Origin: Pontibacter kalidii
GTDB lineage: Bacteria > Bacteroidota > Bacteroidia > Cytophagales > Hymenobacteraceae
Length of the DNA stretch: 64,000 bases
NCBI RefSeq assembly: GCF_026278245.1
Contig: NZ_CP111079.1
Location: 312,501 to 376,500, forward strand
Reading direction: 5' to 3'
The notes beneath the pieces are model-generated. The model had not been told where the DNA came from and searched no databases. It saw only the letters and a program-made list of their open reading frames with translations. The position numbers were made by a program, and so were the translations under genes. This document shows positions 1-64,000 of this stretch, one piece after another. Every line of letters starts with the position of its first letter. The stretch's first letter is position 1.

Positions 1-1240
<1,240 letters not shown>

Positions 1241-1344
1241 GCCCCGGCTTTACCGGCCCGCCGCTCTCACCTTTTTTTTTCATCTCTCCCCCACATATCA
1301 TGTCTACAAAGCATTGCGCACGCATAACAGCCGTGCCGACGATA

Positions 1345-1453
1345 ATGGTGGCTATGGCCCCGGTGAGCACCTCTTCCCATTCCGAACAGAGCAGTTAAGC
1401 CCGGGAGCGCCGATGGTACTGGGTTCACCCCCGGGAGAGTAGGTGGCCGCCAA
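1345..1453 (+). rRNA. rrf: 5S ribosomal RNA
   Basis: A 5S rRNA of about 109 nt follows the 23S after a roughly 100-nt spacer with no tRNA. The terminal helix is visible: TGGTGGC at 1346-1352 pairs with GCCGCCA at 1446-1452. The conserved CCGAACAGAGCAGTTAAGC segment lies at 1382-1400. It is the last gene of the operon and is followed at once by an intrinsic terminator. Confidence 0.95.
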
Positions 1454-1463
1454 CCCCAACAAA

Positions 1464-1498
1464 GGGGCAGCAGGAGAAATCCCGCTGCCCCTTTTTTC
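1464..1498 (+). terminator. rRNA operon terminator
   Basis: GGGGCAGC (1464-1471) and GCTGCCCC (1484-1491) form a perfect 8-bp stem followed by a run of T. It sits 11 nt after the 5S end and closes the rRNA operon. Confidence 0.85.
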
Positions 1499-1649
1499 TT
1501 TTTCCTCCCCCCACCCCCCACCTCCAAGGCCGGCGCCGAGCCAAGCCACAGAAAAAGCCCCAACCTTAGCGATCGGGGCTTCTCAAGCGGATCCTGTACT
1601 TGCCAACAGGCTAGCTGTTGATAAACCTGGGGTTGATCAGGTTCTCTAT

Positions 1650-1692
1650 TCCGATCAGCATCTTTACAACTCCGATCAAGCATCTTTACAAC
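1650..1692. repeat. 21/22-bp tandem duplication in the intergenic region 1499-1865
   Basis: Two adjacent copies of a unit beginning TCCGATCA and ending ATCTTTACAAC lie at 1650-1670 and 1671-1692; the second has one extra A. The 367-bp gap 1499-1865 otherwise holds a short inverted repeat (AGCCCC/GGGGCT near 1556-1580) and no gene that I can support. Confidence 0.75.
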
Positions 1693-1865
1693 ATAGCAGG
1701 AAGCCTTCTACTCAATAGCATTAGAATTTTACGGCCTTACCCTTGCAGGATTAAAGTAGTTAGGTGCTCCTCCTGTTTTTCTTCATCTTCTAACTTCTCA
1801 ACAGAAATTAAAGTATAGCTCTGGGGGCATGTTGTTTTTTCACCTGCGCCTCTTTAACTTGAGCT

Positions 1866-3872
1866 ATGGCATTCCTGTACCCATCCTTTCTGTTTGCACT
1901 GGCAGCTGTGGCTGTTCCGATTATACTTCACCTGGTGCAGTTAAGGCGTGCCAAACGGGTCATGTTCAGTAATGTCAGGTTCATCCAGGTATCGAAGGAT
2001 CTTACGGCAAGCCAACGCAACCTGAAGGAACTACTCATACTCCTCTGCCGGGTTCTTTTTATCGTGTTTCTTGTGCTGGCTTTTGCGCAGCCCTTTCTGC
2101 CAGCCTCCGATGCGGCAATGGCTACTGATGGATCAGATGTAGGCATAGCAGTAGATAATTCCTTTAGCATGCAGAACCTGCACATGGAGGAAGACCTGAC
2201 ACTTCTGCATGTGGCTACGGATAAAGCCAAGGTTATAACTGATCTTTTCCCCGCTTCCGCTGCTTTCAGGCTATCGGGCACAGAAAGTCTAAACCACGGA
2301 GCGCCTGTACAGAAGGGTGAAGCTGCAGCCATTCTTGATCGGCTTGATTTCTCCGCAAAAAGGTTTACGCCTTCCCAAGTGCTAAAAAGCCAACCCAGCC
2401 ATATTTTCATACTTTCGGACTTTCAGAAGAACAACTTTTCGCCAGCTGTACTGGATGCTGCTGATTCACTTACGCAGGTGCATCTTGTCCCCTTGGCTGC
2501 CGCCAACGTATCCAACATCACCATAGATTCTGTTTACCTGGAGGATGAGTTTGTAAGACCCGGCGCAGAGAACAGGCTGCATGTGCTGCTGACGAACACA
2601 GGATCGGAGGCGGTGGAAGATGTGCCTGTAAAACTTTTTATACAGGAGGAACAGGCATCAGCACTAAGTATAGATCTGCCGGCAAAGCAATCAACCGCAG
2701 CGGTGATGTCTTTTAAGGCATCCGCAGGCAGGGCAACGAAAGCTTATGTTCAGGTAGAGGACTACCCGGTAGAGTTCGACAATACGTATTACTTCGTGCT
2801 GGCTCCCTCTGCTCCCATCAAGGTTGTTGAGGTTACAGATAACCAGAACTCTGAACTGCAGCGCCTGTATGGCAACGAGCCATTCTTCAGGTTCGCCTCT
2901 TTCCGGAGCGGGAGTATAGATTATGCCACCTTGGCTGCCGCTGACATAGTCATACTAAATGGAGTAGAGTCGCTATCGGCAGCGCTGGCGGCAACTGCGG
3001 CCAACTATGTAAATGAAGGAGGGAGCCTAAGTATAATTCCACCTGCCGATCAGGATAAAGGGGCTTATGCCGCGCTTTTCCAGAGTCTGAACCTGCCTGC
3101 CTCTTTTACAGGCTCAGGTGCCGAAGTTGCCAAGACCTCCCTGGCCGCACCGGACCCCAATAACCCCTTCTTCCGGAGTATCTTTTCTGATTTTGATGCC
3201 GAGATGCAGATGCCGGCTGCCGGCAGAAGTATAGCCTGGACCAGGGCATCGGATGACATCCTCAAGTATAAAGGCGGTGCACCGTTCCTTTCCCGTTTCG
3301 ACAGGGGCAGCGGCTTTGTCTACCTTATGGCCGCACCGCTGCAGGAAAACTATAGTGCACTGCCTAACCATGCGCTCTTTGTTCCCATTATGTACAGGCT
3401 GGCTATCAGCAGCTATAAGCAAGCGCAGCAGCTGGCGTATACTTTGGGAGGAGGGACCATCCAACTACCTGCGTCGGTGCAATCCAGGCAGGAAGGCGTG
3501 TACGAACTCAGGAGAGATAGCCTCGCCTTTATACCTGAGCAGCAAGTGCGCGGGGGCAGGCTATACTTTAATGTGCCTCCGGACATGAGCGAAGCAGGTT
3601 TTTACACGTTGCAGTTGCAGGACTCCGCAGTGGCTACCCTGGCTTTTAATTACGGCAAGGAGGAGTCTTACCTGGAGCAGTATAGCCCCGATGAACTCCG
3701 CACGCTGCTGGGCAAGGGCCGGCCAAACGTGCACGTGTACGACTACGGCGATGCGTTTTCGGTGAAAGGTGAGTTTGAAAAACGATATTTTGGCGTCAAG
3801 CTTTGGAAATATTGCCTAATATTGTGTCTGTTTTTCCTGATGGCCGAAATAGCACTTATTAGATTCCTCTGA
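1866..3872 (+). CDS. BatA-domain membrane protein
   Basis: A 668-residue protein with the architecture of Bacteroidetes BatA-domain proteins. The N-terminus has a hydrophobic segment at about 5-24, the LHLVQLRRAKRVMFSNVRF signature of the BatA/aerotolerance N-terminal domain, and a second membrane segment at about 56-78. A VWA-like region follows with a DxSxS-type motif (D97, S99, S101 in VDNSFSM). A long periplasmic part ends in a C-terminal membrane anchor at about 648-668. Its role is unknown; Bat proteins are linked to envelope stress or aerotolerance in some species. The stop is separated by one base from the next start, so co-transcription with the dihydroorotase-like gene is likely. 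Confidence 0.85.
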   Translation: MAFLYPSFLFALAAVAVPIILHLVQLRRAKRVMFSNVRFIQVSKDLTASQRNLKELLILLCRVLFIVFLVLAFAQPFLPASDAAMATDGSDVGIAVDNSFSMQNLHMEEDLTLLHVATDKAKVITDLFPASAAFRLSGTESLNHGAPVQKGEAAAILDRLDFSAKRFTPSQVLKSQPSHIFILSDFQKNNFSPAVLDAADSLTQVHLVPLAAANVSNITIDSVYLEDEFVRPGAENRLHVLLTNTGSEAVEDVPVKLFIQEEQASALSIDLPAKQSTAAVMSFKASAGRATKAYVQVEDYPVEFDNTYYFVLAPSAPIKVVEVTDNQNSELQRLYGNEPFFRFASFRSGSIDYATLAAADIVILNGVESLSAALAATAANYVNEGGSLSIIPPADQDKGAYAALFQSLNLPASFTGSGAEVAKTSLAAPDPNNPFFRSIFSDFDAEMQMPAAGRSIAWTRASDDILKYKGGAPFLSRFDRGSGFVYLMAAPLQENYSALPNHALFVPIMYRLAISSYKQAQQLAYTLGGGTIQLPASVQSRQEGVYELRRDSLAFIPEQQVRGGRLYFNVPPDMSEAGFYTLQLQDSAVATLAFNYGKEESYLEQYSPDELRTLLGKGRPNVHVYDYGDAFSVKGEFEKRYFGVKLWKYCLILCLFFLMAEIALIRFL

Positions 3873-3873
3873 C

Positions 3874-5139
3874 ATGAAAGTACTTCTCCGAGCAGCAACT
3901 ATTTACAATCCCCAATCCGAGTTCCACCTGCAGCAGCAGAACATCCTTATCGAGAACGGCGCTATTGCCTACATTGGGCCTGATGAGCAGCAGGCAGATA
4001 AAGTAATTGCGACCGATGGTCTCTGCGTATCGGCGGGATGGGTGGACATGCAGGCCTATGCCGGTGAGCCGGGGCTGGAGTATAAGGAAGACCTGGAGAG
4101 CCTGGCCGCCGCCGCTGCCGCCGGAGGCTTTACTGAGGTGCTGCTGTTGCCGAACACCGAGCCGGTGGTGCAGACCAAGGGCGCCATTAACTTCATCAAA
4201 CACAAAACCCACACGTTGCCGGTAACGCTTCTGCCCGCCGCTGCTGTAACCGTTGATGCCCAAGGCAAAGACCTGACAGAGATGATCGACCTGCACCGCT
4301 CGGGGGCTGTGGCTTTTACAGACGGCACGCACCCCTTGCAGGGCGCAGACGTGATCCTGAAGGCGCTGCAGTACCTACAGCCTTTTAACGGCCTGCTGCT
4401 GAACAGGCCGGAGCATACGCGCCTTACCGAGAACGGGCAGATGCACGAAGGCGAGGCCAGCACCCGCCTGGGGATGAAAGGCATCCCGGCCCTGGCGGAG
4501 GAGGTAACCATTACCCGTGACCTGCAGCTGCTGCGCTACACAGGCGGCAAACTGCACTTCTCGCTTATCTCCACAGCGGCTGCCGTAGCGGCTATCCGCA
4601 GGGCGAAGGAAGAGGGGCTGCAGGTAACCTGCGACGTGGCCAGCTACCAGGCTGCCTTTACCGATGAGACCATGGAGCCGTTCGACACCAACTATAAAGT
4701 AACGCCGCCCTTCCGTACCTCAACCGATGCGGCAGCCATAAAAGAAGGCTTGAAAGACGGTACCATCGATGCACTGGTATCGGCCCATATGCCGCAGGAC
4801 GTGGAAGCAAAGAAGCTGGAGTTTGACCTGGCGGAGTTCGGCATCATAAACCTGGAGACAGCCTTTGCGGTGGCGAACACCACGTTGGAACTGCCACTGG
4901 AGCAGCTGCTGGAGAAACTGACAAGCAACCCGCGCCGCATACTTGGCTTGCCTGAGGCGTGCCTGGCAGTGGGCGAGGCGGCAAGTCTCACCATCTTCGT
5001 CCCCGAGCAGACCTGGGTACCGTCGGTGGATAAAAGCAGATCCAAATCGCACAACAGCCCCTTCTTTGGCCGTGAGTTGAAAGGGCGTGTACTGGGAACA
5101 ATACATAAGGGGCAGTTAGTGCTCAACGATTCTTTTTAA
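3874..5139 (+). CDS. dihydroorotase-like protein, predicted non-catalytic
   Basis: A 421-residue member of the class I dihydroorotase/amidohydrolase family, recognised by AGEPGLEYKEDLES, AAAGGFTEVLLLPNTEP, the late KEGLKDGTIDAL and FGIINLETAFAV. Active enzymes carry HxH in the first metal motif; here the aligned positions are Q60 and Y62, and the substrate Arg is G64. The late TDHAPH motif reads S303-A304-H305-M306-P307-Q308, so the catalytic Asp is Ala. The expected TPHH segment reads ASYQ. The protein is therefore probably catalytically inactive, like the PyrC' partner that scaffolds aspartate transcarbamoylase in pseudomonads. A structural role in pyrimidine synthesis is inference. Confidence 0.85.
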   Translation: MKVLLRAATIYNPQSEFHLQQQNILIENGAIAYIGPDEQQADKVIATDGLCVSAGWVDMQAYAGEPGLEYKEDLESLAAAAAAGGFTEVLLLPNTEPVVQTKGAINFIKHKTHTLPVTLLPAAAVTVDAQGKDLTEMIDLHRSGAVAFTDGTHPLQGADVILKALQYLQPFNGLLLNRPEHTRLTENGQMHEGEASTRLGMKGIPALAEEVTITRDLQLLRYTGGKLHFSLISTAAAVAAIRRAKEEGLQVTCDVASYQAAFTDETMEPFDTNYKVTPPFRTSTDAAAIKEGLKDGTIDALVSAHMPQDVEAKKLEFDLAEFGIINLETAFAVANTTLELPLEQLLEKLTSNPRRILGLPEACLAVGEAASLTIFVPEQTWVPSVDKSRSKSHNSPFFGRELKGRVLGTIHKGQLVLNDSF

Positions 5140-5201
5140 TATATTTATACCTATATTAAGGTAGGGTAGGCCCTGTGCCGTATTTGCCCGAGGGAGAGAC
5201 T

Positions 5202-5711
5202 ATGTTTAATCAAACAATTGTGCGGATTGGTATACGGTATGGAGTGCTGAGCGGCCTCATCTGCTTTGCCCTGGTGGCGCTGCTATACGTTGCAGGCTAC
5301 AATCCCTTCGGCGACATGGGCAGGATCTCCTATTTACCGATTCCGATCTTCGTCTTTCTGGCCATCCGGAACTATAAAAAGTATAGCGATACAGAGCTGA
5401 CGTTTGGCAGGGGACTGCGGGTAGGTCTGGCGGTGGCATTTTATACGGCCCTGACCTCTGCCTTGCTGGTACTGGCGCTGATATACCTGGTGGGGCCTGA
5501 AATCCTGCAGAACCATATCGCCGAGATGCAGGCCCTGATGGAGGAGACGCGGGAGCAGCAGGTGCAGTTGCTAGGGGAGGAGTCGTACAGGGGCGTGTAT
5601 GAGGCGCTGGAGAACCTGACGCCTACGACACAGGCCGCTGATTTCTTTTTGTGGAGGTTGATTGTGGGCAGCATCTTCGCGCTGGTGGCTGCCGTGTTTT
5701 TCCGGAAATAA
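5202..5711 (+). CDS. DUF4199 family membrane protein (copy 1)
   Basis: A small membrane protein of about 169 residues with four predicted membrane segments, the last at the extreme C-terminus. It matches the DUF4199 pattern common in Bacteroidetes (a RNYKKYSDTELTFGRGLRVGL loop between segments 2 and 3). I chose the ATG at 5202, preceded by GAGGGAGAG, over an upstream in-frame GTG at 5175 that would add nine hydrophilic residues. A related gene follows 28 bp downstream, so the two are tandem paralogues. Function unknown. Confidence 0.8.
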   Translation: MFNQTIVRIGIRYGVLSGLICFALVALLYVAGYNPFGDMGRISYLPIPIFVFLAIRNYKKYSDTELTFGRGLRVGLAVAFYTALTSALLVLALIYLVGPEILQNHIAEMQALMEETREQQVQLLGEESYRGVYEALENLTPTTQAADFFLWRLIVGSIFALVAAVFFRK

Positions 5712-5739
5712 TTTCATCTAAACCTATAACACATCAACT

Positions 5740-6258
5740 ATGACTGAGAAACAACCTTCCGTTGGATCTGTTGCCTTAAAGTGGGGCTTCATCTTTGCGC
5801 TGATCGGCGTTATTTTTACCCTGGTGCTGATGGTGTCCGGCATGGCAGAGAACCGTTGGATCTCCAGCCTCGCTTACCTTATTCTGATAGGAGGTATCGT
5901 GATGGCCATGAAGAACTATAAGGAGGAAAACAATGGTTTCATGTCGTATGGCCAGGGATTGGGTATTGGCTCGATTGTTTCAGTTGTTTACGGCCTCCTT
6001 TCCGGTATCTCGTCCTGGCTGTATATGGAGTTTGTGGATCCGGATTATATGAGCCGCATCATGGAGAAACAGCGCGTGCAGATGCTGCAGGATGGCATGA
6101 CCGACGAGCAGATCGATGCGGGTATGGCTATCGCTGAGAACTTCCAGGGGCCGTTCACAGTGATCCTCGGTTCTGCCTTGATCACGTTGATTTTTGGGTT
6201 TATCCTGTCGCTGATCATCTCTGCGGTGATGAAAAACTCGCGACCGGAGTTTGAGTAA
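5740..6258 (+). CDS. DUF4199 family membrane protein (copy 2)
   Basis: A 172-residue membrane protein with the same layout as its upstream neighbour: two N-terminal membrane segments, a MKNYKEENNGFMSYGQGLGI loop, a third segment, an amphipathic stretch, and a C-terminal segment. It ends three bases before the next start, so it probably shares an operon with the glycosyltransferases that follow. Function unknown; a link to polyprenyl-phosphate or envelope glycan metabolism is only suggested by context. Confidence 0.8.
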   Translation: MTEKQPSVGSVALKWGFIFALIGVIFTLVLMVSGMAENRWISSLAYLILIGGIVMAMKNYKEENNGFMSYGQGLGIGSIVSVVYGLLSGISSWLYMEFVDPDYMSRIMEKQRVQMLQDGMTDEQIDAGMAIAENFQGPFTVILGSALITLIFGFILSLIISAVMKNSRPEFE

Positions 6259-6261
6259 AAC

Positions 6262-7236
6262 ATGCAATACACTTACGATATTTCGGTAGTAGTTCCGCTC
6301 TTCAATGAGGAGGAGTCGCTGCCTGAACTCGTGCGCTGGATCAGGAGAGTGATGCATGCGCACCAGTTTTCTTATGAGGTGATACTGGTGGACGACGGCA
6401 GCACCGACCGCTCCTGGGATGTGATCAACGCCCTGGGTGAGGAGGACAAAGCCGTTAAGGGCATCAGTTTTAACCGCAATTACGGCAAGTCTGCCGCCCT
6501 GAACGAGGGCTTCCGCCGCTGCGAGGGCGAAGTGGTCATTACCATGGACGCGGACCTGCAGGACAGCCCCGAGGAGATCCCGGCCCTCTACGACATGATC
6601 AAGCACCAGAAGTATGACCTGGTGAGTGGCTGGAAAAAGAAGCGTTTCGACCCTCTGAGCAAAACCATTCCTACAAAGTTCTTTAACGGCGCCACACGCA
6701 GGCTTTCGGGCATAAAGCTGCACGACTTTAACTGCGGCCTGAAGGCCTACCGCCAACTGCTGGTTAAAAGTATAGAGGTACACGGCGAGATGCACCGTTA
6801 CATTCCGGTTATCGCCAAATGGAACGGCTTTACCAGGATAGGCGAGAAGGTGGTGCAACACCAGGAACGCAAGTATGGCACCACTAAGTTCGGACTGGAG
6901 CGCTTCGTGTACGGTTTCCTTGATTTGCTATCGATTACGTTTGTGAGCCGCTTTAAAAAGCGCCCGATGCACTTCTTCGGCTCGCTGGGCACGCTGATGT
7001 TCGTGATGGGCCTGGGCATTACGATCTGGCTGATCGTGCAGAAACTGTTTGGCCTATACTCCGATGGCCGCGTGCGTGACATTGTGGACCAGCCGCTGTT
7101 TTTCCTGGCGCTGGTGGCCGTTGTACTTGGTGTGCAGCTGTTTCTGGCCGGATTCCTGGCTGAGATGATCTCCATGGCGTCAAGCAAGCGCAACGAGTAC
7201 CTGATCCGAGACAAAGTAGGCTCCATTAAAAAATAA
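6262..7236 (+). CDS. family 2 glycosyltransferase with C-terminal membrane domain
   Basis: A 324-residue GT-A-fold transferase of the DPM1/GtrB-like type. The nucleotide-binding DDGST motif is at D44-D45, the metal-binding DAD at D96-D98, and the late QERKYGTTKFGLERF segment is typical of enzymes loading a sugar onto a polyprenyl phosphate. Two membrane segments lie near residues 240-262 and 273-300. The likely reaction is transfer from a nucleotide sugar to a lipid carrier at the inner membrane; the sugar cannot be told from sequence. Its stop overlaps the next start by one base (TAATG), implying translational coupling to the following GT4 enzyme. Confidence 0.9.
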   Translation: MQYTYDISVVVPLFNEEESLPELVRWIRRVMHAHQFSYEVILVDDGSTDRSWDVINALGEEDKAVKGISFNRNYGKSAALNEGFRRCEGEVVITMDADLQDSPEEIPALYDMIKHQKYDLVSGWKKKRFDPLSKTIPTKFFNGATRRLSGIKLHDFNCGLKAYRQLLVKSIEVHGEMHRYIPVIAKWNGFTRIGEKVVQHQERKYGTTKFGLERFVYGFLDLLSITFVSRFKKRPMHFFGSLGTLMFVMGLGITIWLIVQKLFGLYSDGRVRDIVDQPLFFLALVAVVLGVQLFLAGFLAEMISMASSKRNEYLIRDKVGSIKK

Positions 7237-8384
7237 TGGCGAGGCGGGTAATCATCGTCGGGCCGGCGCACCCGCTGCGGGGCGGAGGCATGGCCACCTT
7301 TAACGAACGCATGGCCTATGCCTTCCAGGAGGCGGGCTGCGAGGTGGAGATCGTGACCTTTCGCCTGCAATACCCTTCATTTCTCTTCCCCGGCAAGAGC
7401 CAGTTTACCACAGAGCCTGCGCCCGATGGGCTACGAATAAAAGTCCTCATCAACTCCATCAACCCTGTTAGTTGGTGGCGTGCGGGGCAGTATATCAAAA
7501 AGCAAAAGCCTGATCTGGTAGTGTTCCGGTACTGGCTGCCGTTTATGGGACCGGCGCTGGGCACGATAGCCCGCCTTATTCGCCGCAACAAGTATAGCCG
7601 CATCCTGGCCATCACCGATAACGTGGTGCCGCACGAGAAGCGCCCCGGCGATGAACCCCTTACCCGGTATTTTCTCAGCTCCTGCCACGGCTTCGTAACC
7701 TTGTCGCGCGCTGTGCAGCAGGACCTGGAGCGATTTGAGCCGCAAAAGCCCAATGCATACCTGCCGCACCCCCTCTACGACAACTTTGGCGAGGCCGAGA
7801 CTAAAGAGGCCGCCTGCGCCGCCCTGGGGCTGGACCCAAAGTATAACTACCTGCTCTTTTTCGGCTTTATCCGTGCCTACAAGGGGCTCGACCTGCTGCT
7901 GCAGGCCATGGCCGATCCACAGGTGCAGGAGCTGCATAACCTGAAGCTGGTTGTGGCCGGCGAGTTTTACGAGGAGGCCGCGCCCTACCACCAGCTCATC
8001 GAGCAACTGCAGCTGCAGGACCGGCTTATACTTCGCACCGATTTTATACCGAACGCCGAGGTGCGCCACTACTTCTGCGCCGCCGACCTGGTGGTGCAGC
8101 CTTACAGACACGCCACGCAGAGCGGCGTGACGCAGGTGGCCTACCATTTTGACAAACCGATGGTGGTCACGCGCGTGGGAGGCCTCTCGGAACTGGTGCC
8201 GCACGGCGAGGTGGGCTATGTGGTGGAGCCGCAGCCACAGGCCATCGCCGCCGCCATTCATCACTTCTACTCTTCCGGGCAGGCGACTATACTTGCCGGG
8301 AACATCAGCAAGTATAAAAAGCGCTTTAGCTGGAGCCGCTTTGTGCAGGCGGTGTGGGAACTGGCGGAGCGGGTGAAAGTTTAG
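7236..8384 (+). CDS. family 4 glycosyltransferase
   Basis: A 382-residue GT-B-fold transferase. The N-terminal GPAHPLRGGGMATFNERMA loop and the C-terminal domain (FFGFIRAYKGLDLLLQAM, then PYRHATQSGVTQVAYHFDKP) are typical of retaining GT4 enzymes. The usual ExxxxxxxE donor motif is modified to QSGVTQVAYHFDKPMV. It overlaps the GT2 gene by one base. It probably works on a cell-envelope glycan or glycolipid; substrates are unknown. Confidence 0.88.
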   Translation: MARRVIIVGPAHPLRGGGMATFNERMAYAFQEAGCEVEIVTFRLQYPSFLFPGKSQFTTEPAPDGLRIKVLINSINPVSWWRAGQYIKKQKPDLVVFRYWLPFMGPALGTIARLIRRNKYSRILAITDNVVPHEKRPGDEPLTRYFLSSCHGFVTLSRAVQQDLERFEPQKPNAYLPHPLYDNFGEAETKEAACAALGLDPKYNYLLFFGFIRAYKGLDLLLQAMADPQVQELHNLKLVVAGEFYEEAAPYHQLIEQLQLQDRLILRTDFIPNAEVRHYFCAADLVVQPYRHATQSGVTQVAYHFDKPMVVTRVGGLSELVPHGEVGYVVEPQPQAIAAAIHHFYSSGQATILAGNISKYKKRFSWSRFVQAVWELAERVKV

Positions 8385-8461
8385 CACCCTACTTTCGTAC
8401 AAATTACCTTCATTTTTCGCTGACACAGCACTCTCTGTACGCTGAAGTATAGTTATCGGTA

Positions 8462-8469
8462 TATATTTG
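8462..8469 (+). promoter_or_regulatory. possible promoter -7 box (TATATTTG)
   Basis: TATATTTG matches the Bacteroidetes -7 consensus TAnnTTTG and lies 16 nt before the ATG at 8486. No convincing -33 TTTG element is visible, so this is weak. Confidence 0.3.
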
Positions 8470-8485
8470 CAGCAAATATTTGCGG

Positions 8486-9007
8486 ATGATCAAGATTGAA
8501 AAATATAGTGAGTTAACGCCTTCTGCCAGAAACGTTCTTAACCAGCTTATTGAGGAGGAATTTGGTCACGTTGCCTTTGTGCAGGAGCGTGTGTGGGCGC
8601 AGCCAGAGTGGGTGCTGACGATGTATGAGAACGGCGAGGTAGCTACGGTTTGCCATGTGGTACTGCGCGAGGTAAGTATGGATGGGAAGAGGTATAAAGT
8701 AGCGGGTATCAACAACGTTATTACACCAAAGAACAACAGGGGCAAAGGCTATGCAAGCCAGGTTTTGCGCGAGGCGGAAAAGCTTGTTTTCGAGGAGTTA
8801 GGTTATGCCTACGCTCTGTTGCTCTGTGCTGACGCCCTGTTGCCGTTCTACAGCCGCACGGGGTGGTATAAAGTAGAGGATTGTGCGTTATACTATCATC
8901 AGCCAACGGGTGAGGAGATCTACAACTCTAACGTGATGCTGCTTCCGGCGAACAACCTGCCCCCTTACAACCCTAAATACATTAACCTAAACGGGCTGCC
9001 CTGGTAA
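8486..9007 (+). CDS. GNAT family N-acetyltransferase
   Basis: About 173 residues with the GNAT acetyl-CoA fold: beta strands around VATVCHVVLREVSMDGKRY, then the motif A pyrophosphate loop NNRGKGYASQVLREAEKLV, then the FYSRTGWYKV motif B segment. The ATG at 8486 is preferred over an in-frame TTG six bases upstream. The substrate is unknown. It stands alone, flanked by gaps of about 100 bp on both sides. Confidence 0.85.
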   Translation: MIKIEKYSELTPSARNVLNQLIEEEFGHVAFVQERVWAQPEWVLTMYENGEVATVCHVVLREVSMDGKRYKVAGINNVITPKNNRGKGYASQVLREAEKLVFEELGYAYALLLCADALLPFYSRTGWYKVEDCALYYHQPTGEEIYNSNVMLLPANNLPPYNPKYINLNGLPW

Positions 9008-9115
9008 GGCCTGCTGCTTTCTGGCGTCCGCCTTCTGCTGTTTTTCTGGTAGCTGCTTATACTTTTGTAGTTACAGTTTTAATTTGCCTTACAAGTATAA
9101 CTCCTAACTAAAACT

Positions 9116-9901
9116 ATGAAAAAGGAAAATTACATACTGGTGCTGGGCGCCGGTGGCAACATCGGCGGCAAAGTGGCGCAAGAGCTGCTATCTAGAGGCG
9201 CTAAGGTAGGCGTAGTAGGCCGCAACCGTAGCCGCTTAGGGCAATTTGAAGGCAAGGCGGAAGTATGGGAAGGCGATTTTAACGATGACGCTTTTTTGCA
9301 TCAGGCGTTCCTGAAAGCCAACAGGTTGTTGCTGACCGTGCCGGATGATGCTTTCACAGATGTTGCTGCCACAGCGCAAAGGCTGGCGCGTTTGCTGCAA
9401 GGCACAGCAGTAACGCATATTGTCAATATCAGCAACAGCATCATCCAAAAAGCAGGCAAGCCAACCAGGCTGGTGGCGCTGGAAGAGGAACTGAACCGGT
9501 ACTTGCCTCAGCACCTGCTGCACCTGCGCTGCGGAAACTTTTTCGAGAACCTGAACTGGGGGCTCCACACGCCTTATGCGCCTAATCTGAAACTACCTTA
9601 TGTTTCCTCTTATGAAGTGGCCTTTGAGGCTGCTAACCATCTGCAGCAGCGGGATTTTACAGGTAAAGAGGTAAAGGCTTTACTGGGCGAGCGTGATTAT
9701 GGCATGGCGGAACTGGCAGCGGCAGCCGGCGTCACCTACCAGCAGTTGCCCTACACTCCGGAGAACATCCACTTCTACAGGCCTTTTAACGAGGGTGACT
9801 TTGAGGTGGAGCCGCGCATAGGGAAGCGCGAGCCAGGCACTGACGAGCGCTTTACGCTAACGTACTTCCTGCAGCACGACCTGCAACGAGGCAAAGTATA
9901 A
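9116..9901 (+). CDS. NmrA-like NAD(P)-binding protein
   Basis: A 261-residue Rossmann-fold protein. The N-terminal VLGAGGNIGGKVAQELLSRG is a GxGGxxG dinucleotide motif of the atypical short-chain dehydrogenase (NmrA/TMR) group. The classical YxxxK catalytic pair is not evident, fitting a redox sensor or quinone-reductase-like role. It ends 35 bp before a bidirectional terminator shared with the convergent purB. Function unknown. Confidence 0.8.
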   Translation: MKKENYILVLGAGGNIGGKVAQELLSRGAKVGVVGRNRSRLGQFEGKAEVWEGDFNDDAFLHQAFLKANRLLLTVPDDAFTDVAATAQRLARLLQGTAVTHIVNISNSIIQKAGKPTRLVALEEELNRYLPQHLLHLRCGNFFENLNWGLHTPYAPNLKLPYVSSYEVAFEAANHLQQRDFTGKEVKALLGERDYGMAELAAAAGVTYQQLPYTPENIHFYRPFNEGDFEVEPRIGKREPGTDERFTLTYFLQHDLQRGKV

Positions 9902-9935
9902 AGCGCGGCTACAAGTATAAATCCACCCAAAACAA

Positions 9936-9967
9936 AAATCCCCGGAAGCCGAAACTGCCGGGGATTT
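9936..9967. terminator. bidirectional terminator between the NmrA-like gene and purB
   Basis: AAATCCCCGG (9936-9945) and CCGGGGATTT (9958-9967) form a perfect 10-bp stem. A-rich and T-rich flanks allow termination on both strands of these convergent genes. Confidence 0.85.
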
Positions 9968-9988
9968 ATAACTTTATACTTCAGTAAA

Positions 9989-11344
9989 TCAGATCAGCTG
10001 CTCCACGCCGGTATAGTTAAACGGAGAGATTTTCTTCAGCTCCGCCTTCACCTCCTCGCTTACCTGCAGCGTGTCGATGAAGGTATGGATGCGCTCCTGA
10101 GTCATCTTTTCGTTTTTGCGGGTCAGCTCCTTCAGTGCCTCGTACGGCTGCGGGTAGCCTTGGCGGCGCAGCACTGTCTGGATGCCCTCCGCTACCACCG
10201 CCCAATTGTCCTCCAGGTGTGCGTGCAGGGCGGCCTCATTCAGCTCCAGTTTCCCAATCCCTTTCTCCAGGGATTTGAGGGCGATAAGCGCGTGCGCCAG
10301 CGGCACTCCCACGTTACGAAGAACCGTAGAGTCCGTGAGATCGCGTTGCAGGCGGGAGATAGGCAGCTTGGCAGACAAGTGCTCCAGCAGCGCATTGGCG
10401 ATGCCCAGGTTGCCCTCAGCATTTTCAAAGTCGATCGGGTTAACCTTGTGTGGCATGGCAGAGGAACCCACCTCACCGGCCTTTATCTTCTGCTTAAAAT
10501 AACCCATCGACACGTATTGCCATACGTCGCGGGAGAAGTCCAGCAGGATCGTGTTCAGGCGCTTCAGCCCGTCGAAGTACGCGGCCAGGTTGTCGTAGTG
10601 CTCAATCTGCGTGGTGTACTGGCTGCGGGTCAGGCCCAGCTGCTCCTGCACGAAGCGGTTGCCGAACTCAGGCCAGTTTATACCTGGATACGCCACATGG
10701 TGGGCGTTAAAGTTGCCGGTAGCACCGCCGAACTTGGCCGAGAAAGGCACCTGGGCCAGCAGGTCCAGCTGACGCTGCAGGCGCTCGGCAAACACCATGA
10801 TCTCCTTGCCCAAACGGGTAGGGGAGGCCGGCTGGCCGTGCGTGTGCGCCAGCATCGGCACGTCTTTCCACTCATGCGCCAGTCCCTGCAGGGTTTGCAG
10901 TATACTTTGGTAGGTTGGCAGCAGCACGCGCTCATGCGCCTCGCGCAGCGAGAGCGGAATAGCCGTATTGTTTACGTCCTGGGAGGTGAGCCCGAAGTGG
11001 ATGAACTCCTTATGCTCGCCCAGGCCCAGCTGGTCAAATTTCTCTTTCAGAAAATATTCTACCGCCTTTACATCATGATTGGTGGTTTTCTCCGTTTCCT
11101 TGATGGTCAGGGCCTCCTGCTCCGTAAAATTCCCGTAAATGGCGCGCAGCTCCGGAAACAGGCTTGCGTTAACATCCTGCAATTGTGGCAGCGGCAGCTC
11201 GCAGAGCGCGATAAAGTACTCTACCTCCACCAGCACACGGTAGCGGATCAGGCCAAACTCCGAGAAAAAAGGGGCAAGGTCGCTGGTGTGGCGGCGGTAA
11301 CGGCCATCTACCGGCGAAATAGCGGTAAGTGTTGTCAGGTTCAT
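9989..11344 (-). CDS. purB: adenylosuccinate lyase
   Basis: A 451-residue enzyme of the E. coli-type PurB branch, starting MNLTTLTAISPVDGRYRR. It splits SAICAR to AICAR and adenylosuccinate to AMP in purine synthesis. The fumarase-superfamily signature GSSAMPHKVNPIDFENAEGN, with the mobile catalytic loop, is intact, as are TSQDVNNTA and HTHGQPASPT. Length is normal. A TTG/TATCTTTG promoter sits just upstream on the same strand. It is monocistronic by position. Confidence 0.97.
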   Translation of the reverse strand: MNLTTLTAISPVDGRYRRHTSDLAPFFSEFGLIRYRVLVEVEYFIALCELPLPQLQDVNASLFPELRAIYGNFTEQEALTIKETEKTTNHDVKAVEYFLKEKFDQLGLGEHKEFIHFGLTSQDVNNTAIPLSLREAHERVLLPTYQSILQTLQGLAHEWKDVPMLAHTHGQPASPTRLGKEIMVFAERLQRQLDLLAQVPFSAKFGGATGNFNAHHVAYPGINWPEFGNRFVQEQLGLTRSQYTTQIEHYDNLAAYFDGLKRLNTILLDFSRDVWQYVSMGYFKQKIKAGEVGSSAMPHKVNPIDFENAEGNLGIANALLEHLSAKLPISRLQRDLTDSTVLRNVGVPLAHALIALKSLEKGIGKLELNEAALHAHLEDNWAVVAEGIQTVLRRQGYPQPYEALKELTRKNEKMTQERIHTFIDTLQVSEEVKAELKKISPFNYTGVEQLI

Positions 11345-11369
11345 GGTTTGGGGATGTGATTCTCCTCTT

Positions 11370-11401
11370 CAAAGATACACACCTTTGCCACACAAAGCCA
11401 A
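11370..11401 (-). promoter_or_regulatory. putative purB promoter (TTG - 21 bp - TATCTTTG)
   Basis: On the minus strand TATCTTTG (11377-11370) matches the Bacteroidetes -7 box TAnnTTTG. A TTG lies 21 bp upstream (11401-11399), near the -33 position. This would give a short leader before the purB ATG at 11344. The rest of the 353-bp divergent gap 11345-11697 shows several TATACTT copies and no gene. Confidence 0.5.
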
Positions 11402-11697
11402 TTCTGTGGCGCCCGTTTATACTTTATACTTTGTGCGGGGGGCGCCGGCCGCACAGAAAGTAGACGCAACTTATTGAATCTGAACAGGGTTAAGGTGTTG
11501 TGCGTCAATATTTTTTGGCACTAAGCTTGTGGATAGGGGCGTGGCTGGTATATCCTAACGGGGCCGCAGCCGTAAGAAGTGGTAAAAATAGGTATATAGG
11601 CTAATTCATGAGTGACTATATAGAGAAAAGTGCCTATTACCTGACGCCACTTTTTTTGATACAGATTCTTATTACTTAATTCGCATCGGACTATACT

Positions 11698-13695
11698 TTG
11701 GACCATCGTTTGAAAAATAAAGTTATCATGTGGGTTGGCGGTGTGCTGGCCTTCCTTGTGCTCCTGTTTGCGCTGCTTTTTGCCTTCCGGAGTAAAATGC
11801 TGAGCTATACGGTGGAGCGCGTTATCGCGAAAGTAGAGAGCCGCTACCCTGTAGACCTCAACATCGGCAATGCAGCTTTTGTCAATTGGAATGCCGTGGT
11901 GCTCAGCGATATCACGCTGGTGCCGCACGGCCTTGACACCCTCTTTACCACCGACAGTGTGCACGCCACCGTGGGCTTCCGCTCCCTGTTTAAGGGCCGT
12001 GTCGTGTTCAGGCGCCTGGAGGTGAACGACAGCTACCTGACCGCCGTCAAAAAGGGCGACGTGACAAACTTCGATTTCCTGCTGAAAAAGGATGAGAAGG
12101 CCCCGGAGCAGCCCAAGGATACCACGGAGGCAGGCCGCAACTACGGCCAGCTGCTCAACCGCCTCCTCGAGACCGCCTTCGACAACGTGCCCGACCAGGT
12201 GGATTTCAAGAACTTGAACGCCTCGTATACTTCCACTAGCCGCACGATTGACGTGCGGATGCCCTACCTGCTGATAAACGACGGTAAAATTGACTCGGAG
12301 GTGTATGTGCGCACCGATTCGCTGGTGAACAACCTGCATGTAAAGGGCACCATCGACGCGCGCGACTATAATATCTCGGCCAGCCTCTATACAGCCGATA
12401 CGGCAGGTATCCGCCTGCCTTATGTGCAGCAGAAATTTGATGCCATGGTGGCCTTTGATACGCTGCACGTGAGCCTGAAGGATAAAAAGTACCGCAACGA
12501 CGTGCTCACCGTGAGCGGCTCGGCCATGGTAAACAACCTCATGCTGAACCATCCGAAGTTGGCCGATGAGGACATACAAGTGGTGGAGGGCGCCGTAAAT
12601 TATGTGCTAAAGCTTGGCCAGAACCTCTTTGTGGTGGACAGCCTGACGGAGGTGCGCGTTAACAAGGCCCGCGCTAACATATACGCCTCCTATCAAAACA
12701 AAACCTCCAAAATATTTGACCTCAAGGTGAAGACGGAGAAAGTGCCGGGCAACGATTTCTTCAGCTCCCTGCCGCCCGGCCTGTTCGAGAACCTGGAGGG
12801 GATAAAAACCCAGGGCTGGCTACAGTACGACCTTAATTTCCACCTGAACATGGACAGCGTGGAGCAGGTGGTGTTCGACTCCGACCTGGATGCCTCCGAA
12901 GACTTCAAGATTGTGGAGTGGGGCAAGACGAACATAGAGAAGATAAACAGCTCGTTCACGCATACCATGTATGAGTATGGCAAGCCGATCCGTACGTTTA
13001 CCGTGGGGCCCGCCAATCCGTTTTATGCGCCGATACATACGATATCGCCTTACCTGCGCAATGCCATTCTTTCTGCCGAGGATGCGGGCTTCTACAGCCA
13101 CAACGGTTTCCATGAGGAAGCGTTCCGGCAGGCTATCATCAAGAACCTGGAGGAGGGCGATTTTGCCCGTGGCGGCAGTACCATCTCCATGCAGCTAGTG
13201 AAGAACGTGTTCCTGACGCGTCAGAAAACCATCACCCGCAAGGTGGAGGAGGCCATAATCGTGTGGCTGATCGAGAACCTGGACCTGGTGTCGAAGAACC
13301 GCCTGTTTGAAGTATACCTCAACATTATTGAGTGGGGGCCGGATGTGTACGGAGCTAAGGATGCCTCGCGCTTTTACTTCGGCAAGCAACCGTCGGAACT
13401 GAATCTAGCGGAGGCTATCTTTCTGACCAGCATCATCCCGAGCCCGAAACGCTACCGCGCCTCCTTTGATAACCAGGGCAACCTGCGTAGCTGGAAATCG
13501 GGGTATTACCGTATGCTTGGGGGGATCATGCGCCGCCGTGGCCTGATATCGCAGGAGGAATACGAGAACCTGTACCCGAACGTGCACCTCTATGGTCGTG
13601 CCCGCGACCTGATCGTAACCGCGCCGGACACGACCATGATAGAGGAGGACACAAACCAGTTTGAGCTGGAGACCATTGATATGCTCGATTTTTAA
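11698..13695 (+). CDS. peptidoglycan glycosyltransferase (GT51) with N-terminal AsmA-like region
   Basis: A 665-residue protein with one N-terminal membrane anchor, a long periplasmic beta-rich region resembling AsmA-type repeats (to about residue 430), and a GT51 domain at about 435-620. GT51 motifs are present: AILSAEDAGFYSHNGF with catalytic Glu near 461, ARGGSTISMQLVKN, and VYLNIIEWGPDVYGA. There is no transpeptidase domain, so it would polymerise glycan strands from lipid II at the outer face of the inner membrane. The start is uncertain: no early ATG exists, TTG at 11698 or 11710 keeps the basic residues before the anchor, and ATG at 11728 removes them. Confidence 0.85.
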   Translation: MDHRLKNKVIMWVGGVLAFLVLLFALLFAFRSKMLSYTVERVIAKVESRYPVDLNIGNAAFVNWNAVVLSDITLVPHGLDTLFTTDSVHATVGFRSLFKGRVVFRRLEVNDSYLTAVKKGDVTNFDFLLKKDEKAPEQPKDTTEAGRNYGQLLNRLLETAFDNVPDQVDFKNLNASYTSTSRTIDVRMPYLLINDGKIDSEVYVRTDSLVNNLHVKGTIDARDYNISASLYTADTAGIRLPYVQQKFDAMVAFDTLHVSLKDKKYRNDVLTVSGSAMVNNLMLNHPKLADEDIQVVEGAVNYVLKLGQNLFVVDSLTEVRVNKARANIYASYQNKTSKIFDLKVKTEKVPGNDFFSSLPPGLFENLEGIKTQGWLQYDLNFHLNMDSVEQVVFDSDLDASEDFKIVEWGKTNIEKINSSFTHTMYEYGKPIRTFTVGPANPFYAPIHTISPYLRNAILSAEDAGFYSHNGFHEEAFRQAIIKNLEEGDFARGGSTISMQLVKNVFLTRQKTITRKVEEAIIVWLIENLDLVSKNRLFEVYLNIIEWGPDVYGAKDASRFYFGKQPSELNLAEAIFLTSIIPSPKRYRASFDNQGNLRSWKSGYYRMLGGIMRRRGLISQEEYENLYPNVHLYGRARDLIVTAPDTTMIEEDTNQFELETIDMLDF

Positions 13696-13710
13696 GGATC
13701 TGAAGTATAA

Positions 13711-13745
13711 AACAGCCCCTGCAGCTTCGGTTGCAGGGGCTGTTT
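13711..13745 (+). terminator. intrinsic terminator after the GT51 gene
   Basis: A long stem AACAGCCCCTGCA/TGCAGGGGCTGTT with a TTCGG-type loop and following T residues, 15 bp after the stop. Confidence 0.85.
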
Positions 13746-13781
13746 GCTTTTATAAAGTATAGATTGCGTATACTTGCGCTG

Positions 13782-14819
13782 ATGAAAAAAGTACAGAACG
13801 CGGAGCAAGAACCTATCGGCCTGATTCCGAGAGCCAGTGCCATGGCCGCACGTGTGGGGCTGGATTGGTTTCTGCTGGCGCTGCTAGGCATGATTGTGCT
13901 GGCCTACCTGTGGCCGGAACTGGGCGTGGACCGGGAGCCGCTCTCGCTGGGCGATGTGGCCAACTATGGCGTGTCGCTGATCTTCTTTTTCTACGGCCTG
14001 CGCCTGAGCCCCGAGAAACTGAAAGTAGGCCTGAGCAACTGGAAACTGCATGTGGTGGTGCAGCTGAGCACATTTATACTTTTCCCGCTGCTGATTCTGC
14101 CCCTTTATACTTTGTTCAGGGACACACCGCAGGAGCTGTTGTGGCTGGGGGTATTTTACCTGGCGGCGCTACCCTCCACGGTGTCCTCGTCAGTGGTGAT
14201 GGTGTCGATAGCGGGTGGCAACATCCCCGGGGCGATTTTCAACGCCAGCATTTCCAGTTTGATGGGCATTTTCATCACGCCGCTCTGGATGGGCCTGTTC
14301 CTGACCACAAGTGCAGAAGGGTTTGACATGGGCAGCGTGATGGGCAAGCTGGTGCTGCAGGTGCTGCTGCCGGTGGTGCTGGGTATACTTTTGCACCGCT
14401 ACTGGGGCGCATTTGCCGAGCGCAACAAAGGCCGTCTCCGGGTGTTCGACCAGATCATTATTCTGCTCATCGTGTTCACCTCTTTCGCAGAGTCGTTTGC
14501 GCGCAAAATGTTCAGCGGCTACAGCGTTACCGATATACTTATACTTGGCGCTGCCATGATCGGGTTGTTCTTCCTGGTGTACGGCATCATCTATGGCATA
14601 ACCAAAGCGCTGGGCTTTAACCGCGAAAACCAGCTGACGGCCATCTTCTGCGGCTCTAAAAAATCGCTGGTGCACGGCACGGTGATGTCGAAGGTGCTGT
14701 TCCCCGGAGGCAATATGGTCGGCATTATCCTGCTGCCCATCATGATTTACCACGCCCTGCAGCTGCTGGCCTCGAGTATCATTGCGCAGGCGGAGGCGCG
14801 CAGGAAGGTTGTGGAGTAG
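13782..14819 (+). CDS. SBF-like / bile acid:sodium symporter family transporter
   Basis: A membrane protein of about 345 residues with roughly ten hydrophobic segments, of the SBF-like family (YfeH/RCH1-type). Features include FFFYGLRLSPEKLKVGLSNWKLH after the second segment, PSTVSSSVVMVSIAGGNIPGAIFNASISSLMG in the middle, broken into the family's substrate-cavity helices, and GSKKSLVHGTVMSKVLFPGG near the end. The ATG at 13782 is chosen because upstream in-frame codons fall inside the terminator. The substrate is unknown; an organic anion or sodium-coupled solute is typical. Confidence 0.85.
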   Translation: MKKVQNAEQEPIGLIPRASAMAARVGLDWFLLALLGMIVLAYLWPELGVDREPLSLGDVANYGVSLIFFFYGLRLSPEKLKVGLSNWKLHVVVQLSTFILFPLLILPLYTLFRDTPQELLWLGVFYLAALPSTVSSSVVMVSIAGGNIPGAIFNASISSLMGIFITPLWMGLFLTTSAEGFDMGSVMGKLVLQVLLPVVLGILLHRYWGAFAERNKGRLRVFDQIIILLIVFTSFAESFARKMFSGYSVTDILILGAAMIGLFFLVYGIIYGITKALGFNRENQLTAIFCGSKKSLVHGTVMSKVLFPGGNMVGIILLPIMIYHALQLLASSIIAQAEARRKVVE

Positions 14820-14844
14820 CTCTTAGAAGGATACTGAGGATGTG

Positions 14845-15225
14845 TCCAACCGCCCCTGCCCCTCAGACTGCGCTCGCTACCTTCGAACTCGCGTTCTCGG
14901 TAGTCCAAGGAGGGGAGCTCTGTTCATGCTCCGTTAGCTCTAGCTATCGAATCTGATCCCAGTCTTTGCGATGAGCGCCTTGTAGATTTCCGGTGCCCGT
15001 GAGGGCATTGCGACGTCAGGAGCAAAGGAAATGTACAAGGCGCGATGCGGGAAAGAGTTTACCCCGAAGGATTTCGGGGAGCCCTCCCGGGCTGGAGGGA
15101 GCCAAAGCCAGAAATGCAACGGTAGCTTTGTAAGACCGAGGATCAGCGGAAGCTAGAAAGTATAACTTGTGTCAAGTTGCAGGAGGCAGCGGCTAGGGAA
15201 GTATAAGCCAGCAAGTATAAGCAAG
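14845..15225 (-). repeat. dispersed intergenic repeat, copy A
   Basis: This gene-free stretch is the reverse complement of segments at 45175-45545 and 52370-52690. Shared blocks include GTCCAAGGAGGGGAGCTC, CTGATCCCAGTCTTT, GAGCGCCT, TTTCCGGTGC, AGCCAAAGCCAGAAATG and AGCTAGAAAG. Most of the 700-bp gap 14820-15520 is made of this repeat plus the hairpin cluster that follows. No coding frame is supported. Confidence 0.8.
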
Positions 15226-15240
15226 GCATAAAGTATGGCT

Positions 15241-15392
15241 CGCGCGGATTACAAATCCGCGACTATTATACTTCCGGATTGCAAATCCGAAAGAGCGGAA
15301 GTATGGCTAAAGTATAAATATGGCTTTTCATGTCAGCTGGGTTGCAAAGCCGACGCCATGGATGGATACAAGTCTGAAGACTTGCACCATGG
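15241..15392. repeat. cluster of four short hairpin repeats
   Basis: Four short palindromes sit in a row: CGCGGATT-ACA-AATCCGCG (15243-15261), CGGATT-GCA-AATCCG (15275-15289), an imperfect GGGTTGCAAAGCC (near 15340-15352) and CAAGTC-TGAA-GACTTG (15369-15384). Several AAGTATA copies lie between and around them. The pattern is not a CRISPR array because units differ and spacing is irregular. Confidence 0.7.
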
Positions 15393-15520
15393 AAAAAGGC
15401 AAGTATACAAGTATAGCTGAAGTATAACTCGAAGGGAAAAGTATAATGCAAGTATAAAAAGCAAAACACCCACCTGCTACAAGAGCAAGCGGGCGCTTCA
15501 CAAGTATAGAAATCGCGTTT

Positions 15521-15847
15521 TTAAGCCATTTGTTTCTGCTTCTGTGCCTCTACAGCAGCTTCTTCTTTATCTAAAAGCTTCCTGTCAAGTATAAAGGGGC
15601 CGAAGGGCAGGAGGGAGGCGATAAAGCCAGCCGCCACTTTTTTAAATCCCCAGTTGTGTGCCAGCGTTACCTGCAGCAGGGCCAGCATGTAGAGCACGAA
15701 CAGCAGGCCGTGGGCCCAACCAACGTACTTTACAAACAGGGGCATGTCGAACATATACTTTAAGGGCATAGCGATACCCAACAAAATAAGGTAAGACAAA
15801 CCTTCGTAAATGCCCACCGTGCGGAGGCGCGAAATTGGAGTTTTCAT
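15521..15847 (-). CDS. DUF3817 family small membrane protein
   Basis: A protein of about 108 residues with three membrane segments. The pattern LRTVGIYEGLSYLILLGIAM, then VKYVGWAHGLLFVLYML, then GFIASLLPFGPFILDRKLL is that of DUF3817. A short charged tail rich in Lys and Gln follows. The ATG at 15847 is chosen over upstream in-frame codons because the family begins near this point. Function unknown. Confidence 0.85.
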   Translation of the reverse strand: MKTPISRLRTVGIYEGLSYLILLGIAMPLKYMFDMPLFVKYVGWAHGLLFVLYMLALLQVTLAHNWGFKKVAAGFIASLLPFGPFILDRKLLDKEEAAVEAQKQKQMA

Positions 15848-15970
15848 GAGAGCTGATTTCTTTGGTAAATGTTGCTGCCTTGCAACAAGACAAAGGTACA
15901 AAACGTGCCCTACATGGTTCCCGAAATTCGACAGAAGTATACTTCAGGCTGTTACTCTACACTAAAAAGG

Positions 15971-17089
15971 CTATTGCTGCTCTACCGGTTTAGCAACAAC
16001 CGGCGCGGCAAATACTTCGTTTTGGATACCAAGGGAAAAGCCGTGAATGCTGTCGAAAATCGCCTTTACAAAATCTTCATCCAGGCCTATCTCACCAGCG
16101 ACCTTCAGCCTGTTTTCCAGTATCTCCTTCCAGCGTGCTGATTGGTAAATATCGAGCGCGTTAGCGCGTTTATACTCACCGATCCGCTTCGACACATCCG
16201 CGCGCAGGAACAGCATGTTTAATAATTCATGGTCCAGTTTGTCGATGAGGCTGCGTAGGTCCTGTAGCTGCTCTGGCTGCGCCACCCGCTCGCTCTCCAG
16301 GTCCAGCACCGTGAGCAGCTTATCGAGTCCGGCCGGTGTTACCTGCTGCGAGGCATCGCTCAGGGCCACATCCGGGTTAATGTGCGTTTCGATCATCAGG
16401 CCATCGGCACCTAAATGCAGGGCCTGCTGGCTTACAGTCTCCAGCAAGTCACGGCGGCCGGCAATATGACTCGGGTCGCAGAGCAGCGGAATGCCAGGGG
16501 CCAGGGTACGGATTTCCTGTATGGTTTGCCACTTGGGGTGGTTGCGGTAAGGTTTGCTGTTAGGCGTAGAGAAGCCGCGGTGAATCAGCCCCAGGTCGGT
16601 GATGCCGGCACGGTTCAGGCGCTCCAGCGCGCCCAGCCACAGCTGAATATCCGGATTTACTGGGTTTTTCACCATCACCGGAATGTCCACGCCCTGCAGC
16701 GCATCGGCGAGCTCCTGCACCGAGAAAGGGTTTACGGTTGTGCGAGCACCCACCCAAAGTATATCCACGCCATACTTCAGCGCCTCTTCCACGTGCTGGG
16801 TATTAGCTACCTCCACGGCTGTTTGCAGCCCTGTTTCCTGCTTCACCGTCTGCAGCCACTCCAGCCCCACCTTGCCTACTCCCTCGAATTGTCCCGGGCG
16901 GGTACGGGGCTTCCAGATGCCTGCCCTGAAGATAGAAACGCGGTGGTCTTTCTTCAGCTCGCGTGCCGTCTGCAGCATTTGTTCTTCCGATTCGGCACTG
17001 CAGGGGCCGGCGATAACGGTTGGGAGGGGGCCACCATTCAAGATTTTTGTGGTAGCTACTGTGTTGAGGTTAGATGTGTTGGTACTCAT
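15971..17089 (-). CDS. bifunctional DAHP synthase / chorismate mutase (intact copy)
   Basis: A 372-residue fusion. Residues 20-260 are a type I-beta DAHP synthase (PEP + erythrose-4-phosphate to DAHP, first shikimate step): metal Cys30 in AGPCSAESEE, RAGIWKPRTRPG, GARTTVNPF, K141 in VKNPVNPD, HRGF at 170-173, DPSH near 205-208, Glu in MIETHINP, D245. Residues 275-355 are an AroQ-type chorismate mutase (LRSLIDKLDHELL, R in FLRADVSKRIGEYK, ARW). It is the last gene of the cluster, four bases after the aminotransferase. Its paralogue at 19374-20480 has lost several of these residues. Confidence 0.95.
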   Translation of the reverse strand: MSTNTSNLNTVATTKILNGGPLPTVIAGPCSAESEEQMLQTARELKKDHRVSIFRAGIWKPRTRPGQFEGVGKVGLEWLQTVKQETGLQTAVEVANTQHVEEALKYGVDILWVGARTTVNPFSVQELADALQGVDIPVMVKNPVNPDIQLWLGALERLNRAGITDLGLIHRGFSTPNSKPYRNHPKWQTIQEIRTLAPGIPLLCDPSHIAGRRDLLETVSQQALHLGADGLMIETHINPDVALSDASQQVTPAGLDKLLTVLDLESERVAQPEQLQDLRSLIDKLDHELLNMLFLRADVSKRIGEYKRANALDIYQSARWKEILENRLKVAGEIGLDEDFVKAIFDSIHGFSLGIQNEVFAAPVVAKPVEQQ

Positions 17090-17092
17090 GAT

Positions 17093-18274
17093 TTATAATT
17101 GATTTAAAATTTCTGTTGATGATGTTATTCTGTTGATGGCTTCTTTGAGCTGATCAGCGGGAGCGCAGAGGGAAACCCGCAGGTAGCGCTCGCCCTGGCT
17201 GCCGAATATTTTGCCGGGCGTCAGGAAAATGCCCTGCTCATAGAGGAGCTGGTTTAGGTATACTTCTACATCGGCTACCTCCTCGGGCACGCGTGCCCAC
17301 ACAAACATGCCTACCTGGCCTGGCGTGTAGGTGCAGCCGAGCTGATCGAGGAGGAGGTGCGCCAGCTGCTGCCGTTGGGCATACACGGCGTTGCGCTCCG
17401 CGTGCCAGCTTTGGCTGTTATGGAGGGCGGTAATGGCGGCCTCCTGCACCGGCAGCAGCTGCCCTGAGTCGAGATTGCTCTTCACGGCAAGTATGGCCGA
17501 CAGGTACTCCTGTTTCCCCAGCACCATGCCTACGCGCCAGCCCGCCATGTTATGCGATTTGCTGAGCGAGTTCAGTTCCAGGCAGTTTTCTTTGGCGCCG
17601 GCTACACGTAGCAGGCTCAGCGGCGATTGCTCGTGCAGCACCAGGCTGTAGGGGTTGTCGTTGATGAGCAACAGGCCGTGCTGCTGCGCAAAGGCCACCA
17701 GCCACTCCAATGTATGCATGGCGGCGGGAGTGCCTGTTGGCATGTGCGGGTAATTGACCCACATCAGCTTAAAGCCGCCCTGCGCCACCAGCTGCTCCAG
17801 TTCCTTTGGCTGCGGAAGCCAGCCGCTTGCCTCTTCCAACGTATAGCTCACAATCTCCGCGCCGGCCAGGCGTGCCGCCGCGGCATAGGCCGGGTAGCCG
17901 GGGTTGGGCACCAGTACCTTGTCGCCGGGATTCAGGAAGGCCATGGATATATGGAAAATGCCTTCCTTAGAGCCCGCCAGCGGCAGTACCTCCTGCTCCT
18001 GCAGCTCCACGTGGTACAGCTGCTGGTACCAGGCTTGCATGGCCTGACGTAGCTTAGCCGTGCCGTTGTAGGGCTGGTAACCGTGGCTCGTGGCCTGCTG
18101 CGCCGACTGCGCGAGCGCCGCTATGGTAGCCTCGGAGGGAGGCAGGTCGGGGCTGCCGATGCCGAGGTTGATGATGCGTTTGCCCTGCGCCTGCAGTGCC
18201 CGCACCTCCGCCAGCTTTTGCGAGAAGTAATACTCCTGCACGTGCTGTAGCCTGTCTGCTTTAGGTATGATCAT
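17093..18274 (-). CDS. PLP-dependent class I/II aminotransferase, probably aromatic or prephenate-related
   Basis: A 393-residue fold-type I aminotransferase. The PLP lysine is K239 in SLSKSHNMAGWRVG; LGIGSPDLPPS at the N-terminus, NPGYPAY and NDNPYS are also typical. It resembles aspartate/LL-DAP-type enzymes. Placed between prephenate dehydratase and DAHP synthase/chorismate mutase, it probably makes Phe (or Tyr) from the keto acid; this is inferred from context. The gene is four bases from each neighbour, so it is in one operon with them. Confidence 0.9.
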   Translation of the reverse strand: MIIPKADRLQHVQEYYFSQKLAEVRALQAQGKRIINLGIGSPDLPPSEATIAALAQSAQQATSHGYQPYNGTAKLRQAMQAWYQQLYHVELQEQEVLPLAGSKEGIFHISMAFLNPGDKVLVPNPGYPAYAAAARLAGAEIVSYTLEEASGWLPQPKELEQLVAQGGFKLMWVNYPHMPTGTPAAMHTLEWLVAFAQQHGLLLINDNPYSLVLHEQSPLSLLRVAGAKENCLELNSLSKSHNMAGWRVGMVLGKQEYLSAILAVKSNLDSGQLLPVQEAAITALHNSQSWHAERNAVYAQRQQLAHLLLDQLGCTYTPGQVGMFVWARVPEEVADVEVYLNQLLYEQGIFLTPGKIFGSQGERYLRVSLCAPADQLKEAINRITSSTEILNQL

Positions 18275-18278
18275 CTTC

Positions 18279-19145
18279 TTAACGTATGGCTGCTGTCTCT
18301 TTTTCGGATGCTGAGGTTAGCGGACGCGCCGCCTTCTGCAGCAGCCCCAGCACCTGTAACTCTTCCACCAGCGGCCGTACCTGCGCGATGGCCTCCTGCA
18401 GCTGCTCCACATGCTCCGCCTCCAGCTCTGCCACCATGTCGCCTCTCTCCTCTGAAGAAGGGAGGTGCTGCAGGAGCGCCAGCTCTACCTGGTGCTTCTG
18501 CAATAGACTTAGCAGTAAAGTGAGAGTGGCGGTATGCAGCGGCTTGCGGAAGGTAAGTATGGCCTTGTTGGCAGTGGCCGGTATGGCAGGCTGCTCCCGC
18601 TGCAGCAGCAGGAAGCGGGTATGGTTATGAGCCGATTCGGCGATGCCAGCGGCCAGGATCTCCAGGCCGTAAAGCGCTGCGGCCGCTTTTCCGGCAATGG
18701 CGGCTGTGTGCTGCAGCTGCTGTTCCTGAATGAGCTTCGCACTGTCGGCGGTATCGTGGGTTTCCTGTGGGTGCAGGTGCGGGTGCTGCTGCAGAAAGCC
18801 GCTGCACTGTGCCAGCGCCACCGGGTGCGATAGCACCGTCTGTAGGCTGGCTATACTTTGCCCTGGCAGCGCCATCAGGTTTTGGTCAATGGGCATCCAA
18901 TGCTCTGCCGCTATGTGCAGCCCGTGCTCCTGCAGCAGCACGTAGTTGGGCAGCAGGCTTCCGGCCAGGGTATTCTCAATGGCCATCACGGCGATATCCA
19001 CCTCCGCCTGCTGCAGCGAAGCGCAAAGGCTGCGGAAGGTGGTGCAGGGCACCGTCTCCACGGATCTGCCGGCGAGCAGCTGCCTGGCAGCCGCATCGTG
19101 GAAGGAGGCGGGCCCACCCTGTATGGCAATTCTGGTTCTGTTCAT
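18279..19145 (-). CDS. pheA: prephenate dehydratase
   Basis: A 288-residue stand-alone prephenate dehydratase (prephenate to phenylpyruvate, Phe branch). Visible motifs are IQGGPASFHDAAA at the start, VMAIENTLAGSL (52-63), LSHPVALAQCSGFL, and the catalytic T176-R177-F178 in SAHNHTRFLLL. Residues about 190-270 take the place of the ACT regulatory domain, but the Phe-binding ESRP motif is missing (QHLPSSEERGD is found). Upstream lies a Phe/Tyr-codon leader with a terminator 21 bp before the start, so control by attenuation is likely. The fused mutase of E. coli PheA is absent. Confidence 0.92.
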   Translation of the reverse strand: MNRTRIAIQGGPASFHDAAARQLLAGRSVETVPCTTFRSLCASLQQAEVDIAVMAIENTLAGSLLPNYVLLQEHGLHIAAEHWMPIDQNLMALPGQSIASLQTVLSHPVALAQCSGFLQQHPHLHPQETHDTADSAKLIQEQQLQHTAAIAGKAAAALYGLEILAAGIAESAHNHTRFLLLQREQPAIPATANKAILTFRKPLHTATLTLLLSLLQKHQVELALLQHLPSSEERGDMVAELEAEHVEQLQEAIAQVRPLVEELQVLGLLQKAARPLTSASEKETAAIR

Positions 19146-19165
19146 GGTGTGGATGCTATGGGGTT

Positions 19166-19315
19166 AAAAAGAAAAAACCCCGCTTGTGGCGGGGCTTCTC
19201 GGTTTATACTTTGGTGTGTTTCACAAACACAATAGCATTACCTGTGGAGCCCCGGCGGAGTACCAAAAAAGTAAAAGCTAAAGTAAAATGTGTTGTGCAA
19301 CATGTGTTTATACAT
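19166..19315 (-). promoter_or_regulatory. putative Phe/Tyr-responsive attenuator before pheA
   Basis: On the minus strand a leader ORF (19315-19238) is followed by a strong terminator: AGCCCCGC, loop, GCGGGG (stem bases 19196-19178), then six T, ending about 20 bp before the pheA ATG. The last leader codons contain CGGGGCT (complement of 19248-19254), which can pair with AGCCCCG of the terminator's 5' arm. A ribosome stalled at the Phe/Tyr run would leave this segment free to form an antiterminator; one that reaches the stop, seven bases after GGGGCT, would cover it. The pairing is read from sequence; the mechanism is inference. Confidence 0.75.
19238..19315 (-). CDS. Phe/Tyr-rich leader peptide of the aromatic operon
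   Basis: A 25-codon ORF, ATG at 19315 and TAA at 19240-19238, in the gap between the DAHP synthase paralogue and pheA. Its centre reads FYFSFYFF (residues 10-17): five Phe and two Tyr in eight codons, plus another Tyr at residue 2. The end is GTPPGLHR-stop. This is the classical design of amino-acid leader peptides such as PheL. A second in-frame ATG at residue 5 would give a shorter version. The peptide probably has no function beyond controlling the downstream terminator. Confidence 0.75.
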   Translation of the reverse strand: MYKHMLHNTFYFSFYFFGTPPGLHR

Positions 19316-19373
19316 CTTTCTGCTCCAAAGCTAGTTTGTGAGATTCAGAAATCCTACTTAAAAATTACTTTTA

Positions 19374-20480
19374 TTACGCCACCGCTGATGACTCCACCCC
19401 GCTTTGCGGGTACTTGCGGTGCTGCTGCAGCGCCTCCATCAGCGTTCTCACAAAGTGGCTGTCCATCTCGGTATAGTCGTCTCGCTGCAGCCAGGCGTCC
19501 AGCTCGCGCTGCCAGCGGCTTACCTGCAGGCTCTCCTGCACATCGCCCATCTGGTGCAGGCTTATCTTCTGCGATACCTCGCGGCGGCGCAGCAACAGCT
19601 CCATCAGGGCCTTGTCCATGCTGTCCATCTGCTGGCTCAGGTCGTCGAGCTGCTCTACCAGGTGGTTGGTGCCGTCCAGCTTCACCTTCGTTTCGATGGC
19701 GTTGATGAGCAGCCCCAGCTCCTGCGGCATCAGCTGCTGCTGCGGGCTGCTGAGTGCCGCAGCCGGGTTCACGTGCGACTCGAACAGCAGGCCATCTGCT
19801 CCCAGGTCTACGGCTTTCTGGCTAACCGGGTACAGCAGGCTGCGGCGGCCGGCAATGTGCGCGGCATCGCAAAGTACGGGCAGCTCCGGATGCATGTCCT
19901 TCAGCTGCAGCATGTGGTCCCAGCGCGGGTGGTTGCGGTAGGGATACTGCTCATCGGCGGTAAAGCCACGGTTGATCAGGCCAAGGTCGGTGATGTCGGC
20001 CTGATTGAGGCGCTCCAGCGCTCCCAGCCACAGGCCCAGGTCCGGGTACACCGGGTTGTTCACCAGTACAGGCATATTAGTTCCTTTCAGGGCAGCGGCT
20101 ATCTCCTCCATGGCGAAAGGGTTTACCGTCGCGCGCCCGCTGATGCTCAGGATGTCTACGCCATACTTCATGGCCTCCTCGGCATGCTGTACATTGGCCA
20201 CTTCGCAGGCGGTGCGCAGGCCGGTTTCTTTTTTCACCATGTCAAGCCACTGTAGCCCCACCGTACCGACACCCTTGAATGAGTTAGGGCGTGTGCGCGA
20301 TTTCCAGATACCAGCACGTAGCACATTAATTCCCTTAATGGCTTTTAGCTGTTGGGCTGTTTTCAGCATCTGTTCTTCGCTCTCGGCACTGCATGGTCCC
20401 GCAATTAGCACCAGGCTGCCGTCTGCATGTCGGAAGCTGCTTTTCTGTGCTACATTGATCGGTGCTCTACTTGCTCTCAT
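19374..20480 (-). CDS. DAHP synthase / chorismate mutase paralogue with degenerate active sites
   Basis: A 368-residue protein collinear and gap-free with the intact copy at 15971-17089 over the synthase domain. Several key positions differ: K141 to N (VNNPVYPD), H170 to N (NRGF), KPRT to KSRT, DPSH to DAAH, metal Asp245 to Ser, D240 to Ala. Cys30, Arg171, His208 and the ESHVNP Glu remain. In the mutase domain the first Arg is lost (LDDLSQQMDSMD) and the EYK lysine is replaced. It is probably catalytically impaired and may be regulatory, but residual activity cannot be excluded. It is first in the cluster and has its own leader. Confidence 0.85.
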   Translation of the reverse strand: MRASRAPINVAQKSSFRHADGSLVLIAGPCSAESEEQMLKTAQQLKAIKGINVLRAGIWKSRTRPNSFKGVGTVGLQWLDMVKKETGLRTACEVANVQHAEEAMKYGVDILSISGRATVNPFAMEEIAAALKGTNMPVLVNNPVYPDLGLWLGALERLNQADITDLGLINRGFTADEQYPYRNHPRWDHMLQLKDMHPELPVLCDAAHIAGRRSLLYPVSQKAVDLGADGLLFESHVNPAAALSSPQQQLMPQELGLLINAIETKVKLDGTNHLVEQLDDLSQQMDSMDKALMELLLRRREVSQKISLHQMGDVQESLQVSRWQRELDAWLQRDDYTEMDSHFVRTLMEALQQHRKYPQSGVESSAVA

Positions 20481-20544
20481 GGTTTTGGCATGTTAAATAA
20501 TCTTGTTTTGTTTTTGGTTGATATAAGTTTGAGATACGCTTAAA

Positions 20545-20688
20545 GCAAAAGAGCCCCGCTTGTGGCGGGGCTCCCTTGGTGGTTTATATCTTACAGCTCT
20601 TTTACAGCGCACAAATACATTACCTCGGAAGCCCCGTATGAGGCACCTTAAAGGAAATCGTATTAATGCAGGCTAGTTGCTGAAGCAT
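20545..20688 (-). promoter_or_regulatory. twin attenuator-like leader before the DAHP synthase paralogue
   Basis: The minus-strand leader matches the one before pheA: a leader ORF ending GGGGCTTCC-GAGG-TAA, then a terminator GAGCCCCGC-CACAA-GCGGGGCTC with following T (stem 20573-20551), identical in the core of its stem and loop. The leader segment CGGGGCTTCC pairs with GGGAGCCCCG of the terminator arm over 10 bp with one G-U, giving the same antiterminator option. The gene starts 65 bp after the T run. The 330-bp gap 20481-20809 contains this element and two AAGTATA copies. Confidence 0.65.
20620..20688 (-). CDS. short leader ORF, twin of the pheA leader but without the aromatic run
   Basis: A 22-codon ORF, ATG at 20688 and TAA at 20622-20620. 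It ends PHTGLPR-stop, similar to the PPGLHR-stop of the pheA leader, because both encode the shared GGGGCT antiterminator segment. Where the first leader has FYFSFYFF this one has residues around CINTISFK, with one Phe and no Tyr. It could sense another signal or be a decaying copy. Translation is unproven. Confidence 0.5.
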   Translation of the reverse strand: MLQQLACINTISFKVPHTGLPR

Positions 20689-20809
20689 GTCTTTGTCTAT
20701 ATTTACAGCAAGTATAAAGTATAAGTGGGCAACAAAGCAAGTTTTTGTCTGAAAATATTTTTGCAAGGCAGGGTGGGAGGTGTGCTGCTGTGTCTTGACA
20801 ATCAGTTGT

Positions 20810-21751
20810 TTACTCTTTTACCGGTGGCTCGGGCAGCTCACTTTCTTTTTTAGGGAAGAGAAGCGAGGCGATGATGGAAATAGCCAGAATAGCTCCTACG
20901 GCTATCAGCGCGTAGCGCATGTCGATATGGTAAATATCACTGATAATCAGCTTCACGCCGATAAAGGCCAGGATGAGCGAGAGGCCATAGTGCAGGTAAT
21001 GGAACAGCTGCATAATGCCTGCCAGCGCAAAGTACAGGGCGCGCAAGCCCAGCAGGGCAAATACGTTGGAAGTATACACAATGAAGGGATCCTTGGAGAT
21101 GGCAAGGATAGCCGGGATAGAGTCGGCGGCGAACACCACGTCGGTGCTCTCGATCATGATCAGCACCAGGAACATGGGCGTGGCGTACCATTTGCCGTCT
21201 ATCTTGGTAAAAAACTTACCGCCCACGGCGGTTTTGGTCATGCGCAGGTGTTTGCTGGCCCACTTCACCAGCGGGTTCTGCTCGGGATCCACGTCGTTGT
21301 CCTTGGTAAAGGCCATTTTAATGCCTGTGTACACCAGAAAAGCGCCCAGAATGTAGATGAGGAAGTGGAACTTGGCAATGAGCGCCACGCCGACAAGTAT
21401 AAAGATGGCGCGCAGCACCAGGGCTCCGAACACGCCCCAGAACAGCAGGTTGTGCTGGTACTTGAGCGGCACCTTGAAGTAGTTAAAGATCAGGATGAAG
21501 ACGAAAAGGTTGTCCACGCTCAGCGACTTTTCGATCAGGTAGCCCGTGAGGAACTCCATGGCCGGCTGCTCGCCTTTCCAGAAGTAGATGAGCACGTTAA
21601 AGCCCAGGGCCAGCATAATCCAGAACAGGCTGGTGAGCAGGGCTTCCTTTATTTTCACCTCATGCTCCTTGCGGTGGAACACGAACAAGTCCAGTACCAG
21701 CATCAGCACTACAAAGGCATTAAAAAAGATCCAGAAATAAATGCTGTCCAT
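20810..21751 (-). CDS. TerC/Alx family membrane protein
   Basis: A 313-residue protein with about nine membrane segments. The family's two acidic motifs are present: EKSLSVDNLFVFILIF (about residue 74) and ESTDVVFAADSIPAILAI (about 185-202). These are the residues linked to metal export, manganese in Alx/TerC relatives. The C-terminal tail is short and charged. No yybP-ykoY manganese riboswitch could be recognised in the 254 bp upstream. The specific metal is inference. Confidence 0.9.
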   Translation of the reverse strand: MDSIYFWIFFNAFVVLMLVLDLFVFHRKEHEVKIKEALLTSLFWIMLALGFNVLIYFWKGEQPAMEFLTGYLIEKSLSVDNLFVFILIFNYFKVPLKYQHNLLFWGVFGALVLRAIFILVGVALIAKFHFLIYILGAFLVYTGIKMAFTKDNDVDPEQNPLVKWASKHLRMTKTAVGGKFFTKIDGKWYATPMFLVLIMIESTDVVFAADSIPAILAISKDPFIVYTSNVFALLGLRALYFALAGIMQLFHYLHYGLSLILAFIGVKLIISDIYHIDMRYALIAVGAILAISIIASLLFPKKESELPEPPVKE

Positions 21752-22005
21752 GAGCTAAGTCGTGTCTTTAGAAGAAACAAATATAGGCAAGGGGTGGCAA
21801 ACTCACATGCATTGTTCGCCGAAAAGCTGCTGTAGCCAGCTATACTTCCGGAACAGGCGCCCTGGGTGGAGTAAGGGGTATATGTTGTTCGTGAGCGGAG
21901 ATCCCAGGCATACTTATTTCCTGGCCCTTTAGCTTTCCAACTTCTACCAACTGGCTACGGAAGCAAAGTATAAACGTTAGTGCCTGCCTATACTTTAGAG
22001 CCGGG

Positions 22006-22740
22006 CTAGTAGCGGTCGAAGTGGCGGAAATAACTGCTAAGCTTCATCTTGATCACGCCCAGCACGGCCTCCTTAAAAATACCCGACGACATTTTAGAGG
22101 TGCCTTTAGTGCGGTCAGTAAAGATGATCGGCACTTCCTTTATCTTGAAGCCATACTTGTAGGAAAGGAACTTCATTTCGATCTGGAAGGCATAGCCCAC
22201 GAAACGGATCTCGTCGAGCTGGATGGTTTCGAGCACTTTGCGGCGGTAGCATTTAAAGCCAGCCGTCGTGTCGTGAATGGGCATGCCTGTTACCAGGCGC
22301 ACATACGAGCTGGCGAACCACGACATCAATACGCGGCTCATAGGCCAGTTCACCACGTTTACGCCCTGCACGTAGCGGCTGCCAATGGCCACGTCGTAGC
22401 CGTTGTTGGCGCAGGCATCGTAGAGGCGCAGCAGATCGTCAGGGTTGTGCGAGAAATCACAGTCCATCTCGAAAATGAACTCGTAGCCGTGGCGCAGCGC
22501 ATACTTAAAACCGTGGATGTAGGCCGTGCCGAGGCCCAACTTGCCCTGGCGGGTTTCGAGCTGCAGGCGACCGGGGAATTCCAGCTGCAGTTGGCGCACA
22601 ATGTCGGCGGTGCCGTCCGGGGATCCGTCGTCGATAATCAACAGCTCGAAGGGGTGGGGTAAGGACATCACCTTCCGCACCATCGCCTCTATGTTTTCCC
22701 GCTCGTTGTAAGTTGGGATGATCACCAACGCGTCTTTCAT
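22006..22740 (-). CDS. polyprenol monophosphomannose synthase-like glycosyltransferase
   Basis: A 244-residue soluble GT2 enzyme of the dolichyl-phosphate mannose synthase group: IIPTYNERENIEAMV at the start, D37-D38-G39-S40, metal motif D93-C-D95 in FEMDCDFSHNP, and the late IVFTDR-type segment (IIFTDRTKGTSKMS). No membrane domain is present. It would load a sugar, usually mannose, onto a polyprenyl phosphate. It lies 17 bp after hemG on the same strand, so they may be co-transcribed. Confidence 0.9.
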   Translation of the reverse strand: MKDALVIIPTYNERENIEAMVRKVMSLPHPFELLIIDDGSPDGTADIVRQLQLEFPGRLQLETRQGKLGLGTAYIHGFKYALRHGYEFIFEMDCDFSHNPDDLLRLYDACANNGYDVAIGSRYVQGVNVVNWPMSRVLMSWFASSYVRLVTGMPIHDTTAGFKCYRRKVLETIQLDEIRFVGYAFQIEMKFLSYKYGFKIKEVPIIFTDRTKGTSKMSSGIFKEAVLGVIKMKLSSYFRHFDRY

Positions 22741-22757
22741 CCGGCAAATATAGCTAA

Positions 22758-24104
22758 TCAGCTATTGTGGGCATGAGGCCTGGTAGAATTAATTTTGCAG
22801 GCCAACTCTTTGGCAGCGCGTATACAACTCGGCACCGACACACCCGAATGCCAGTTGGCGGCGATGTACATGCCCTCGCTCTCCAGGGTCTGGGCCATTT
22901 GATGGGCATCCTCTATGTGAATGTCGTACTGGGGCAAGGATTGCTGCCAGAGGTGGGCGTACTGGAAATTCGGCTTTTCGGAGGTGATGCCGTGCAGTTC
23001 CTTGAGTTCCTGATGCACCTGCCGCAGCAGCGCCTCTCGCTCCGTTAAAGCATGGTGTTCGGCCTGCACACCTCCCACGAAGGTGGTAAACAGCACCTCG
23101 TGCGGGCGGCAACGGCCACTGAAAACAGAGCTGCTCCAGATAGACTGTGCCGTAAACGCGTCTTCGGCCCTCGGGTGCATGGCTCCGAAGCCCTCCAGCG
23201 GATTGCTCACGTCGCGGCGGTTGTAGGCAGTGTGCACCACCGACAGGGGCGGGTAGTGGATGTTCTGCAGCGCGGCGGCCATGCCCGGGAAAGTATAGTG
23301 CAGCAGGTCGGCGGCTTTGGGGGCAGGCAGCGCCAGCACCAACATGTCATACTCCTCGGTGTCGGTTTCGGAGGGGGAGGCGCAGCTCACGATGTATTTG
23401 CCCTCGCAGCGGGTAATCATCTCCACCTGGTGCTCGGTGTGCAGCGAGATCAGCTTATCTGCTATAGCGAGCGGCAAAGTATGCATTCCTTCCACAAAGG
23501 AAAACGACTTGAGCCGGTCGGCCGCTTTCCGGTGGTGCGCCAGCCCCTTCAGCACAGAGCCGTGCTCCATCTCCAGCTCCTTTAGCTGCGGAAAAGTTTT
23601 TCGGATCAGCAGTTTATCCGGGTCTCCGGCATACAGGCTGGAGATGAGCGGGTTTACCCCGTACTCCAGCACGCCAGGGCCAAAGCGGCGCTCGAAAAAC
23701 TGCGACACGGTTTCATACGCGTGCTCAGCAGGCGGAATGTTCTTTTCCTGCAGGATGCGGTAGCGGGTCTTCCAGGAGAAGCAGGTGTTGGAGAGGAGTG
23801 AGAAAGGCGAGAGCGGCAGCTGCTGATAGGTGCCGTCGCGCAGCACAAAATGGTTATGGCTGTTGTCGGCTGCCGGGAGTACTTCCACATCCAGTTTCAG
23901 CTCCCGCACCAGGTCGTCCAGCTCCGGCGAGAATTGGACAGCATTTGGGCCCAGTTCCAGCAGGTAATCGCCCACTCTAACCGTGCGGATGTTGCCCCCT
24001 ACCTGGCTGCCGGCCTCCAGTAAATCGTAGGGGATGCCCAGTTTTTGCAGGTAATAGGCCAGCGCCAACCCCGAAATCCCCGCTCCAATAATCGCTACTC
24101 TCAT
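22758..24104 (-). CDS. hemG: protoporphyrinogen oxidase
   Basis: A 448-residue FAD enzyme of the oxygen-dependent PPO (HemY-type, sometimes named hemG) family. The FAD-binding GxGxxG is AIIGAGISGLALAYYL (4-19), followed by an acidic Glu (LLEAGSQVGGN). The family segments ELGPNAVQ, VNPLISSLYAGDP and the C-terminal NWHSGVSVPSCIRAAKELA are intact. It converts protoporphyrinogen IX to protoporphyrin IX in haem synthesis. Other haem genes are not in the window. Confidence 0.93.
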   Translation of the reverse strand: MRVAIIGAGISGLALAYYLQKLGIPYDLLEAGSQVGGNIRTVRVGDYLLELGPNAVQFSPELDDLVRELKLDVEVLPAADNSHNHFVLRDGTYQQLPLSPFSLLSNTCFSWKTRYRILQEKNIPPAEHAYETVSQFFERRFGPGVLEYGVNPLISSLYAGDPDKLLIRKTFPQLKELEMEHGSVLKGLAHHRKAADRLKSFSFVEGMHTLPLAIADKLISLHTEHQVEMITRCEGKYIVSCASPSETDTEEYDMLVLALPAPKAADLLHYTFPGMAAALQNIHYPPLSVVHTAYNRRDVSNPLEGFGAMHPRAEDAFTAQSIWSSSVFSGRCRPHEVLFTTFVGGVQAEHHALTEREALLRQVHQELKELHGITSEKPNFQYAHLWQQSLPQYDIHIEDAHQMAQTLESEGMYIAANWHSGVSVPSCIRAAKELACKINSTRPHAHNS

Positions 24105-24217
24105 CTGCTGCTGTTCCTGTTTATTTTATACTTTGTTACCCTGGCCGGGACCGGCATTTACCCTCCTAAACGTTTTAATGCGTAATTTAGCGCACCAACC
24201 CACACTAACTATACCAC

Positions 24218-24748
24218 ATGCAGAAGCAAAAGTGCGTTTTCCTGGACCGCGACGGTGTACTGAACCGTGAGCGTGGCGACTATACGTATGCGTTGGAAGA
24301 TTTTGAAGTGCTGCCCCGTGTGCCTGAGGCGCTTAGGCTGTTGAAGAAGAACGGCTATTTGCTGATCGTGGTTACAAACCAAGGGGGCGTGGCCAAGGGA
24401 TTGTACAAAAAAACGGATGTGCTGGCCTGCCACCAGAAACTACAGGACTTCTGCGGCTCGTTGATCGATGCCCACTACATGGCGCCCGGCCACCCGAGTT
24501 CCTCCGCCTCCCTCTCCCGCAAGCCCGATAGCCTGATGCTGGAGAAAGCCATCGCCAGGTATAACATAGACCCCGCCCAAAGCTGGATGGTGGGTGACTC
24601 GCTACGTGATCTGGAGGCTGCTGAAAAAGTAGGCGTTCGCGGTATACTGGTGGGTGGCAAGTATGAACCCGGCGCGCATGTATGGCAAATGGCTGACCTG
24701 TGGGAAGCGGCGCAGTTTATACTTGGGGAAGCGGTTGGGGGAGTATAG
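24218..24748 (+). CDS. HAD phosphatase of the GmhB/HisB-N type, zinc loop missing
   Basis: A 176-residue HAD-superfamily phosphatase close to D,D-heptose 1,7-bisphosphate 7-phosphatase: motif I D10-R-D12 in FLDRDGVLN, motif II VVTNQGGVAKGLY, motif IV MVGDSLRDLEAA. GmhB and HisB-N normally hold a zinc through Cys and His in a loop of the form CPHHP..GCDCRKP. Here it reads MAPGHPSSSASLSRKP, so all cysteines are gone. Heptose-phosphate phosphatase in lipopolysaccharide synthesis is plausible, but another sugar-phosphate substrate is possible. Confidence 0.82.
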   Translation: MQKQKCVFLDRDGVLNRERGDYTYALEDFEVLPRVPEALRLLKKNGYLLIVVTNQGGVAKGLYKKTDVLACHQKLQDFCGSLIDAHYMAPGHPSSSASLSRKPDSLMLEKAIARYNIDPAQSWMVGDSLRDLEAAEKVGVRGILVGGKYEPGAHVWQMADLWEAAQFILGEAVGGV

Positions 24749-24863
24749 GAAAAGTATGTTGATCTGGATATATTCACAGACAGAACTGTCAAGAATGAGG
24801 GATAGGTAAGACTACCTCCACACATAATGCAGATAAGCCGAATAGACTTCCGTTTAGCCGGTA

Positions 24864-25308
24864 GTTGGGCATAATAGGGAAATATAAAGTAAAGAATTGA
24901 TGTTTGACTGGAGCAGAATTATTTGGCCTAATCTTGCGATATTACTCGCTGTGACTTTTCTACAAGTAATTTACATGGGCACATCTCCTAACCCGGCTTA
25001 TGACGAAGACCTTCAGTTTAACACAGTTTGTTTTGGAAATATCATCTGTTATAAAAAGGTTCTACTATACCAATTAGCCATTTTTGGATTATTGACAATA
25101 GGATTAAACTATATATTATTGAGGGGAAAATCCCAAAACCCTATAAGAGTATCAATGACAGTATTTCTCGCATTCATCTTGATAACAGGTAGTCTTTTGA
25201 CTTATTTATCGATGGGCTTCTTTGGGAAAGGTTAATTTAAAACTTCTATGCCCAACACGGCACATGCTTCATACTCGGCTGCGCCTCGTTCGCAGCCTGT
25301 ACAAAACG
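24864..25308 (+). mobile_element. integron-type gene cassette, single and without integrase
   Basis: The segment begins at GTTGGGC (24864-24870), a GTTRRRY core, and ends in an attC-like site whose first core box GCCCAAC (25250-25256) is its exact complement; the match extends to 10 bp (GTTGGGCATA against TATGCCCAAC). This relation is what cassette circularisation produces. The cassette holds one short AT-rich ORF with about 30 bp before it and 14 bp between stop and attC. No integrase is visible in the window. Confidence 0.6.
24900..25235 (+). CDS. hypothetical membrane protein in cassette
   Basis: A 111-residue protein, unrecognised. Three hydrophobic segments lie at about 9-25, 53-72 and 83-103, with short polar loops and a KG tail. 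The sequence is clearly more AT-rich than the surrounding genes. The ATG at 24900 is preferred over a TTG directly before it. Position inside a predicted gene cassette explains the foreign base composition. Function unknown. Confidence 0.65.
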   Translation: MFDWSRIIWPNLAILLAVTFLQVIYMGTSPNPAYDEDLQFNTVCFGNIICYKKVLLYQLAIFGLLTIGLNYILLRGKSQNPIRVSMTVFLAFILITGSLLTYLSMGFFGKG

Positions 25309-25314
25309 TTATGA
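25250..25314 (+). other. attC-like recombination site
   Basis: A 65-bp site: outer box GCCCAAC (25250-25256), central hairpin GGCTGCG-CCTCGTT-CGCAGCC (7-bp stem, near 25277-25297), and right box GTTATGA (25308-25314), with the exchange point expected between G25308 and T25309. The outer left box pairs with the cassette's own start rather than with GTTATGA, as expected when two cassettes are joined. Spacer arms are unequal (about 20 and 10 nt), which is atypical. Confidence 0.55.
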
Positions 25315-25332
25315 CGCATTAAAATTTATTAA

Positions 25333-25878
25333 ATGAGCCAACTAAATTTCTTCTTTGATAAAAAAGATATTCAGAAGAAGGTCCTGGCGATTATTGCATT
25401 GAACGAAGCAGAGGTCTTCAGAGGTTCTTTCTATGAAACAGACGCACCAAGGCCTATTGGAAGCATTGAGGAACTTGGTGAATTTGAAAGTTTGGTTCTT
25501 TGGCTCAGAAACGGCTTCAGAGAGCCCAAGTGTTCCAGTAAAGGAAGCGGGGAAATTGAAAGGAAGTATCTCTTTGACTACATGAAAGACCCAATCATAG
25601 TGATCGATAATAGTACTGTTTCAAACAACTTGATGGCACCTAGTCGCATATATTATAAATCAGGATGGGTTAAAAATGAAGAATTAAGAAAGAAGCACAA
25701 GGATTGGGCTACTAGAATTTATAAACTCTTCGATAAGGACACATTGAAAATTAAGAAGACCTGGAGAGTGTCTAAATCTGTAGAAGATTGGATAAATAGT
25801 GGGGGTGAGATTGAGTTAGGTAGAGGCGGCTTGGTGCTTAACAGAGAAAAAATTAAGGAACAAAGCAGAGTACAGTAA
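25333..25878 (+). CDS. hypothetical protein, AT-rich, possible second cassette gene
   Basis: A 181-residue protein, unrecognised: soluble, Lys-rich, no signal peptide or membrane segment. A central VIDNSTVSNNLMAP stretch precedes a basic half with RKKHKDWATRIYKLF. It starts 25 bp after the attC exchange point, the usual cassette spacing, and has a low GC content by eye. No second attC follows its stop, so this would be a cassette that lost its end. Function unknown. Confidence 0.6.
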   Translation: MSQLNFFFDKKDIQKKVLAIIALNEAEVFRGSFYETDAPRPIGSIEELGEFESLVLWLRNGFREPKCSSKGSGEIERKYLFDYMKDPIIVIDNSTVSNNLMAPSRIYYKSGWVKNEELRKKHKDWATRIYKLFDKDTLKIKKTWRVSKSVEDWINSGGEIELGRGGLVLNREKIKEQSRVQ

Positions 25879-25976
25879 TCATACTTTCTTTGGCTGACGC
25901 CCTACCATCTGCTATACCTGCAGGTTAGCTGTCTTATTTATAACTATCGTATCAACTAAAGCAATCATTTACACCT

Positions 25977-26576
25977 ATGGGCCTGTTTAACAAACTCTTT
26001 GGCGGAACAAAAAAGATATCAACTACTACACCCCCGATCACAAACTTTACCGCTTCAGATGCGCTTATGGACGAGGAGAAGTTTTGGGACATCATCCAAA
26101 CCACCAGGAGCAAAGCAAACGGAGATTACGAGCAACAGCAGGAAGAGTTGGCAGGCGAACTTCGCCGGTTAACACCTGACGAGATCATCTTGTTTGGGAA
26201 CAGGTTCCGGTACTTCAGAGGGCTAGCAAACACATGGGAATTATGGGGGGCTGTATACATTATTGAGGGCGGTTGTGGTGATGACTGCTTTAATGACTTC
26301 AGGGAATGGGTAATCGGGCAAGGCAGAGATTTCTACTACAATACAATCAATGACCCGGAAACACTTGTTGAAGTAGACTCTGATATAATTGAAGACGTTG
26401 ACAGGGAAGGCTTGGGCTATGTTCCTGCTACGGTTTTCAAAGAACTAACAGGGCAGCGTATGCCTTATCCATACCAAGAGAAAATGGAGACGACAGGGTA
26501 CGAGTGGGAAGAGGGAAGCGATGCCTTAAAGCAGATGTTCCCAAAGTTGTCTGCCAAATACCCACATAATGTGTAA
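25977..26576 (+). CDS. DUF4240 domain protein
   Basis: A 199-residue protein. After a short N-terminal tail (MGLFNKLFGG), residues 30-170 match DUF4240: MDEEKFWDIIQ, LTPDEIILFGNRFRYF, a LWGAVYIIEGGCGDDCFNDFR stretch, and the IGQGRDFYYNTINDPETL segment. Such proteins are widespread in bacteria and sometimes occur with WGR-domain proteins. Function unknown. It sits six bases upstream of the DUF2071 gene. Confidence 0.85.
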   Translation: MGLFNKLFGGTKKISTTTPPITNFTASDALMDEEKFWDIIQTTRSKANGDYEQQQEELAGELRRLTPDEIILFGNRFRYFRGLANTWELWGAVYIIEGGCGDDCFNDFREWVIGQGRDFYYNTINDPETLVEVDSDIIEDVDREGLGYVPATVFKELTGQRMPYPYQEKMETTGYEWEEGSDALKQMFPKLSAKYPHNV

Positions 26577-26582
26577 AGCAAC

Positions 26583-27323
26583 ATGAGCTTCCTTAAAGCA
26601 GAATGGCGAAAGCTGGCGATTGCTAACTACGAAGTAGAGCGCTCGCTATTAACAGACTACCTCCCATACGGGACCGAACTGGACCTGTGGAACGGCAAGT
26701 GCTATGTGAGTCTGGTGGGCTTTATGTTTGTGAATACTCGTTTGCTGAACTGCAGAATTCCCTTCCATGTAAATTTTGAGGAAGTGAACCTGCGGTTTTA
26801 TGTAAAGCGGCTGGAGCAGGGCGAGTGGAAAAGGGGAGTCGTGTTCATCAAGGAAATTGTGCCGAAACCTGCTTTAACTTTAGTGGCCAACACTATCTAC
26901 AACGAGAACTACGAGACACTGCCCATGAGGCACCGGTGGGAGGAAGCAGGAGACGAAAGGCTGGTGGAGTATAGTTGGAGAAAGAACTCGAAGTGGCAAA
27001 CCTTTAGCGTTAGGGCTAGCAGCAAAGCAACAGAGATAGAGGCCGGAAGTGAAACAGAGTTCATCACAGAGCACTACTGGGGCTATGCCAGGGTTAGCAA
27101 AGCAAAGACAAATGAGTACGAGGTAACGCACCCGAGGTGGGGCGTCTATGAGGTTTTGGACTATAAGATAGGCGTAGATTTTGGCGAAGTATACGGCAAG
27201 CGCTTTAGCTTCTTAAACAACCAGGGCCCGGTATCAGTGATGCTAGCAGAAGGTTCCGAAATTACCGTTGAGAATAAGAAATGTATAGATAAGCGCATTG
27301 CCGACAAAGCGATAGCTATTTAA
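26583..27323 (+). CDS. YqjF-like DUF2071 protein
   Basis: A 246-residue protein of the DUF2071 family, whose fold resembles acetoacetate decarboxylase. Typical segments are LTDYLPYGTELDLWNGKCYVSLV, then FEEVNLRFYVKR, and KRGVVFIKEIVPKPAL. A C-terminal region ends in VMLAEGSEITV. No catalytic function is established for the family. It is followed by a bidirectional terminator. Confidence 0.88.
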   Translation: MSFLKAEWRKLAIANYEVERSLLTDYLPYGTELDLWNGKCYVSLVGFMFVNTRLLNCRIPFHVNFEEVNLRFYVKRLEQGEWKRGVVFIKEIVPKPALTLVANTIYNENYETLPMRHRWEEAGDERLVEYSWRKNSKWQTFSVRASSKATEIEAGSETEFITEHYWGYARVSKAKTNEYEVTHPRWGVYEVLDYKIGVDFGEVYGKRFSFLNNQGPVSVMLAEGSEITVENKKCIDKRIADKAIAI

Positions 27324-27340
27324 ATATTCTCCCTAAAAAC

Positions 27341-27367
27341 AAAAAAACCGGCACAAGGCCGGTTTTT
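27341..27367. terminator. bidirectional terminator
   Basis: AAAAACCGG (from 27343) and CCGGTTTTT form a stem around ACAAG-type loop bases; it serves the DUF2071 gene (+) and the convergent small lipoprotein gene (-). Confidence 0.8.
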
Positions 27368-27401
27368 GTATGTATGGTTTAGTTCTTTATGCGTGGGGGA
27401 G

Positions 27402-27569
27402 TTAGATGCTGGCTTTCTCTGTAGCCACTTCCTCAGCTGAGGCGGTTAAAACTGCCTTTTCCTGAGCTGAGTTCTCAACTTTTGCGTAATTGTACGCCGG
27501 GCAGTACGTTTTGCAAGAGGCCATGCCCATTGCCAGGCACAGACTGCCCATTAGGATAACTTTCTTCAT
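27402..27569 (-). CDS. small predicted lipoprotein
   Basis: A 55-residue ORF with a clear lipoprotein signal: MKKVILMGSLCLAMGMASC, lipobox Cys at residue 19, then KTYCPAYNYAKVE and an Ala/Glu-rich tail. The ATG at 27569 is chosen because upstream in-frame codons would precede the signal peptide. Function unknown; short lipoproteins of this kind are common in Bacteroidetes. Confidence 0.65.
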   Translation of the reverse strand: MKKVILMGSLCLAMGMASCKTYCPAYNYAKVENSAQEKAVLTASAEEVATEKASI

Positions 27570-27655
27570 GACATTGTATTTTGAAGGATTTAGAACCAAA
27601 AATAGTATAAATTCTTTAAAAGCAAAAAAAGTGATTCAAAAATATAGGAAGTCAC

Positions 27656-29050
27656 CTATACTTCATACCCCAGTATACGCATCATAGACTCACTGGTTTG
27701 CTCTGGCGCAAATTGCCAGTGCTTTAATGTTCCATCCTCGTCTCTATCGATCAAAATATGCTGTGGCGCAGGAATCAGGCAGTGTTTAATGCCACCGTAG
27801 CCACTCAGCTGCTCCTGGTACGCTCCCGTATGGAAGAAGCCAATGTACAGGGGCTCACCCTTCGGTATCTTCGGCAGGAACACCTGGAAAGAGTGCATTT
27901 CGGAATTGTAATAATCCTGGCTATCGCAGGTCATACCTCCTAATTGTACCTTACGGTATTCCTTGTTCCAATGATTCACGGCGAGGAGCGGCCAGCGCTG
28001 GTTCAGGGCCCAGGCATCGGGCAGGTTGGTGATAAACGAGCCATCGATCATGTACCAGAGCTCCTTATCGTTCTGCAGCTTCTCGTCCAGGATAGAGTAA
28101 ATGTTGGCGGCGCTCTCGCCTACGGTAAAGATGCCGAACTCGGTGAAGATGTTTGGCTCCGGCACCCCCTCCTCATTACAGATGCGCTTGATGGTACGCA
28201 GGATCTCCTCGGTCATGTACTGGTAATTGTAGTCCGCCTGTATCGAGGTTTTGATCGGGAAGCCACCGCCAATATCGATCGTGTCCAGCTCCGGGCATAC
28301 TTTCTTCACCTCGGCATACTTGTGCACAAAGCGGCTCAGTTCCGACCAGTAGTAGGAGGTGTCTTTGATGCCTGTGTTGATGAAGTAGTGCAGCATCTTG
28401 AGCTCAAACCTTTCATCGGGCTTAATCTGCTGCTCGTACAGGTCAATCACATCGTTGTAGCGCACGCCCAGGCGCGAGGTATAAAACTCGAACTTCGGCT
28501 CCTCGTCTGAGGCCAGACGTATGCCAACCTTGGCCTTGGTTTTTACGTGCTCCTTATAGTAGTCGATCTCGCCCAGGTGGTCGAGTATCGGCATGCAGTT
28601 CACGAAGCCGTCGTTTATAAGTCCGGATATGTGGTGGCGGTAACGCTCGCGCTTAAAGCCGTTGCAGATAATATAGGTGTTCTTATCTATCTTTCCTTTC
28701 TTGTACAGCGCCTTTACGATCTCCATATCATAACCCGACGAGGTCTCGATATGCACCCCGCTTTTCAGGGCCTCCTCCATCACAAAAGAGAAGTGAGAGG
28801 CCTTGGTGCAGTAACAGTAAGTATAAGTGCCATTATAGTCAAGCTTTTGCATGCTCTCGTTAAACAGGCGCTTAGCCTTCTGTATCTGGGAGCCAATCTT
28901 AGGCAGGTAAGTCAGTTTAAGAGGAGTGCCGTACTGCTTAATGATGTCCATCAGTGGAATACCATTAAACAGCAACTCATTGTTTTCTACTGTAAATTCA
29001 TCAGTAGGGAAGTCAAAAGTTTGGTGGATCAGATCCGTGTATTTATCCAT
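27656..29050 (-). CDS. speA: arginine decarboxylase, biosynthetic type
   Basis: A 464-residue PLP enzyme of the alanine racemase-fold decarboxylases. K83 in YCYCTKASH is the PLP lysine; HIETSSGYDMEI, DIGGGFPI (glycine loop) and EFGIFTVGESA follow the family order. The late CDSQDYY segment supplies the substrate-site Asp. It makes agmatine from arginine, the first step of a polyamine route. It is shorter than E. coli SpeA, as usual in Bacteroidetes. It is divergent from a ureohydrolase, and argS follows that gene. Confidence 0.92.
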   Translation of the reverse strand: MDKYTDLIHQTFDFPTDEFTVENNELLFNGIPLMDIIKQYGTPLKLTYLPKIGSQIQKAKRLFNESMQKLDYNGTYTYCYCTKASHFSFVMEEALKSGVHIETSSGYDMEIVKALYKKGKIDKNTYIICNGFKRERYRHHISGLINDGFVNCMPILDHLGEIDYYKEHVKTKAKVGIRLASDEEPKFEFYTSRLGVRYNDVIDLYEQQIKPDERFELKMLHYFINTGIKDTSYYWSELSRFVHKYAEVKKVCPELDTIDIGGGFPIKTSIQADYNYQYMTEEILRTIKRICNEEGVPEPNIFTEFGIFTVGESAANIYSILDEKLQNDKELWYMIDGSFITNLPDAWALNQRWPLLAVNHWNKEYRKVQLGGMTCDSQDYYNSEMHSFQVFLPKIPKGEPLYIGFFHTGAYQEQLSGYGGIKHCLIPAPQHILIDRDEDGTLKHWQFAPEQTSESMMRILGYEV

Positions 29051-29130
29051 TCTGTTGGTTAGGGGAAGTTAAGAAAACATGCAATATTGTTCGTATTTTA
29101 CCATCTTTGCAAAAAGTTTGTTCTAAATCT

Positions 29131-30099
29131 ATGAAAAAAGTAAAACTGATAGAAGTCAGGTCTGAGCTGGGGGCCGGAACACGTGGGGCCAGCATGGGGA
29201 TAGAAGCGCTACGCGTAGCCTGCTGGGATAAAGGTTCTGACTACTTCAAACGGTTTAACTCTATCAGCGTACCAGATCTGAACTATACTTTATTCGATAA
29301 GGACGTTTTCCCGAACGCCCACCGCATCGATAGCATCCTGACCGTGCAGAAGAACATCGCCAACGCCGTGGAGCAGACTATCTCCATGGACATGTTCCCG
29401 CTGGTGCTCGCCGGTGATCATTCTAACGCACACGGTACCATTGCTGGTATAAAAGCCGCCTATCCTGAGAAAACATTGGGTGTAATATGGATCGATGCCC
29501 ACGCCGACATCCACTCACCTTATACCTCGCCGTCGGGCAACGTGCACGGCATGCCGCTGGCCATGGCCCTGAACCTGGACAACCTGGAGCGCCAGATAAA
29601 CGACCCCGCGCCGGAAACCGTTTTCTTCTGGAACTCCCTGAAAAAGCTGGGCTTCGAAGGCCCGAAGCTAGAACCCGAGCACCTGGTTTACATCGTGGTG
29701 CGCGACACCGAGGAGCCCGAGGATTACCTCATCAGCAAGTATGGCATCAAGAACTTTACCTATAGTGAGGTGAACCAGAAAGGCATACCGCAGGTAGCCC
29801 AGGAGGCCCTGGACCGCCTGCAGGGGTGCGACATCATTTATGTGTCTTTTGATGTGGACAGTCTTGACTCCAAGTTCTCCAAAGGCACCGGTACACCGGT
29901 GGAGGTGGGACTTACCGTGGAGCAGGCCAAAGAACTAAATTACCTGCTGCTGCAGGACCCGCGCGTGGTGTGTTACGAGATGACGGAGATCAACCCGACA
30001 CTGGATACGGAGAATACCATGGCCGAGAACGCCTTTGATATTCTGGAGGCCGCCACCGACGCAATTTTACACCGAGAATCTAAAAGTACAGCCATATAG
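29131..30099 (+). CDS. arginase/agmatinase family ureohydrolase
   Basis: About 322 residues with the binuclear manganese motifs: GDHSNAHG (D96-H97), DAHADIH (from D122) and SFDVDSLDSKF (D241, D243), then GTGTPVEVGLT. The ATG at 29131 is used; an in-frame TTG lies eight codons upstream. It hydrolyses a guanidino compound, releasing urea. Divergence from speA favours agmatine, while the LIEVRSELGAGTRGAS start is like proteins annotated arginase; both remain open. It ends three bases before argS. Confidence 0.88.
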   Translation: MKKVKLIEVRSELGAGTRGASMGIEALRVACWDKGSDYFKRFNSISVPDLNYTLFDKDVFPNAHRIDSILTVQKNIANAVEQTISMDMFPLVLAGDHSNAHGTIAGIKAAYPEKTLGVIWIDAHADIHSPYTSPSGNVHGMPLAMALNLDNLERQINDPAPETVFFWNSLKKLGFEGPKLEPEHLVYIVVRDTEEPEDYLISKYGIKNFTYSEVNQKGIPQVAQEALDRLQGCDIIYVSFDVDSLDSKFSKGTGTPVEVGLTVEQAKELNYLLLQDPRVVCYEMTEINPTLDTENTMAENAFDILEAATDAILHRESKSTAI

Positions 30100-30101
30100 T
30101 A

Positions 30102-31892
30102 ATGCACTTACAAAACGCCATTAGCCAAAGTATAAGCCAGGCGCTGCAAGCCCTGTTCGGAGTCACTGTTGATGCTTCAGAAATCGCCCTGCAACCCACC
30201 CGCAAGGAGTTTGCCGGCTCGTTTACCTTCGTTACCTTCCCCTACACCAAGCAGGTGGGCAAAGGCCCTGAGCAGATCGGCCAGGCGCTGGGCGAGTACC
30301 TGAAGGAGCATGCCGGGGAGGTAAAGAATTTTAACGTGGTAAAGGGATTTCTGAACCTGGAGGTAGAGGAGCGGGAGTGGCTGCGCCTGTTCCGTGGCAT
30401 TATGTCTGATGCGGATTATGGCCATGCCGAGCCGAGCGGCCGCAACGTGATGGTGGAGTATTCCTCGCCCAACACCAACAAGCCGCTGCACCTGGGCCAC
30501 CTGCGCAATAACTTCCTGGGCTACTCGGTGGCCGAGATCCTGAAGGCCAACGGCCACCAGGTGATGAAGGTGAACCTGGTGAACGACCGCGGTATCCACA
30601 TCTGTAAGTCGATGCTGGCCTACGAGAAGCTGGGCCACGACGAAACCCCTGAAACCAGCGGCCTGAAAGGCGACCACCTGGTAGGCAAATACTACGTGCT
30701 GTTCGACCGGGCCTACAAAGAGCAGATCGACGCGCTGGTAGAACAGGGCATGGACAAAGAGGAGGCCAAGAAAAAGGCGCCGTGGATGCTGGAGGCGCAG
30801 GAAATGCTGCTGAAGTGGGAGCAGGGCGATGCGCACGTGGTGAACCTTTGGAAGATGATGAACACCTGGGTGTATGGCGGCTTTGATGAGACTTACCGCA
30901 CCATTGGTGTTGACTTCGATAAATACTACTACGAATCCCAAACCTATACTTTGGGCAAGGAGCGCGTAGAGGAGGGCCTGCAGAAAGGAGTCTTCTTTAA
31001 GAAAGAGAACGGCTCTGTGTGGGTAGACCTGACGGACGAAGGCCTGGACGAGAAACTGCTGCTACGCGCCGACGGCACCTCGGTATACATTACCCAGGAC
31101 CTGGGCACTGCCGAGCTGAAGTATAACGACTTCCCCTACGACCAGTCAGTATACGTGGTGGCCGATGAGCAGAACTACCACTTCCAGGTGCTGAAAGCCA
31201 CGCTCAAGAAACTAGGTAAAACTTACGCCGATGGCATTTACCACCTGTCGTACGGCATGGTGGACCTGCCTTCCGGTAAGATGAAATCGCGTGAGGGTAC
31301 CGTGGTGGATGCCGATGAGCTGGTGCAGGAGATGATCGACACGGCCCGCCAGCAGACCGAGGAATTGGGTAAGATAGAAGGCTTTACGCCGGAGCAGGCG
31401 CAGGAGCTCTACCATACCCTGGCCATGGGCGCCCTGAAGTATTTCCTGCTGAAGGTAGATCCGAAAAAGCGCATGCTCTTCAACCCGCAGGAGTCCATTG
31501 ATTTCCGGGGTAACACGGGCCCGTTCATTCAATACACCCATGCCCGCATCTCGGCCATACTTCGCAAGGCCGGAGAGATGGGCATCAAGTATGATCCGGC
31601 AGTGTTTGAAAACTTTGAAAACCTGCATGAGGTGGAGCAGGAGGTGATCACCCAGCTGGTGAACTTCCCGGCGGTGGTAAAGGAAGCGGGCAACCTGTAT
31701 GCGCCTTCTGTTATCGCTAACTATGCCTACGAGTTGGCAAAGGCCTACAACCGTTTTTACCAGGAGATCTCGATCTTCAACGAAACGGACGAGCAGGCAC
31801 GCAGCTTCCGTATCGCTCTTTCGGCCATGGTGGCCCGCTTCGTGCGCGAAAGTATGAAACTGCTGGGCATTGAGGTGCCGGAGCGAATGTAA
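30102..31892 (+). CDS. argS: arginyl-tRNA synthetase
   Basis: A 596-residue class I synthetase. The Add1 N-terminal domain covers residues 1-95; EYSSPNTNKPLHLGHLRNN carries the HIGH-type motif (about 129-132) and KMKSREGT the KMSKS-type loop (about 392). A C-terminal DALR anticodon-binding domain follows (VITQLVNFPAVVKEA, then YNRFYQEISI). Length is normal. It charges tRNA-Arg with arginine and lies two bases after the ureohydrolase, so arginine-using genes are grouped here. Confidence 0.97.
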   Translation: MHLQNAISQSISQALQALFGVTVDASEIALQPTRKEFAGSFTFVTFPYTKQVGKGPEQIGQALGEYLKEHAGEVKNFNVVKGFLNLEVEEREWLRLFRGIMSDADYGHAEPSGRNVMVEYSSPNTNKPLHLGHLRNNFLGYSVAEILKANGHQVMKVNLVNDRGIHICKSMLAYEKLGHDETPETSGLKGDHLVGKYYVLFDRAYKEQIDALVEQGMDKEEAKKKAPWMLEAQEMLLKWEQGDAHVVNLWKMMNTWVYGGFDETYRTIGVDFDKYYYESQTYTLGKERVEEGLQKGVFFKKENGSVWVDLTDEGLDEKLLLRADGTSVYITQDLGTAELKYNDFPYDQSVYVVADEQNYHFQVLKATLKKLGKTYADGIYHLSYGMVDLPSGKMKSREGTVVDADELVQEMIDTARQQTEELGKIEGFTPEQAQELYHTLAMGALKYFLLKVDPKKRMLFNPQESIDFRGNTGPFIQYTHARISAILRKAGEMGIKYDPAVFENFENLHEVEQEVITQLVNFPAVVKEAGNLYAPSVIANYAYELAKAYNRFYQEISIFNETDEQARSFRIALSAMVARFVRESMKLLGIEVPERM

Positions 31893-32007
31893 GGTAGAGG
31901 TTGAAGCGGTAATGCTGAAAAGTCCCCCTTTGAAGGCAGGGTTGTTAGGCTCTAACTATGCCTGCAAGCTTATAGCAGTAAAGCTGAACATAGAGGCAAT
32001 AAGATTC

Positions 32008-32094
32008 TCCCCTTGAGGGGAGTTAGAGGGGTGTTCGCGTGGTGTAAAGGGCTTTAGCTATTGGCTTTACACCCCTACGGTCCCCTCAAGGGGA
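32008..32094. repeat. long imperfect inverted repeat between argS and the peroxidase gene
   Basis: TCCCCTTGAGGGGA (32008-32021) is matched by TCCCCTCAAGGGGA (32081-32094), and the arms continue as AGAGGGGTGT against ACACCCCT, so about 26 bp can pair with few mismatches. An inner pair GTGTAAAG/CTTTACAC forms the tip. It fills the gap 31893-32164, which has no gene. It could act as a terminator or be a mobile palindromic repeat. Confidence 0.65.
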
Positions 32095-32164
32095 CAGTCT
32101 ACGGCAATGCATCAAAGGGACCACTTTTAATAAATAGCTTTCAACATACTTTAAAAGCCATAAA

Positions 32165-32767
32165 ATGATCACAATGAAAAGCCTGCAAAAACTTTTAGCA
32201 CTGGCGCTTGTATTAGGTGTGACAGTTTCCTGCACTGGCGGGGCTGAGGCAAACCAAAATCAAGAAACGATGGCTACAGAACCAACCACTAACACCCTAA
32301 CAAGTGATTTCTATACTTTCAGAATGAAAACGCTGGATGGCAAAGAGGTGGATTTTTCGCAATACAAAGGTAAGAAAGTGCTGCTGGTGAACACCGCCTC
32401 TGAGTGCGGCTTCACACCGCAGTACGAAGGCTTGCAGCAACTGCACGAGGTGCACGGCAAAGAGGTGGTTATACTTGGTTTTCCGGCCAACAACTTTGGG
32501 GGCCAGGAGCCAGGCTCTAACGAGGAGATCGCCTCCTTCTGCCAGAAGAACTTTGGCGTAACCTTCCAGATGTTTGAAAAGATTTCTGTGAAAGGGGAGG
32601 ACCAGCACCCGCTTTATACTTGGTTGGCCCAGAACGCACCGGACCATGAGGAGCCGAGCTGGAACTTCAGCAAGTATCTGGTGGACGAAAATGGTAAAGT
32701 AGTGGCTTTTTACCCGTCTAAAGTAAAGCCGATGGATGAGGAGCTGCTAAGCGCGATTAAGCAGTAA
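32165..32767 (+). CDS. glutathione peroxidase-like lipoprotein
   Basis: A 200-residue protein: a lipoprotein signal (LALALVLGVTVSC, Cys23 as lipid site), a short linker, then a glutathione peroxidase domain from about residue 48. Catalytic residues are present: C81 in NTASECGFTPQY (cysteine, not selenocysteine), Q114 in NNFGGQEPGSNEE, and W in EPSWNFSKY. Such Cys enzymes normally use thioredoxin to reduce peroxides. The signal places it in the envelope. Start at 32165 or the in-frame ATG at 32174. Confidence 0.92.
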   Translation: MITMKSLQKLLALALVLGVTVSCTGGAEANQNQETMATEPTTNTLTSDFYTFRMKTLDGKEVDFSQYKGKKVLLVNTASECGFTPQYEGLQQLHEVHGKEVVILGFPANNFGGQEPGSNEEIASFCQKNFGVTFQMFEKISVKGEDQHPLYTWLAQNAPDHEEPSWNFSKYLVDENGKVVAFYPSKVKPMDEELLSAIKQ

Positions 32768-32833
32768 CTCCAGGTAGTGATTTTGCCTGGCACAGGCGAA
32801 CGCTTGCGCCAGGTTTTAGCATAGGATAGAAAC

Positions 32834-33769
32834 TTGAATACATCCCAACACACAAGTGCCCAGAATCCAGGCCTGGCAAAGGCCTGGATTTCGGCTTTTA
32901 GACCGCGCACGCTGCCGCTGGCGCTTTCCTGTATAAGTATGGGCGGGTTTATGGCGGCTGCCCACGGCTTTTTCGACGCCACGGTGGTAGGCCTCTGCGT
33001 GCTTACTACGCTGTTTCTGCAGATCCTCTCCAACCTGGCCAATGACTACGGCGACTCCAAGCACGGAGCCGATAGCGTGCACCGGGAGGGGCCGATGCGG
33101 GCCGTGCAGGCAGGGCACATACAGGCCGAACAGATGAAAAAGGGGATGCTGGTATTCAGCCTGCTCTCACTGGTGTCGGGGCTGGGGCTGCTGTGGGTGG
33201 CTTTTGGTGCCGAGGGCATGCTGTTGTTCCTGCTGTTTTTGGTGTTGGGGTTGGCCTCTATCTGGGCGGCCATTAACTACACCGCCGGCGACAAGCCCTA
33301 CGGTTATGCCGGTCTGGGTGACATTTTTGTTTTCATCTTCTTCGGGCTGGTGGGCGTGCTGGGTACTTACTTTCTGCAGGCACAGGCGCTGGAGGCCACG
33401 GTTATACTTCCGGCCCTGGTGTGCGGCTTTTTTTCGGTAGGCGTGCTCAACGTAAACAACATCCGCGACATCAACTCTGATATACTGGCCGGCAAGCGTT
33501 CCATACCTGTGCGGCTGGGGCCTAGGAAGGCGCGTGTGTACCACCTTATACTTTTGGCTGGAGGTGTGCTGAGCGCTCTTGCTTACGTCGTGCTGAATTA
33601 CGAGAGCTCGTGGCAGTTTTTGTTTATACTTGCCCTGCCGCTGGTGCTGGTGAACGGGGTAAACGTGTGGCGCAAGCAAACCTCCAGGGAGCTGGATCCC
33701 TACTTAAAGCAAATGGCCATGACGACGCTGCTGTTTGTGCTGCTGTTTGGGGTGGGGCAGGTGCTGTAA
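32834..33769 (+). CDS. menA: 1,4-dihydroxy-2-naphthoate polyprenyltransferase
   Basis: A 311-residue UbiA-family membrane enzyme with about eight membrane segments. It has the two Asp-rich prenyl-diphosphate motifs: NLANDYGDSKHGADS (N70, D71, D74) and NVNNIRDINSDILAGKRS (D212). It attaches the polyprenyl tail in menaquinone synthesis. RPRTLPLALSCISMGG at the N-terminus is typical of MenA. No ATG is available near the start; TTG at 32834 is used. Menaquinone fits with the complex I genes at the end of the window. Confidence 0.93.
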   Translation: MNTSQHTSAQNPGLAKAWISAFRPRTLPLALSCISMGGFMAAAHGFFDATVVGLCVLTTLFLQILSNLANDYGDSKHGADSVHREGPMRAVQAGHIQAEQMKKGMLVFSLLSLVSGLGLLWVAFGAEGMLLFLLFLVLGLASIWAAINYTAGDKPYGYAGLGDIFVFIFFGLVGVLGTYFLQAQALEATVILPALVCGFFSVGVLNVNNIRDINSDILAGKRSIPVRLGPRKARVYHLILLAGGVLSALAYVVLNYESSWQFLFILALPLVLVNGVNVWRKQTSRELDPYLKQMAMTTLLFVLLFGVGQVL

Positions 33770-33841
33770 AGATTGATGTGGCAGGAAAAAGTTGTTTATC
33801 CTTTTAAGAGCAGGCGAGAAATCGGGTTGGGAAAAGAAGGG

Positions 33842-34102
33842 TTGATCCGGCAAGGTGTTCTCCTTCAGCTGATGCTCAAGGGCTGTGTACGCAATCAAAG
33901 TATTCATTATTTAAAAAGTAGAGGCGGGTAGTGTACCAATATGGCTATTGTTGGCACTGCTGTGTATCCACTTCTTTGCCTGGTAGTCATACAAGGTGAT
34001 GCTTCCTCCTGCATGGCAGTCTTGAAAAGGCTTACTCAGGTCAATCTGACCATTTACCTGCGAGACAATAAGAAGCAGGATAAACGTTATTACTAATCTC
34101 AC
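33842..34102 (-). pseudogene. class D (OXA-type) beta-lactamase remnant, stopped at the active-site Lys codon
   Basis: The minus-strand frame from 34102 encodes a signal peptide (MRLVITFILLLIVSQVNGQ) and the class D start: FQDCHAGGSITLYDYQ, KKWIHSS, LPASTF. The next codon, which in class D enzymes is the Lys of the SxxK (STFK) motif, is TAA (33913-33911). The same frame then continues IMNTLIAYTALEHQLKEN, matching the KI.NTLIALE segment. One base change AAA to TAA explains this. The remaining 200 or so residues are absent, so the gene is also truncated at its 3' side. The end at 33842 is approximate. Confidence 0.75.
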
Positions 34103-34185
34103 TTTCAGTTTCTATAGATGGCGCACATAATGCTGGGTTATAGGGGGACCGTAGCTGACGCATAGCCGGTGTTGGTAGCTCCGTT

Positions 34186-35349
34186 TTATAGGTTATCCTG
34201 CTCGAACAGCTTTCTTCTCAGTTCACCTTCTAATTGACCAAACCAGCGCCCACCACTCGAAGTAAGCAGAATCAGCCCTTTGTTGAGCTCCGGATAGAAC
34301 ACGTATCCGCTTGCAAAACCATCCATATCTCCTCCGTGGCCATAGCGCGTCGTGCCCTTGTCTACAGTTTTGTTTAGCCCATAACCATAATGAGACCCCT
34401 CTATGCCGTCACTTTCAGTCAGGATCAATGGGTTGTTCTTATCACCCTTCTGGCTAAACAGCCGGTAGGCCTGCATCTGTGCAAGCATTAACTTTGATAC
34501 GTCCTCCACATTAGAGTAAACACCCCCTGCCGAAGTTAACTTACCCATCACAAAAAGGCTGGTTTTTCTGTTCCTGTCGTCTTTCCGGTAGGGTGTAGCT
34601 ATCAGTTCCATTTGTGCTGCATCAGGCGCTACGAAAGTGTTCTCTAAGTCATACCTGTCGGCGATATACTTCTTTAGCAGGGCTCCATAGCTCTGTCCGC
34701 TTGCTTGCTCAAGTATATACCCAACCACTGCGTACCCAAAGTTAGAGTATCCAAAATCAGACCCCGGCTCAGATTCTAACTGCAACTCGTTCAGGTCTTT
34801 TAGTAAGTCCTGCTCTGTGTATGGAACAAGCATGGGCTCACCGTCTATTCTTTTGTTGCCCGGAGCTCTGTAAGGCAAGCCTGATCTATGGAGGAGCAGG
34901 TGTTGAACGGTTATGGCATTAAGCTTTTCCTTGGCCTCACTTGTTAATGCATCCGGTAAGTAAGTAACAATAGACTCCTCTGCCCTTAACTTACCCTCAG
35001 AAATCAGATTGTTAGCAAGTATACCGGTAAGCTTTTTAGTGTCTGAGCCTATTTGGTAGACTGTTCTTTCAGTTACTTTGGACGTACTGCCACGTTCCTT
35101 TTCCCCGAAGCCTTCCACATATGAAAGTTTCCCGTTGCGAATAACCCCAATGGAGATAGCCGGAATGTTATTGGCTTTCATGGCGCTATCTATTTTGGTG
35201 CGTATCCATTCATTCTCAACCTCATTTTCATCAAACGCTGCTGGCTTAGCCTGAAGTTCTTGTAAGGAAGCAGCCCTGGAGCCTTCGGAGGTGGGCTTAC
35301 AGGAAGTGCTAAGCAACAGTACGATAAATAGTAATGCTATACCTCTCAT
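34186..35349 (-). CDS. serine beta-lactamase-like hydrolase, lipoprotein
   Basis: A 387-residue protein of the class C/AmpC-like serine hydrolase family. A lipoprotein signal precedes Cys17 (LLLSTSC). Active-site motifs are S102-D-T-K105 in QIGSDTKKLTG, Y-S-N in FGYSNFGYAVVG, and HGG in RYGHGGDMDG. Such proteins act as esterases, D-peptidases or beta-lactamases; the substrate cannot be inferred. The next gene downstream is the broken class D beta-lactamase. Confidence 0.9.
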   Translation of the reverse strand: MRGIALLFIVLLLSTSCKPTSEGSRAASLQELQAKPAAFDENEVENEWIRTKIDSAMKANNIPAISIGVIRNGKLSYVEGFGEKERGSTSKVTERTVYQIGSDTKKLTGILANNLISEGKLRAEESIVTYLPDALTSEAKEKLNAITVQHLLLHRSGLPYRAPGNKRIDGEPMLVPYTEQDLLKDLNELQLESEPGSDFGYSNFGYAVVGYILEQASGQSYGALLKKYIADRYDLENTFVAPDAAQMELIATPYRKDDRNRKTSLFVMGKLTSAGGVYSNVEDVSKLMLAQMQAYRLFSQKGDKNNPLILTESDGIEGSHYGYGLNKTVDKGTTRYGHGGDMDGFASGYVFYPELNKGLILLTSSGGRWFGQLEGELRRKLFEQDNL

Positions 35350-35455
35350 ATAGATGTTTTAAAGGATGTGATACGATTGTTGCCCCAATGTTCGGAGTAC
35401 TCTGCAGGGGGCTGCAAGGTCTGTCCCTTCCAAAGTATAAAAGTACCCAATACAT

Positions 35456-35499
35456 AAAGTATGGCCCGGCCACCTCTATGAGCAGCCGGGCCATACTTT
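35456..35499. terminator. terminator after the outer-membrane receptor gene
   Basis: AAAGTATGGCCCGGC (35456-35470) and GCCGGGCCATACTTT (35485-35499) form a perfect 15-bp stem just past the stop at 35513 of the minus-strand receptor gene. Its ends carry AAGTAT/ATACTT, part of the motif common in this window. Confidence 0.75.
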
Positions 35500-35512
35500 A
35501 TACTTTCAGCTA

Positions 35513-37963
35513 TTAATTACCGCCTCCGCCGCCATTGTCTCCGCCGCCGCTTTTCAGGTCGTCGTTCTTAATGCCGCGCTTGGTGCGTTTGATGTCCTCT
35601 TTCAGCTTACCGAACCTGTAGTTAAAGCCGATGCTGGCCCGGCGGCGCAGGTAGCGGTACTCGCTGCGCTGCTCGAAGTTCAGGCCGCTCAGGTCGCTGT
35701 AGCCGGTAAAGTATTTGCCGAAGGGGTTTTGCACCGACAGACTGATGCTGGCTTTCTCGTCTTTGAGGAAGCTTTTGCTAAGCGAGAAGCCGTTCCAGAA
35801 CTGCCCGGCCGACTCGCCCTGCAGCATCACGCGTGGGGCATAGTAGCCCAGGTTTACCCCGGCCCGCCAGTTTTTCTCGAACCTGTAGTTGGCATAACTA
35901 TAGATGTTCCCGCTGATGCCGCTATTTTCCAGGTCCACGCCGGCTATGTTTCCGCTAAGTTGGCTGTAAGACACGGAGCCATTCAGGTTCACACTGAGTT
36001 TCTTGAAGAACGTGGCGTTGCTGTTGATGGAGAGGGTGGTCGTGTTGTTCCTGCCAATGTTATCAAAGGTCGTGCTGCTCACAGAGTCTGCGGGGTTAAA
36101 GGTGGTGTAGCTTTGGATGGCGTTGTTGGTAAACGTATGGGTCAAGGTGCTGTTCAGCGACTTTCCATTTTTAAACATACTGTGGCCCAGGCTAAAGACG
36201 TGGCTGGTGGCAGCCTTCAGCTTCGGATTACCAAAGGAGATGGCTTTCTCATTTTGCCTGTTCACGTAGGGGTTCAGGTACCACAGGCTGGGCCGCTCGA
36301 TGCGCTGGGTATAAGAAAGCTTTAGGGAGGCCATGTCCTTCAGGGTGCGCGTCAGCGTCACGCTCGGGATCAGGTTCAGGTAGTCCTGGTCGGCCACTGA
36401 GCCCGATGACTTGAAGTTGGCATCCACCACCGTCTGCTCCAGGCGCGTGCCTGCCCGTACGCCCCATTTCTTATAGCGCAGGCTGGCCGAAGTATAAGCG
36501 GCGTAAATATCCTGGCTGTAGTCAAACTCGTTCGTCAGGCTCGGCACATCAACATACGTACCTGTTTCGGGGTTATAGTTACGGTAGAAGTAGTCGCTGC
36601 CGTTGTCGCGGAGGATGGTTTTGGCGCCCACCTCTAGCGTATGCTTCTTAATGGGGTGCACGTAATCTACCTGGGCCGTCTGCTCTATGGATTTGCCGTC
36701 GTTTTGCGTGCGCGTGCCAACGGGGCCTGTATAGTTCAGGGTAGGCACAAATTCCAGGTCCGTGTCGCTGTTGTTGGAGTTGTCGCCAATCTTGTAAGAG
36801 AGGGTGAGTAGCTGTTCCTTGTTGCGCTTGAAGGTATGCTGGTAGTCCAGCCCCACCTCGTAGCTGCCCCAGGAGCCAAGGCCATAGGTGTTGCGGTCAA
36901 AGGCCTGGGTACGATTCTGTCCCCTGCTAAACTCCTCCACCGTCTGCAGGTAAGCCGACTCGTACTCGCTCTTGTTCAAATCGAACTTAGCCGTGAGCAG
37001 GTTCAGCGTATCTATTTCGTAGCTCAGCTCGCTGTTGATGTAGTTATACTGGCTTTCGTTATTGCCCTGGCCCTGCTGCTGCAAGGTGGTGCCGGAGGTG
37101 TTGTCGCGTCGCTCAAAAGAAGAATAGGAGTCGGGACTGGTAAACTTGTTGCTGCCGCCGTAGGCCGAAATGCCCAGTTTGCCTATTTTCGCCCGGATAT
37201 TGGCGGAGCCAAAGCGGCTGTCGGGGGTAGCCTGCGAGAGGTACACGCTGCCGTTGTAGCCGTTCTGCGGCTTGTCGTGCGTTATCACGTTGATGATGCC
37301 GCCAATACCCTCGGCGTCATACTTGGCGGGCGGGTCGGTAATCACCTCGATGCGCTTGATGGTGTTGGCCGGCATGCTACGGAACACATCTTTGGGGCTG
37401 CGGGCAAAGAGCGTGGAGTTCCTGCCGTTTACCAGCACTTTAAAACTGCTGCTGCCGTTGAGCTGTATGTTGTCTTCGGAGTCGAGGCTGAGCATGGGTA
37501 CCTTGCGGAGCATCTCCAGGGCCGTGGTGGTCTTGCTCTCCGGGTCGAACTCCACGTTGTAGCTTATTTTATCGATGTCCTGGGTGATGAGCAGCTTCTC
37601 GGCGGTTACCTCTACCTCCTGCAGCTGCTTGGCCGAGCTGGCTATACTTAGTTTGCCCAGGTCAGCAGGCTTGCCTGCCTCCAGCGCCGGCACCTGCACC
37701 GAGAATGGTTTGTAGCCCACATAGGTAAGTATGAGTTTGTAGGGGGCGAGCGGCAAGCCGGTTACTTCAAAGCTGCCGTCAGCCTGCGTGAAGGATGTTT
37801 TCAAAGCTTCATCCTTGTCCGGAGGGCTTATGACCACGGTAACATAACTGAGCGGGGCCTGGGTAGCGGAGTCCACCACTATTCCTTTGATGATGCCGGT
37901 ACTTTGCCCTAGGGAAGTGAAGCAGATGAAGAGGCACAGGGCCAGTAGTAAGGTTTGTTTCAT
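35513..37963 (-). CDS. outer-membrane beta-barrel receptor with CarboxypepD_reg and plug domains
   Basis: An 816-residue outer-membrane protein. Signal peptide at 1-19 (ends SLGQ), a carboxypeptidase-like regulatory domain at about 22-105 (GIIKGIVVDSATQAPLSYV), a TonB-receptor plug at about 120-230 (VLVNGRNSTLFARSPKDV, then ITDPPAKYDAEGIGGIINV), and a barrel of the PF14905 type. The C-terminus after GFNYRFGKLKED is a Gly/Asn-rich tail. No SusD partner is adjacent, so glycan import is not implied. The substrate is unknown. Confidence 0.88.
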   Translation of the reverse strand: MKQTLLLALCLFICFTSLGQSTGIIKGIVVDSATQAPLSYVTVVISPPDKDEALKTSFTQADGSFEVTGLPLAPYKLILTYVGYKPFSVQVPALEAGKPADLGKLSIASSAKQLQEVEVTAEKLLITQDIDKISYNVEFDPESKTTTALEMLRKVPMLSLDSEDNIQLNGSSSFKVLVNGRNSTLFARSPKDVFRSMPANTIKRIEVITDPPAKYDAEGIGGIINVITHDKPQNGYNGSVYLSQATPDSRFGSANIRAKIGKLGISAYGGSNKFTSPDSYSSFERRDNTSGTTLQQQGQGNNESQYNYINSELSYEIDTLNLLTAKFDLNKSEYESAYLQTVEEFSRGQNRTQAFDRNTYGLGSWGSYEVGLDYQHTFKRNKEQLLTLSYKIGDNSNNSDTDLEFVPTLNYTGPVGTRTQNDGKSIEQTAQVDYVHPIKKHTLEVGAKTILRDNGSDYFYRNYNPETGTYVDVPSLTNEFDYSQDIYAAYTSASLRYKKWGVRAGTRLEQTVVDANFKSSGSVADQDYLNLIPSVTLTRTLKDMASLKLSYTQRIERPSLWYLNPYVNRQNEKAISFGNPKLKAATSHVFSLGHSMFKNGKSLNSTLTHTFTNNAIQSYTTFNPADSVSSTTFDNIGRNNTTTLSINSNATFFKKLSVNLNGSVSYSQLSGNIAGVDLENSGISGNIYSYANYRFEKNWRAGVNLGYYAPRVMLQGESAGQFWNGFSLSKSFLKDEKASISLSVQNPFGKYFTGYSDLSGLNFEQRSEYRYLRRRASIGFNYRFGKLKEDIKRTKRGIKNDDLKSGGGDNGGGGGN

Positions 37964-38245
37964 GTATACTTAGGTTAGAGTGTGCGTATTGCGATTCACA
38001 AAGTATAAGCTGGCCTATACTTATACTTTCAGGTACACACTTTCCCCTAAATTCCTGAGGCTGTTCAGCCTATCCCTGCCCTAAAAGTTTTGTGTCTGGA
38101 AAGATAACGCAAAATCTCTTAGATATAGCATATGGTTTATAAAATATTTAATGGATTAATTATATAACAGCAGCTGTAAGTACAGGAATTGCTGGAGTAT
38201 GGTCTGTTTGCCAACCACTGCGCATCTGGTGCGGAGGGCGTAAAA

Positions 38246-38274
38246 AAAAGCCACCTCTTGTCGGGGCGGCTTTT
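38246..38274 (-). terminator. terminator after pncA
   Basis: AAAAGCC and GGCTTTT pair around a CG-rich loop; on the minus strand a long T run follows. It lies about 25 bp after the pncA stop. The remainder of the 333-bp gap 37964-38296 has AT-rich promoter-like sequence and TATACTT copies but no gene. Confidence 0.75.
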
Positions 38275-38296
38275 CCATAGAATGTATACTTATACT

Positions 38297-38911
38297 TTAT
38301 TGCAGTAGCAGGGTATGGCTAGGTACGAGCTGAACGCCCCGTTCCGCCAAGTCTGTCTTGGCTTTCTCAAAACCCTCCGCACTGATGGCCCTGACGGCAT
38401 CTTCCAGGTAGTATACTTTAAAGCCCTCTGCCAGCGCATCCTTGGCCGAAAAGTACACGCAGAAGTCGGCGGCGAGGCCGGCCAGGTATACTTCTGTCAC
38501 TCCTTTGGCCCGCAGGTAGCCGGCAAGAGCGGTATTTTTCCGGTGGCCATTGTCAAAAAAGCCGCTGTAGCTATCCACCTCCGGGTCGGTACCCTTGCGG
38601 AAGATAGCCTCGATGCGGTTTTGCTCCAGCTCTGCCGAGAACTCAGCCCCTAGCGTGCCCTGCACGCAGTGGTCGGGCCACAGCACCTGCTCCAGCCCGT
38701 TCAGGTCCGTTACCTCAAACACGTTTTTGTCTTCGTGCTGCGAGGCAAAGCTCTTGTGCTGCGGCGGGTGCCAGTCCTGGGTGGCCACTATAACATCGAA
38801 CTGGCTCTGCAGCCTGTTCACGACCGGGAGAATGGCATCCCCTTCGGGCACGGCCAGTGCACCTCCGGGTAGAAAATCGTTCTGTATGTCTATCAGCAGT
38901 AAAGCGCGCAT
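38297..38911 (-). CDS. pncA: nicotinamidase
   Basis: A 204-residue cysteine hydrolase of the isochorismatase fold. The catalytic triad is D8 (LLIDIQNDF), K106 (FRKGTD) and C151 (LAADFCVYF). Metal-site residues D46 and H48 (QDWHPPQH) and H81 (WPDHCVQGT) are present. It converts nicotinamide to nicotinate in NAD salvage. The ATG at 38911 is chosen; further upstream the frame runs through the tail of the helicase gene. It starts 11 bp after the helicase stop, so they may be one transcript. Confidence 0.95.
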   Translation of the reverse strand: MRALLLIDIQNDFLPGGALAVPEGDAILPVVNRLQSQFDVIVATQDWHPPQHKSFASQHEDKNVFEVTDLNGLEQVLWPDHCVQGTLGAEFSAELEQNRIEAIFRKGTDPEVDSYSGFFDNGHRKNTALAGYLRAKGVTEVYLAGLAADFCVYFSAKDALAEGFKVYYLEDAVRAISAEGFEKAKTDLAERGVQLVPSHTLLLQ

Positions 38912-38921
38912 TATGCCTGAT

Positions 38922-40367
38922 TTATGCTTGTGGCGTGGTAGCGGCGCTGTTGGCCGGGCTGCCACCCTGGTTACCATCCTTGTTCCTGTTACGGTTGCGA
39001 TTCCTGTTGCGGTTCCTGCTTTTGCCCTGGTTCTCGCCACCAGGCTGTCCCGCTAGCTTTACGGGCCTGTCGCTGCCCTCCCCCTTTGGCTGGGCGCCTT
39101 CCGGGCGTGGTGCCCCGGACTTTGGCCCTCTGTGGTGCTTGCTGCGGTGTCTGTCTGCTTTGCTGCCCGAGCCAGGCTTGTTGCCGCTACGGTGCCGTGG
39201 GCTGCCGCCGTCCCGGCGTGTTGGGTCAAAGGCGGGCCCAGGACCGAAGTCCTCCGGAAGCGGCAGCTTTGGCAGCTCACGCTCAATCAGTCGCTCCACC
39301 TTCTGTACCCGGTACATGTCCTTCTCGTTCACGAACGTAATGGCCATACCCGTGGAGGCGGCCCGCGCCGTGCGGCCCACGCGGTGCACATAGTCTTCGG
39401 CGTCCTGCGGCATATCAAAGTTCACCACGTGGCTCAGGCTGTCGATGTCGATGCCCCTGGAGAGGATGTCGGTGGCCACCACGATCTGGTATTGCTTGTT
39501 TTTGAAGCCCTGCAGTGCCTTCTCGCGCTCATCCTGCGTCATGTCCGAGGAGATGCCCTCTACCGTGAAGTTCATCTTCTTGAGCGAGCGCACGATTGGG
39601 GTCACGTTGGATTTTCGGGACGTGAAGATGATCATACTCTGCACATCCAACTCGCGCAGCAGGTGCTCCAGCAATGGCAGTTTCTGGTTGTCGTAGGTCA
39701 GGTAGAGGCGCTGGTCTATTCCCTCGGCCGGCTTGGAGATGGCCAGGTTCACCTCGGCAGGCTGCTGCAGGATCTGCTGGGCCAGCTCACGGATCTTGCG
39801 CGGCATAGTGGCCGAGAAGAGAAGTGTCTGGCGCTGCTTGGGTAGCTGGCTGATGATCTTGATCAAATCGTCCATAAAGCCCATGTCCAGCATCTTGTCG
39901 GCTTCGTCCAGCACCAGGTGATTGAGCTGGTCGAGCCTTACGTAGCCCATGGCCATGTGCGAGAGCAGGCGCCCCGGGGTGGCTATGATAATGTCGGCGC
40001 CGGTGGTCAGGGCGCGTTTCTGCTGCTCCCAGTCATCGCCTTTGTTGCCGCCGTAAATGGCAATGGAGCTAACGGAGGCGAAGTAGCCAAAGCCTTCTAC
40101 CTGCTCGTCTATTTGCTTGGCAAGCTCGCGGGTAGGTACCAGTATAAGTGTGCTGGTGTGTTCATAGCCTTCGTTCGAAATGCGGTCGATAAGCGGCAGC
40201 AGGTAGGCCGCCGTTTTTCCGGTGCCGGTCTGAGCGCAGGCAATAAGGTCTTTCTGCTCAAGGATCAGCGGGATAGCCTGCTGCTGTACGGGGGTTGGGT
40301 TGTTGTAGCCCATAGAGTTGATGCCCGTCAGCACATCCTCGTGTAGGTTAAAAGAATGGAAGTCCAA
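38922..40367 (-). CDS. DEAD-box RNA helicase, RhlE-like
   Basis: A 481-residue helicase: Q motif NNPTPVQQQAIP, Walker A AQTGTGKT (45-52), PTRELAKQ, TPGRLL, DEAD in VLDEADKM, FSATM, and HRVGRTARA. The C-terminal 110 residues are a low-complexity basic tail with an RN repeat (SRNRNRNRNRNRN) and Gly/Pro/Lys-rich stretches, typical of RNA-binding tails in cold-shock and ribosome-assembly helicases. Translation appears to start at TTG (40367), as no suitable ATG exists. Confidence 0.93.
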   Translation of the reverse strand: MDFHSFNLHEDVLTGINSMGYNNPTPVQQQAIPLILEQKDLIACAQTGTGKTAAYLLPLIDRISNEGYEHTSTLILVPTRELAKQIDEQVEGFGYFASVSSIAIYGGNKGDDWEQQKRALTTGADIIIATPGRLLSHMAMGYVRLDQLNHLVLDEADKMLDMGFMDDLIKIISQLPKQRQTLLFSATMPRKIRELAQQILQQPAEVNLAISKPAEGIDQRLYLTYDNQKLPLLEHLLRELDVQSMIIFTSRKSNVTPIVRSLKKMNFTVEGISSDMTQDEREKALQGFKNKQYQIVVATDILSRGIDIDSLSHVVNFDMPQDAEDYVHRVGRTARAASTGMAITFVNEKDMYRVQKVERLIERELPKLPLPEDFGPGPAFDPTRRDGGSPRHRSGNKPGSGSKADRHRSKHHRGPKSGAPRPEGAQPKGEGSDRPVKLAGQPGGENQGKSRNRNRNRNRNRNKDGNQGGSPANSAATTPQA

Positions 40368-40773
40368 TGTGTTTAATATTTTGGTTTAGTACATGGCGGC
40401 CATCTTTTTCCATCAGCCGCTTTTCTCTGTAAATATACTACAAATATGCCGACTAAAAATATATGCATTTTTTCAAATATTTTTTTGGATAATGTTGGGA
40501 GTATAAAAAAGAATGTATTATGTTTGTAAAAAATAGGACAGAGTGGCAGAGTGGATGTGGTGGTAAAATTGGTTTAGTCCAATTTTAATCGAGAGGAGGT
40601 TGTTTTGAATATTTATTTACAGGCCGGGAGCGCATATTATAATATCCATATATGTTAATCTTTGTTAGTAAAATTATAATTATCTGAAACAATGCCGCTG
40701 AAGAGGCGTAAACATCTTCAAAACAACTCAAATCATAACATCACAAAAAATATATATTAACTCCAACAAAGTC

Positions 40774-40860
40774 ATGAAAAAAGTTATACAAGAGTCTCCT
40801 AACTTCTTCCTACTGGTAGGCCTTAATATTGTAAATGCCATCTTTATGCTGCTGGTTTAG
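40774..40860 (+). CDS. 28-residue hydrophobic small ORF with its own terminator
   Basis: ATG at 40774 and TAG at 40858-40860. The peptide begins MKKVIQESPNFF and ends in a hydrophobic Ile/Leu/Val-rich stretch (LLVGLNIVNAIFMLLV), with N and G interruptions. It lies in a 650-bp AT-rich gap (40368-41017) and is followed 37 bp later by a strong terminator. It may be a small membrane peptide or an amino-acid leader, although the next gene (yebC) is not a branched-chain gene. The rest of the gap has a hairpin AAAATTGG/CCAATTTT (near 40566-40590) and no other ORF. Confidence 0.45.
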   Translation: MKKVIQESPNFFLLVGLNIVNAIFMLLV

Positions 40861-40896
40861 CAGCGGCATCTTTAGATGTTACCATACACATTTACA

Positions 40897-40931
40897 GGAG
40901 CGGCCCCGCGAAAGCAGGGCCGCTCTTTTTA
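40897..40931 (+). terminator. intrinsic terminator after the 28-residue ORF
   Basis: GAGCGGCCC (40898-40906) and GGGCCGCTC (40917-40925) form a 9-bp GC-rich stem with a CGCGAAAGCA-type loop, then TTTTT. Confidence 0.85.
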
Positions 40932-41017
40932 TGTCTTTCCGGTTAAAATTTGCTTATTTTGCTTAGAGGGGACACGGTTTAGAGGAGTATATCAAAACAA
41001 GTATAGGATTATAGTTT

Positions 41018-41773
41018 ATGGCAGGACATAATAAGTGGTCGCAGATAAAGCGAAAGAAAGGGGCCCTTGACGCCAAACGTTCAAAGATTTTTACCAAACT
41101 GATAAAGGAGATCACGGTGGCCGTGAAAGAGGGCGGCCCCGACCCGGATGGCAACGCGCGCCTGCGCCTGGTTATCCAAACGAGCAAAGCTGCCAACATG
41201 CCTAAGGACAACATCGAGCGCGCCGTGAAGAAAGGAGAGGGGAGCGATGCCGGCGATTACAGCGAGGTAAGCTACGAAGGCTATGGCCCCGGCGGCGTGG
41301 CGGTGCTGGTGGAGTGTCTCACCGATAACATTAACCGCACCGTGCAGAACCTGCGCACCATGTTCAACAAAAGCGGCGGTAGCCTGGGCACCAGCGGCTC
41401 CGTGGACTACCTCTTCGACCGCAAGGGCGTGTTTGTGGCAAGGTTAGACCCCGGGCAAAGTATAGACGAGGACGAGCTGCTGCTGGAGCTGGCCGACGGG
41501 GGCGCCGAGGAAGTGGAGTTTGAGGAGGGCTACATTACCATTTACAGCGCCATGGAGGATTTCGGGGCCATGCAGCGAAAGGTAGAGGAGCTTAACCTTG
41601 ACCTGGAGAACGCCGAGTTGCAGCGCCTGCCGCAGACCACGGTGAAGGTGGAGGACCCGGGGGCGGTGCGGAAAGTGCTGAAGCTGATCGACGCGCTGGA
41701 GGACGACGACGATGTGCAGAAAGTATACCACAACCTGGAGCTGAGCGAGGAAGTGCTGGCAGCGCTGGAGTAG
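41018..41773 (+). CDS. YebC/PmpR family protein
   Basis: A 251-residue protein with the full YebC signature: MAGHNKWSQIKRKKGA at the start, the RKIFTKLIKEI-like segment (SKIFTKLIKEITVAVK), and YEGYGPGGVAVLVECLTDNINRT, split here as the family's core. The C-terminal part is very acidic (ALEDDDDVQKVY). Members are DNA-binding regulators or translation factors that help at proline stretches. It has its own terminator. Confidence 0.93.
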   Translation: MAGHNKWSQIKRKKGALDAKRSKIFTKLIKEITVAVKEGGPDPDGNARLRLVIQTSKAANMPKDNIERAVKKGEGSDAGDYSEVSYEGYGPGGVAVLVECLTDNINRTVQNLRTMFNKSGGSLGTSGSVDYLFDRKGVFVARLDPGQSIDEDELLLELADGGAEEVEFEEGYITIYSAMEDFGAMQRKVEELNLDLENAELQRLPQTTVKVEDPGAVRKVLKLIDALEDDDDVQKVYHNLELSEEVLAALE

Positions 41774-41795
41774 AGGTATGGCAAAGTATAAACTG

Positions 41796-41822
41796 GCCGC
41801 AGACTCAGGTTTGCGGCTTTTT
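41796..41822 (+). terminator. terminator after yebC
   Basis: GCCGCAGAC and GTTTGCGGC pair over nine positions with one G-U, followed by TTTTTG. It lies 22 bp after the yebC stop and before the CoA-transferase start. Confidence 0.75.
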
Positions 41823-41850
41823 GTTTGGCGATGACGCAAAGTATAAATCA

Positions 41851-42990
41851 ATGCAACCGATCTTTAAAGACCTACTGGTGCTGGAGCTGGCAAGCGTGCT
41901 GGCCGGGCCAAGCGTAGGGCAGTTTTTTGCCGAGCTGGGCGCACGCGTGCTGAAGGTGGAGAACGCCGCCACCCACGGTGACGTCACCCGCAGCTGGAAG
42001 CTGGGCTCCGAACCTGCCCAAACCGATACCCCCGCCTATTTCTGCGCCGCCAACTGGGGCAAAACCTCCCTGGCCCTGAACTTAACGGAGCCGCAGCAAC
42101 TGCAGCAGCTGTATACCTTGGTAAGGCAGGCCGACGTGGTGATTGCCAGCTACAAGCCCGGTGACGCCGAGCGGCTGCAGGTAGATTACGAAACCCTGCA
42201 ACGTATGAATCCGCGTTTGGTGTATGGCCACATCACCGGCTACGGGCCCGAGGATGCACGGGCAGGCTACGATGCGGTGGTGCAGGCCGAGAGTGGCTTT
42301 ATGTACCTGAACGGCGAGCCGGATGGCCCGCCGGTGAAGATGCCGGTGGCCCTTATGGACATCCTGACGGCGCACCAACTGAAGGAAGGGCTGCTGGTAG
42401 CGCTGCTGCAGCGGGAGCGCACGGGGCAGGGGCAGCTGGTGGAGGTGTCGCTGTTACAGGCGGCCGTGTCGGCGCTGGCCAACCAGGCCACCAACTACCT
42501 GGTGGCGGGGCAGGAGCCGCAGCGCATGGGTTCTGAGCATCCTAATATTGTGCCTTACGGTTCGGTTTATACGTGCAGGTGCGGCAAACAGCTCGTGCTG
42601 GCCATCGGCGACGACCGGCAGTTCAGGAGGCTGTGCGCTATACTTGGCGCCGAAGGTATGGCCGATGATCCGAAGTATAAAACCAACTATGCGCGCGTAC
42701 AGCACCGACAGGAGGTAAACGGGCGGCTGCGCCAGCTCATAGCGCAGCAGGAGCGGGAAAGCCTGCTGCGGCAGCTGCACACCCGGCACGTGCCGGCCGG
42801 CGCCGTGCATACCATACCGGAAGTTTTTGAGCTGCCACAGGCGCAGCAGCTGTTGCTGCACCACCCCAACAGCAAACCGGGGTTGCGGCAGGTGGCTTTC
42901 CGGCTGCAGGGGCAGCAGGAACTGGAGCTAAGCCCGCCGCCAACGTATACTAATGGTGGAGCTGAGGGCGCTAGTGGCCTGCGCTGCTGA
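41851..42990 (+). CDS. CaiB/BaiF family (type III) CoA transferase
   Basis: About 379 residues. The family start LKDLLVLELASVLAGP-like segment (KDLLVLELASVLAGPSVGQFF split over two lines), GARVLKVEN, and catalytic Asp141 in GYDAVVQAESG are present, with ALMDILTAHQLKEGLLVALLQRERTG following. These enzymes move CoA between carboxylic acids; the acids cannot be told here. The ATG at 41851 is used because the upstream frame overlaps the yebC terminator. Confidence 0.9.
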   Translation: MQPIFKDLLVLELASVLAGPSVGQFFAELGARVLKVENAATHGDVTRSWKLGSEPAQTDTPAYFCAANWGKTSLALNLTEPQQLQQLYTLVRQADVVIASYKPGDAERLQVDYETLQRMNPRLVYGHITGYGPEDARAGYDAVVQAESGFMYLNGEPDGPPVKMPVALMDILTAHQLKEGLLVALLQRERTGQGQLVEVSLLQAAVSALANQATNYLVAGQEPQRMGSEHPNIVPYGSVYTCRCGKQLVLAIGDDRQFRRLCAILGAEGMADDPKYKTNYARVQHRQEVNGRLRQLIAQQERESLLRQLHTRHVPAGAVHTIPEVFELPQAQQLLLHHPNSKPGLRQVAFRLQGQQELELSPPPTYTNGGAEGASGLRC

Positions 42991-43059
42991 CAAAATTCGC
43001 CTGCTTACGCTGTTTACGGTCTTGTTTATACTTGCGCAAATCCGCAGAAACTAAACAAA

Positions 43060-43821
43060 GTGGCCAAAAGAGGGGTAAAAACTAATTCTGACACACCCAA
43101 AGGCATACAAACTATGGAAGAGAAAGAAGAGAAAAAGATAGAGACCAGTCGATTAGATGATATCATCAGCGGCCTGCACCACAAGTCCAAAACCAAGCAG
43201 GAGATTTACCGCAATACCAAGCAGGCCTTTGAGCGGTTGAAAAGTATCTCGCAGGACCTGGTGGCGGAACTGACCGACCGGGTCACGCGCCAGGATGCGG
43301 ATGTGGTGATAGAGTACCGCAACATCGGCGAACATGAGTTCCAGATAAAGTTCTCCGGTGACCTGCTGGTTTTCGTGATGCACACCAATATCATCACCTT
43401 CCCGGACGATTACGAGATCATGCGCAACGACTACGTGGACGAGGACTTCAGGAGGCGCTTTTTCGGGCACATCATGGCCTACAACTTCATGGCAGACACC
43501 ATCAAGTATAACCGCCTCGACGACCCGGGGTACCTCATCGGCCGCATGCTTATCAACATCGAGAACCACTACTGTATTGAAGGCGTGAAGCAGCTGGACC
43601 TGCCGCAGGAGAAGATCACCAATATCGCCGAGAACGTGCTCACCAACCGGGTGCTGCGCATCATCGTGGAGAGCGCCATGATTGCCGCCGTGAACAACGA
43701 CCTGATGGGCCAGGACGTGAGCGACATCGAGCGTATTACCCTGAAGCAAAAGCTGGAGAACATGCACCTGACCAAGCCCCGCAAACTCGGCTTCCAGATA
43801 AGCCCGGAGCTTACGCATTAA
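43060..43821 (+). CDS. conserved hypothetical cytosolic protein
   Basis: A 253-residue protein that I do not recognise by family name. It is soluble and charged. The N-terminus is a Lys/Glu-rich helix (EEKEEKKIETSRLDDIISGL). The middle has mixed strands (VVIEYRNIGEHEFQIKFSGD, then DDYEIMRNDYVDEDFRRRFF) and the end is helical (ERITLKQKLENMHL). GTG at 43060 or ATG at 43114 could be the start. It stands alone with its own terminator. Function unknown. Confidence 0.75.
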   Translation: MAKRGVKTNSDTPKGIQTMEEKEEKKIETSRLDDIISGLHHKSKTKQEIYRNTKQAFERLKSISQDLVAELTDRVTRQDADVVIEYRNIGEHEFQIKFSGDLLVFVMHTNIITFPDDYEIMRNDYVDEDFRRRFFGHIMAYNFMADTIKYNRLDDPGYLIGRMLINIENHYCIEGVKQLDLPQEKITNIAENVLTNRVLRIIVESAMIAAVNNDLMGQDVSDIERITLKQKLENMHLTKPRKLGFQISPELTH

Positions 43822-43846
43822 CCTCCTTCATACTTTATACTTACAT

Positions 43847-43876
43847 AAAAAGGCCCGGGCAACACCCGGGCCTTTT
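43847..43876. terminator. bidirectional terminator
   Basis: AAAAAGGCCCGGG (43847-43859) and CCCGGGCCTTTT (43865-43876) form a 12-bp stem between the + strand hypothetical gene and the convergent phhA. Confidence 0.85.
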
Positions 43877-44009
43877 CTCGTCAATCTTTAAACTAAAACT
43901 CTTTTTTTTGATGAGGGTGGTGATTGCAGCCCCCCCCTAAGCCCTCTGGAGTGCAGAGTTATACTTGTTGGAGGGGGAGGCGTGACTGTCACCAATTCGG
44001 GCCCACACC

Positions 44010-44753
44010 CTATTCGGCCTCCACGGGCTCCTCGCGCAGTTTAAGGATAGCTTCCTCCAGTTCGGGCAGGCTTTCCAGCAGCTGCTCAAAGCTCTCGATA
44101 CAGAAGTACTGGCTCTGGAACGTCTCCTTGATGTAGGCTCTGTCCAGGATGTGCTGCACGTCAAAGTCGTGTTTCACGCTCTGCTCCGATACCGACAGCC
44201 TGCTCTCGCCAACCGACGAAAGTATGCCTGCACCGTAAATGCGCGCCTCCGCGCCAGGCTTTCGGAACAGGCCAAACTCGATGGTGTACCAGTAGATGCG
44301 CGTCAGGCGGTCCACAATATCGGGGCGGTCTACGTGCTGCAGCGCCATGGCCGATAGTTTTGCCAGAAACTCGCAGTACACCGGAATAGTGAGCAGCGGC
44401 ACGTGGCCGAACACGTCATGGAACATATCCGGCTCCTCCAGGTACTCGAGCTGGCCCATACTCCTGATCCACACGGTGGCCGGGAACTTCTTTTCCGCGA
44501 TCAGGCCGAAGAACAGTGCATCGTCCACAATGCCGGGAGCGGCCACCACCTCAAAGCCGGTCAGGGGCTTCAGGCGCTCGTTTACCTCCGCAAAGTTCGG
44601 GATGCGGTCCGGCTGGAAATTCACCAGCTTCAGGCCCTCAAAAAACTCGGGGATGGCTTTACCGGGCAGGTTCTCGATCTGGCGCTGGAACAGGATGGCC
44701 CAAACGTTATGGTTCTCTTCGGTGTAGGTGCTGTAGTTCTGAGTCAGGTTCAT
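44010..44753 (-). CDS. phhA: phenylalanine 4-monooxygenase
   Basis: A 247-residue bacterial-type aromatic amino-acid hydroxylase without a regulatory ACT domain. The iron ligands are H112 and H117 in PDMFHDVFGHVPLL and E159 in IYWYTIEFGLF. It turns phenylalanine into tyrosine using O2 and a pterin cofactor. Its 5' leader encodes a Tyr-rich peptide followed by a terminator, so it is probably switched on when charged tRNA-Tyr is scarce. That points to a tyrosine-making role; no tyrA is visible in the aromatic cluster at 15.9-20.5 kb. Confidence 0.95.
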   Translation of the reverse strand: MNLTQNYSTYTEENHNVWAILFQRQIENLPGKAIPEFFEGLKLVNFQPDRIPNFAEVNERLKPLTGFEVVAAPGIVDDALFFGLIAEKKFPATVWIRSMGQLEYLEEPDMFHDVFGHVPLLTIPVYCEFLAKLSAMALQHVDRPDIVDRLTRIYWYTIEFGLFRKPGAEARIYGAGILSSVGESRLSVSEQSVKHDFDVQHILDRAYIKETFQSQYFCIESFEQLLESLPELEEAILKLREEPVEAE

Positions 44754-44790
44754 GTTGTTATGGTTTGGTTTTTTGAATTGGGTACAAACG

Positions 44791-44984
44791 AAAAAAAGCA
44801 GGGGCTTAGGCCCGCTGCTTTGGCAGGTTCACCGCTGGGAGGGCCTTGGTGGCGTTGCTCCTCGAGTCTAAAATATTAGGTGTTGGTGATTGCCTTAGCT
44901 GCGGGTGCTGTAATAGCGATAATAATAGCTGTAATAGCTATAAACGCTCAGGCAATAAGAATAGGCAGTACGCAGCAGCGCCAT
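44791..44984 (-). promoter_or_regulatory. putative Tyr-responsive attenuator before phhA
   Basis: On the minus strand: a Tyr-rich leader ORF (44984-44895), a 70-nt linker, then a terminator AAAGCAG-C-GGGC-CTAA-GCCC-CTGCTTT followed by seven T in all (complement of 44821-44791), 37 bp before the phhA ATG. The linker holds AGGCCC (complement of 44841-44846), which can pair with GGGCCT of the terminator's 5' arm and loop (complement of 44808-44813), giving an antiterminator. The layout is that of classical ribosome-mediated attenuation. Function is inference. Confidence 0.75.
44895..44984 (-). CDS. Tyr-rich leader peptide of phhA
   Basis: A 29-codon ORF, ATG at 44984 and TAA at 44897-44895. Ten of its residues are Tyr, seven of them in the stretch YYSYYYRYY; the start is MALLRTAYSY and the end is STRS-stop. 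Such a density of codons for the product of the downstream enzyme is the hallmark of a leader peptide. The opposite-strand frame over the same bases is judged spurious. Confidence 0.75.
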   Translation of the reverse strand: MALLRTAYSYCLSVYSYYSYYYRYYSTRS

Positions 44985-45174
44985 GCCAAGGGATGTTGGC
45001 AAAGGAAGTGTGGTCGCTATGGCTGCGGGTTGATGCATGTGTTCTGTTACAGTTGCAAGAATGCGAACTTCTGGGTTAAACGCAAATGGCGGGGGTAGGT
45101 TTTTGTAGCTGACTTGTTTTTTCTGGTGGGGTATGCGTTTTGGTTATACTTGCGTTGGCTGTAAATTTATACTT

Positions 45175-45545
45175 GTGCTATACTTTATACTTGCCAGCTT
45201 ATACTTCGTAGCGCCTCTCTTAGCCAAGGCTCACTGCAACACGGACCAAGCTATTCTTTCTAGCTGCCGTTCATTCACGGCTTTACAACCTGCTCGTTTC
45301 ATTTCTGGCTTTGGAGCTCTCAAGCCCGAGCGGGCTCTGGGGGTAGGGGCCCTCGATAAGGGCATCGCGCTGGGAGCTTTTCCTGCCCTCGTGCCTCGGG
45401 CTGCCTCGCTCTCGCTCTGCACCGGAAAAACTCGCATAGGCGCTCAACGGAAAGACTGGGATCAGATTTGATTGCCATCGCTGATAGAGCTTGAACGGAG
45501 CTCCCCTCCTTGGACAAGGAGGGGTAGGGGTGGTTGGATACGGTG
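45175..45545 (+). repeat. dispersed intergenic repeat, copy B
   Basis: Homologous to the reverse complement of 14845-15225 and to 52370-52690. It starts in TATACTT-rich sequence, contains CTAGCTGCCGTTCAT, TTTCATTTCTGGCTTTGG, CACCGGAAAAA, GGCGCTCAACGG and GACTGGGATCAGATTTG, and ends in the palindromic CCCCTCCTTGGACAAGGAGGGG followed by TAGGGGTGGTTGG (given in parts). It fills most of the 910-bp gap 44754-45663; the rest is the phhA leader and TATACTT-rich sequence. Confidence 0.8.
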
Positions 45546-45663
45546 CGGCAAAACTTCTCTTATGTTTGGTGGGTGGGAAGGGTTTATACTTTGCAAGGGA
45601 AGTTGGATCTTACGTTTCTCCTTTATCTGAACATTTATACAAATCGTATACAAAATTAGAAGT

Positions 45664-46752
45664 ATGGAGGGCGGGAGTATGGCAGAAACAGCTATAGGAA
45701 AGTATAGGTGCGCCGGCAGGAAGGCGGTGCTGCTGCTGTTCTGGCTGCTGGCTGCCTGTGCTGCACCGCCTTCTGCCACCAAACCGCTTAAAACGAAATA
45801 TGTGGTGATTGTCGTGATAGACGGCACACGCTGGTCTGAAACCTGGGGAACCGTGCCGGGGATTATCCCAAACATGTCCACCGTCCTGATGCCGATGGGC
45901 GTTTTCCTACCGAACTTCTTCAACGATGCTTATACCTACACCAACTCCGGGCACGCGGCTATCACTACTGGCGTGAACCAGCCGATTGATAATTACGGCG
46001 ACGAGCTTCCGGCTAACCCTTCCATTTTCCAGTATTTCCTGAAGCAGACGGGCAAACCGGCCACAGCAGCCTGGATCGTCTCGAGCAAAGACAAGCTGCA
46101 CATACTTGCCAATACCAGCAGGCCCGGCTGGGAGAATGCATTTCAGCCATCGGTAAATGCGGGCAAGAGCGGCCCCGGCACCGGCTACCGCATGGATTCA
46201 CTGACGCTAGTAGAGGCAAAGCGGATTCTGATGAACTACAAGCCCAACCTGATGCTCATCAACTTCATGGAGCCCGACGGCTTCGCCCATGCCGGCAACT
46301 GGGAAAATTATTTAAGGGGTATCTCCAGGGACGACCGGTATGTAAAGGAGCTTTGGGACTTTCTGAACAAGGACGAGACTTTCCGGGGGAAGACCACCCT
46401 GTTTATCACCTCCGACCATGGCCGCCACCTGGACGAGGTAGACGGCGGCTATATGGAACATGGCGACAACTGCCCCGGCTGCGAGCAGATCTACCTGCTG
46501 GCCCTGGGGCCGGATTTCAGGAGGGGAATGGTAGAAACAAGGCATACCCTCATCGATATTGCCCCCACGGTGGCACGCTTGCTCAACCTAGAGATGGACT
46601 CGGTGGTGGTGGTGCCACGGGTGGATACCACCTTCGTGGAGCTCGCCATGGACACGACGCTGGTGGCGCAAAAGAGGGACTCCATCCGCTTAGAGATAAA
46701 AATGGACACCACTATGCTGAAGGGCAGGGTGATGGAAGAGTTGTTCAGGTAG
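45664..46752 (+). CDS. alkaline phosphatase/sulfatase-superfamily lipoprotein
   Basis: A 362-residue envelope protein. A lipoprotein-type signal ends in LLAACA. The domain has the metal-site pattern of the alkaline phosphatase superfamily: VVIDGTRWSETWG (Asp), YTNSGHAAITTG (Thr or Ser nucleophile region), EPDGFAHAGNW (Asp, His), ITSDHGRHLDEV (Asp-His) and a late EHGDNCPG His. It is close to phosphodiesterase or phosphopentomutase-like members without a known substrate. Start at 45664 or the in-frame ATG at 45679. Confidence 0.8.
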   Translation: MEGGSMAETAIGKYRCAGRKAVLLLFWLLAACAAPPSATKPLKTKYVVIVVIDGTRWSETWGTVPGIIPNMSTVLMPMGVFLPNFFNDAYTYTNSGHAAITTGVNQPIDNYGDELPANPSIFQYFLKQTGKPATAAWIVSSKDKLHILANTSRPGWENAFQPSVNAGKSGPGTGYRMDSLTLVEAKRILMNYKPNLMLINFMEPDGFAHAGNWENYLRGISRDDRYVKELWDFLNKDETFRGKTTLFITSDHGRHLDEVDGGYMEHGDNCPGCEQIYLLALGPDFRRGMVETRHTLIDIAPTVARLLNLEMDSVVVVPRVDTTFVELAMDTTLVAQKRDSIRLEIKMDTTMLKGRVMEELFR

Positions 46753-46854
46753 AGCCATCCCTGCGAAGCTGCCCCATTCGGGTGCATGTAGAGAAGTAAG
46801 TGCCTCTTGCGCTTACAAACGCAGGAAGTATACTATAATTAGCCGTCCACAGGT

Positions 46855-47961
46855 ATGAAAACGTGGCTCTCCTACTTCGTTCTTTCTCTGCTGCTGCTCA
46901 GTTTGCCACTGCAGCTCCGGGCGCAGCCTGACACTACTGTACTTTCTTTCGCGGATACAGAGGCCAGGGAGCTTCAAAACCCACTTTTCCTGAGTAACGA
47001 GGTGCTGCACTTTACCCTCCGGATGGATATGAAGACGGTCCTGAAGGATAGGGGCGATGAGCGGGAGTCGCATGGGGCGGTGCTTGTTTATAAGGATGCC
47101 AGTGGTGTGGAGGTGGAGGAGAAGCTGAAGGTGCGGGTGCGGGGCAACCGCCGCCGCGACCCCTCCGTGTGTGATTTCCCGCCGCTGCAGCTCAACTTCT
47201 CCCGCAAAACCGTGGAGAAAACCATTTTCGGTAAGGTGAACAAGCTGAAAATGGTTACGCACTGCATCAACGACGAATATGTGCTGCGCGAGTACCTGGT
47301 ATATAAAGTATACAACACCCTGACCGATGCCAGTTACCGCGTGCGGCTGTGCCGGGTACAGTACGAAGACCTGAAGGGGAGGCGCAAAACCCAGACAGGG
47401 TATGCGTTTTTGATTGAGGATGATGACGTGATGGCCGCCCGCAACAACGCCACCGTTATGCCCGAGGAGGCATTCGTGCGCATGGACAGGACAGCGGAAA
47501 TGCCCATGGCCAAACTGGCGTTCTTTCAGTTCATGATCGGCAACACCGATTGGTCGGTGCCCTACCGCCACAACATCGACCTGCTGCTGGTAGACTCGCT
47601 TGCTGCGCCCCTACCCGTGCCATTTGATTTTGATTATGCCGGCATTGTGGCGACACCCTATGCCTCGCCGCCGCCCGAGTTAGGCATCACTTCAGTCAGG
47701 CAGCGGCTGTTCCGGGGGTATACCTACCCCGATGAAGTATACGTGCAGGTGCGGAAAGTTTTTAACCAGCGCAAGCCCGCCATCTACAAAGTATACCAAA
47801 GCTTTACGCTGCTGGACAGGGGCTACATCCGGCAAACCACCAAATACCTTGACCAATTTTACGAAGCCCTCAACGACCCCAGGGATTTTCATAATGCCTT
47901 TGTGCGGCAGGGGCAGCAGAACCTACGGTCCAGTGTGGTGGTGAAGGGGCTGGAAAAGTAA
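46855..47961 (+). CDS. secreted CotH-like protein
   Basis: A 368-residue protein with a signal peptide (1-23, ending LQLRAQ). The body resembles CotH-type atypical kinases: VRVRGNRRRDPS, KLKMVTHCINDEYVLREYLVYKVYN, GYAFLIEDDD, FMIGNTDWSVPYRHN and VPFDFDYAG carry the RGN, GNTD and DFD elements expected near the active site. Assignment to the kinase family is by pattern only. It lies about 100 bp after the phosphatase-like lipoprotein on the same strand. Function unknown. Confidence 0.65.
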   Translation: MKTWLSYFVLSLLLLSLPLQLRAQPDTTVLSFADTEARELQNPLFLSNEVLHFTLRMDMKTVLKDRGDERESHGAVLVYKDASGVEVEEKLKVRVRGNRRRDPSVCDFPPLQLNFSRKTVEKTIFGKVNKLKMVTHCINDEYVLREYLVYKVYNTLTDASYRVRLCRVQYEDLKGRRKTQTGYAFLIEDDDVMAARNNATVMPEEAFVRMDRTAEMPMAKLAFFQFMIGNTDWSVPYRHNIDLLLVDSLAAPLPVPFDFDYAGIVATPYASPPPELGITSVRQRLFRGYTYPDEVYVQVRKVFNQRKPAIYKVYQSFTLLDRGYIRQTTKYLDQFYEALNDPRDFHNAFVRQGQQNLRSSVVVKGLEK

Positions 47962-47993
47962 AATCCCCTCCTGAGCGCAGAAGGGGATTTTAT
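47960..47993. terminator. bidirectional terminator
   Basis: AAATCCCCT (47961-47969) and AGGGGATTT (47982-47990) pair, between the CotH-like gene and the convergent ABC-F gene. Confidence 0.8.
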
Positions 47994-48002
47994 ACTTTAT
48001 AC

Positions 48003-49892
48003 TTACATCAGTTCGGCCAGCTCCAGCCATCGGAACTCCTTTTCTTCCAGCTGCTCGTGTATACTTTCTAATTCCTTTGCCCAGGCCCCTAACTGTTCAT
48101 GGTCGGTGGTGGTGCCGGCGTTCATGGTCTCTATCAACTCAGCCTTGCGGTTCTCCAGCTGCTCTATTTCCTGCTCCAGGCGCTCGTACTCCTTTTTCTC
48201 GTTATAGGTGGCCTTGCGCTTGCCGTTAGGTGGCTCCGGTTTTTTCTCCGCAACCGGTGCCGGTGCAACAGCTTTGGCTTCTTCCTGCTGTAGCTTGTCC
48301 TGCTTCTCCTGCTCTTTCTGCCACTCGCGGTAGTCGGTGTAGTTGCCCGGGAAGTTGCGGATCTGCCCTTCACCCTCAAACACGAACAGGTGCTCCACCA
48401 GCCGGTCCATAAAGTAGCGGTCGTGGCTCACGATGAGCAGGCAGCCACCGAAGTTCAGCAGGAAATCCTCCAGGATGTTGAGCGTGATGATGTCCAAATC
48501 GTTGGTAGGCTCGTCGAGGATAAGGAAGTTCGGGTTTTTGATGAGCACGCGCAGCAGCTGCAGACGGCGCTTCTCGCCACCGCTCAGCTTGCTTACAAAC
48601 GTATACTGCTGCGGCGGGGCGAACTGAAAGTGCTGCAAAAACTGGCTCGCCGTGATCACCTCGCCGTTGGCCATCTCCACAACCTCGGCAATCTCCTTCA
48701 CGATGTCGATCACGCGCTGGTCCTCCTTATACACTAGCTCATCCTGAGTATAGTAGCCAAACACCGTGGTCTGGCCGGCGTCAATCAGCCCCGCATCCGG
48801 CTGCAATTTGCCCGTCAACATGTTCAGGAACGTGGACTTGCCGGCTCCGTTCGGTCCAACAATGCCGATGCGGTCCTTTTTCTTAAAGACGTAGCTAAAG
48901 TCGTCCACGATCTTCTTCTGCCCGAACGATTTAGAGATATGATCCACTTCGATGATCTTACCACCCTGGCGCGTGGTTTTCACCGACAGCTCCAGCTGCG
49001 GGCCGGCTGTTTTCTTGGCGGCTTTCTCCTTCAGTTCCTCAAAAGCATCTACTCTATACTTGGCCTTGGTGCCCCGGGCTTTGGGCTGGCGACGGATCCA
49101 GTCCAGTTCCTTGCGCATCAGGTTGCGGGCTTTCTCCGTCTCGGCGGCGGCAGACAGCTCCCGCTCGGCCTTCTTCTCCAGGAAATAGCTGTAATTTCCT
49201 TTGTAAGTATAAATCTCGCCGTTATCAAGTTCGGCTATCTCGTTGGCTACCTTGTCCAGGAAATAGCGGTCGTGGGTTACCATCAGCAGGGTGGTGTTCT
49301 GCGTGCTCAACATTCCCTCCAACCATTCGATCGTGTCCAGGTCCAGGTGGTTGGTGGGCTCGTCGAGTATGAGCATGGTCGGTTCCTCTATCAGCACACG
49401 GGCCATGGCCACCCGCTTGCGCTGGCCCCCGGAGAGGCTCTTGATCGGCACATCCAGGTTGTTGATGCCCAACTTGGAGAGGATCTGCTTTACCTTCACC
49501 TCAAAATCCCAGGCCTGCAACTCGTCCATGCGCTCCATGAGCTGCTGCATTTTAGCTGCGGCGGTGTTGGGATTGGCAATGGCAGCCTCGTAATCCTTTA
49601 TCAGCTCCAGGGTCTCGTTCTGCATCGAGAAAATGGTCTGCTGCACGGTCAGTTCCTCGTCGAACTCCGGGTTTTGGCCCAGGTAGCCGATGCTTACCTC
49701 TTTGCGCACGCTCACGCTACCTTCGTCAGGAGGCAGTTTGCCGGCCAGGATGTTGAGCAAGGTGGTTTTACCGGAGCCGTTTACGCCCACCAGCACCACG
49801 CGCTGCCCCTGGCTGATGCCAAAGTTCAGGTTCTTAAAAAGCCAGCGGTCGCCGAAGCTCTTGGATACATTCTCAGCAGATAGGTAGTTCAT
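48003..49892 (-). CDS. ABC-F family ATPase (Uup-like)
   Basis: A 629-residue soluble protein with two ABC domains and no membrane part. Domain 1: Walker A GVNGSGKTT (about 37-45), signature LSGGQRKR, Walker B LILDEPTNHLD. Linker at about 240-310. Domain 2: GPNGAGKST, LSGGEKRRLQLLR, LDEPTNDLD. A C-terminal coiled coil (KEYERLEQEIEQLENRK) completes the Uup layout. ABC-F proteins act on ribosomes as translation factors; some give antibiotic protection, but nothing here marks it as a resistance variant. Confidence 0.93.
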   Translation of the reverse strand: MNYLSAENVSKSFGDRWLFKNLNFGISQGQRVVLVGVNGSGKTTLLNILAGKLPPDEGSVSVRKEVSIGYLGQNPEFDEELTVQQTIFSMQNETLELIKDYEAAIANPNTAAAKMQQLMERMDELQAWDFEVKVKQILSKLGINNLDVPIKSLSGGQRKRVAMARVLIEEPTMLILDEPTNHLDLDTIEWLEGMLSTQNTTLLMVTHDRYFLDKVANEIAELDNGEIYTYKGNYSYFLEKKAERELSAAAETEKARNLMRKELDWIRRQPKARGTKAKYRVDAFEELKEKAAKKTAGPQLELSVKTTRQGGKIIEVDHISKSFGQKKIVDDFSYVFKKKDRIGIVGPNGAGKSTFLNMLTGKLQPDAGLIDAGQTTVFGYYTQDELVYKEDQRVIDIVKEIAEVVEMANGEVITASQFLQHFQFAPPQQYTFVSKLSGGEKRRLQLLRVLIKNPNFLILDEPTNDLDIITLNILEDFLLNFGGCLLIVSHDRYFMDRLVEHLFVFEGEGQIRNFPGNYTDYREWQKEQEKQDKLQQEEAKAVAPAPVAEKKPEPPNGKRKATYNEKKEYERLEQEIEQLENRKAELIETMNAGTTTDHEQLGAWAKELESIHEQLEEKEFRWLELAELM

Positions 49893-49955
49893 ACTACAAA
49901 GTTAGTGATGTGCCGACACAAAAGATAATGCCGGCTCTACAAAACAGGCAAGTAT

Positions 49956-49988
49956 AAAAAAGGCCGGCCTTGTGGGGCCAGCCTTTTT
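49956..49988 (-). terminator. terminator after the SPW-repeat gene
   Basis: AAAAAGGC...GCCTTTTT with additional GGCC pairing around TTGT, about 20 bp past the minus-strand stop at 50008. Confidence 0.8.
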
Positions 49989-50007
49989 GCTGCGGTTAAA
50001 GTTATTT

Positions 50008-50397
50008 TTAGTGTATGGTATCCTGTGTGGCGTGGCGCCTGCTGTAAGCCTCGCTTGGCCTGCGGTGGGTTGTAAGCGAAGCCAGAATCGCGAACACACC
50101 ACCAATTAGGTGCGGCATGTATACACGGTCTGCAAAGTTAAACATCCACGGCGACAGGGCCAGAATTACGCCCAGGCCAAAGTCGACCATCAGGTGCGTC
50201 TGCATCGGAATCTTGTGGATCAGCCCTACCTCAAAGTCTGTGAAGATCGTCTGGAGCAGGATCAGGATACCGGCGGCCACCATTACCCAGGTGGCGGCGC
50301 TAACATCTGAAAAATTGAATAACCATGGAGCTGCTATAAATAACAACCCCACCACATAATCTAATATCCCGTGGAATCGGGTTGGGATAAATCTCAT
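50008..50397 (-). CDS. SPW-repeat membrane protein
   Basis: A 129-residue protein with four membrane segments in two repeats. The repeat motif appears twice: FIAAPWLFNFSDVSAATW (about 18-35) and LALSPWMFNFADRVY (about 79-93). This matches the SPW-repeat family of small integral membrane proteins. A basic tail (THRRPSEAYSRRHA) follows. Function unknown. Confidence 0.88.
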   Translation of the reverse strand: MRFIPTRFHGILDYVVGLLFIAAPWLFNFSDVSAATWVMVAAGILILLQTIFTDFEVGLIHKIPMQTHLMVDFGLGVILALSPWMFNFADRVYMPHLIGGVFAILASLTTHRRPSEAYSRRHATQDTIH

Positions 50398-50487
50398 ATC
50401 AAACCTCCTTTCGTAAATAGTTTACAGGTTGTTATACGAGCCCGATTAGATTAGTATGAAAAATAGTGCAATTTTTTGAGTGAATGG

Positions 50488-50991
50488 CTACTCGTTTACG
50501 ACCAACGCACGCGCTATGTAATCGTGCAGCATCTGGTGCCTTCGCGAGTTCACCATCAGCACAAAACCAAGGCCCAGCGGAACAAGGGAGAGCAGTTTGG
50601 AGAAGTAGCGCAGGTTAGCCTGTGCAAACGTGACGGGCCTGCCGCGCAGGTCGGTCACGCGCAGGCCAATGGTAAACTTGCCGATGGTGGCCTGTTTCTG
50701 CGACGATTCCAGCACCGTATAGTAAGCCCAATGGAGGAGCGGGAAGTATGGGTTGAGGAAAACCAGCTTCGCAATCACCAGCAGTTCGTCCAGCTTAATG
50801 CCGCCGCTATAGATCTTATCCCAGGTGTAAACATGCTCCAGGTTGCCGCCCATCCCGTAAATAATAAACGTGTAGAGAAAAACCAACAGGGTGGTGTCTA
50901 CCAGAAAGGAAACGAATCGGGCAGAAAGCGTGCCGTATAAAGCAGAACGTTTTACCGTGGGTGCGGGGGAGAGCGTATAAGTGCTTTGCAT
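50488..50991 (-). CDS. RDD family membrane protein
   Basis: A 167-residue protein with three or four membrane segments. The RDD pattern is visible: SARFVSFLVDTTLLVFLY (Arg, Asp) in the first segment and QKQATIGKFTIGLRVTDLRG, then the Asp of HDYIARALVV, later. The family's transport function is largely unproven. It is probably monocistronic. Confidence 0.88.
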   Translation of the reverse strand: MQSTYTLSPAPTVKRSALYGTLSARFVSFLVDTTLLVFLYTFIIYGMGGNLEHVYTWDKIYSGGIKLDELLVIAKLVFLNPYFPLLHWAYYTVLESSQKQATIGKFTIGLRVTDLRGRPVTFAQANLRYFSKLLSLVPLGLGFVLMVNSRRHQMLHDYIARALVVNE

Positions 50992-51224
50992 GAGCAGTAG
51001 TAGGATATATAGTTTCTGTACGGCCTGTTATGAGCCTCTTAAATCTTTCTTCCCTCCCTTTATCTGGAGGAGCACCTTTGGCAAGGTTAGCTACCTGCAT
51101 CGTTAGCTAAGTGTGGCGTAGTAGGGTATTGCTGTTAAAAATACATTTTTATTGTAAAACAGCAAATAGTTTGAATATTTTTTATTAAGGATGTGTGGTT
51201 ATGTGAATTAATTTTCTGCAAATA

Positions 51225-51232
51225 TAACTTTG
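51225..51232 (+). promoter_or_regulatory. possible promoter -7 box (TAACTTTG)
   Basis: TAACTTTG matches TAnnTTTG in the AT-rich gap 50992-51333, about 100 bp before murI. No clear -33 box was found. The rest of the gap has no gene. Confidence 0.3.
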
Positions 51233-51333
51233 TTTAGGAGTTATAAATTCGAAAAGGTTACAAAATACAGTGAATGTATATTTTACAAGGGTGAACAGCT
51301 GCGTTCTCCTTGTTTTAGCTAAATTCGCTCTTC

Positions 51334-52149
51334 ATGAACCAGGAAAAGAGAGACAGGCCGATAGGCATTTTTGACAGTGGGATAGGTGGACTTACTGTGG
51401 CTCAGGCAATTATAAATGTGCTGCCAAACGAGCGCCTCGTGTACTTCGGCGACACCGCCCACCTGCCCTACGGCGACAAGTCTACGGCGGCGATACAGGC
51501 CTACGCGGTAAAGATTTGCGACCTGCTGATACGGCAGCAATGCAAGGTGATACTCATCGCCTGCAATTCGGCCTCGGCGGCGGCTTATGAGCTGGTGAAG
51601 GAGTATGTGGGCAGCAAAGCCAAAGTGCTCAACGTCATAGACCCGATCGTGAGGCACATCGGCCAGAGCTACCCCGACAAAACCATCGGCCTGATCGGCA
51701 CCAAGCAAACCGTGAACTCCAACGTGTACCGCAAGAAGGTGGACGAGCTGGATCGCAGCATTGAGCTGAGGTCGCTGGCCACGCCGCTGCTGGCGGCCAT
51801 GATAGAGGAGGGTTTCTTTAATGATTCCATCTCCGAGAGCGTGATCCATGCCTATCTCTCGGACCCGCACCTGCAGAACATCGAGGCGCTTATACTTGGC
51901 TGCACCCATTACCCGCTCATCAAAAAACAGATAGAGAATTATTATAAAGGCGGGGTGGACGTGCTGGATGCCAGCCAGATCGTGGCGCAGCAGGTAAAGG
52001 ATTACCTGGATCAGCATCACCTCGCCGCCGAAAAACGCTCCGGCGACCATACCTTTTACGTCTCCGACTTCACCCGTTCTTTCGAGGAAAGCACCCGCAT
52101 CTTCTTTAAGCGCAAAGTACACCTGGAGCACTACCCGCTGTGGGAATGA
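51334..52149 (+). CDS. murI: glutamate racemase
   Basis: A 271-residue cofactor-independent racemase that makes D-glutamate for peptidoglycan. The two catalytic cysteines are C77 in IACNSASA and C190 in LGCTHYPL; the start IGIFDSGIGGLTV and VYFGDTAHLPYG are conserved. The usual CNTAS is CNSAS here, a conservative change. Length is normal. Confidence 0.96.
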   Translation: MNQEKRDRPIGIFDSGIGGLTVAQAIINVLPNERLVYFGDTAHLPYGDKSTAAIQAYAVKICDLLIRQQCKVILIACNSASAAAYELVKEYVGSKAKVLNVIDPIVRHIGQSYPDKTIGLIGTKQTVNSNVYRKKVDELDRSIELRSLATPLLAAMIEEGFFNDSISESVIHAYLSDPHLQNIEALILGCTHYPLIKKQIENYYKGGVDVLDASQIVAQQVKDYLDQHHLAAEKRSGDHTFYVSDFTRSFEESTRIFFKRKVHLEHYPLWE

Positions 52150-52320
52150 TATGGAGTTAGAGAGTTAAAGAGTTTGGGAGTTAGAGAGCATGTAAATCTC
52201 TCCTTCCTTGCAGGACTTCAGTCCTATGTCGTGGGGATGAGGTTATATCGGTGACTCGTCTGGCTCGGAAAGCCATACTTATACTTGAGCTATACTTGCC
52301 GGTTTATACTTTCGCTGGCG

Positions 52321-52334
52321 CGGGCTTGTAGCCC
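52321..52334. repeat. short hairpin repeat CGGGCTTGTAGCCCG
   Basis: CGGGCT and AGCCCG with a TGT-type loop, followed by TGCCT. The same unit with other stem bases (CGAGCTTGTAGCTCG, then TACCT) occurs at 55391-55404. The preceding 52150-52320 contains another small hairpin (AGGACTTCAGTCCT near 52210) and TATACTT copies, with no gene. Confidence 0.55.
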
Positions 52335-52369
52335 GTGCCTTTTATTTCCGAGATCCTGGTTATACTTTG

Positions 52370-52690
52370 CTTATACTTTATACTTTGGCTATACTTTCAT
52401 AGCCCCTGCTTTCTGCAACTGGACACAAGCGACCCTTGCTAGCTGCCGTTCATCCTCAGTCTTATAAACCCATCGTTTCATTTCCTGCTTTGGCTCCCTC
52501 CAGGCCGGGAGGCCTCGTCCTCGGGTATCGCGCTGTGTTCCCTCCTGCGCCATAGCGCTGCCCTTTCAGGGCACCGGAAATCTACAAGGCGCTCAACCCG
52601 AGGACTGGGTATCATTTTGATAGCTGCTTGCAATGCAACATGAACCGAGCTCTCTCTCCTGTTCTTAGGAGAGGGTTGGGGTGAGGTGAA
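52370..52690 (+). repeat. dispersed intergenic repeat, copy C
   Basis: Homologous to copies A and B: CTAGCTGCCGTTCAT, CATCGTTTCATTTCCTG, TTTGGCTCCCTCCAGGCC (reverse complement of the same block in copy A, 15080-15100), GGCACCGGAAAT, AAGGCGCTCAA and GACTGGGTATCA. It ends in a different palindrome, CTCTCCTGTTCTTAGGAGAG, then GGTTGGGGTGAGG. It makes up much of the 697-bp gap 52150-52846. No coding frame is supported. Confidence 0.8.
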
Positions 52691-52846
52691 ATTCGGTATC
52701 GCTACCAAAAACTCGAAGAACCTGCTTTCATATCTAATAAATTGAAATCTGTAACCACCTAACTGCTGCGAACAAGTATAAACCGGACCATTTTAAGGCA
52801 CTTCCGCGTAAAAAGGTTATCTTTATGCTAATCAAGACTAATCCTG

Positions 52847-53395
52847 ATGAAGAAGAAATACCTGACCATAGGCGACCTGAAGCGCAATGCTTTTATCGTG
52901 GCGGCCGCTGCCTGCATGGGCCTGACAAGCTGCGGGCCTAATAACCAGAGCGAGGAGTGGAACACCGGCGAGGAAGTAGTCGTTCCGGACGGCATCATTA
53001 CGGAGCTGACAGAAGAGACGCCGGACCAGTGGAAGATAACCGACGAGCGGACCACGGCACCCGGTAAAAGTATGGCTATCCTAAAGTATAACGACGGCCG
53101 CGTGGACACGCTGCAGGGCCTGGAGCTGGAGAACCAGATGAAGGCTCTGGCTGATAACCAGCAGGTATACCAGCAGGGAGGCTTTGGTATGGGCAATGTG
53201 CTGTGGTGGAGCGCATTGGGTTATATGGCTGGCCGTACCATGGGACCGCGCGCAGGTTATTACGCCAACCCGAACATCATGAACAATACTACCGCATGGC
53301 GCCAGAACGTGCAGACGTATCGTCAGCAAAGCACTGCGCCTCGCTCAGGCAGAAGTGGCTTTTTTAGAGGCCGTAGCGGTGGGGCAGGAGCCTAA
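52847..53395 (+). CDS. YgiB-like lipoprotein
   Basis: A 182-residue protein with a lipoprotein signal (AAAACMGLTSC, lipid Cys near 29) after a basic N-terminus. The middle is acidic. It then has LWWSALGYMAGRTMGP, like the WMPLMAGYMMGRLMGG-type segment of E. coli YgiB, and ends in a Ser/Arg/Gly-rich tail. The next gene is a YgiC homologue 14 bp downstream, the same order as ygiB-ygiC in E. coli, which supports the assignment. Function unknown. Confidence 0.7.
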   Translation: MKKKYLTIGDLKRNAFIVAAAACMGLTSCGPNNQSEEWNTGEEVVVPDGIITELTEETPDQWKITDERTTAPGKSMAILKYNDGRVDTLQGLELENQMKALADNQQVYQQGGFGMGNVLWWSALGYMAGRTMGPRAGYYANPNIMNNTTAWRQNVQTYRQQSTAPRSGRSGFFRGRSGGAGA

Positions 53396-53409
53396 TATAT
53401 AAGACTTTA

Positions 53410-54588
53410 ATGCAGAAGAATACGACGATCCGTGTGGAGACGCATTCCGGCGACGTGGAAACGGCTGTGCGTGGCCTTGGTTGGGAGTGGTGCGTGGAAG
53501 ACGGCTGCGCCAACTATGTACCCGGCGAGGCAGTGGTGCTGCCCGAGCAGGAGGCCGATGCCTTGCTGGAGGCTGCCGATACGCTGTACGAGATGATGAC
53601 CAATGCCGTTCCCGATGATTTGCCGGGCGAATTCCTGCGCGTGCTGGGGATACCGGAGAACCTGTGGGAGTTGGTGCGCCAGTCCTGGAACGACGACAGG
53701 CATTGGCACCTGTATGGCCGCTTTGACCTGGTGCAAACGCCGGAGGGGCCAAAGCTGCTGGAGTTCAACGCCGATACCGCTACTTCCATACCCGAAACGG
53801 CCGTGGTGCAGTGGGCGAGCCTGGCAGCTGCCGGTAAACACGATGCCAAGCAGTACTCGGGACTGTACGAGGCGCTGGTGGAGCAACTGAAGACCTGGCG
53901 CATGCTCAACGACGACCTGGCACCCGCACTGCTGCTCACCTACATGGGGGGCAGCGCCGAGGACGAAGCCAACTGCGCCGTGATAGCCCAGGCTGCTGCC
54001 GAGGCTGGTTTCGACCCGCACCTTTGCGCGGCAGAGGAGATGAGTGTGTCTACAGAGGGGGCTGAGCGAGGCGTTTGGGCGCAGGTGGAGGCAGAGCAGT
54101 GGCGGCAGTTTCCGTTCCTGTTTAAGCTGCTGCCCTGGGAGCAGATAGCCTGGGACGAGCCAGAGCTCTGCGACACCCTCACGCAACTGGCGGCCACCCG
54201 AAACGTGGTTATCGCCAACCCGGCTTATACGCTATTGTTCCAAAGCAAAGGCATGCTGGCCTGGCTCTGGAAAGCGTACCCTTACCACCCGCTCCTCCTC
54301 GAAACCGATCTTTCACCTATCAGCGGCAAGTATATCCGCAAACCCTACTTCGGCCGCGAGGGGCAAAGTATAGAAGTAGTGGACCGTGTGCCGGTAACCA
54401 AAATAGCAGGCGAGTACGACAAGCAGCAGCAGGTGTACCAGCGTTGGGTAGATCTGCCCGAGGATAATAGAGGTTACCAGTACCAGGCTGGCGTGTTCTG
54501 GGCCGGCGAAGGTTGCGCTATCGGGTTTCGAAGGGAAAAGGGTATCATCACCAATCTGTCGCAGTTTGTGCCGCATTTGGTAGAGTAG
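53410..54588 (+). CDS. glutathionylspermidine synthase-like ATP-grasp protein (YgiC/YjfC type)
   Basis: A 392-residue protein equal to the C-terminal synthetase domain of E. coli Gsp. Typical parts are GRFDLVQTPEGPKLLEFNADTATSIPE (substrate and metal loop), LFQSKGMLAWLW, KYIRKPYFGREGQSIEVV (ATP-grasp) and the acidic end. The amidase domain is absent, as in YgiC and YjfC. Those proteins do not necessarily make glutathionylspermidine; ligation of another amine is possible. Confidence 0.88.
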   Translation: MQKNTTIRVETHSGDVETAVRGLGWEWCVEDGCANYVPGEAVVLPEQEADALLEAADTLYEMMTNAVPDDLPGEFLRVLGIPENLWELVRQSWNDDRHWHLYGRFDLVQTPEGPKLLEFNADTATSIPETAVVQWASLAAAGKHDAKQYSGLYEALVEQLKTWRMLNDDLAPALLLTYMGGSAEDEANCAVIAQAAAEAGFDPHLCAAEEMSVSTEGAERGVWAQVEAEQWRQFPFLFKLLPWEQIAWDEPELCDTLTQLAATRNVVIANPAYTLLFQSKGMLAWLWKAYPYHPLLLETDLSPISGKYIRKPYFGREGQSIEVVDRVPVTKIAGEYDKQQQVYQRWVDLPEDNRGYQYQAGVFWAGEGCAIGFRREKGIITNLSQFVPHLVE

Positions 54589-54608
54589 TTTGTAAGTTAA
54601 CATATAGG

Positions 54609-55367
54609 ATGTCTATAGAATCAGAAGAAGATCTGGCTGGTATGCAGCAGATAAGCGAGGCAGTTGCCATTACACTAAAGAAAATGCGCGAGTATGCCAG
54701 GCCAGGCATCACAACCAAAGAGCTGGATGCGTATGGCTATGAGGTGCTGCAATCCTTTGGGGCTAAGTCCGCACCAAAAATCACCTACGACTTTCCCGGC
54801 TATACTTGCATCAGCGTAAACAACGAGGCCGCGCACGGCATCCCTTCCGAGAACACGGTGCTGAAAGAGGGGGATCTGGTGAACATTGACGTGTCGGCGG
54901 AGCTGAATGGCTTTTATGCCGACAACGGCGGCTCTTTTATACTTGGCAAGGATGTGCACGGCCTGAACAAGCTAGTGGCAACTTCCATAAGCGCGCTGCA
55001 CAAAGCGCTGAAGGAAATTAAAGGCGGGAAAAGAATCTCGGAGATAGGAAGGATTATTGAGACAGAAGCCAAAAAGAACGGCTTTAAGGTGATTAAGAAC
55101 CTGGTGGGGCACGGCGTAGGGAGAAGCCTGCATGAGGCACCTGAGGAGATCCCTTGCTTTTACGACAGGTACAATACGCAGCGCTTCCGAAAGAACACGG
55201 TAGTAGCCGTAGAGACCTTCATCTCTACCAAAGGCAGCTATACCCACGAAAAAGGAGACGGCTGGACGCTGCTGGCCGAAAGAGGCGGCTTTGTGGCGCA
55301 GCACGAACACACGATCTTGATCACCGACGGGGAGCCAATCATCCTTACCAAAGCGAATGGGATATAG
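54609..55367 (+). CDS. map: methionine aminopeptidase, type I
   Basis: About 252 residues with the pita-bread fold. Metal ligands are visible: D in NIDVSAELNGFYADNG (two Asp), H in LVGHGVGRSLHEAPEEIP, E in VVAVETFIST and E in AQHEHTILIT. It removes the initiator Met from new proteins. The ATG at 54609 follows the YgiC-like stop by 20 bp, so it may be co-transcribed. Upstream in-frame codons overlap the previous gene and are rejected. Confidence 0.92.
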   Translation: MSIESEEDLAGMQQISEAVAITLKKMREYARPGITTKELDAYGYEVLQSFGAKSAPKITYDFPGYTCISVNNEAAHGIPSENTVLKEGDLVNIDVSAELNGFYADNGGSFILGKDVHGLNKLVATSISALHKALKEIKGGKRISEIGRIIETEAKKNGFKVIKNLVGHGVGRSLHEAPEEIPCFYDRYNTQRFRKNTVVAVETFISTKGSYTHEKGDGWTLLAERGGFVAQHEHTILITDGEPIILTKANGI

Positions 55368-55390
55368 ACCCTTCATTGCCAATGCTGGTG

Positions 55391-55404
55391 CGAGCTTGTA
55401 GCTC
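55391..55404. repeat. short hairpin repeat CGAGCTTGTAGCTCG
   Basis: Same family as 52321-52334, with compensatory changes in the stem (CGAGCT/AGCTCG) and the same loop. It lies between map and nuoH. Confidence 0.5.
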
Positions 55405-55571
55405 GTACCTACCCGAAAAGTCTATCTACTATAATTATTGTTTACCTGTGCTACTAATGCGTTGTATGGTTGCACTATCACCAACGACCTCCTGTCAAGC
55501 TCAGTAACCAGACCCTGCATCTTCAATTCTCCAAATTTAACCCTACCTTTGCGGGGATAAAGATAAACGCT

Positions 55572-56675
55572 ATGCTCGCTTTTCTGCTGACCTTAGGAGC
55601 CTTGCTGGGAGTGGTGATTGTGCTGGCCTATGCCGAGCGCAAGGTGGCCGCTTTTATGCAGGACCGCATGGGGCCTACCGAGGCGGGGCCGCAGGGCTCG
55701 CTGCAGGCCGTGGCCGACGTGCTAAAGCTGTTGCAGAAGGAAGACATCGTGCCTGCCGCAGCTGATAAGAAGCTGTTCAAGCTGGCACCTATCCTCATCT
55801 TTGCTGCTGTTTTTGCAGGCTTTGCCGTAATCCCTTTCACGCCGGACCTGGTGCCGGCGGGCATTGGCATCGGCGTATTTTACCTGCTGGCCATTGTGTC
55901 GCTGGATGTGGTAGGGCTGCTGATGGCTGGTTGGGGCTCCAATAACAAGTATGCCATGCTGGGCGCGATGCGCTCGGTGGCGCAGATTGTGTCATATGAG
56001 ATTCCGGCCGGGCTGGCTATACTTTCGGCGGTGATGATTTGCCAGTCGTTGGATTTCCAGGAGATCAGTTACCAGCAAGGGGCGCTGATGAACCAGTTCC
56101 CGGGGCTGGAGTATGAGATGAACTGGCTGTTTGGCATTGAGGCGTTGGGCATCAACACCACCACCATTGGAGGAATCACAACCTGGAACATTTTCCGGGC
56201 TCCCATACTGCTGGTGGCCTTTGTGATCTACTTCATCGCCTCACTGGCTGAGAGCAACCGCGCCCCCTTCGATATTCCGGAAGCGGAGTCGGAACTGGTG
56301 GCGGGTTTCCATGTAGAGTACTCGGGCTTCCGGTTCGCCGTACTGTTTTTAGCTGAGTATAGTATGATGGTGCTGGTGTGCCTGGTGGCGGTGGTGCTGT
56401 TTTTAGGTAGCTGGAACACACCGCTTCCGAACATTGGCCCTGTGGCGCTGGCTTACTGGACTTCCGGCACACCGGGCGAGTTATCCGGCATACTGTGGGG
56501 TGTTTTCTGGCTGCTGAGCAAAACTTTTGTGCTGCTGTTTTTACAGCTGCAGCTCCGCTGGACTTATCCGCGCCTGCGCGTAGACCAGCTCATGCACCTG
56601 TGCTGGAAAGTGCTCACGCCGGTAGCACTGGCTGTAGTTTTAATAGCAGGTATCTGGCGTTTGTTGATGATATAA
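55572..56675 (+). CDS. nuoH: NADH-quinone oxidoreductase subunit H
   Basis: A 367-residue membrane subunit of complex I with eight or more membrane segments. The quinone-site loops are typical: AERKVAAFMQDRMGPTEAGP, LKLLQKEDIVP, and the ESNRAPFDIPEAESELVAGF motif near residue 230. The ATG at 55572 gives the family's start. It is the first nuo gene in this cluster; map, not nuoG, lies upstream, so the soluble-arm genes must be elsewhere or absent. Confidence 0.95.
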   Translation: MLAFLLTLGALLGVVIVLAYAERKVAAFMQDRMGPTEAGPQGSLQAVADVLKLLQKEDIVPAAADKKLFKLAPILIFAAVFAGFAVIPFTPDLVPAGIGIGVFYLLAIVSLDVVGLLMAGWGSNNKYAMLGAMRSVAQIVSYEIPAGLAILSAVMICQSLDFQEISYQQGALMNQFPGLEYEMNWLFGIEALGINTTTIGGITTWNIFRAPILLVAFVIYFIASLAESNRAPFDIPEAESELVAGFHVEYSGFRFAVLFLAEYSMMVLVCLVAVVLFLGSWNTPLPNIGPVALAYWTSGTPGELSGILWGVFWLLSKTFVLLFLQLQLRWTYPRLRVDQLMHLCWKVLTPVALAVVLIAGIWRLLMI

Positions 56676-56726
56676 TTTTAGACGCAAGAGTGGAGAGGGG
56701 AATCAGATACATTTGGTAACAGATTA

Positions 56727-57368
56727 ATGCACAAATTTATTGAGGCACTCAGAAAGAGATTGCAGGAGCCATTACCTGGTGAAGCAGCTCATAACCAAAT
56801 GGCTAGTATAGCCCGGAGCAACCTTAAACTCAGAGCGAAGCCCGACAGCCAGACGAAGGAGAGTGCCGTACTGATACTGTTTTACCAGGATAAAGATAAA
56901 ATAAAGCTGCCACTTATCCTGAGGCCCGTTTATGTGGGCGTACATAGCGGCCAGATAGGGCTGCCCGGAGGCAGAAAAGAAAAAGCAGACGCAGATTTCT
57001 ACGAAACAGCCTTAAGAGAGGCGAAGGAAGAAATAGGTATCAACCCGGCAGATGTTACAGTTATTGGCCACCTGAGCGATCTGTTTGTGTTTGCCAGCAA
57101 CCATATGGTGCATCCGGTGGTTGGTTATATAAACCACAAACCAGTATTTTTAACTGACCCGAGGGAGGTAGACCAACTGATAGAAGTACCGCTCTCCACG
57201 CTGCTCGATAAAAGCATCAGGGGCATCACGAATATGGTGGTATCTGGCAATATGGAGATTTCTGCGCCTTATTTTGGTGTTGACGGCCATACCGTCTGGG
57301 GCGCCACTGCTATGATGCTGAGTGAGTTGCTAAGTATAATAAATGAGCTGGAGGAGGATGCGCTCTAA
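56727..57368 (+). CDS. Nudix hydrolase (CoA pyrophosphatase-like)
   Basis: A 213-residue Nudix protein. The Nudix box GGRKEKADADFYETALREAKEEIGI fits Gx5Ex7REUxEExGU (given with the family's spacing), preceded by VHSGQIGLPGG, the segment typical of CoA diphosphatases (NudL/YeaB type). It probably cleaves CoA or related diphosphates. It lies between nuoH and nuoI on the same strand, 51 bp and 32 bp from them, so it interrupts the complex I operon. A metabolic link is not evident. Confidence 0.88.
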   Translation: MHKFIEALRKRLQEPLPGEAAHNQMASIARSNLKLRAKPDSQTKESAVLILFYQDKDKIKLPLILRPVYVGVHSGQIGLPGGRKEKADADFYETALREAKEEIGINPADVTVIGHLSDLFVFASNHMVHPVVGYINHKPVFLTDPREVDQLIEVPLSTLLDKSIRGITNMVVSGNMEISAPYFGVDGHTVWGATAMMLSELLSIINELEEDAL

Positions 57369-57400
57369 GTGTCTTACCCTCTAGGTCTAAACTTTAAAGG

Positions 57401-58003
57401 ATGAAAGAAGCGCTTCGAAATAAAACCGGTTTTGGGTACGTGGTGAAGTCGCTGCTGAGTGGGCTAGGCCTGACCTGGAAGCACTTTAAGAATGCCCGTA
57501 ACCGCCGTACCCCCGAGTATGTGTCGGACGAGAATTATTTTAAGCAGCCCGATGGCATGGCTACGCTGAAGTACCCGTACGAGGCCCTCCCTGTGCCCGA
57601 CAACGGTCGCTACCGCTTGCACAACGAGATCGACGACTGCATTGTCTGCGACCTCTGCGCCAAAATTTGCCCCGTAAACTGCATCACCATTGAGTCGGTG
57701 AAGGCTACGGAAGATATCGGTATGACCTCCGATGGCACGAAAAAGCGCCTGTTTGCGCCGGTGTTCGACATTGACATGGCCAAGTGCTGCTACTGCGGCC
57801 TCTGCACCACGGTTTGCCCCACCGACTGCCTCACCATGACGCCGGTGTACGACTTCTCGGAAGTAGACATCAAGAACATGGTTTACCACTTTACCGACAT
57901 CACGCCTGAGCAGGCTGAGGAGAAGAAGCAGCTGCTAGCCAGGCAGCAGGAGGAAATGGCCGCAGCCAAAGCGGCGGCGCTGGCGGCACGGAAGCAGGGG
58001 TAA
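57401..58003 (+). CDS. nuoI: NADH-quinone oxidoreductase subunit I
   Basis: A 200-residue ferredoxin-like subunit with two [4Fe-4S] motifs: C80-C83-C86-C90 (CIVCDLCAKICP) and C129-C132-C135-C139 (CCYCGLCTTVCP). It passes electrons toward the quinone site at the membrane arm of complex I. The C-terminus ends in a long helix rich in Ala, Lys and Gln (LLARQQEEMAAAKAAALAA), longer than in E. coli. Confidence 0.95.
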   Translation: MKEALRNKTGFGYVVKSLLSGLGLTWKHFKNARNRRTPEYVSDENYFKQPDGMATLKYPYEALPVPDNGRYRLHNEIDDCIVCDLCAKICPVNCITIESVKATEDIGMTSDGTKKRLFAPVFDIDMAKCCYCGLCTTVCPTDCLTMTPVYDFSEVDIKNMVYHFTDITPEQAEEKKQLLARQQEEMAAAKAAALAARKQG

Positions 58004-58150
58004 GCGTAGACCTCGCGGCGTGCGCAGCTCCCGCGAGTGTCTTGTAAACTACGGAGCAAGAGCTTTTGCAACAGACCCTCGCAGGGCCTCTGGACACTGT
58101 GAGGCCTTTGAACAACCATTAACCAATAACGATCAACTAACAACAAAACC
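58004..58150. repeat. gene-free spacer nuoI-nuoJ with hairpins
   Basis: A 147-bp spacer inside the nuo operon with CTCGCGG/CCGCGAG (near 58013-58039) and GGCCTC/GAGGCC (near 58088-58110) hairpins, then an A/C-rich stretch. No gene is seen. Confidence 0.5.
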
Positions 58151-58663
58151 GTGCTTTTCTACCTCTTCGCCATACTTGCCATACTATCGGCGGCCTACAT
58201 GGTGCTGACGCGAAACCTGCTGTATGCGGGCTTCTCGCTGCTGATCACGCTGCTGAGCATCGCGGGCATTTACGTGCTGCTGTTCGCTGATTTTATCGCC
58301 GTTACGCAGCTGATGGTGTATGTGGGCGGGGTACTGGTGCTCATACTATTTGGCATCATGCTCAGCAGCCGCGTGCACGATAAATCGGTGCTGTCGGAGA
58401 GCGTGAACAAAGTATGGGGCACCCTGGTGGCCGGGCTTATACTTGTCGGGCTGAGTTATACGATACTCAAGGCGAATATCAGCGCGCTGCCGTGGCTGCA
58501 GACTTCTGAGATGGATGTGCTGGGCGATCAGAAAAGCACGGTGCAAAGTATAGGCATTAAGCTGATGACGGATGTGGTGGTGCCTTTTGAGCTTGCCTCG
58601 CTGCTGCTGCTCATCGCCCTGATGGGCGCTGCCTACATAGCCACCGACAAACCCAAAGTATAG
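58151..58663 (+). CDS. nuoJ: NADH-quinone oxidoreductase subunit J
   Basis: A 170-residue membrane subunit with five membrane segments; VTQLMVYVGGVLVLILFGIML is the broken pi-bulge helix typical of NuoJ. The start is GTG at 58151. It ends two bases before nuoK. Confidence 0.93.
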   Translation: MLFYLFAILAILSAAYMVLTRNLLYAGFSLLITLLSIAGIYVLLFADFIAVTQLMVYVGGVLVLILFGIMLSSRVHDKSVLSESVNKVWGTLVAGLILVGLSYTILKANISALPWLQTSEMDVLGDQKSTVQSIGIKLMTDVVVPFELASLLLLIALMGAAYIATDKPKV

Positions 58664-58665
58664 GT

Positions 58666-58974
58666 ATGGATATTCCGTTAGAGCATATTTTACTCCTGAG
58701 TGCCGTGCTGTTCAGCATCGGGGTACTGGCCGTTATCTCCAAACGCCACGCCGTGGTGGTGCTGATGGGTATTGAGCTGATCTTTAATGCCGCCAACCTC
58801 AACCTGGTGGCTTTCAGCCGGCACGATCCTGCTTTGCTGCAAGGGCAGCTGTTTTCGCTTTTCGTGATTGTGGTAGCCGCCGCCGAGGCAGCCGTGGCGC
58901 TGGCCATTGTGCTGCGGGTATACCAGTACTTTAAAACAGCCAACCTGAGCGAGGTAGCAACGCAGGAAGAGTAA
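58666..58974 (+). CDS. nuoK: NADH-quinone oxidoreductase subunit K
   Basis: A 102-residue membrane subunit with three membrane segments. The conserved glutamates of NuoK are present in MGIELIFNAANLNLV and VAAAEAAVALAIVL. Length is normal. It follows nuoJ by two bases. Confidence 0.95.
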   Translation: MDIPLEHILLLSAVLFSIGVLAVISKRHAVVVLMGIELIFNAANLNLVAFSRHDPALLQGQLFSLFVIVVAAAEAAVALAIVLRVYQYFKTANLSEVATQEE

Positions 58975-58986
58975 GGGAAACTTATC

Positions 58987-59168
58987 CTGCCGCAAGTTTT
59001 TAACTTGTGGCTTTGCATGAAGTTGGGTTTGTAACTCAGCTGGGCCGAAGGGCCAGGTTATCTACTAGAAGGCAACTATCCATTTATTCTTTTCTGCTCC
59101 GCATAATGCAAGTTGAAAACTTGCCTGATAAATAGTCGCAAGTTACGCTAGCGCTAAACTTGCGGCAG
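58987..59168. repeat. 182-bp intergenic element with perfect 13-bp terminal inverted repeats
   Basis: CTGCCGCAAGTTT (58987-58999) and AAACTTGCGGCAG (59156-59168) are exact inverted copies. Inside are further hairpins: GCAAGTT/AACTTG near 59107-59124 and GGGCC-GAAG-GGCC near 59042-59054. It lies between nuoK and nuoL and has no ORF. It resembles a small non-autonomous element. Confidence 0.6.
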
Positions 59169-59224
59169 AATTACTTTAAAAGGTGTTGGTGAAGCCCCCA
59201 AGCTTTGATTGCCTCCTAAAATCA

Positions 59225-59253
59225 TTGTATCTTATAAATCTTGGTTAACTTTG
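59225..59253 (+). promoter_or_regulatory. putative promoter before nuoL (TTG - 18 bp - TAACTTTG)
   Basis: TTG at 59225-59227 and TAACTTTG at 59246-59253 fit the Bacteroidetes -33/-7 pattern. A start of transcription near 59260 would favour translation from TTG 59308 and give nuoLMN its own promoter. Confidence 0.4.
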
Positions 59254-59307
59254 CCCGCTCTTAGCTGGCCCGGCCACGCATATCAGAAACCAAACCAGAA
59301 GTATACG

Positions 59308-61470
59308 TTGGAGCTATCCGAACTCTTAAAGCCTTTGGCAGCCACCCCCCAGACCACAGCCGCACTGGTTGTGCTGTTGCTGCCGCTGCTGGGCTTTCTG
59401 GTGCTGTTTATACTTGGTAAGCGCCTGCCGCGCCACGGCGACTGGCTGGGTATCGGGCTAACGGCAGTGGCCTTTATACTTTCAGGATGGCTGTTCATGC
59501 AGACCTGGAACACGGCCACCTTCCACAGCCGCACAACCTGGTTTAGCCTGCCGGGTAACTCCCTTACCGATTTCACGGCTGGAATCCTGCTCGACAACCT
59601 CACGGTGCTGATGCTGGTGATCGTTACGTTCATTTCACTGCTGGTGCAGCTCTTTTCGGTGGGCTATATGCACGGCGATAGGGGCTACAGCCGCTACTTC
59701 GCCTTCCTGGGCCTGTTTACCTTTAGCATGCTGGGGATTGTGCTGGTGGATAACCTGCTGCTCCTGTTTATGTTCTGGGAGCTGGTCGGGCTCTCCTCAT
59801 ACCTGCTCATTGGCTTCTGGTTTCACAAACCGGCGGCGGTGGCGGCCAATAAAAAGGCTTTCCTGGTGAACCGCATTGGGGATATCGGGCTGCTGCTCGG
59901 GCTCTTTGCCTTCTATACTTACTTTCGCACCTTCGACCTGGAGGCGCTGCGCATGCTCATCGGCAACGGGGTCTGGGAGAGCGGCAGCTTTATCGCTACA
60001 TATACGCTGGATGGGCAGGACTGGCGGGTAGAACTGGGACCGGTCTTCCTGACGGTGGCAGGGCTGGGGCTGTTTATGGGCTGCGTGGGCAAGTCGGCGC
60101 AGTTTCCGCTGCAGGTCTGGTTGCCTGACGCCATGCAGGGCCCGACGCCGGTGTCGGCGCTCATACACGCGGCTACCATGGTGGCAGCCGGTGTGTACCT
60201 GGTGGCCCGCTGCTACGCCTTCTTCACCCCCGAAGCTCTCATCATCATTGCCATCATTGGCGCCATTACAGCCCTGGTCGGAGCCTTGGTGGCACTCACG
60301 CAGTACGACATTAAGGCCGTGCTGGCCTTCTCCACCATTTCGCAGCTAGGTTATATGGTGATGGGCATGGGCGTGGGCGCACACGATGCGGCACTGTTTC
60401 ACCTCTCGACGCACGCATTCTTCAAAGCGGCGCTGTTCCTCAACTCCGGCATCATCATCCATGCCATGCACCGGGGCCTGCACCAGCACCAACTGTACCT
60501 CGATGCGCAAGATATTCGCCATATGGGCGGACTACGCAGGACCATGCCGCTTACATTTTATACGTACCTCATCGCTGCGGCAGCCCTGGTTGGCTTGCCG
60601 TTGTTCTCCGGTTTCCTTTCCAAGGATGCCATTCTTTCCGGCAGCTGGGCCTGGGCACAGACCATGGGAGGCGGTGTATACTTTGTCATTCCAGTGATCG
60701 GGTTTACGGTGGTGCTACTCACAGCTTTTTACATGGCGCGGCACATGTGGTATATTTTCTTCGGCGGGTTCAGGGCAGCTTTTCCGGTGCAGGATGTGCG
60801 GCTGAAGGCCCGGCAGGAGGTAGAGCGCGTGATGGCGCTGCCGGTAGTGTTGCTGGCCATCCTTTCGCTGGGCATTTTCTTCTCGCTTAACCCCTTAAGC
60901 TTCGGAAGCAGCTGGCTGCTGCAGGGTATCAGCCTGAGTAAATTATCGCTGTCAGCCATACTTTCCGAGCGGCTTTTGCAGGCGGTGCAGGCACAGGATG
61001 CGGCAAATCATACTTTGCACATCATCTTTGGCGTCCTTTCTACCTTGCTGGGCGTGGCCGGTATTGGCTGGGCCATCCTGAAGTATAGAAGCCGAACCTC
61101 TGCCCAACTGCTGCACGAGGAGCCACAGGGCAAGCTAGCGCGGGTTTCGCATCAGCACTTCCGCCTGAACGAATTTTACGAGAGCACCTTTGTGCAGCCA
61201 ACGCTCCGGCTTAGTCACAAGCTTTACCACATCGACCTAAAGGTTATTGACTATGTGCTCAACAACGGCAGCAAAGCCCTGGTGATCCTGGCGAAGGTTG
61301 TGGCCTGGCTCGACCGCTGGGTAGTAGATGGGCTGGTGTGGCTGGTAGGGGCGCTCTCGAAGGTGTTGGGGCGCGTGGGCCGGGGCCTTCAGAACGGTAA
61401 AGTGCAGAGCTACTTTGCCTACTCACTGTTCGGATTTATTTTGCTGATGCTATATATCATCCTGTTTTGA
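59308..61470 (+). CDS. nuoL: NADH-quinone oxidoreductase subunit L
   Basis: A proton-pumping antiporter-like subunit of about 720 residues, longer than E. coli NuoL (613) through its C-terminal part. The MFWELVGLSSYLLIGFWFHKP loop with the key Glu, LPDAMQGPTPVSALIHAATMVAAGVYL and the lateral-helix region are conserved. The start is unclear: TTG at 59308 (then ELSELLKPL) fits better than a far upstream TTG at 59209 that overlaps the promoter. Confidence 0.92.
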   Translation: MELSELLKPLAATPQTTAALVVLLLPLLGFLVLFILGKRLPRHGDWLGIGLTAVAFILSGWLFMQTWNTATFHSRTTWFSLPGNSLTDFTAGILLDNLTVLMLVIVTFISLLVQLFSVGYMHGDRGYSRYFAFLGLFTFSMLGIVLVDNLLLLFMFWELVGLSSYLLIGFWFHKPAAVAANKKAFLVNRIGDIGLLLGLFAFYTYFRTFDLEALRMLIGNGVWESGSFIATYTLDGQDWRVELGPVFLTVAGLGLFMGCVGKSAQFPLQVWLPDAMQGPTPVSALIHAATMVAAGVYLVARCYAFFTPEALIIIAIIGAITALVGALVALTQYDIKAVLAFSTISQLGYMVMGMGVGAHDAALFHLSTHAFFKAALFLNSGIIIHAMHRGLHQHQLYLDAQDIRHMGGLRRTMPLTFYTYLIAAAALVGLPLFSGFLSKDAILSGSWAWAQTMGGGVYFVIPVIGFTVVLLTAFYMARHMWYIFFGGFRAAFPVQDVRLKARQEVERVMALPVVLLAILSLGIFFSLNPLSFGSSWLLQGISLSKLSLSAILSERLLQAVQAQDAANHTLHIIFGVLSTLLGVAGIGWAILKYRSRTSAQLLHEEPQGKLARVSHQHFRLNEFYESTFVQPTLRLSHKLYHIDLKVIDYVLNNGSKALVILAKVVAWLDRWVVDGLVWLVGALSKVLGRVGRGLQNGKVQSYFAYSLFGFILLMLYIILF

Positions 61471-61490
61471 TTTACCTTTGGGATCAGGAT

Positions 61491-61527
61491 TTAACAATTA
61501 ACAATCAGCAATTAACAATCAACAATA
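61491..61527. repeat. short direct repeat before nuoM
   Basis: A 13-mer CAATTAACAATCA occurs at 61495-61507 and again at 61509-61521, with partial copies on both sides. It fills the gap between nuoL and nuoM. Confidence 0.6.
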
Positions 61528-61534
61528 GGTAAAG

Positions 61535-63280
61535 TTGAACGATTTTATACTTACGAGCCTCATTTTTACACCCCTGGTGGCAGCGGTTGTCATCCTGCTG
61601 CTGCCGGTGCGCCTGCACAAACCAATCAAGGCAATTACGCTGCTGGCGTCGCTGGTGCAGATGGGGCTGGCCGTGCTTTTATACTTCCGGTTTGACGGTG
61701 CTGCGGCTGCCAACGGGCAGATGGGCTACCAGTTTGTGCAGCAACTCAACTGGATCGGCTTCTCGCTCGGCAACCTGGGGCGCTTCCAGATCGACTATTT
61801 TGTGGGCGTGGATGGCATCAGCATCAGCATGGTGCTGCTCACGGGCATAGTAGGCGTGATCGGGGTGATCTCCTCCTGGAACATCACCAAAAACGTGAAG
61901 GGCTATTTCCTGCTCTACCTGCTACTCCTGACGAGTGTGATGGGGTGTTTCCTGGCGCTCGACTTCTTCCTGTTCTACCTCTTTTTTGAGTTTATGCTCC
62001 TGCCGATGTATTTCTTGATCGGCATCTGGGGCGGTCCGAAGCGCGAGTACGCCGCTATCAAGTTTTTTATTTATACTTTGGTAGGCTCCCTTTTTATCCT
62101 GATCGTGATGATCGGGCTCTATACTTCCGTGATCGATCCTCAGGCGACGGCGGTGCAGATGGGGCTGCTGGAGCAGGGCCAGGTGGCTGGTGCAGAGGTG
62201 CTCAATAAGGTGCAGCAGATGCTGCAGCGCAACCAGATCAGCAACTATAACCTGGTGCGTACCTTCAGTATTCCGGCCATGATGGAGCCGGCCAACTTTA
62301 TCCCTAACAGCCTGCTGCACGTGCTCTCCGGAAGTATGCTTTGGAACCTGCCGCTGCGCTTTATCGCATTTCTGCTGTTGTTTGCCGGTTTTGCCATCAA
62401 GGTGCCGTCGGTGCCTGTGCATACCTGGCTGCCCGATGCGCACGTGGAGGCCCCGACACCTATCTCTGTGCTGCTGGCGGCTATACTTTTAAAGGTAGGT
62501 GGCTACGGCCTGATCCGCATTGTGTACCCGATCTTCCCGGATGCCGGCACTTACTTCTCCATACTCGTCGGGGGCTTAGGCGTGCTCTCTATTATTTATG
62601 GGGCGATGAACGCGCTGGCCATGAAAGACCTGAAAAAGCTCATCGCCTACTCCTCGGTATCGCACATGGGCTTTGTGCTGCTGGGGCTGGCCTCGCTCAC
62701 TAACGAGGGCGTGAACGGCGCTATTTACATGATGTTCAGCCACGGCATTATTTCGGCCATGCTCTTTTTGGTAGTCGGCGTAATTTATGACCGTGCTCAT
62801 GATCGCATGATCCATAACTTCCGGGGTCTGGCCAACACCATGCCGGCTTATACTTGCTTTGTGGTGATTGCTTTCTTCGCCTCGCTGGGCATGCCGGGCT
62901 TCTCCGGGTTTATCTCGGAGCTGCTGGTGCTGGTAGGCGGTTTCGGTGCGCCGGAGGCCACAGGCCTGCTGCCGCGCTGGCTTACTATTGTGGCGGTGCT
63001 GGGCCTGCTGCTGAGCGCAGCCTACTACCTGTGGGCGCTGCAGCGCATGTTCTTCGGTAAGTTTTGGATCTTTCCGGAGCTGCGCCAGAACGCTCTCATC
63101 ACCGATCTCAACACAAGAGAGTACCTGATGCTGGTGCCGCTGGCGGTGCTGGCGCTGCTCTTCGGTATCTTCCCGCACCTGCTGCTAGACAAGATCGGCC
63201 TGACCGTGAATGGTTTCACGGAAATGGTGCTGCAGCGGGGGCAGGAGCAGCTGGGTTTAATCTTATCAACACTGAAATAA
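61535..63280 (+). CDS. nuoM: NADH-quinone oxidoreductase subunit M
   Basis: A 581-residue antiporter-like subunit with about 14 membrane segments. FFEFMLLPMYFLIGIWGGPKR carries the conserved Glu; VPVHTWLPDAHVEAPTPISVLLA and KLIAYSSVSHMGFV carry the conserved Lys and His regions. The start is TTG at 61535. It ends directly before nuoN. Confidence 0.94.
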   Translation: MNDFILTSLIFTPLVAAVVILLLPVRLHKPIKAITLLASLVQMGLAVLLYFRFDGAAAANGQMGYQFVQQLNWIGFSLGNLGRFQIDYFVGVDGISISMVLLTGIVGVIGVISSWNITKNVKGYFLLYLLLLTSVMGCFLALDFFLFYLFFEFMLLPMYFLIGIWGGPKREYAAIKFFIYTLVGSLFILIVMIGLYTSVIDPQATAVQMGLLEQGQVAGAEVLNKVQQMLQRNQISNYNLVRTFSIPAMMEPANFIPNSLLHVLSGSMLWNLPLRFIAFLLLFAGFAIKVPSVPVHTWLPDAHVEAPTPISVLLAAILLKVGGYGLIRIVYPIFPDAGTYFSILVGGLGVLSIIYGAMNALAMKDLKKLIAYSSVSHMGFVLLGLASLTNEGVNGAIYMMFSHGIISAMLFLVVGVIYDRAHDRMIHNFRGLANTMPAYTCFVVIAFFASLGMPGFSGFISELLVLVGGFGAPEATGLLPRWLTIVAVLGLLLSAAYYLWALQRMFFGKFWIFPELRQNALITDLNTREYLMLVPLAVLALLFGIFPHLLLDKIGLTVNGFTEMVLQRGQEQLGLILSTLK

Positions 63281-64000
63281 GTGAACGAGCAGGCGGTATA
63301 CTTGTCGGATAAACTGAACGCCATCCTGGCGGGAGCAGGCTCGCTGTTGCCCGAGCTGGTGCTGGCCTGCTTCTTCCTGCTGCTCGTAACGCTCGACCTG
63401 TTCAAAGCTAAAAGTATAAAAAAGCTGCTGCCCTGGCTGGCCCTTACCGGTTTGTTCTGGGTGCTGGTGCTGCAGGTATTGGGGGGCTATACTTCCGGCG
63501 ACGAGCCTTTCCTGAACCTGCTGCTCTCGGATGGCTTGGCCCGTTACGGCGGCATCCTTTTCAGCGCGGCAGGTATATTTGCCATTTTCATGGCGTTGCA
63601 GCTCAGGCGGCTGGAAAAGCTGCAGGAGGGTAGGGGCGAGTTTTATGCGCTGGTGCTAATACTCGTGCTGGGCCTCAACCTGATGGCCAAATCGGTTAAC
63701 CTGCTGATGGTGTTCCTGGCCATTGAGGTCGTTTCCATCGCCTCCTATATCCTTACCCTTACGTTTAAAACCGAGAAACGCGCCGTGGAGGCCGGCCTGA
63801 AGTATGTGCTCTACGGGACGCTGTCGGCGGGGGTGATGCTGTATGGCATGTCGTTTTTCTACGGCCTGACGGGTACGCTGAACTATACTTCGGAGGCCTT
63901 CGCCTTGGGGTTGCTGCAAGCCGACACACTGCTGGTAACAGTAGCCGCCGTACTGGTATTGGCCGGTTTTTTCTTCAAGATCTCTGCCGCGCCTTTCCAC
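63281..64000 (+). CDS. nuoN: NADH-quinone oxidoreductase subunit N (partial, cut by window end)
   Basis: A GTG at 63281, directly after the nuoM stop, opens a frame that runs to the window end (240 codons). It encodes membrane segments with LPELVLACFFLLLVTLDLF, GLNLMAKSVNLLMVFLAIEVVSIASYIL and KYVLYGTLSAGVMLYGMSFFYG, the order found in NuoN, and reaches FFFKISAAPFH, the HTWxPD-preceding motif. The 3' half lies outside. Confidence 0.92.
   Translation, partial: MNEQAVYLSDKLNAILAGAGSLLPELVLACFFLLLVTLDLFKAKSIKKLLPWLALTGLFWVLVLQVLGGYTSGDEPFLNLLLSDGLARYGGILFSAAGIFAIFMALQLRRLEKLQEGRGEFYALVLILVLGLNLMAKSVNLLMVFLAIEVVSIASYILTLTFKTEKRAVEAGLKYVLYGTLSAGVMLYGMSFFYGLTGTLNYTSEAFALGLLQADTLLVTVAAVLVLAGFFFKISAAPFH

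Follow-up and report, generated by a model that had tools for sequence, protein, structure and literature searches.

The window, by which we mean the whole 64,000-nt stretch of Pontibacter kalidii DNA that was analysed, carries on its minus strand a gene for phenylalanine 4-monooxygenase (phhA), preceded by a short open reading frame (ORF) rich in Tyr codons and by an intrinsic terminator. In profile searches, PhhA scored 262.1 bits against NF008877, above the curated threshold of 247, and 238.9 against TIGR01267, below the cut-off of 264.75 for that model. The ATG start codon of phhA lies at 44753 and the T run of the terminator ends 37 nt earlier, as the initial annotation had stated. The features of this region, in window positions, are as follows.

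44010..44753, minus strand: phhA, phenylalanine 4-monooxygenase, 247 aa (NCBIfam NF008877, Pfam Biopterin_H)
44791..44820, minus strand: intrinsic terminator (regions 3:4) with seven T, -15.1 kcal/mol
44809..44838, minus strand: region 3, GGUGAACCUGCCAAAGCAGCGGG and its neighbours, putative 3' strand of the antiterminator, overlapping the 5' arm of the terminator
44884..44906, minus strand: region 2, the end of the leader ORF, its stop codon and GGCAAUCACC, candidate partner of region 1 or region 3
44946..44958, minus strand: region 1 (UUAUUGCCUGAGC), putative 5' strand of the protector hairpin 1:2
44910..44963, minus strand: Tyr-codon block with the Tyr codons from 26 to 43 of the leader, the proposed stall site
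44895..45038, minus strand: leader ORF of 47 codons, 10 of them Tyr (MHQPAAIATTLPLPTSLGMALLRTAYSYCLSVYSYYSYYYRYYSTRS), from the ORF listing
45056..45086, minus strand: predicted promoter with TTTG at 45086-45083, 19 nt and CATTCTTG at 45063-45056

The transcript would start just upstream of the 47-codon leader ORF. The TTTG at 45086-45083 is presumably a Bacteroidota-type -33 box, and visual inspection showed a TTG...TTG pair like that of the predicted promoter upstream of most of the 40 leaders described below. The promoter prediction was made from such Bacteroidota-type boxes in the sequence only, and passages of PMC9723704 give the corresponding -7 box as TAnnTTTG. Between phhA and the next gene, at about 45495-45545 of the window, lies a GC-rich inverted stretch (ctcccctccttggacaaggaggggtaggggtgg), perhaps a dispersed repeat.

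The leader was compared across 50 Pontibacter genomes, 42 of them with and 8 without phhA. All 42 phhA-bearing genomes have a Tyr-rich leader before the gene. In 20 of these genomes, the 250 nt directly preceding phhA do not differ from those of named Pontibacter records. After removal of 20 duplicates, 60 loci yielded 40 distinct leaders, which were aligned over the stretch that begins with the upstream ATG and ends with the T run (alignment A1); the divergent phhA genes of two genomes (G033 and G117), each with its own Tyr leader (L130, L131), lie outside this alignment. All 40 leaders have, in the same frame, an ATG that corresponds to the one at 45038, followed by a comparable peptide beginning (of the type M[HQ]..AAIA), the invariance of the ATG in A1 being partly due to construction, because the rows were cut at that ATG by the script. 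The initial annotation had begun the leader at an inner ATG at 44984, giving 29 codons (MALLRTAYSYCLSVYSYYSYYYRYYSTRS; stop at 44897-44895, minus strand). Its count of 10 Tyr codons holds for this reading as well as for the longer one, but the 29-codon extent was rejected in favor of the conserved start at 45038, since many relatives carry other codons at the place of 44984. The leaders encode 46 to 61 aa (47 in the window) with 7 to 11 Tyr each, and the mean of 9.1 Tyr in the leader frame compares with 0.4 and 2.0 in the other two frames. Five alignment columns retain Tyr in 37 to 40 of the 40 leaders, with some exchange of TAT and TAC. The comparison with related genomes that the initial annotation had suggested therefore finds that both the ORF and its Tyr codons are kept within the genus.

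Chance might have brought repeats such as AGCTATTATTATCGC and a terminator together with a Tyr-rich stretch, free of any regulation, and part of the Tyr block is indeed composed of similar AGC-TAT units. However, in 20,000 mononucleotide shuffles of the leader codons, start and stop excluded, 10 Tyr were never reached (maximum 9), and the 40 leaders have frame, terminator and antiterminator in common. Furthermore, at least 4 Tyr within 12 codons were found upstream of 44 of 90 phhA loci (460 nt searched; the 90 include four repeats, namely L130/L060, L136/L026, L137/L028 and L138/L029) as compared with 3 of 382 other ORFs (mechanically defined controls of at least 150 aa from the named loci, 400 nt searched). 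The 44 comprise 20 of 20 named Pontibacter loci (L003-L022), 16 of 60 loci from L023-L082 and 8 of 10 from L130-L139, the last group containing the four repeats. We regard coincidence as barely credible. A strict Tyr-repeat pattern occurs at two places in the 5.05 Mb genome, one being the phhA leader and the other the locus L115. A genome-wide hunt for further Tyr leaders with TAYTAYTAY was dropped, as its 296 matches were fewer than the 409 of the backward control.

The terminator consists of a hairpin at 44820-44798 and a T run at 44797-44791 (minus strand), and its core pairs are retained in 39 to 40 of the 40 leaders. The initial annotation had proposed that AGGCCC (44846-44841) and GGGCCT (44813-44808) pair as an antiterminator. 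Both motifs are present in the window, but they occur together in one of the 40 leaders, the window's own, and this pairing was set aside for the duplex of regions 2 and 3. In the window, the 2:3 duplex joins CCCGC.GCU..GGCA..UCACC with GGUGA..UGCC..AGC.GCGGG at -28.6 kcal/mol, as compared with -10.2 ± 3.5 for shuffles. Across the 40 leaders, its computed energy ranges from -14.1 to -28.6 kcal/mol, beats that of the terminator in every case and, against 200 shuffles each, reaches p ≤ 0.01 in 39 leaders and 0.04 in the remaining one (L016). Region 3 contains GGUGAACC in 16 leaders, CUGAU in 12, GUGAU in 9 and other versions in 3; in the CUGAU and GUGAU versions, an outer CGCUC pairs with GAGCG of the terminator.

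Counted on A1, which was aligned by sequence and not adjusted to structure, 70.9% of the cells of 2:3 are paired, compared with 16-36% when the strands are slid. The percentage paired, the number of doubly changed cells and the covariation score were each reached by 0 of 500 column shuffles. No support comes from the four pairs with two-sided change, a number that 36 of 500 shuffles reach, or from the seven further pair types, which 500 of 500 reach. At the A1 pair 177-236, CG is found in 26 leaders, GC in 12 and UA in one, with one gap and zero unpaired. The covariation amounts to few events, because a single C-G to G-C switch divides whole subclades. When regions 2 and 3 were swapped between subclades A and B, the energies were -10.1 and -14.1 as compared with -24.8 and -19.7, a cost of about 6-15 kcal/mol, and region 2 of subclade C pairs better with region 3 of A (-22.5) than with its own (-19.0). 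For the protector 1:2, 77% of the cells are paired as compared with 18-42% when slid, and its covariation in the 40-leader alignment does not rise above shuffles. The RNAalifold consensus of A1 contains the terminator as well as a stem in which AUAGC of the early leader pairs with GCUAU of the Tyr block. The 2:3 duplex is absent from this consensus; alternative pairings can drop out of an RNAalifold result, because it yields one structure. The AUAGC of the early leader, which can pair with GCUAU of the Tyr block, is nearly invariant (A1 columns 21-26, window about 45021-45016).

The competition between the two structures was also modelled. If a ribosome sits on the Tyr codons while most of region 4 has yet to be transcribed, 2:3 forms in all 40 leaders, and GCA of the terminator arm is paired with region 2 at a three-base mean of 0.61-1.00, where about 0.67 corresponds to two bases. 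When region 4 is present and a stalled ribosome is considered at equilibrium, the median probability of the terminator is 0.95 for a stall at the median Tyr and 0.85 at the last usable Tyr. As the terminator is favored at equilibrium in most stalled leaders, antitermination must be kinetic; the 2:3 duplex would have to form first and persist while the polymerase passes. With region 2 covered, the terminator forms in nearly all 40 leaders (mean 0.97, lowest 0.41). In the naked leaders of L088 and L104, the computed terminator scarcely forms (0.01 each). Region 2 of subclades B, C and D is situated within the ORF, 21-35 nt upstream of its end, and a ribosome at the stop codon would therefore not simply cover it.

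From the ORF, its Tyr codons, the terminator and the competing pairing, together with their conservation and the gene content, all of which can be read directly from the genomes, we infer stalling, read-through, the direction of the response and a flux through PhhA. We consider it highly probable that the leader controls phhA as a ribosome-mediated attenuator sensing charged Tyr-tRNA, with PhhA making Tyr from Phe, and on comparative grounds the case for an attenuator is strong. When charged Tyr-tRNA is scarce, the ribosome would halt in the Tyr block and occupy region 1, leaving region 2 unpaired. The free region 2 (ORF end and GGCAAUCACC) could then join region 3 (GGUGAACCUGCC and the 5' arm of the terminator) before region 4 exists, so that the terminator would be blocked and phhA transcribed. 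When Tyr is plentiful, the ribosome would run on into region 2, as far as the stop codon there, and the terminator would form; in an untranslated leader, 1:2 would pair and the terminator would form as well. Low Tyr-tRNA should thus raise phhA.

Beyond the genus, the agreement among relatives is partial. Of the 60 named loci L023-L082, 44, many of them from Algoriphagus, are without an ORF that reaches 4 Tyr in 12 codons, and most Algoriphagus-type phhA loci among the named loci examined have no Tyr-rich leader. In several Algoriphagus phhA loci, a short ORF (MNPTPRTYVHHSY..) is conserved that contains few Tyr. In L036, L046, L068, L070 and other Algoriphagus loci, a conserved peptide M[NS]PTPR[TF][YF][VI]HHS with several His and few Tyr is encoded 166-421 nt upstream of phhA, and a terminator lies downstream of it in the loci inspected. 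Across the class, 246 genomes were drawn, of which 67 gave a PhhA match, many of these matches being weak; 6 of 20 fetched loci (L183, L186, L193, L194, L197 and L198) reached 4 Tyr in 12 codons and the other 14 fell short. Two Echinicola species, neither of them E. vietnamensis, have a Tyr-rich phhA leader (MFENQAVKYYSHYYHFFSSWD). A search of 110 loci outside the 40 aligned leaders yielded 46 distinct ORFs in which 12 codons include at least 3 Tyr, a score that is unreliable, since those of L076 and L191 resemble chance or coding pieces. A hairpin of -8 kcal/mol or better stands before a T run for 44 of these 46 ORFs, and a competing pairing at p ≤ 0.05 was found in 31 of 45 leaders. The 14 short of this threshold are L023, L026, L028, L029, L042, L060, L132, L133, L134, L139, L183, L193, L197 and L198.

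These leaders, otherwise unlike one another (e.g., MNPQTVHYYYYYH.., MRNFNTYYYYYF.. and MTRFTSRYYAYAYYAP..), have Tyr in common, which bears on the question of what is sensed. The leader could respond to general translation or to Ser or Arg, or its peptide could arrest the ribosome, with the Tyr codons being secondary. The Pontibacter leader does contain many Ser codons, and its early part is conserved at the nucleotide level around CATAGC, as such a reading would have it. However, the other leader families have Tyr in common but not Ser, Arg or the N-terminal half, and the sequences of the leader peptides vary widely, unlike those of known arrest peptides. Sensing of this kind is therefore very improbable.

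In a Hymenobacter-like genus, phhA occurs in tandem, and 20 loci were selected for such tandem copies. The copy nearer to the PhhA of the window has a Tyr leader in all 20, and the other copy in none, with at most 3 Tyr in 12 codons. The second copy in L160-L179 is often preceded, at about 175 to 85 nt, by a small ORF that is not Tyr-rich (e.g., MFNLTATRFMSITVCNLQYGSGRRGRCNR) and by a T run at about -25.

For the role of the enzyme, the genes of aromatic amino acid synthesis are relevant, which lie in the window as follows.

15971..20480, minus strand: aromatic cluster without tyrA
15971-17089, minus strand: DAHP synthase-chorismate mutase
17093-18274, minus strand: aminotransferase
18279-19145, minus strand: prephenate dehydratase
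19238..19315, minus strand: Phe/Tyr-rich leader ORF (MYKHMLHNTFYFSFYFFGTPPGLHR) before prephenate dehydratase, with a terminator after it that ends at about 19172
19374-20480, minus strand: DAHP synthase

The initial annotation had pointed out that tyrA is absent from this cluster, which is correct, and had seen in this a support for Tyr supply by PhhA. This second step fails, as the search of the whole genome located tyrA at G000:C1:1987416-1988315 (the window being G000:C1:312501-376500), 1.6 Mb from phhA, encoding 299 aa with both prephenate dehydrogenase domains, and the notion of a genome lacking tyrA was discarded. In two genomes (G103 and G113; L147 and L152), aminotransferase, tyrA and DAHP synthase-chorismate mutase stand in one row, and the cluster of the window may therefore have lost tyrA. 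Open frames of ~663 aa had suggested that aminotransferase and TyrA are fused, a reading that was dropped because the match coordinates place the two in different frames. Of 80 named loci, 31 have a DAHP synthase within 3 kb upstream of phhA, a group that includes no Pontibacter locus from L003-L022; aminotransferase and tyrA lie upstream of phhA in one of the 80. Before the first DAHP synthase of the window, at 20547-20688 on the minus strand, there is a leader-like ORF (MLQQLACINTISFKVPHTGLPR) with a terminator; it has no clear codon run and is perhaps a degenerate copy of the pheA leader.

The tyrA gene of this genome is itself preceded by two tandem Tyr-rich leaders (MSTTHQHTAYASYYYHTLCHKGG and MMKLNLTLYYPFYYYYFYFRKEKGHLW; L113:5316-5780, minus strand), each of which stands before a terminator-like hairpin, as judged by eye. 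A further 26 genus genomes have a clear tyrA, and 20 of these loci were fetched. At least 4 Tyr in 12 codons precede the gene in six of them (G055, G067, G083, G089, G109 and G125), with a similar pair of Tyr-rich ORFs in G083, and the 900 nt upstream hold no Tyr-rich ORF in the remaining 14, which include all 8 phhA-less genomes. A Phe/Tyr-rich ORF precedes prephenate dehydratase in all 30 loci fetched from the 34 genus genomes that have this gene, the terminator after it having been checked in the window only, and this leader fits a pathway in which Phe feeds Tyr. Two tandem Phe/Tyr-rich ORFs were noted before prephenate dehydratase in L225-L229.

With a PF02153 match at E ≤ 1e-30 taken as a clear tyrA, each of the 8 phhA-less genomes has the gene, as do 19 of the 42 with phhA. 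Of the other 23, 18 are without any match and 5 have a weak match that falls short of the cut-off, and none of the 50 genomes is without both phhA and a clear tyrA (Fisher one-sided p=0.004 for the distribution, computed ignoring kinship). For 23 of the 42 genomes with phhA, PhhA would thus be the only recognised Tyr route. Of the 50 genomes, 16 have no prephenate dehydratase (PF00800); all 16 carry phhA, and 15 of them also have no clear tyrA. Barring unrecognised enzymes, the 8 genomes with prephenate dehydratase but no clear tyrA would therefore obtain Tyr only via Phe, and the 15 without either would need imported Phe; the latter are predicted to be Phe auxotrophs that retained phhA.

A Tyr-supplying, biosynthetic role of PhhA is therefore likely, and a switch on phhA that responds to Tyr shortage points to making Tyr, beyond only breaking down Phe. 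In this genome, Tyr made from Phe would be formed alongside the product of TyrA. The proposal of the initial annotation that stalling at Tyr codons controls phhA for Tyr supply accordingly draws support from conservation, covariation, gene context and the tyrA leaders. Bacterial phenylalanine hydroxylase (PAH) is usually described as catabolic, according to passages of PMC7311316, and is handled as such in those of PMC1173090. It is also conceivable here that PhhA mainly leads Phe to homogentisate and that the Tyr leader is mere product feedback, keeping PhhA low at abundant Tyr. In line with this, 4-hydroxyphenylpyruvate dioxygenase (hpd) lies above the cut-off in 48 of 50 genus genomes, including this one, and pterin carbinolamine dehydratase is found in 49 of 50. 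However, hpd does not track phhA, being found in each of the 8 phhA-less genomes too, a catabolic gene would be expected to be induced by Phe or Tyr while the device should close phhA at plentiful Tyr, and the same device stands on tyrA of this genome. The lack of a clear tyrA in 23 of the 42 phhA-bearing genomes and the restriction of the Tyr leader to one copy of the Hymenobacter-like tandem pairs (20 of 20 loci fetched) speak against it as well, and a mainly catabolic PhhA appears unlikely. A biosynthetic PhhA would agree with Echinicola vietnamensis, where, in the relevant passages of PMC7311316 (the GapMind paper), fitness data indicate that PAH matters in some defined media, and PAH and the dehydrogenase both seem to serve Tyr synthesis.

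Taken more broadly, it seems rather probable that Tyr-codon attenuators before PAH form an undescribed regulator class that extends over several Bacteroidia families and marks biosynthetic PAH, with animal-style Tyr synthesis as the sole recognised route in 23 of the 42 genomes. If so, leader codons would separate anabolic from catabolic PAH copies, as in the Hymenobacter-like tandem pairs. A Tyr-shortage switch that phhA shares with tyrA in the same genome would be independent, sequence-readable evidence for a biosynthetic PAH; it would correct auxotrophy predictions for Bacteroidota and help to tell anabolic from catabolic paralogues. The comparison also supplies a set of candidate Tyr-responsive attenuators and, within the literature searched, would add Tyr to the codons used in attenuation.

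The trp, his and pheA-type operons of E. coli are controlled by leader-peptide (ribosome-mediated) transcription attenuators. The phhA leader resembles them in its short ORF, its run of codons for the end product, its intrinsic terminator, the competing antiterminator over the 5' arm of the terminator and, in the window's subclade, the stop codon inside region 2. It differs in its Tyr codons, its occurrence in Bacteroidota, its target PAH and its longer ORF (47 aa). In comparison with described leaders, it matches no Rfam family; covariance models, including those for T-boxes, riboswitches and described leaders, gave zero matches to 44700-45120 up to E=5. Comparable candidates named in passages of PMC8632094 are uORFC-8-2 (cysS) with Cys codons and uORFC-13-1 (aroF) with Phe codons. 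A Tyr-codon leader before phenylalanine hydroxylase was not found in searches of open-access text. In Flavobacterium psychrophilum, likewise a member of the Bacteroidota, leader-peptide attenuators precede amino-acid biosynthesis operons, and the pheA and hisG 5' elements are described as having no Rfam match; the passages of that source considered here, however, mention neither 'tyrosine' nor 'phenylalanine' (PMC9723704). The PAH of Echinicola is alike in that a proposed Tyr-making enzyme stands beside a prephenate/arogenate dehydrogenase, as in this genome, but the case in the relevant passages of PMC7311316 is built on fitness data, with leader or attenuator unmentioned there. In comparison, phhABC of Pseudomonas aeruginosa encodes the same enzyme family as PhhA here, but its control, as described in passages of PMC1173090, is catabolic and activator-driven by PhhR/sigma-54, in contrast to the leader ORF and terminator of phhA in the window. 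The phhA leader would be an ordinary mechanism in an unexpected place.
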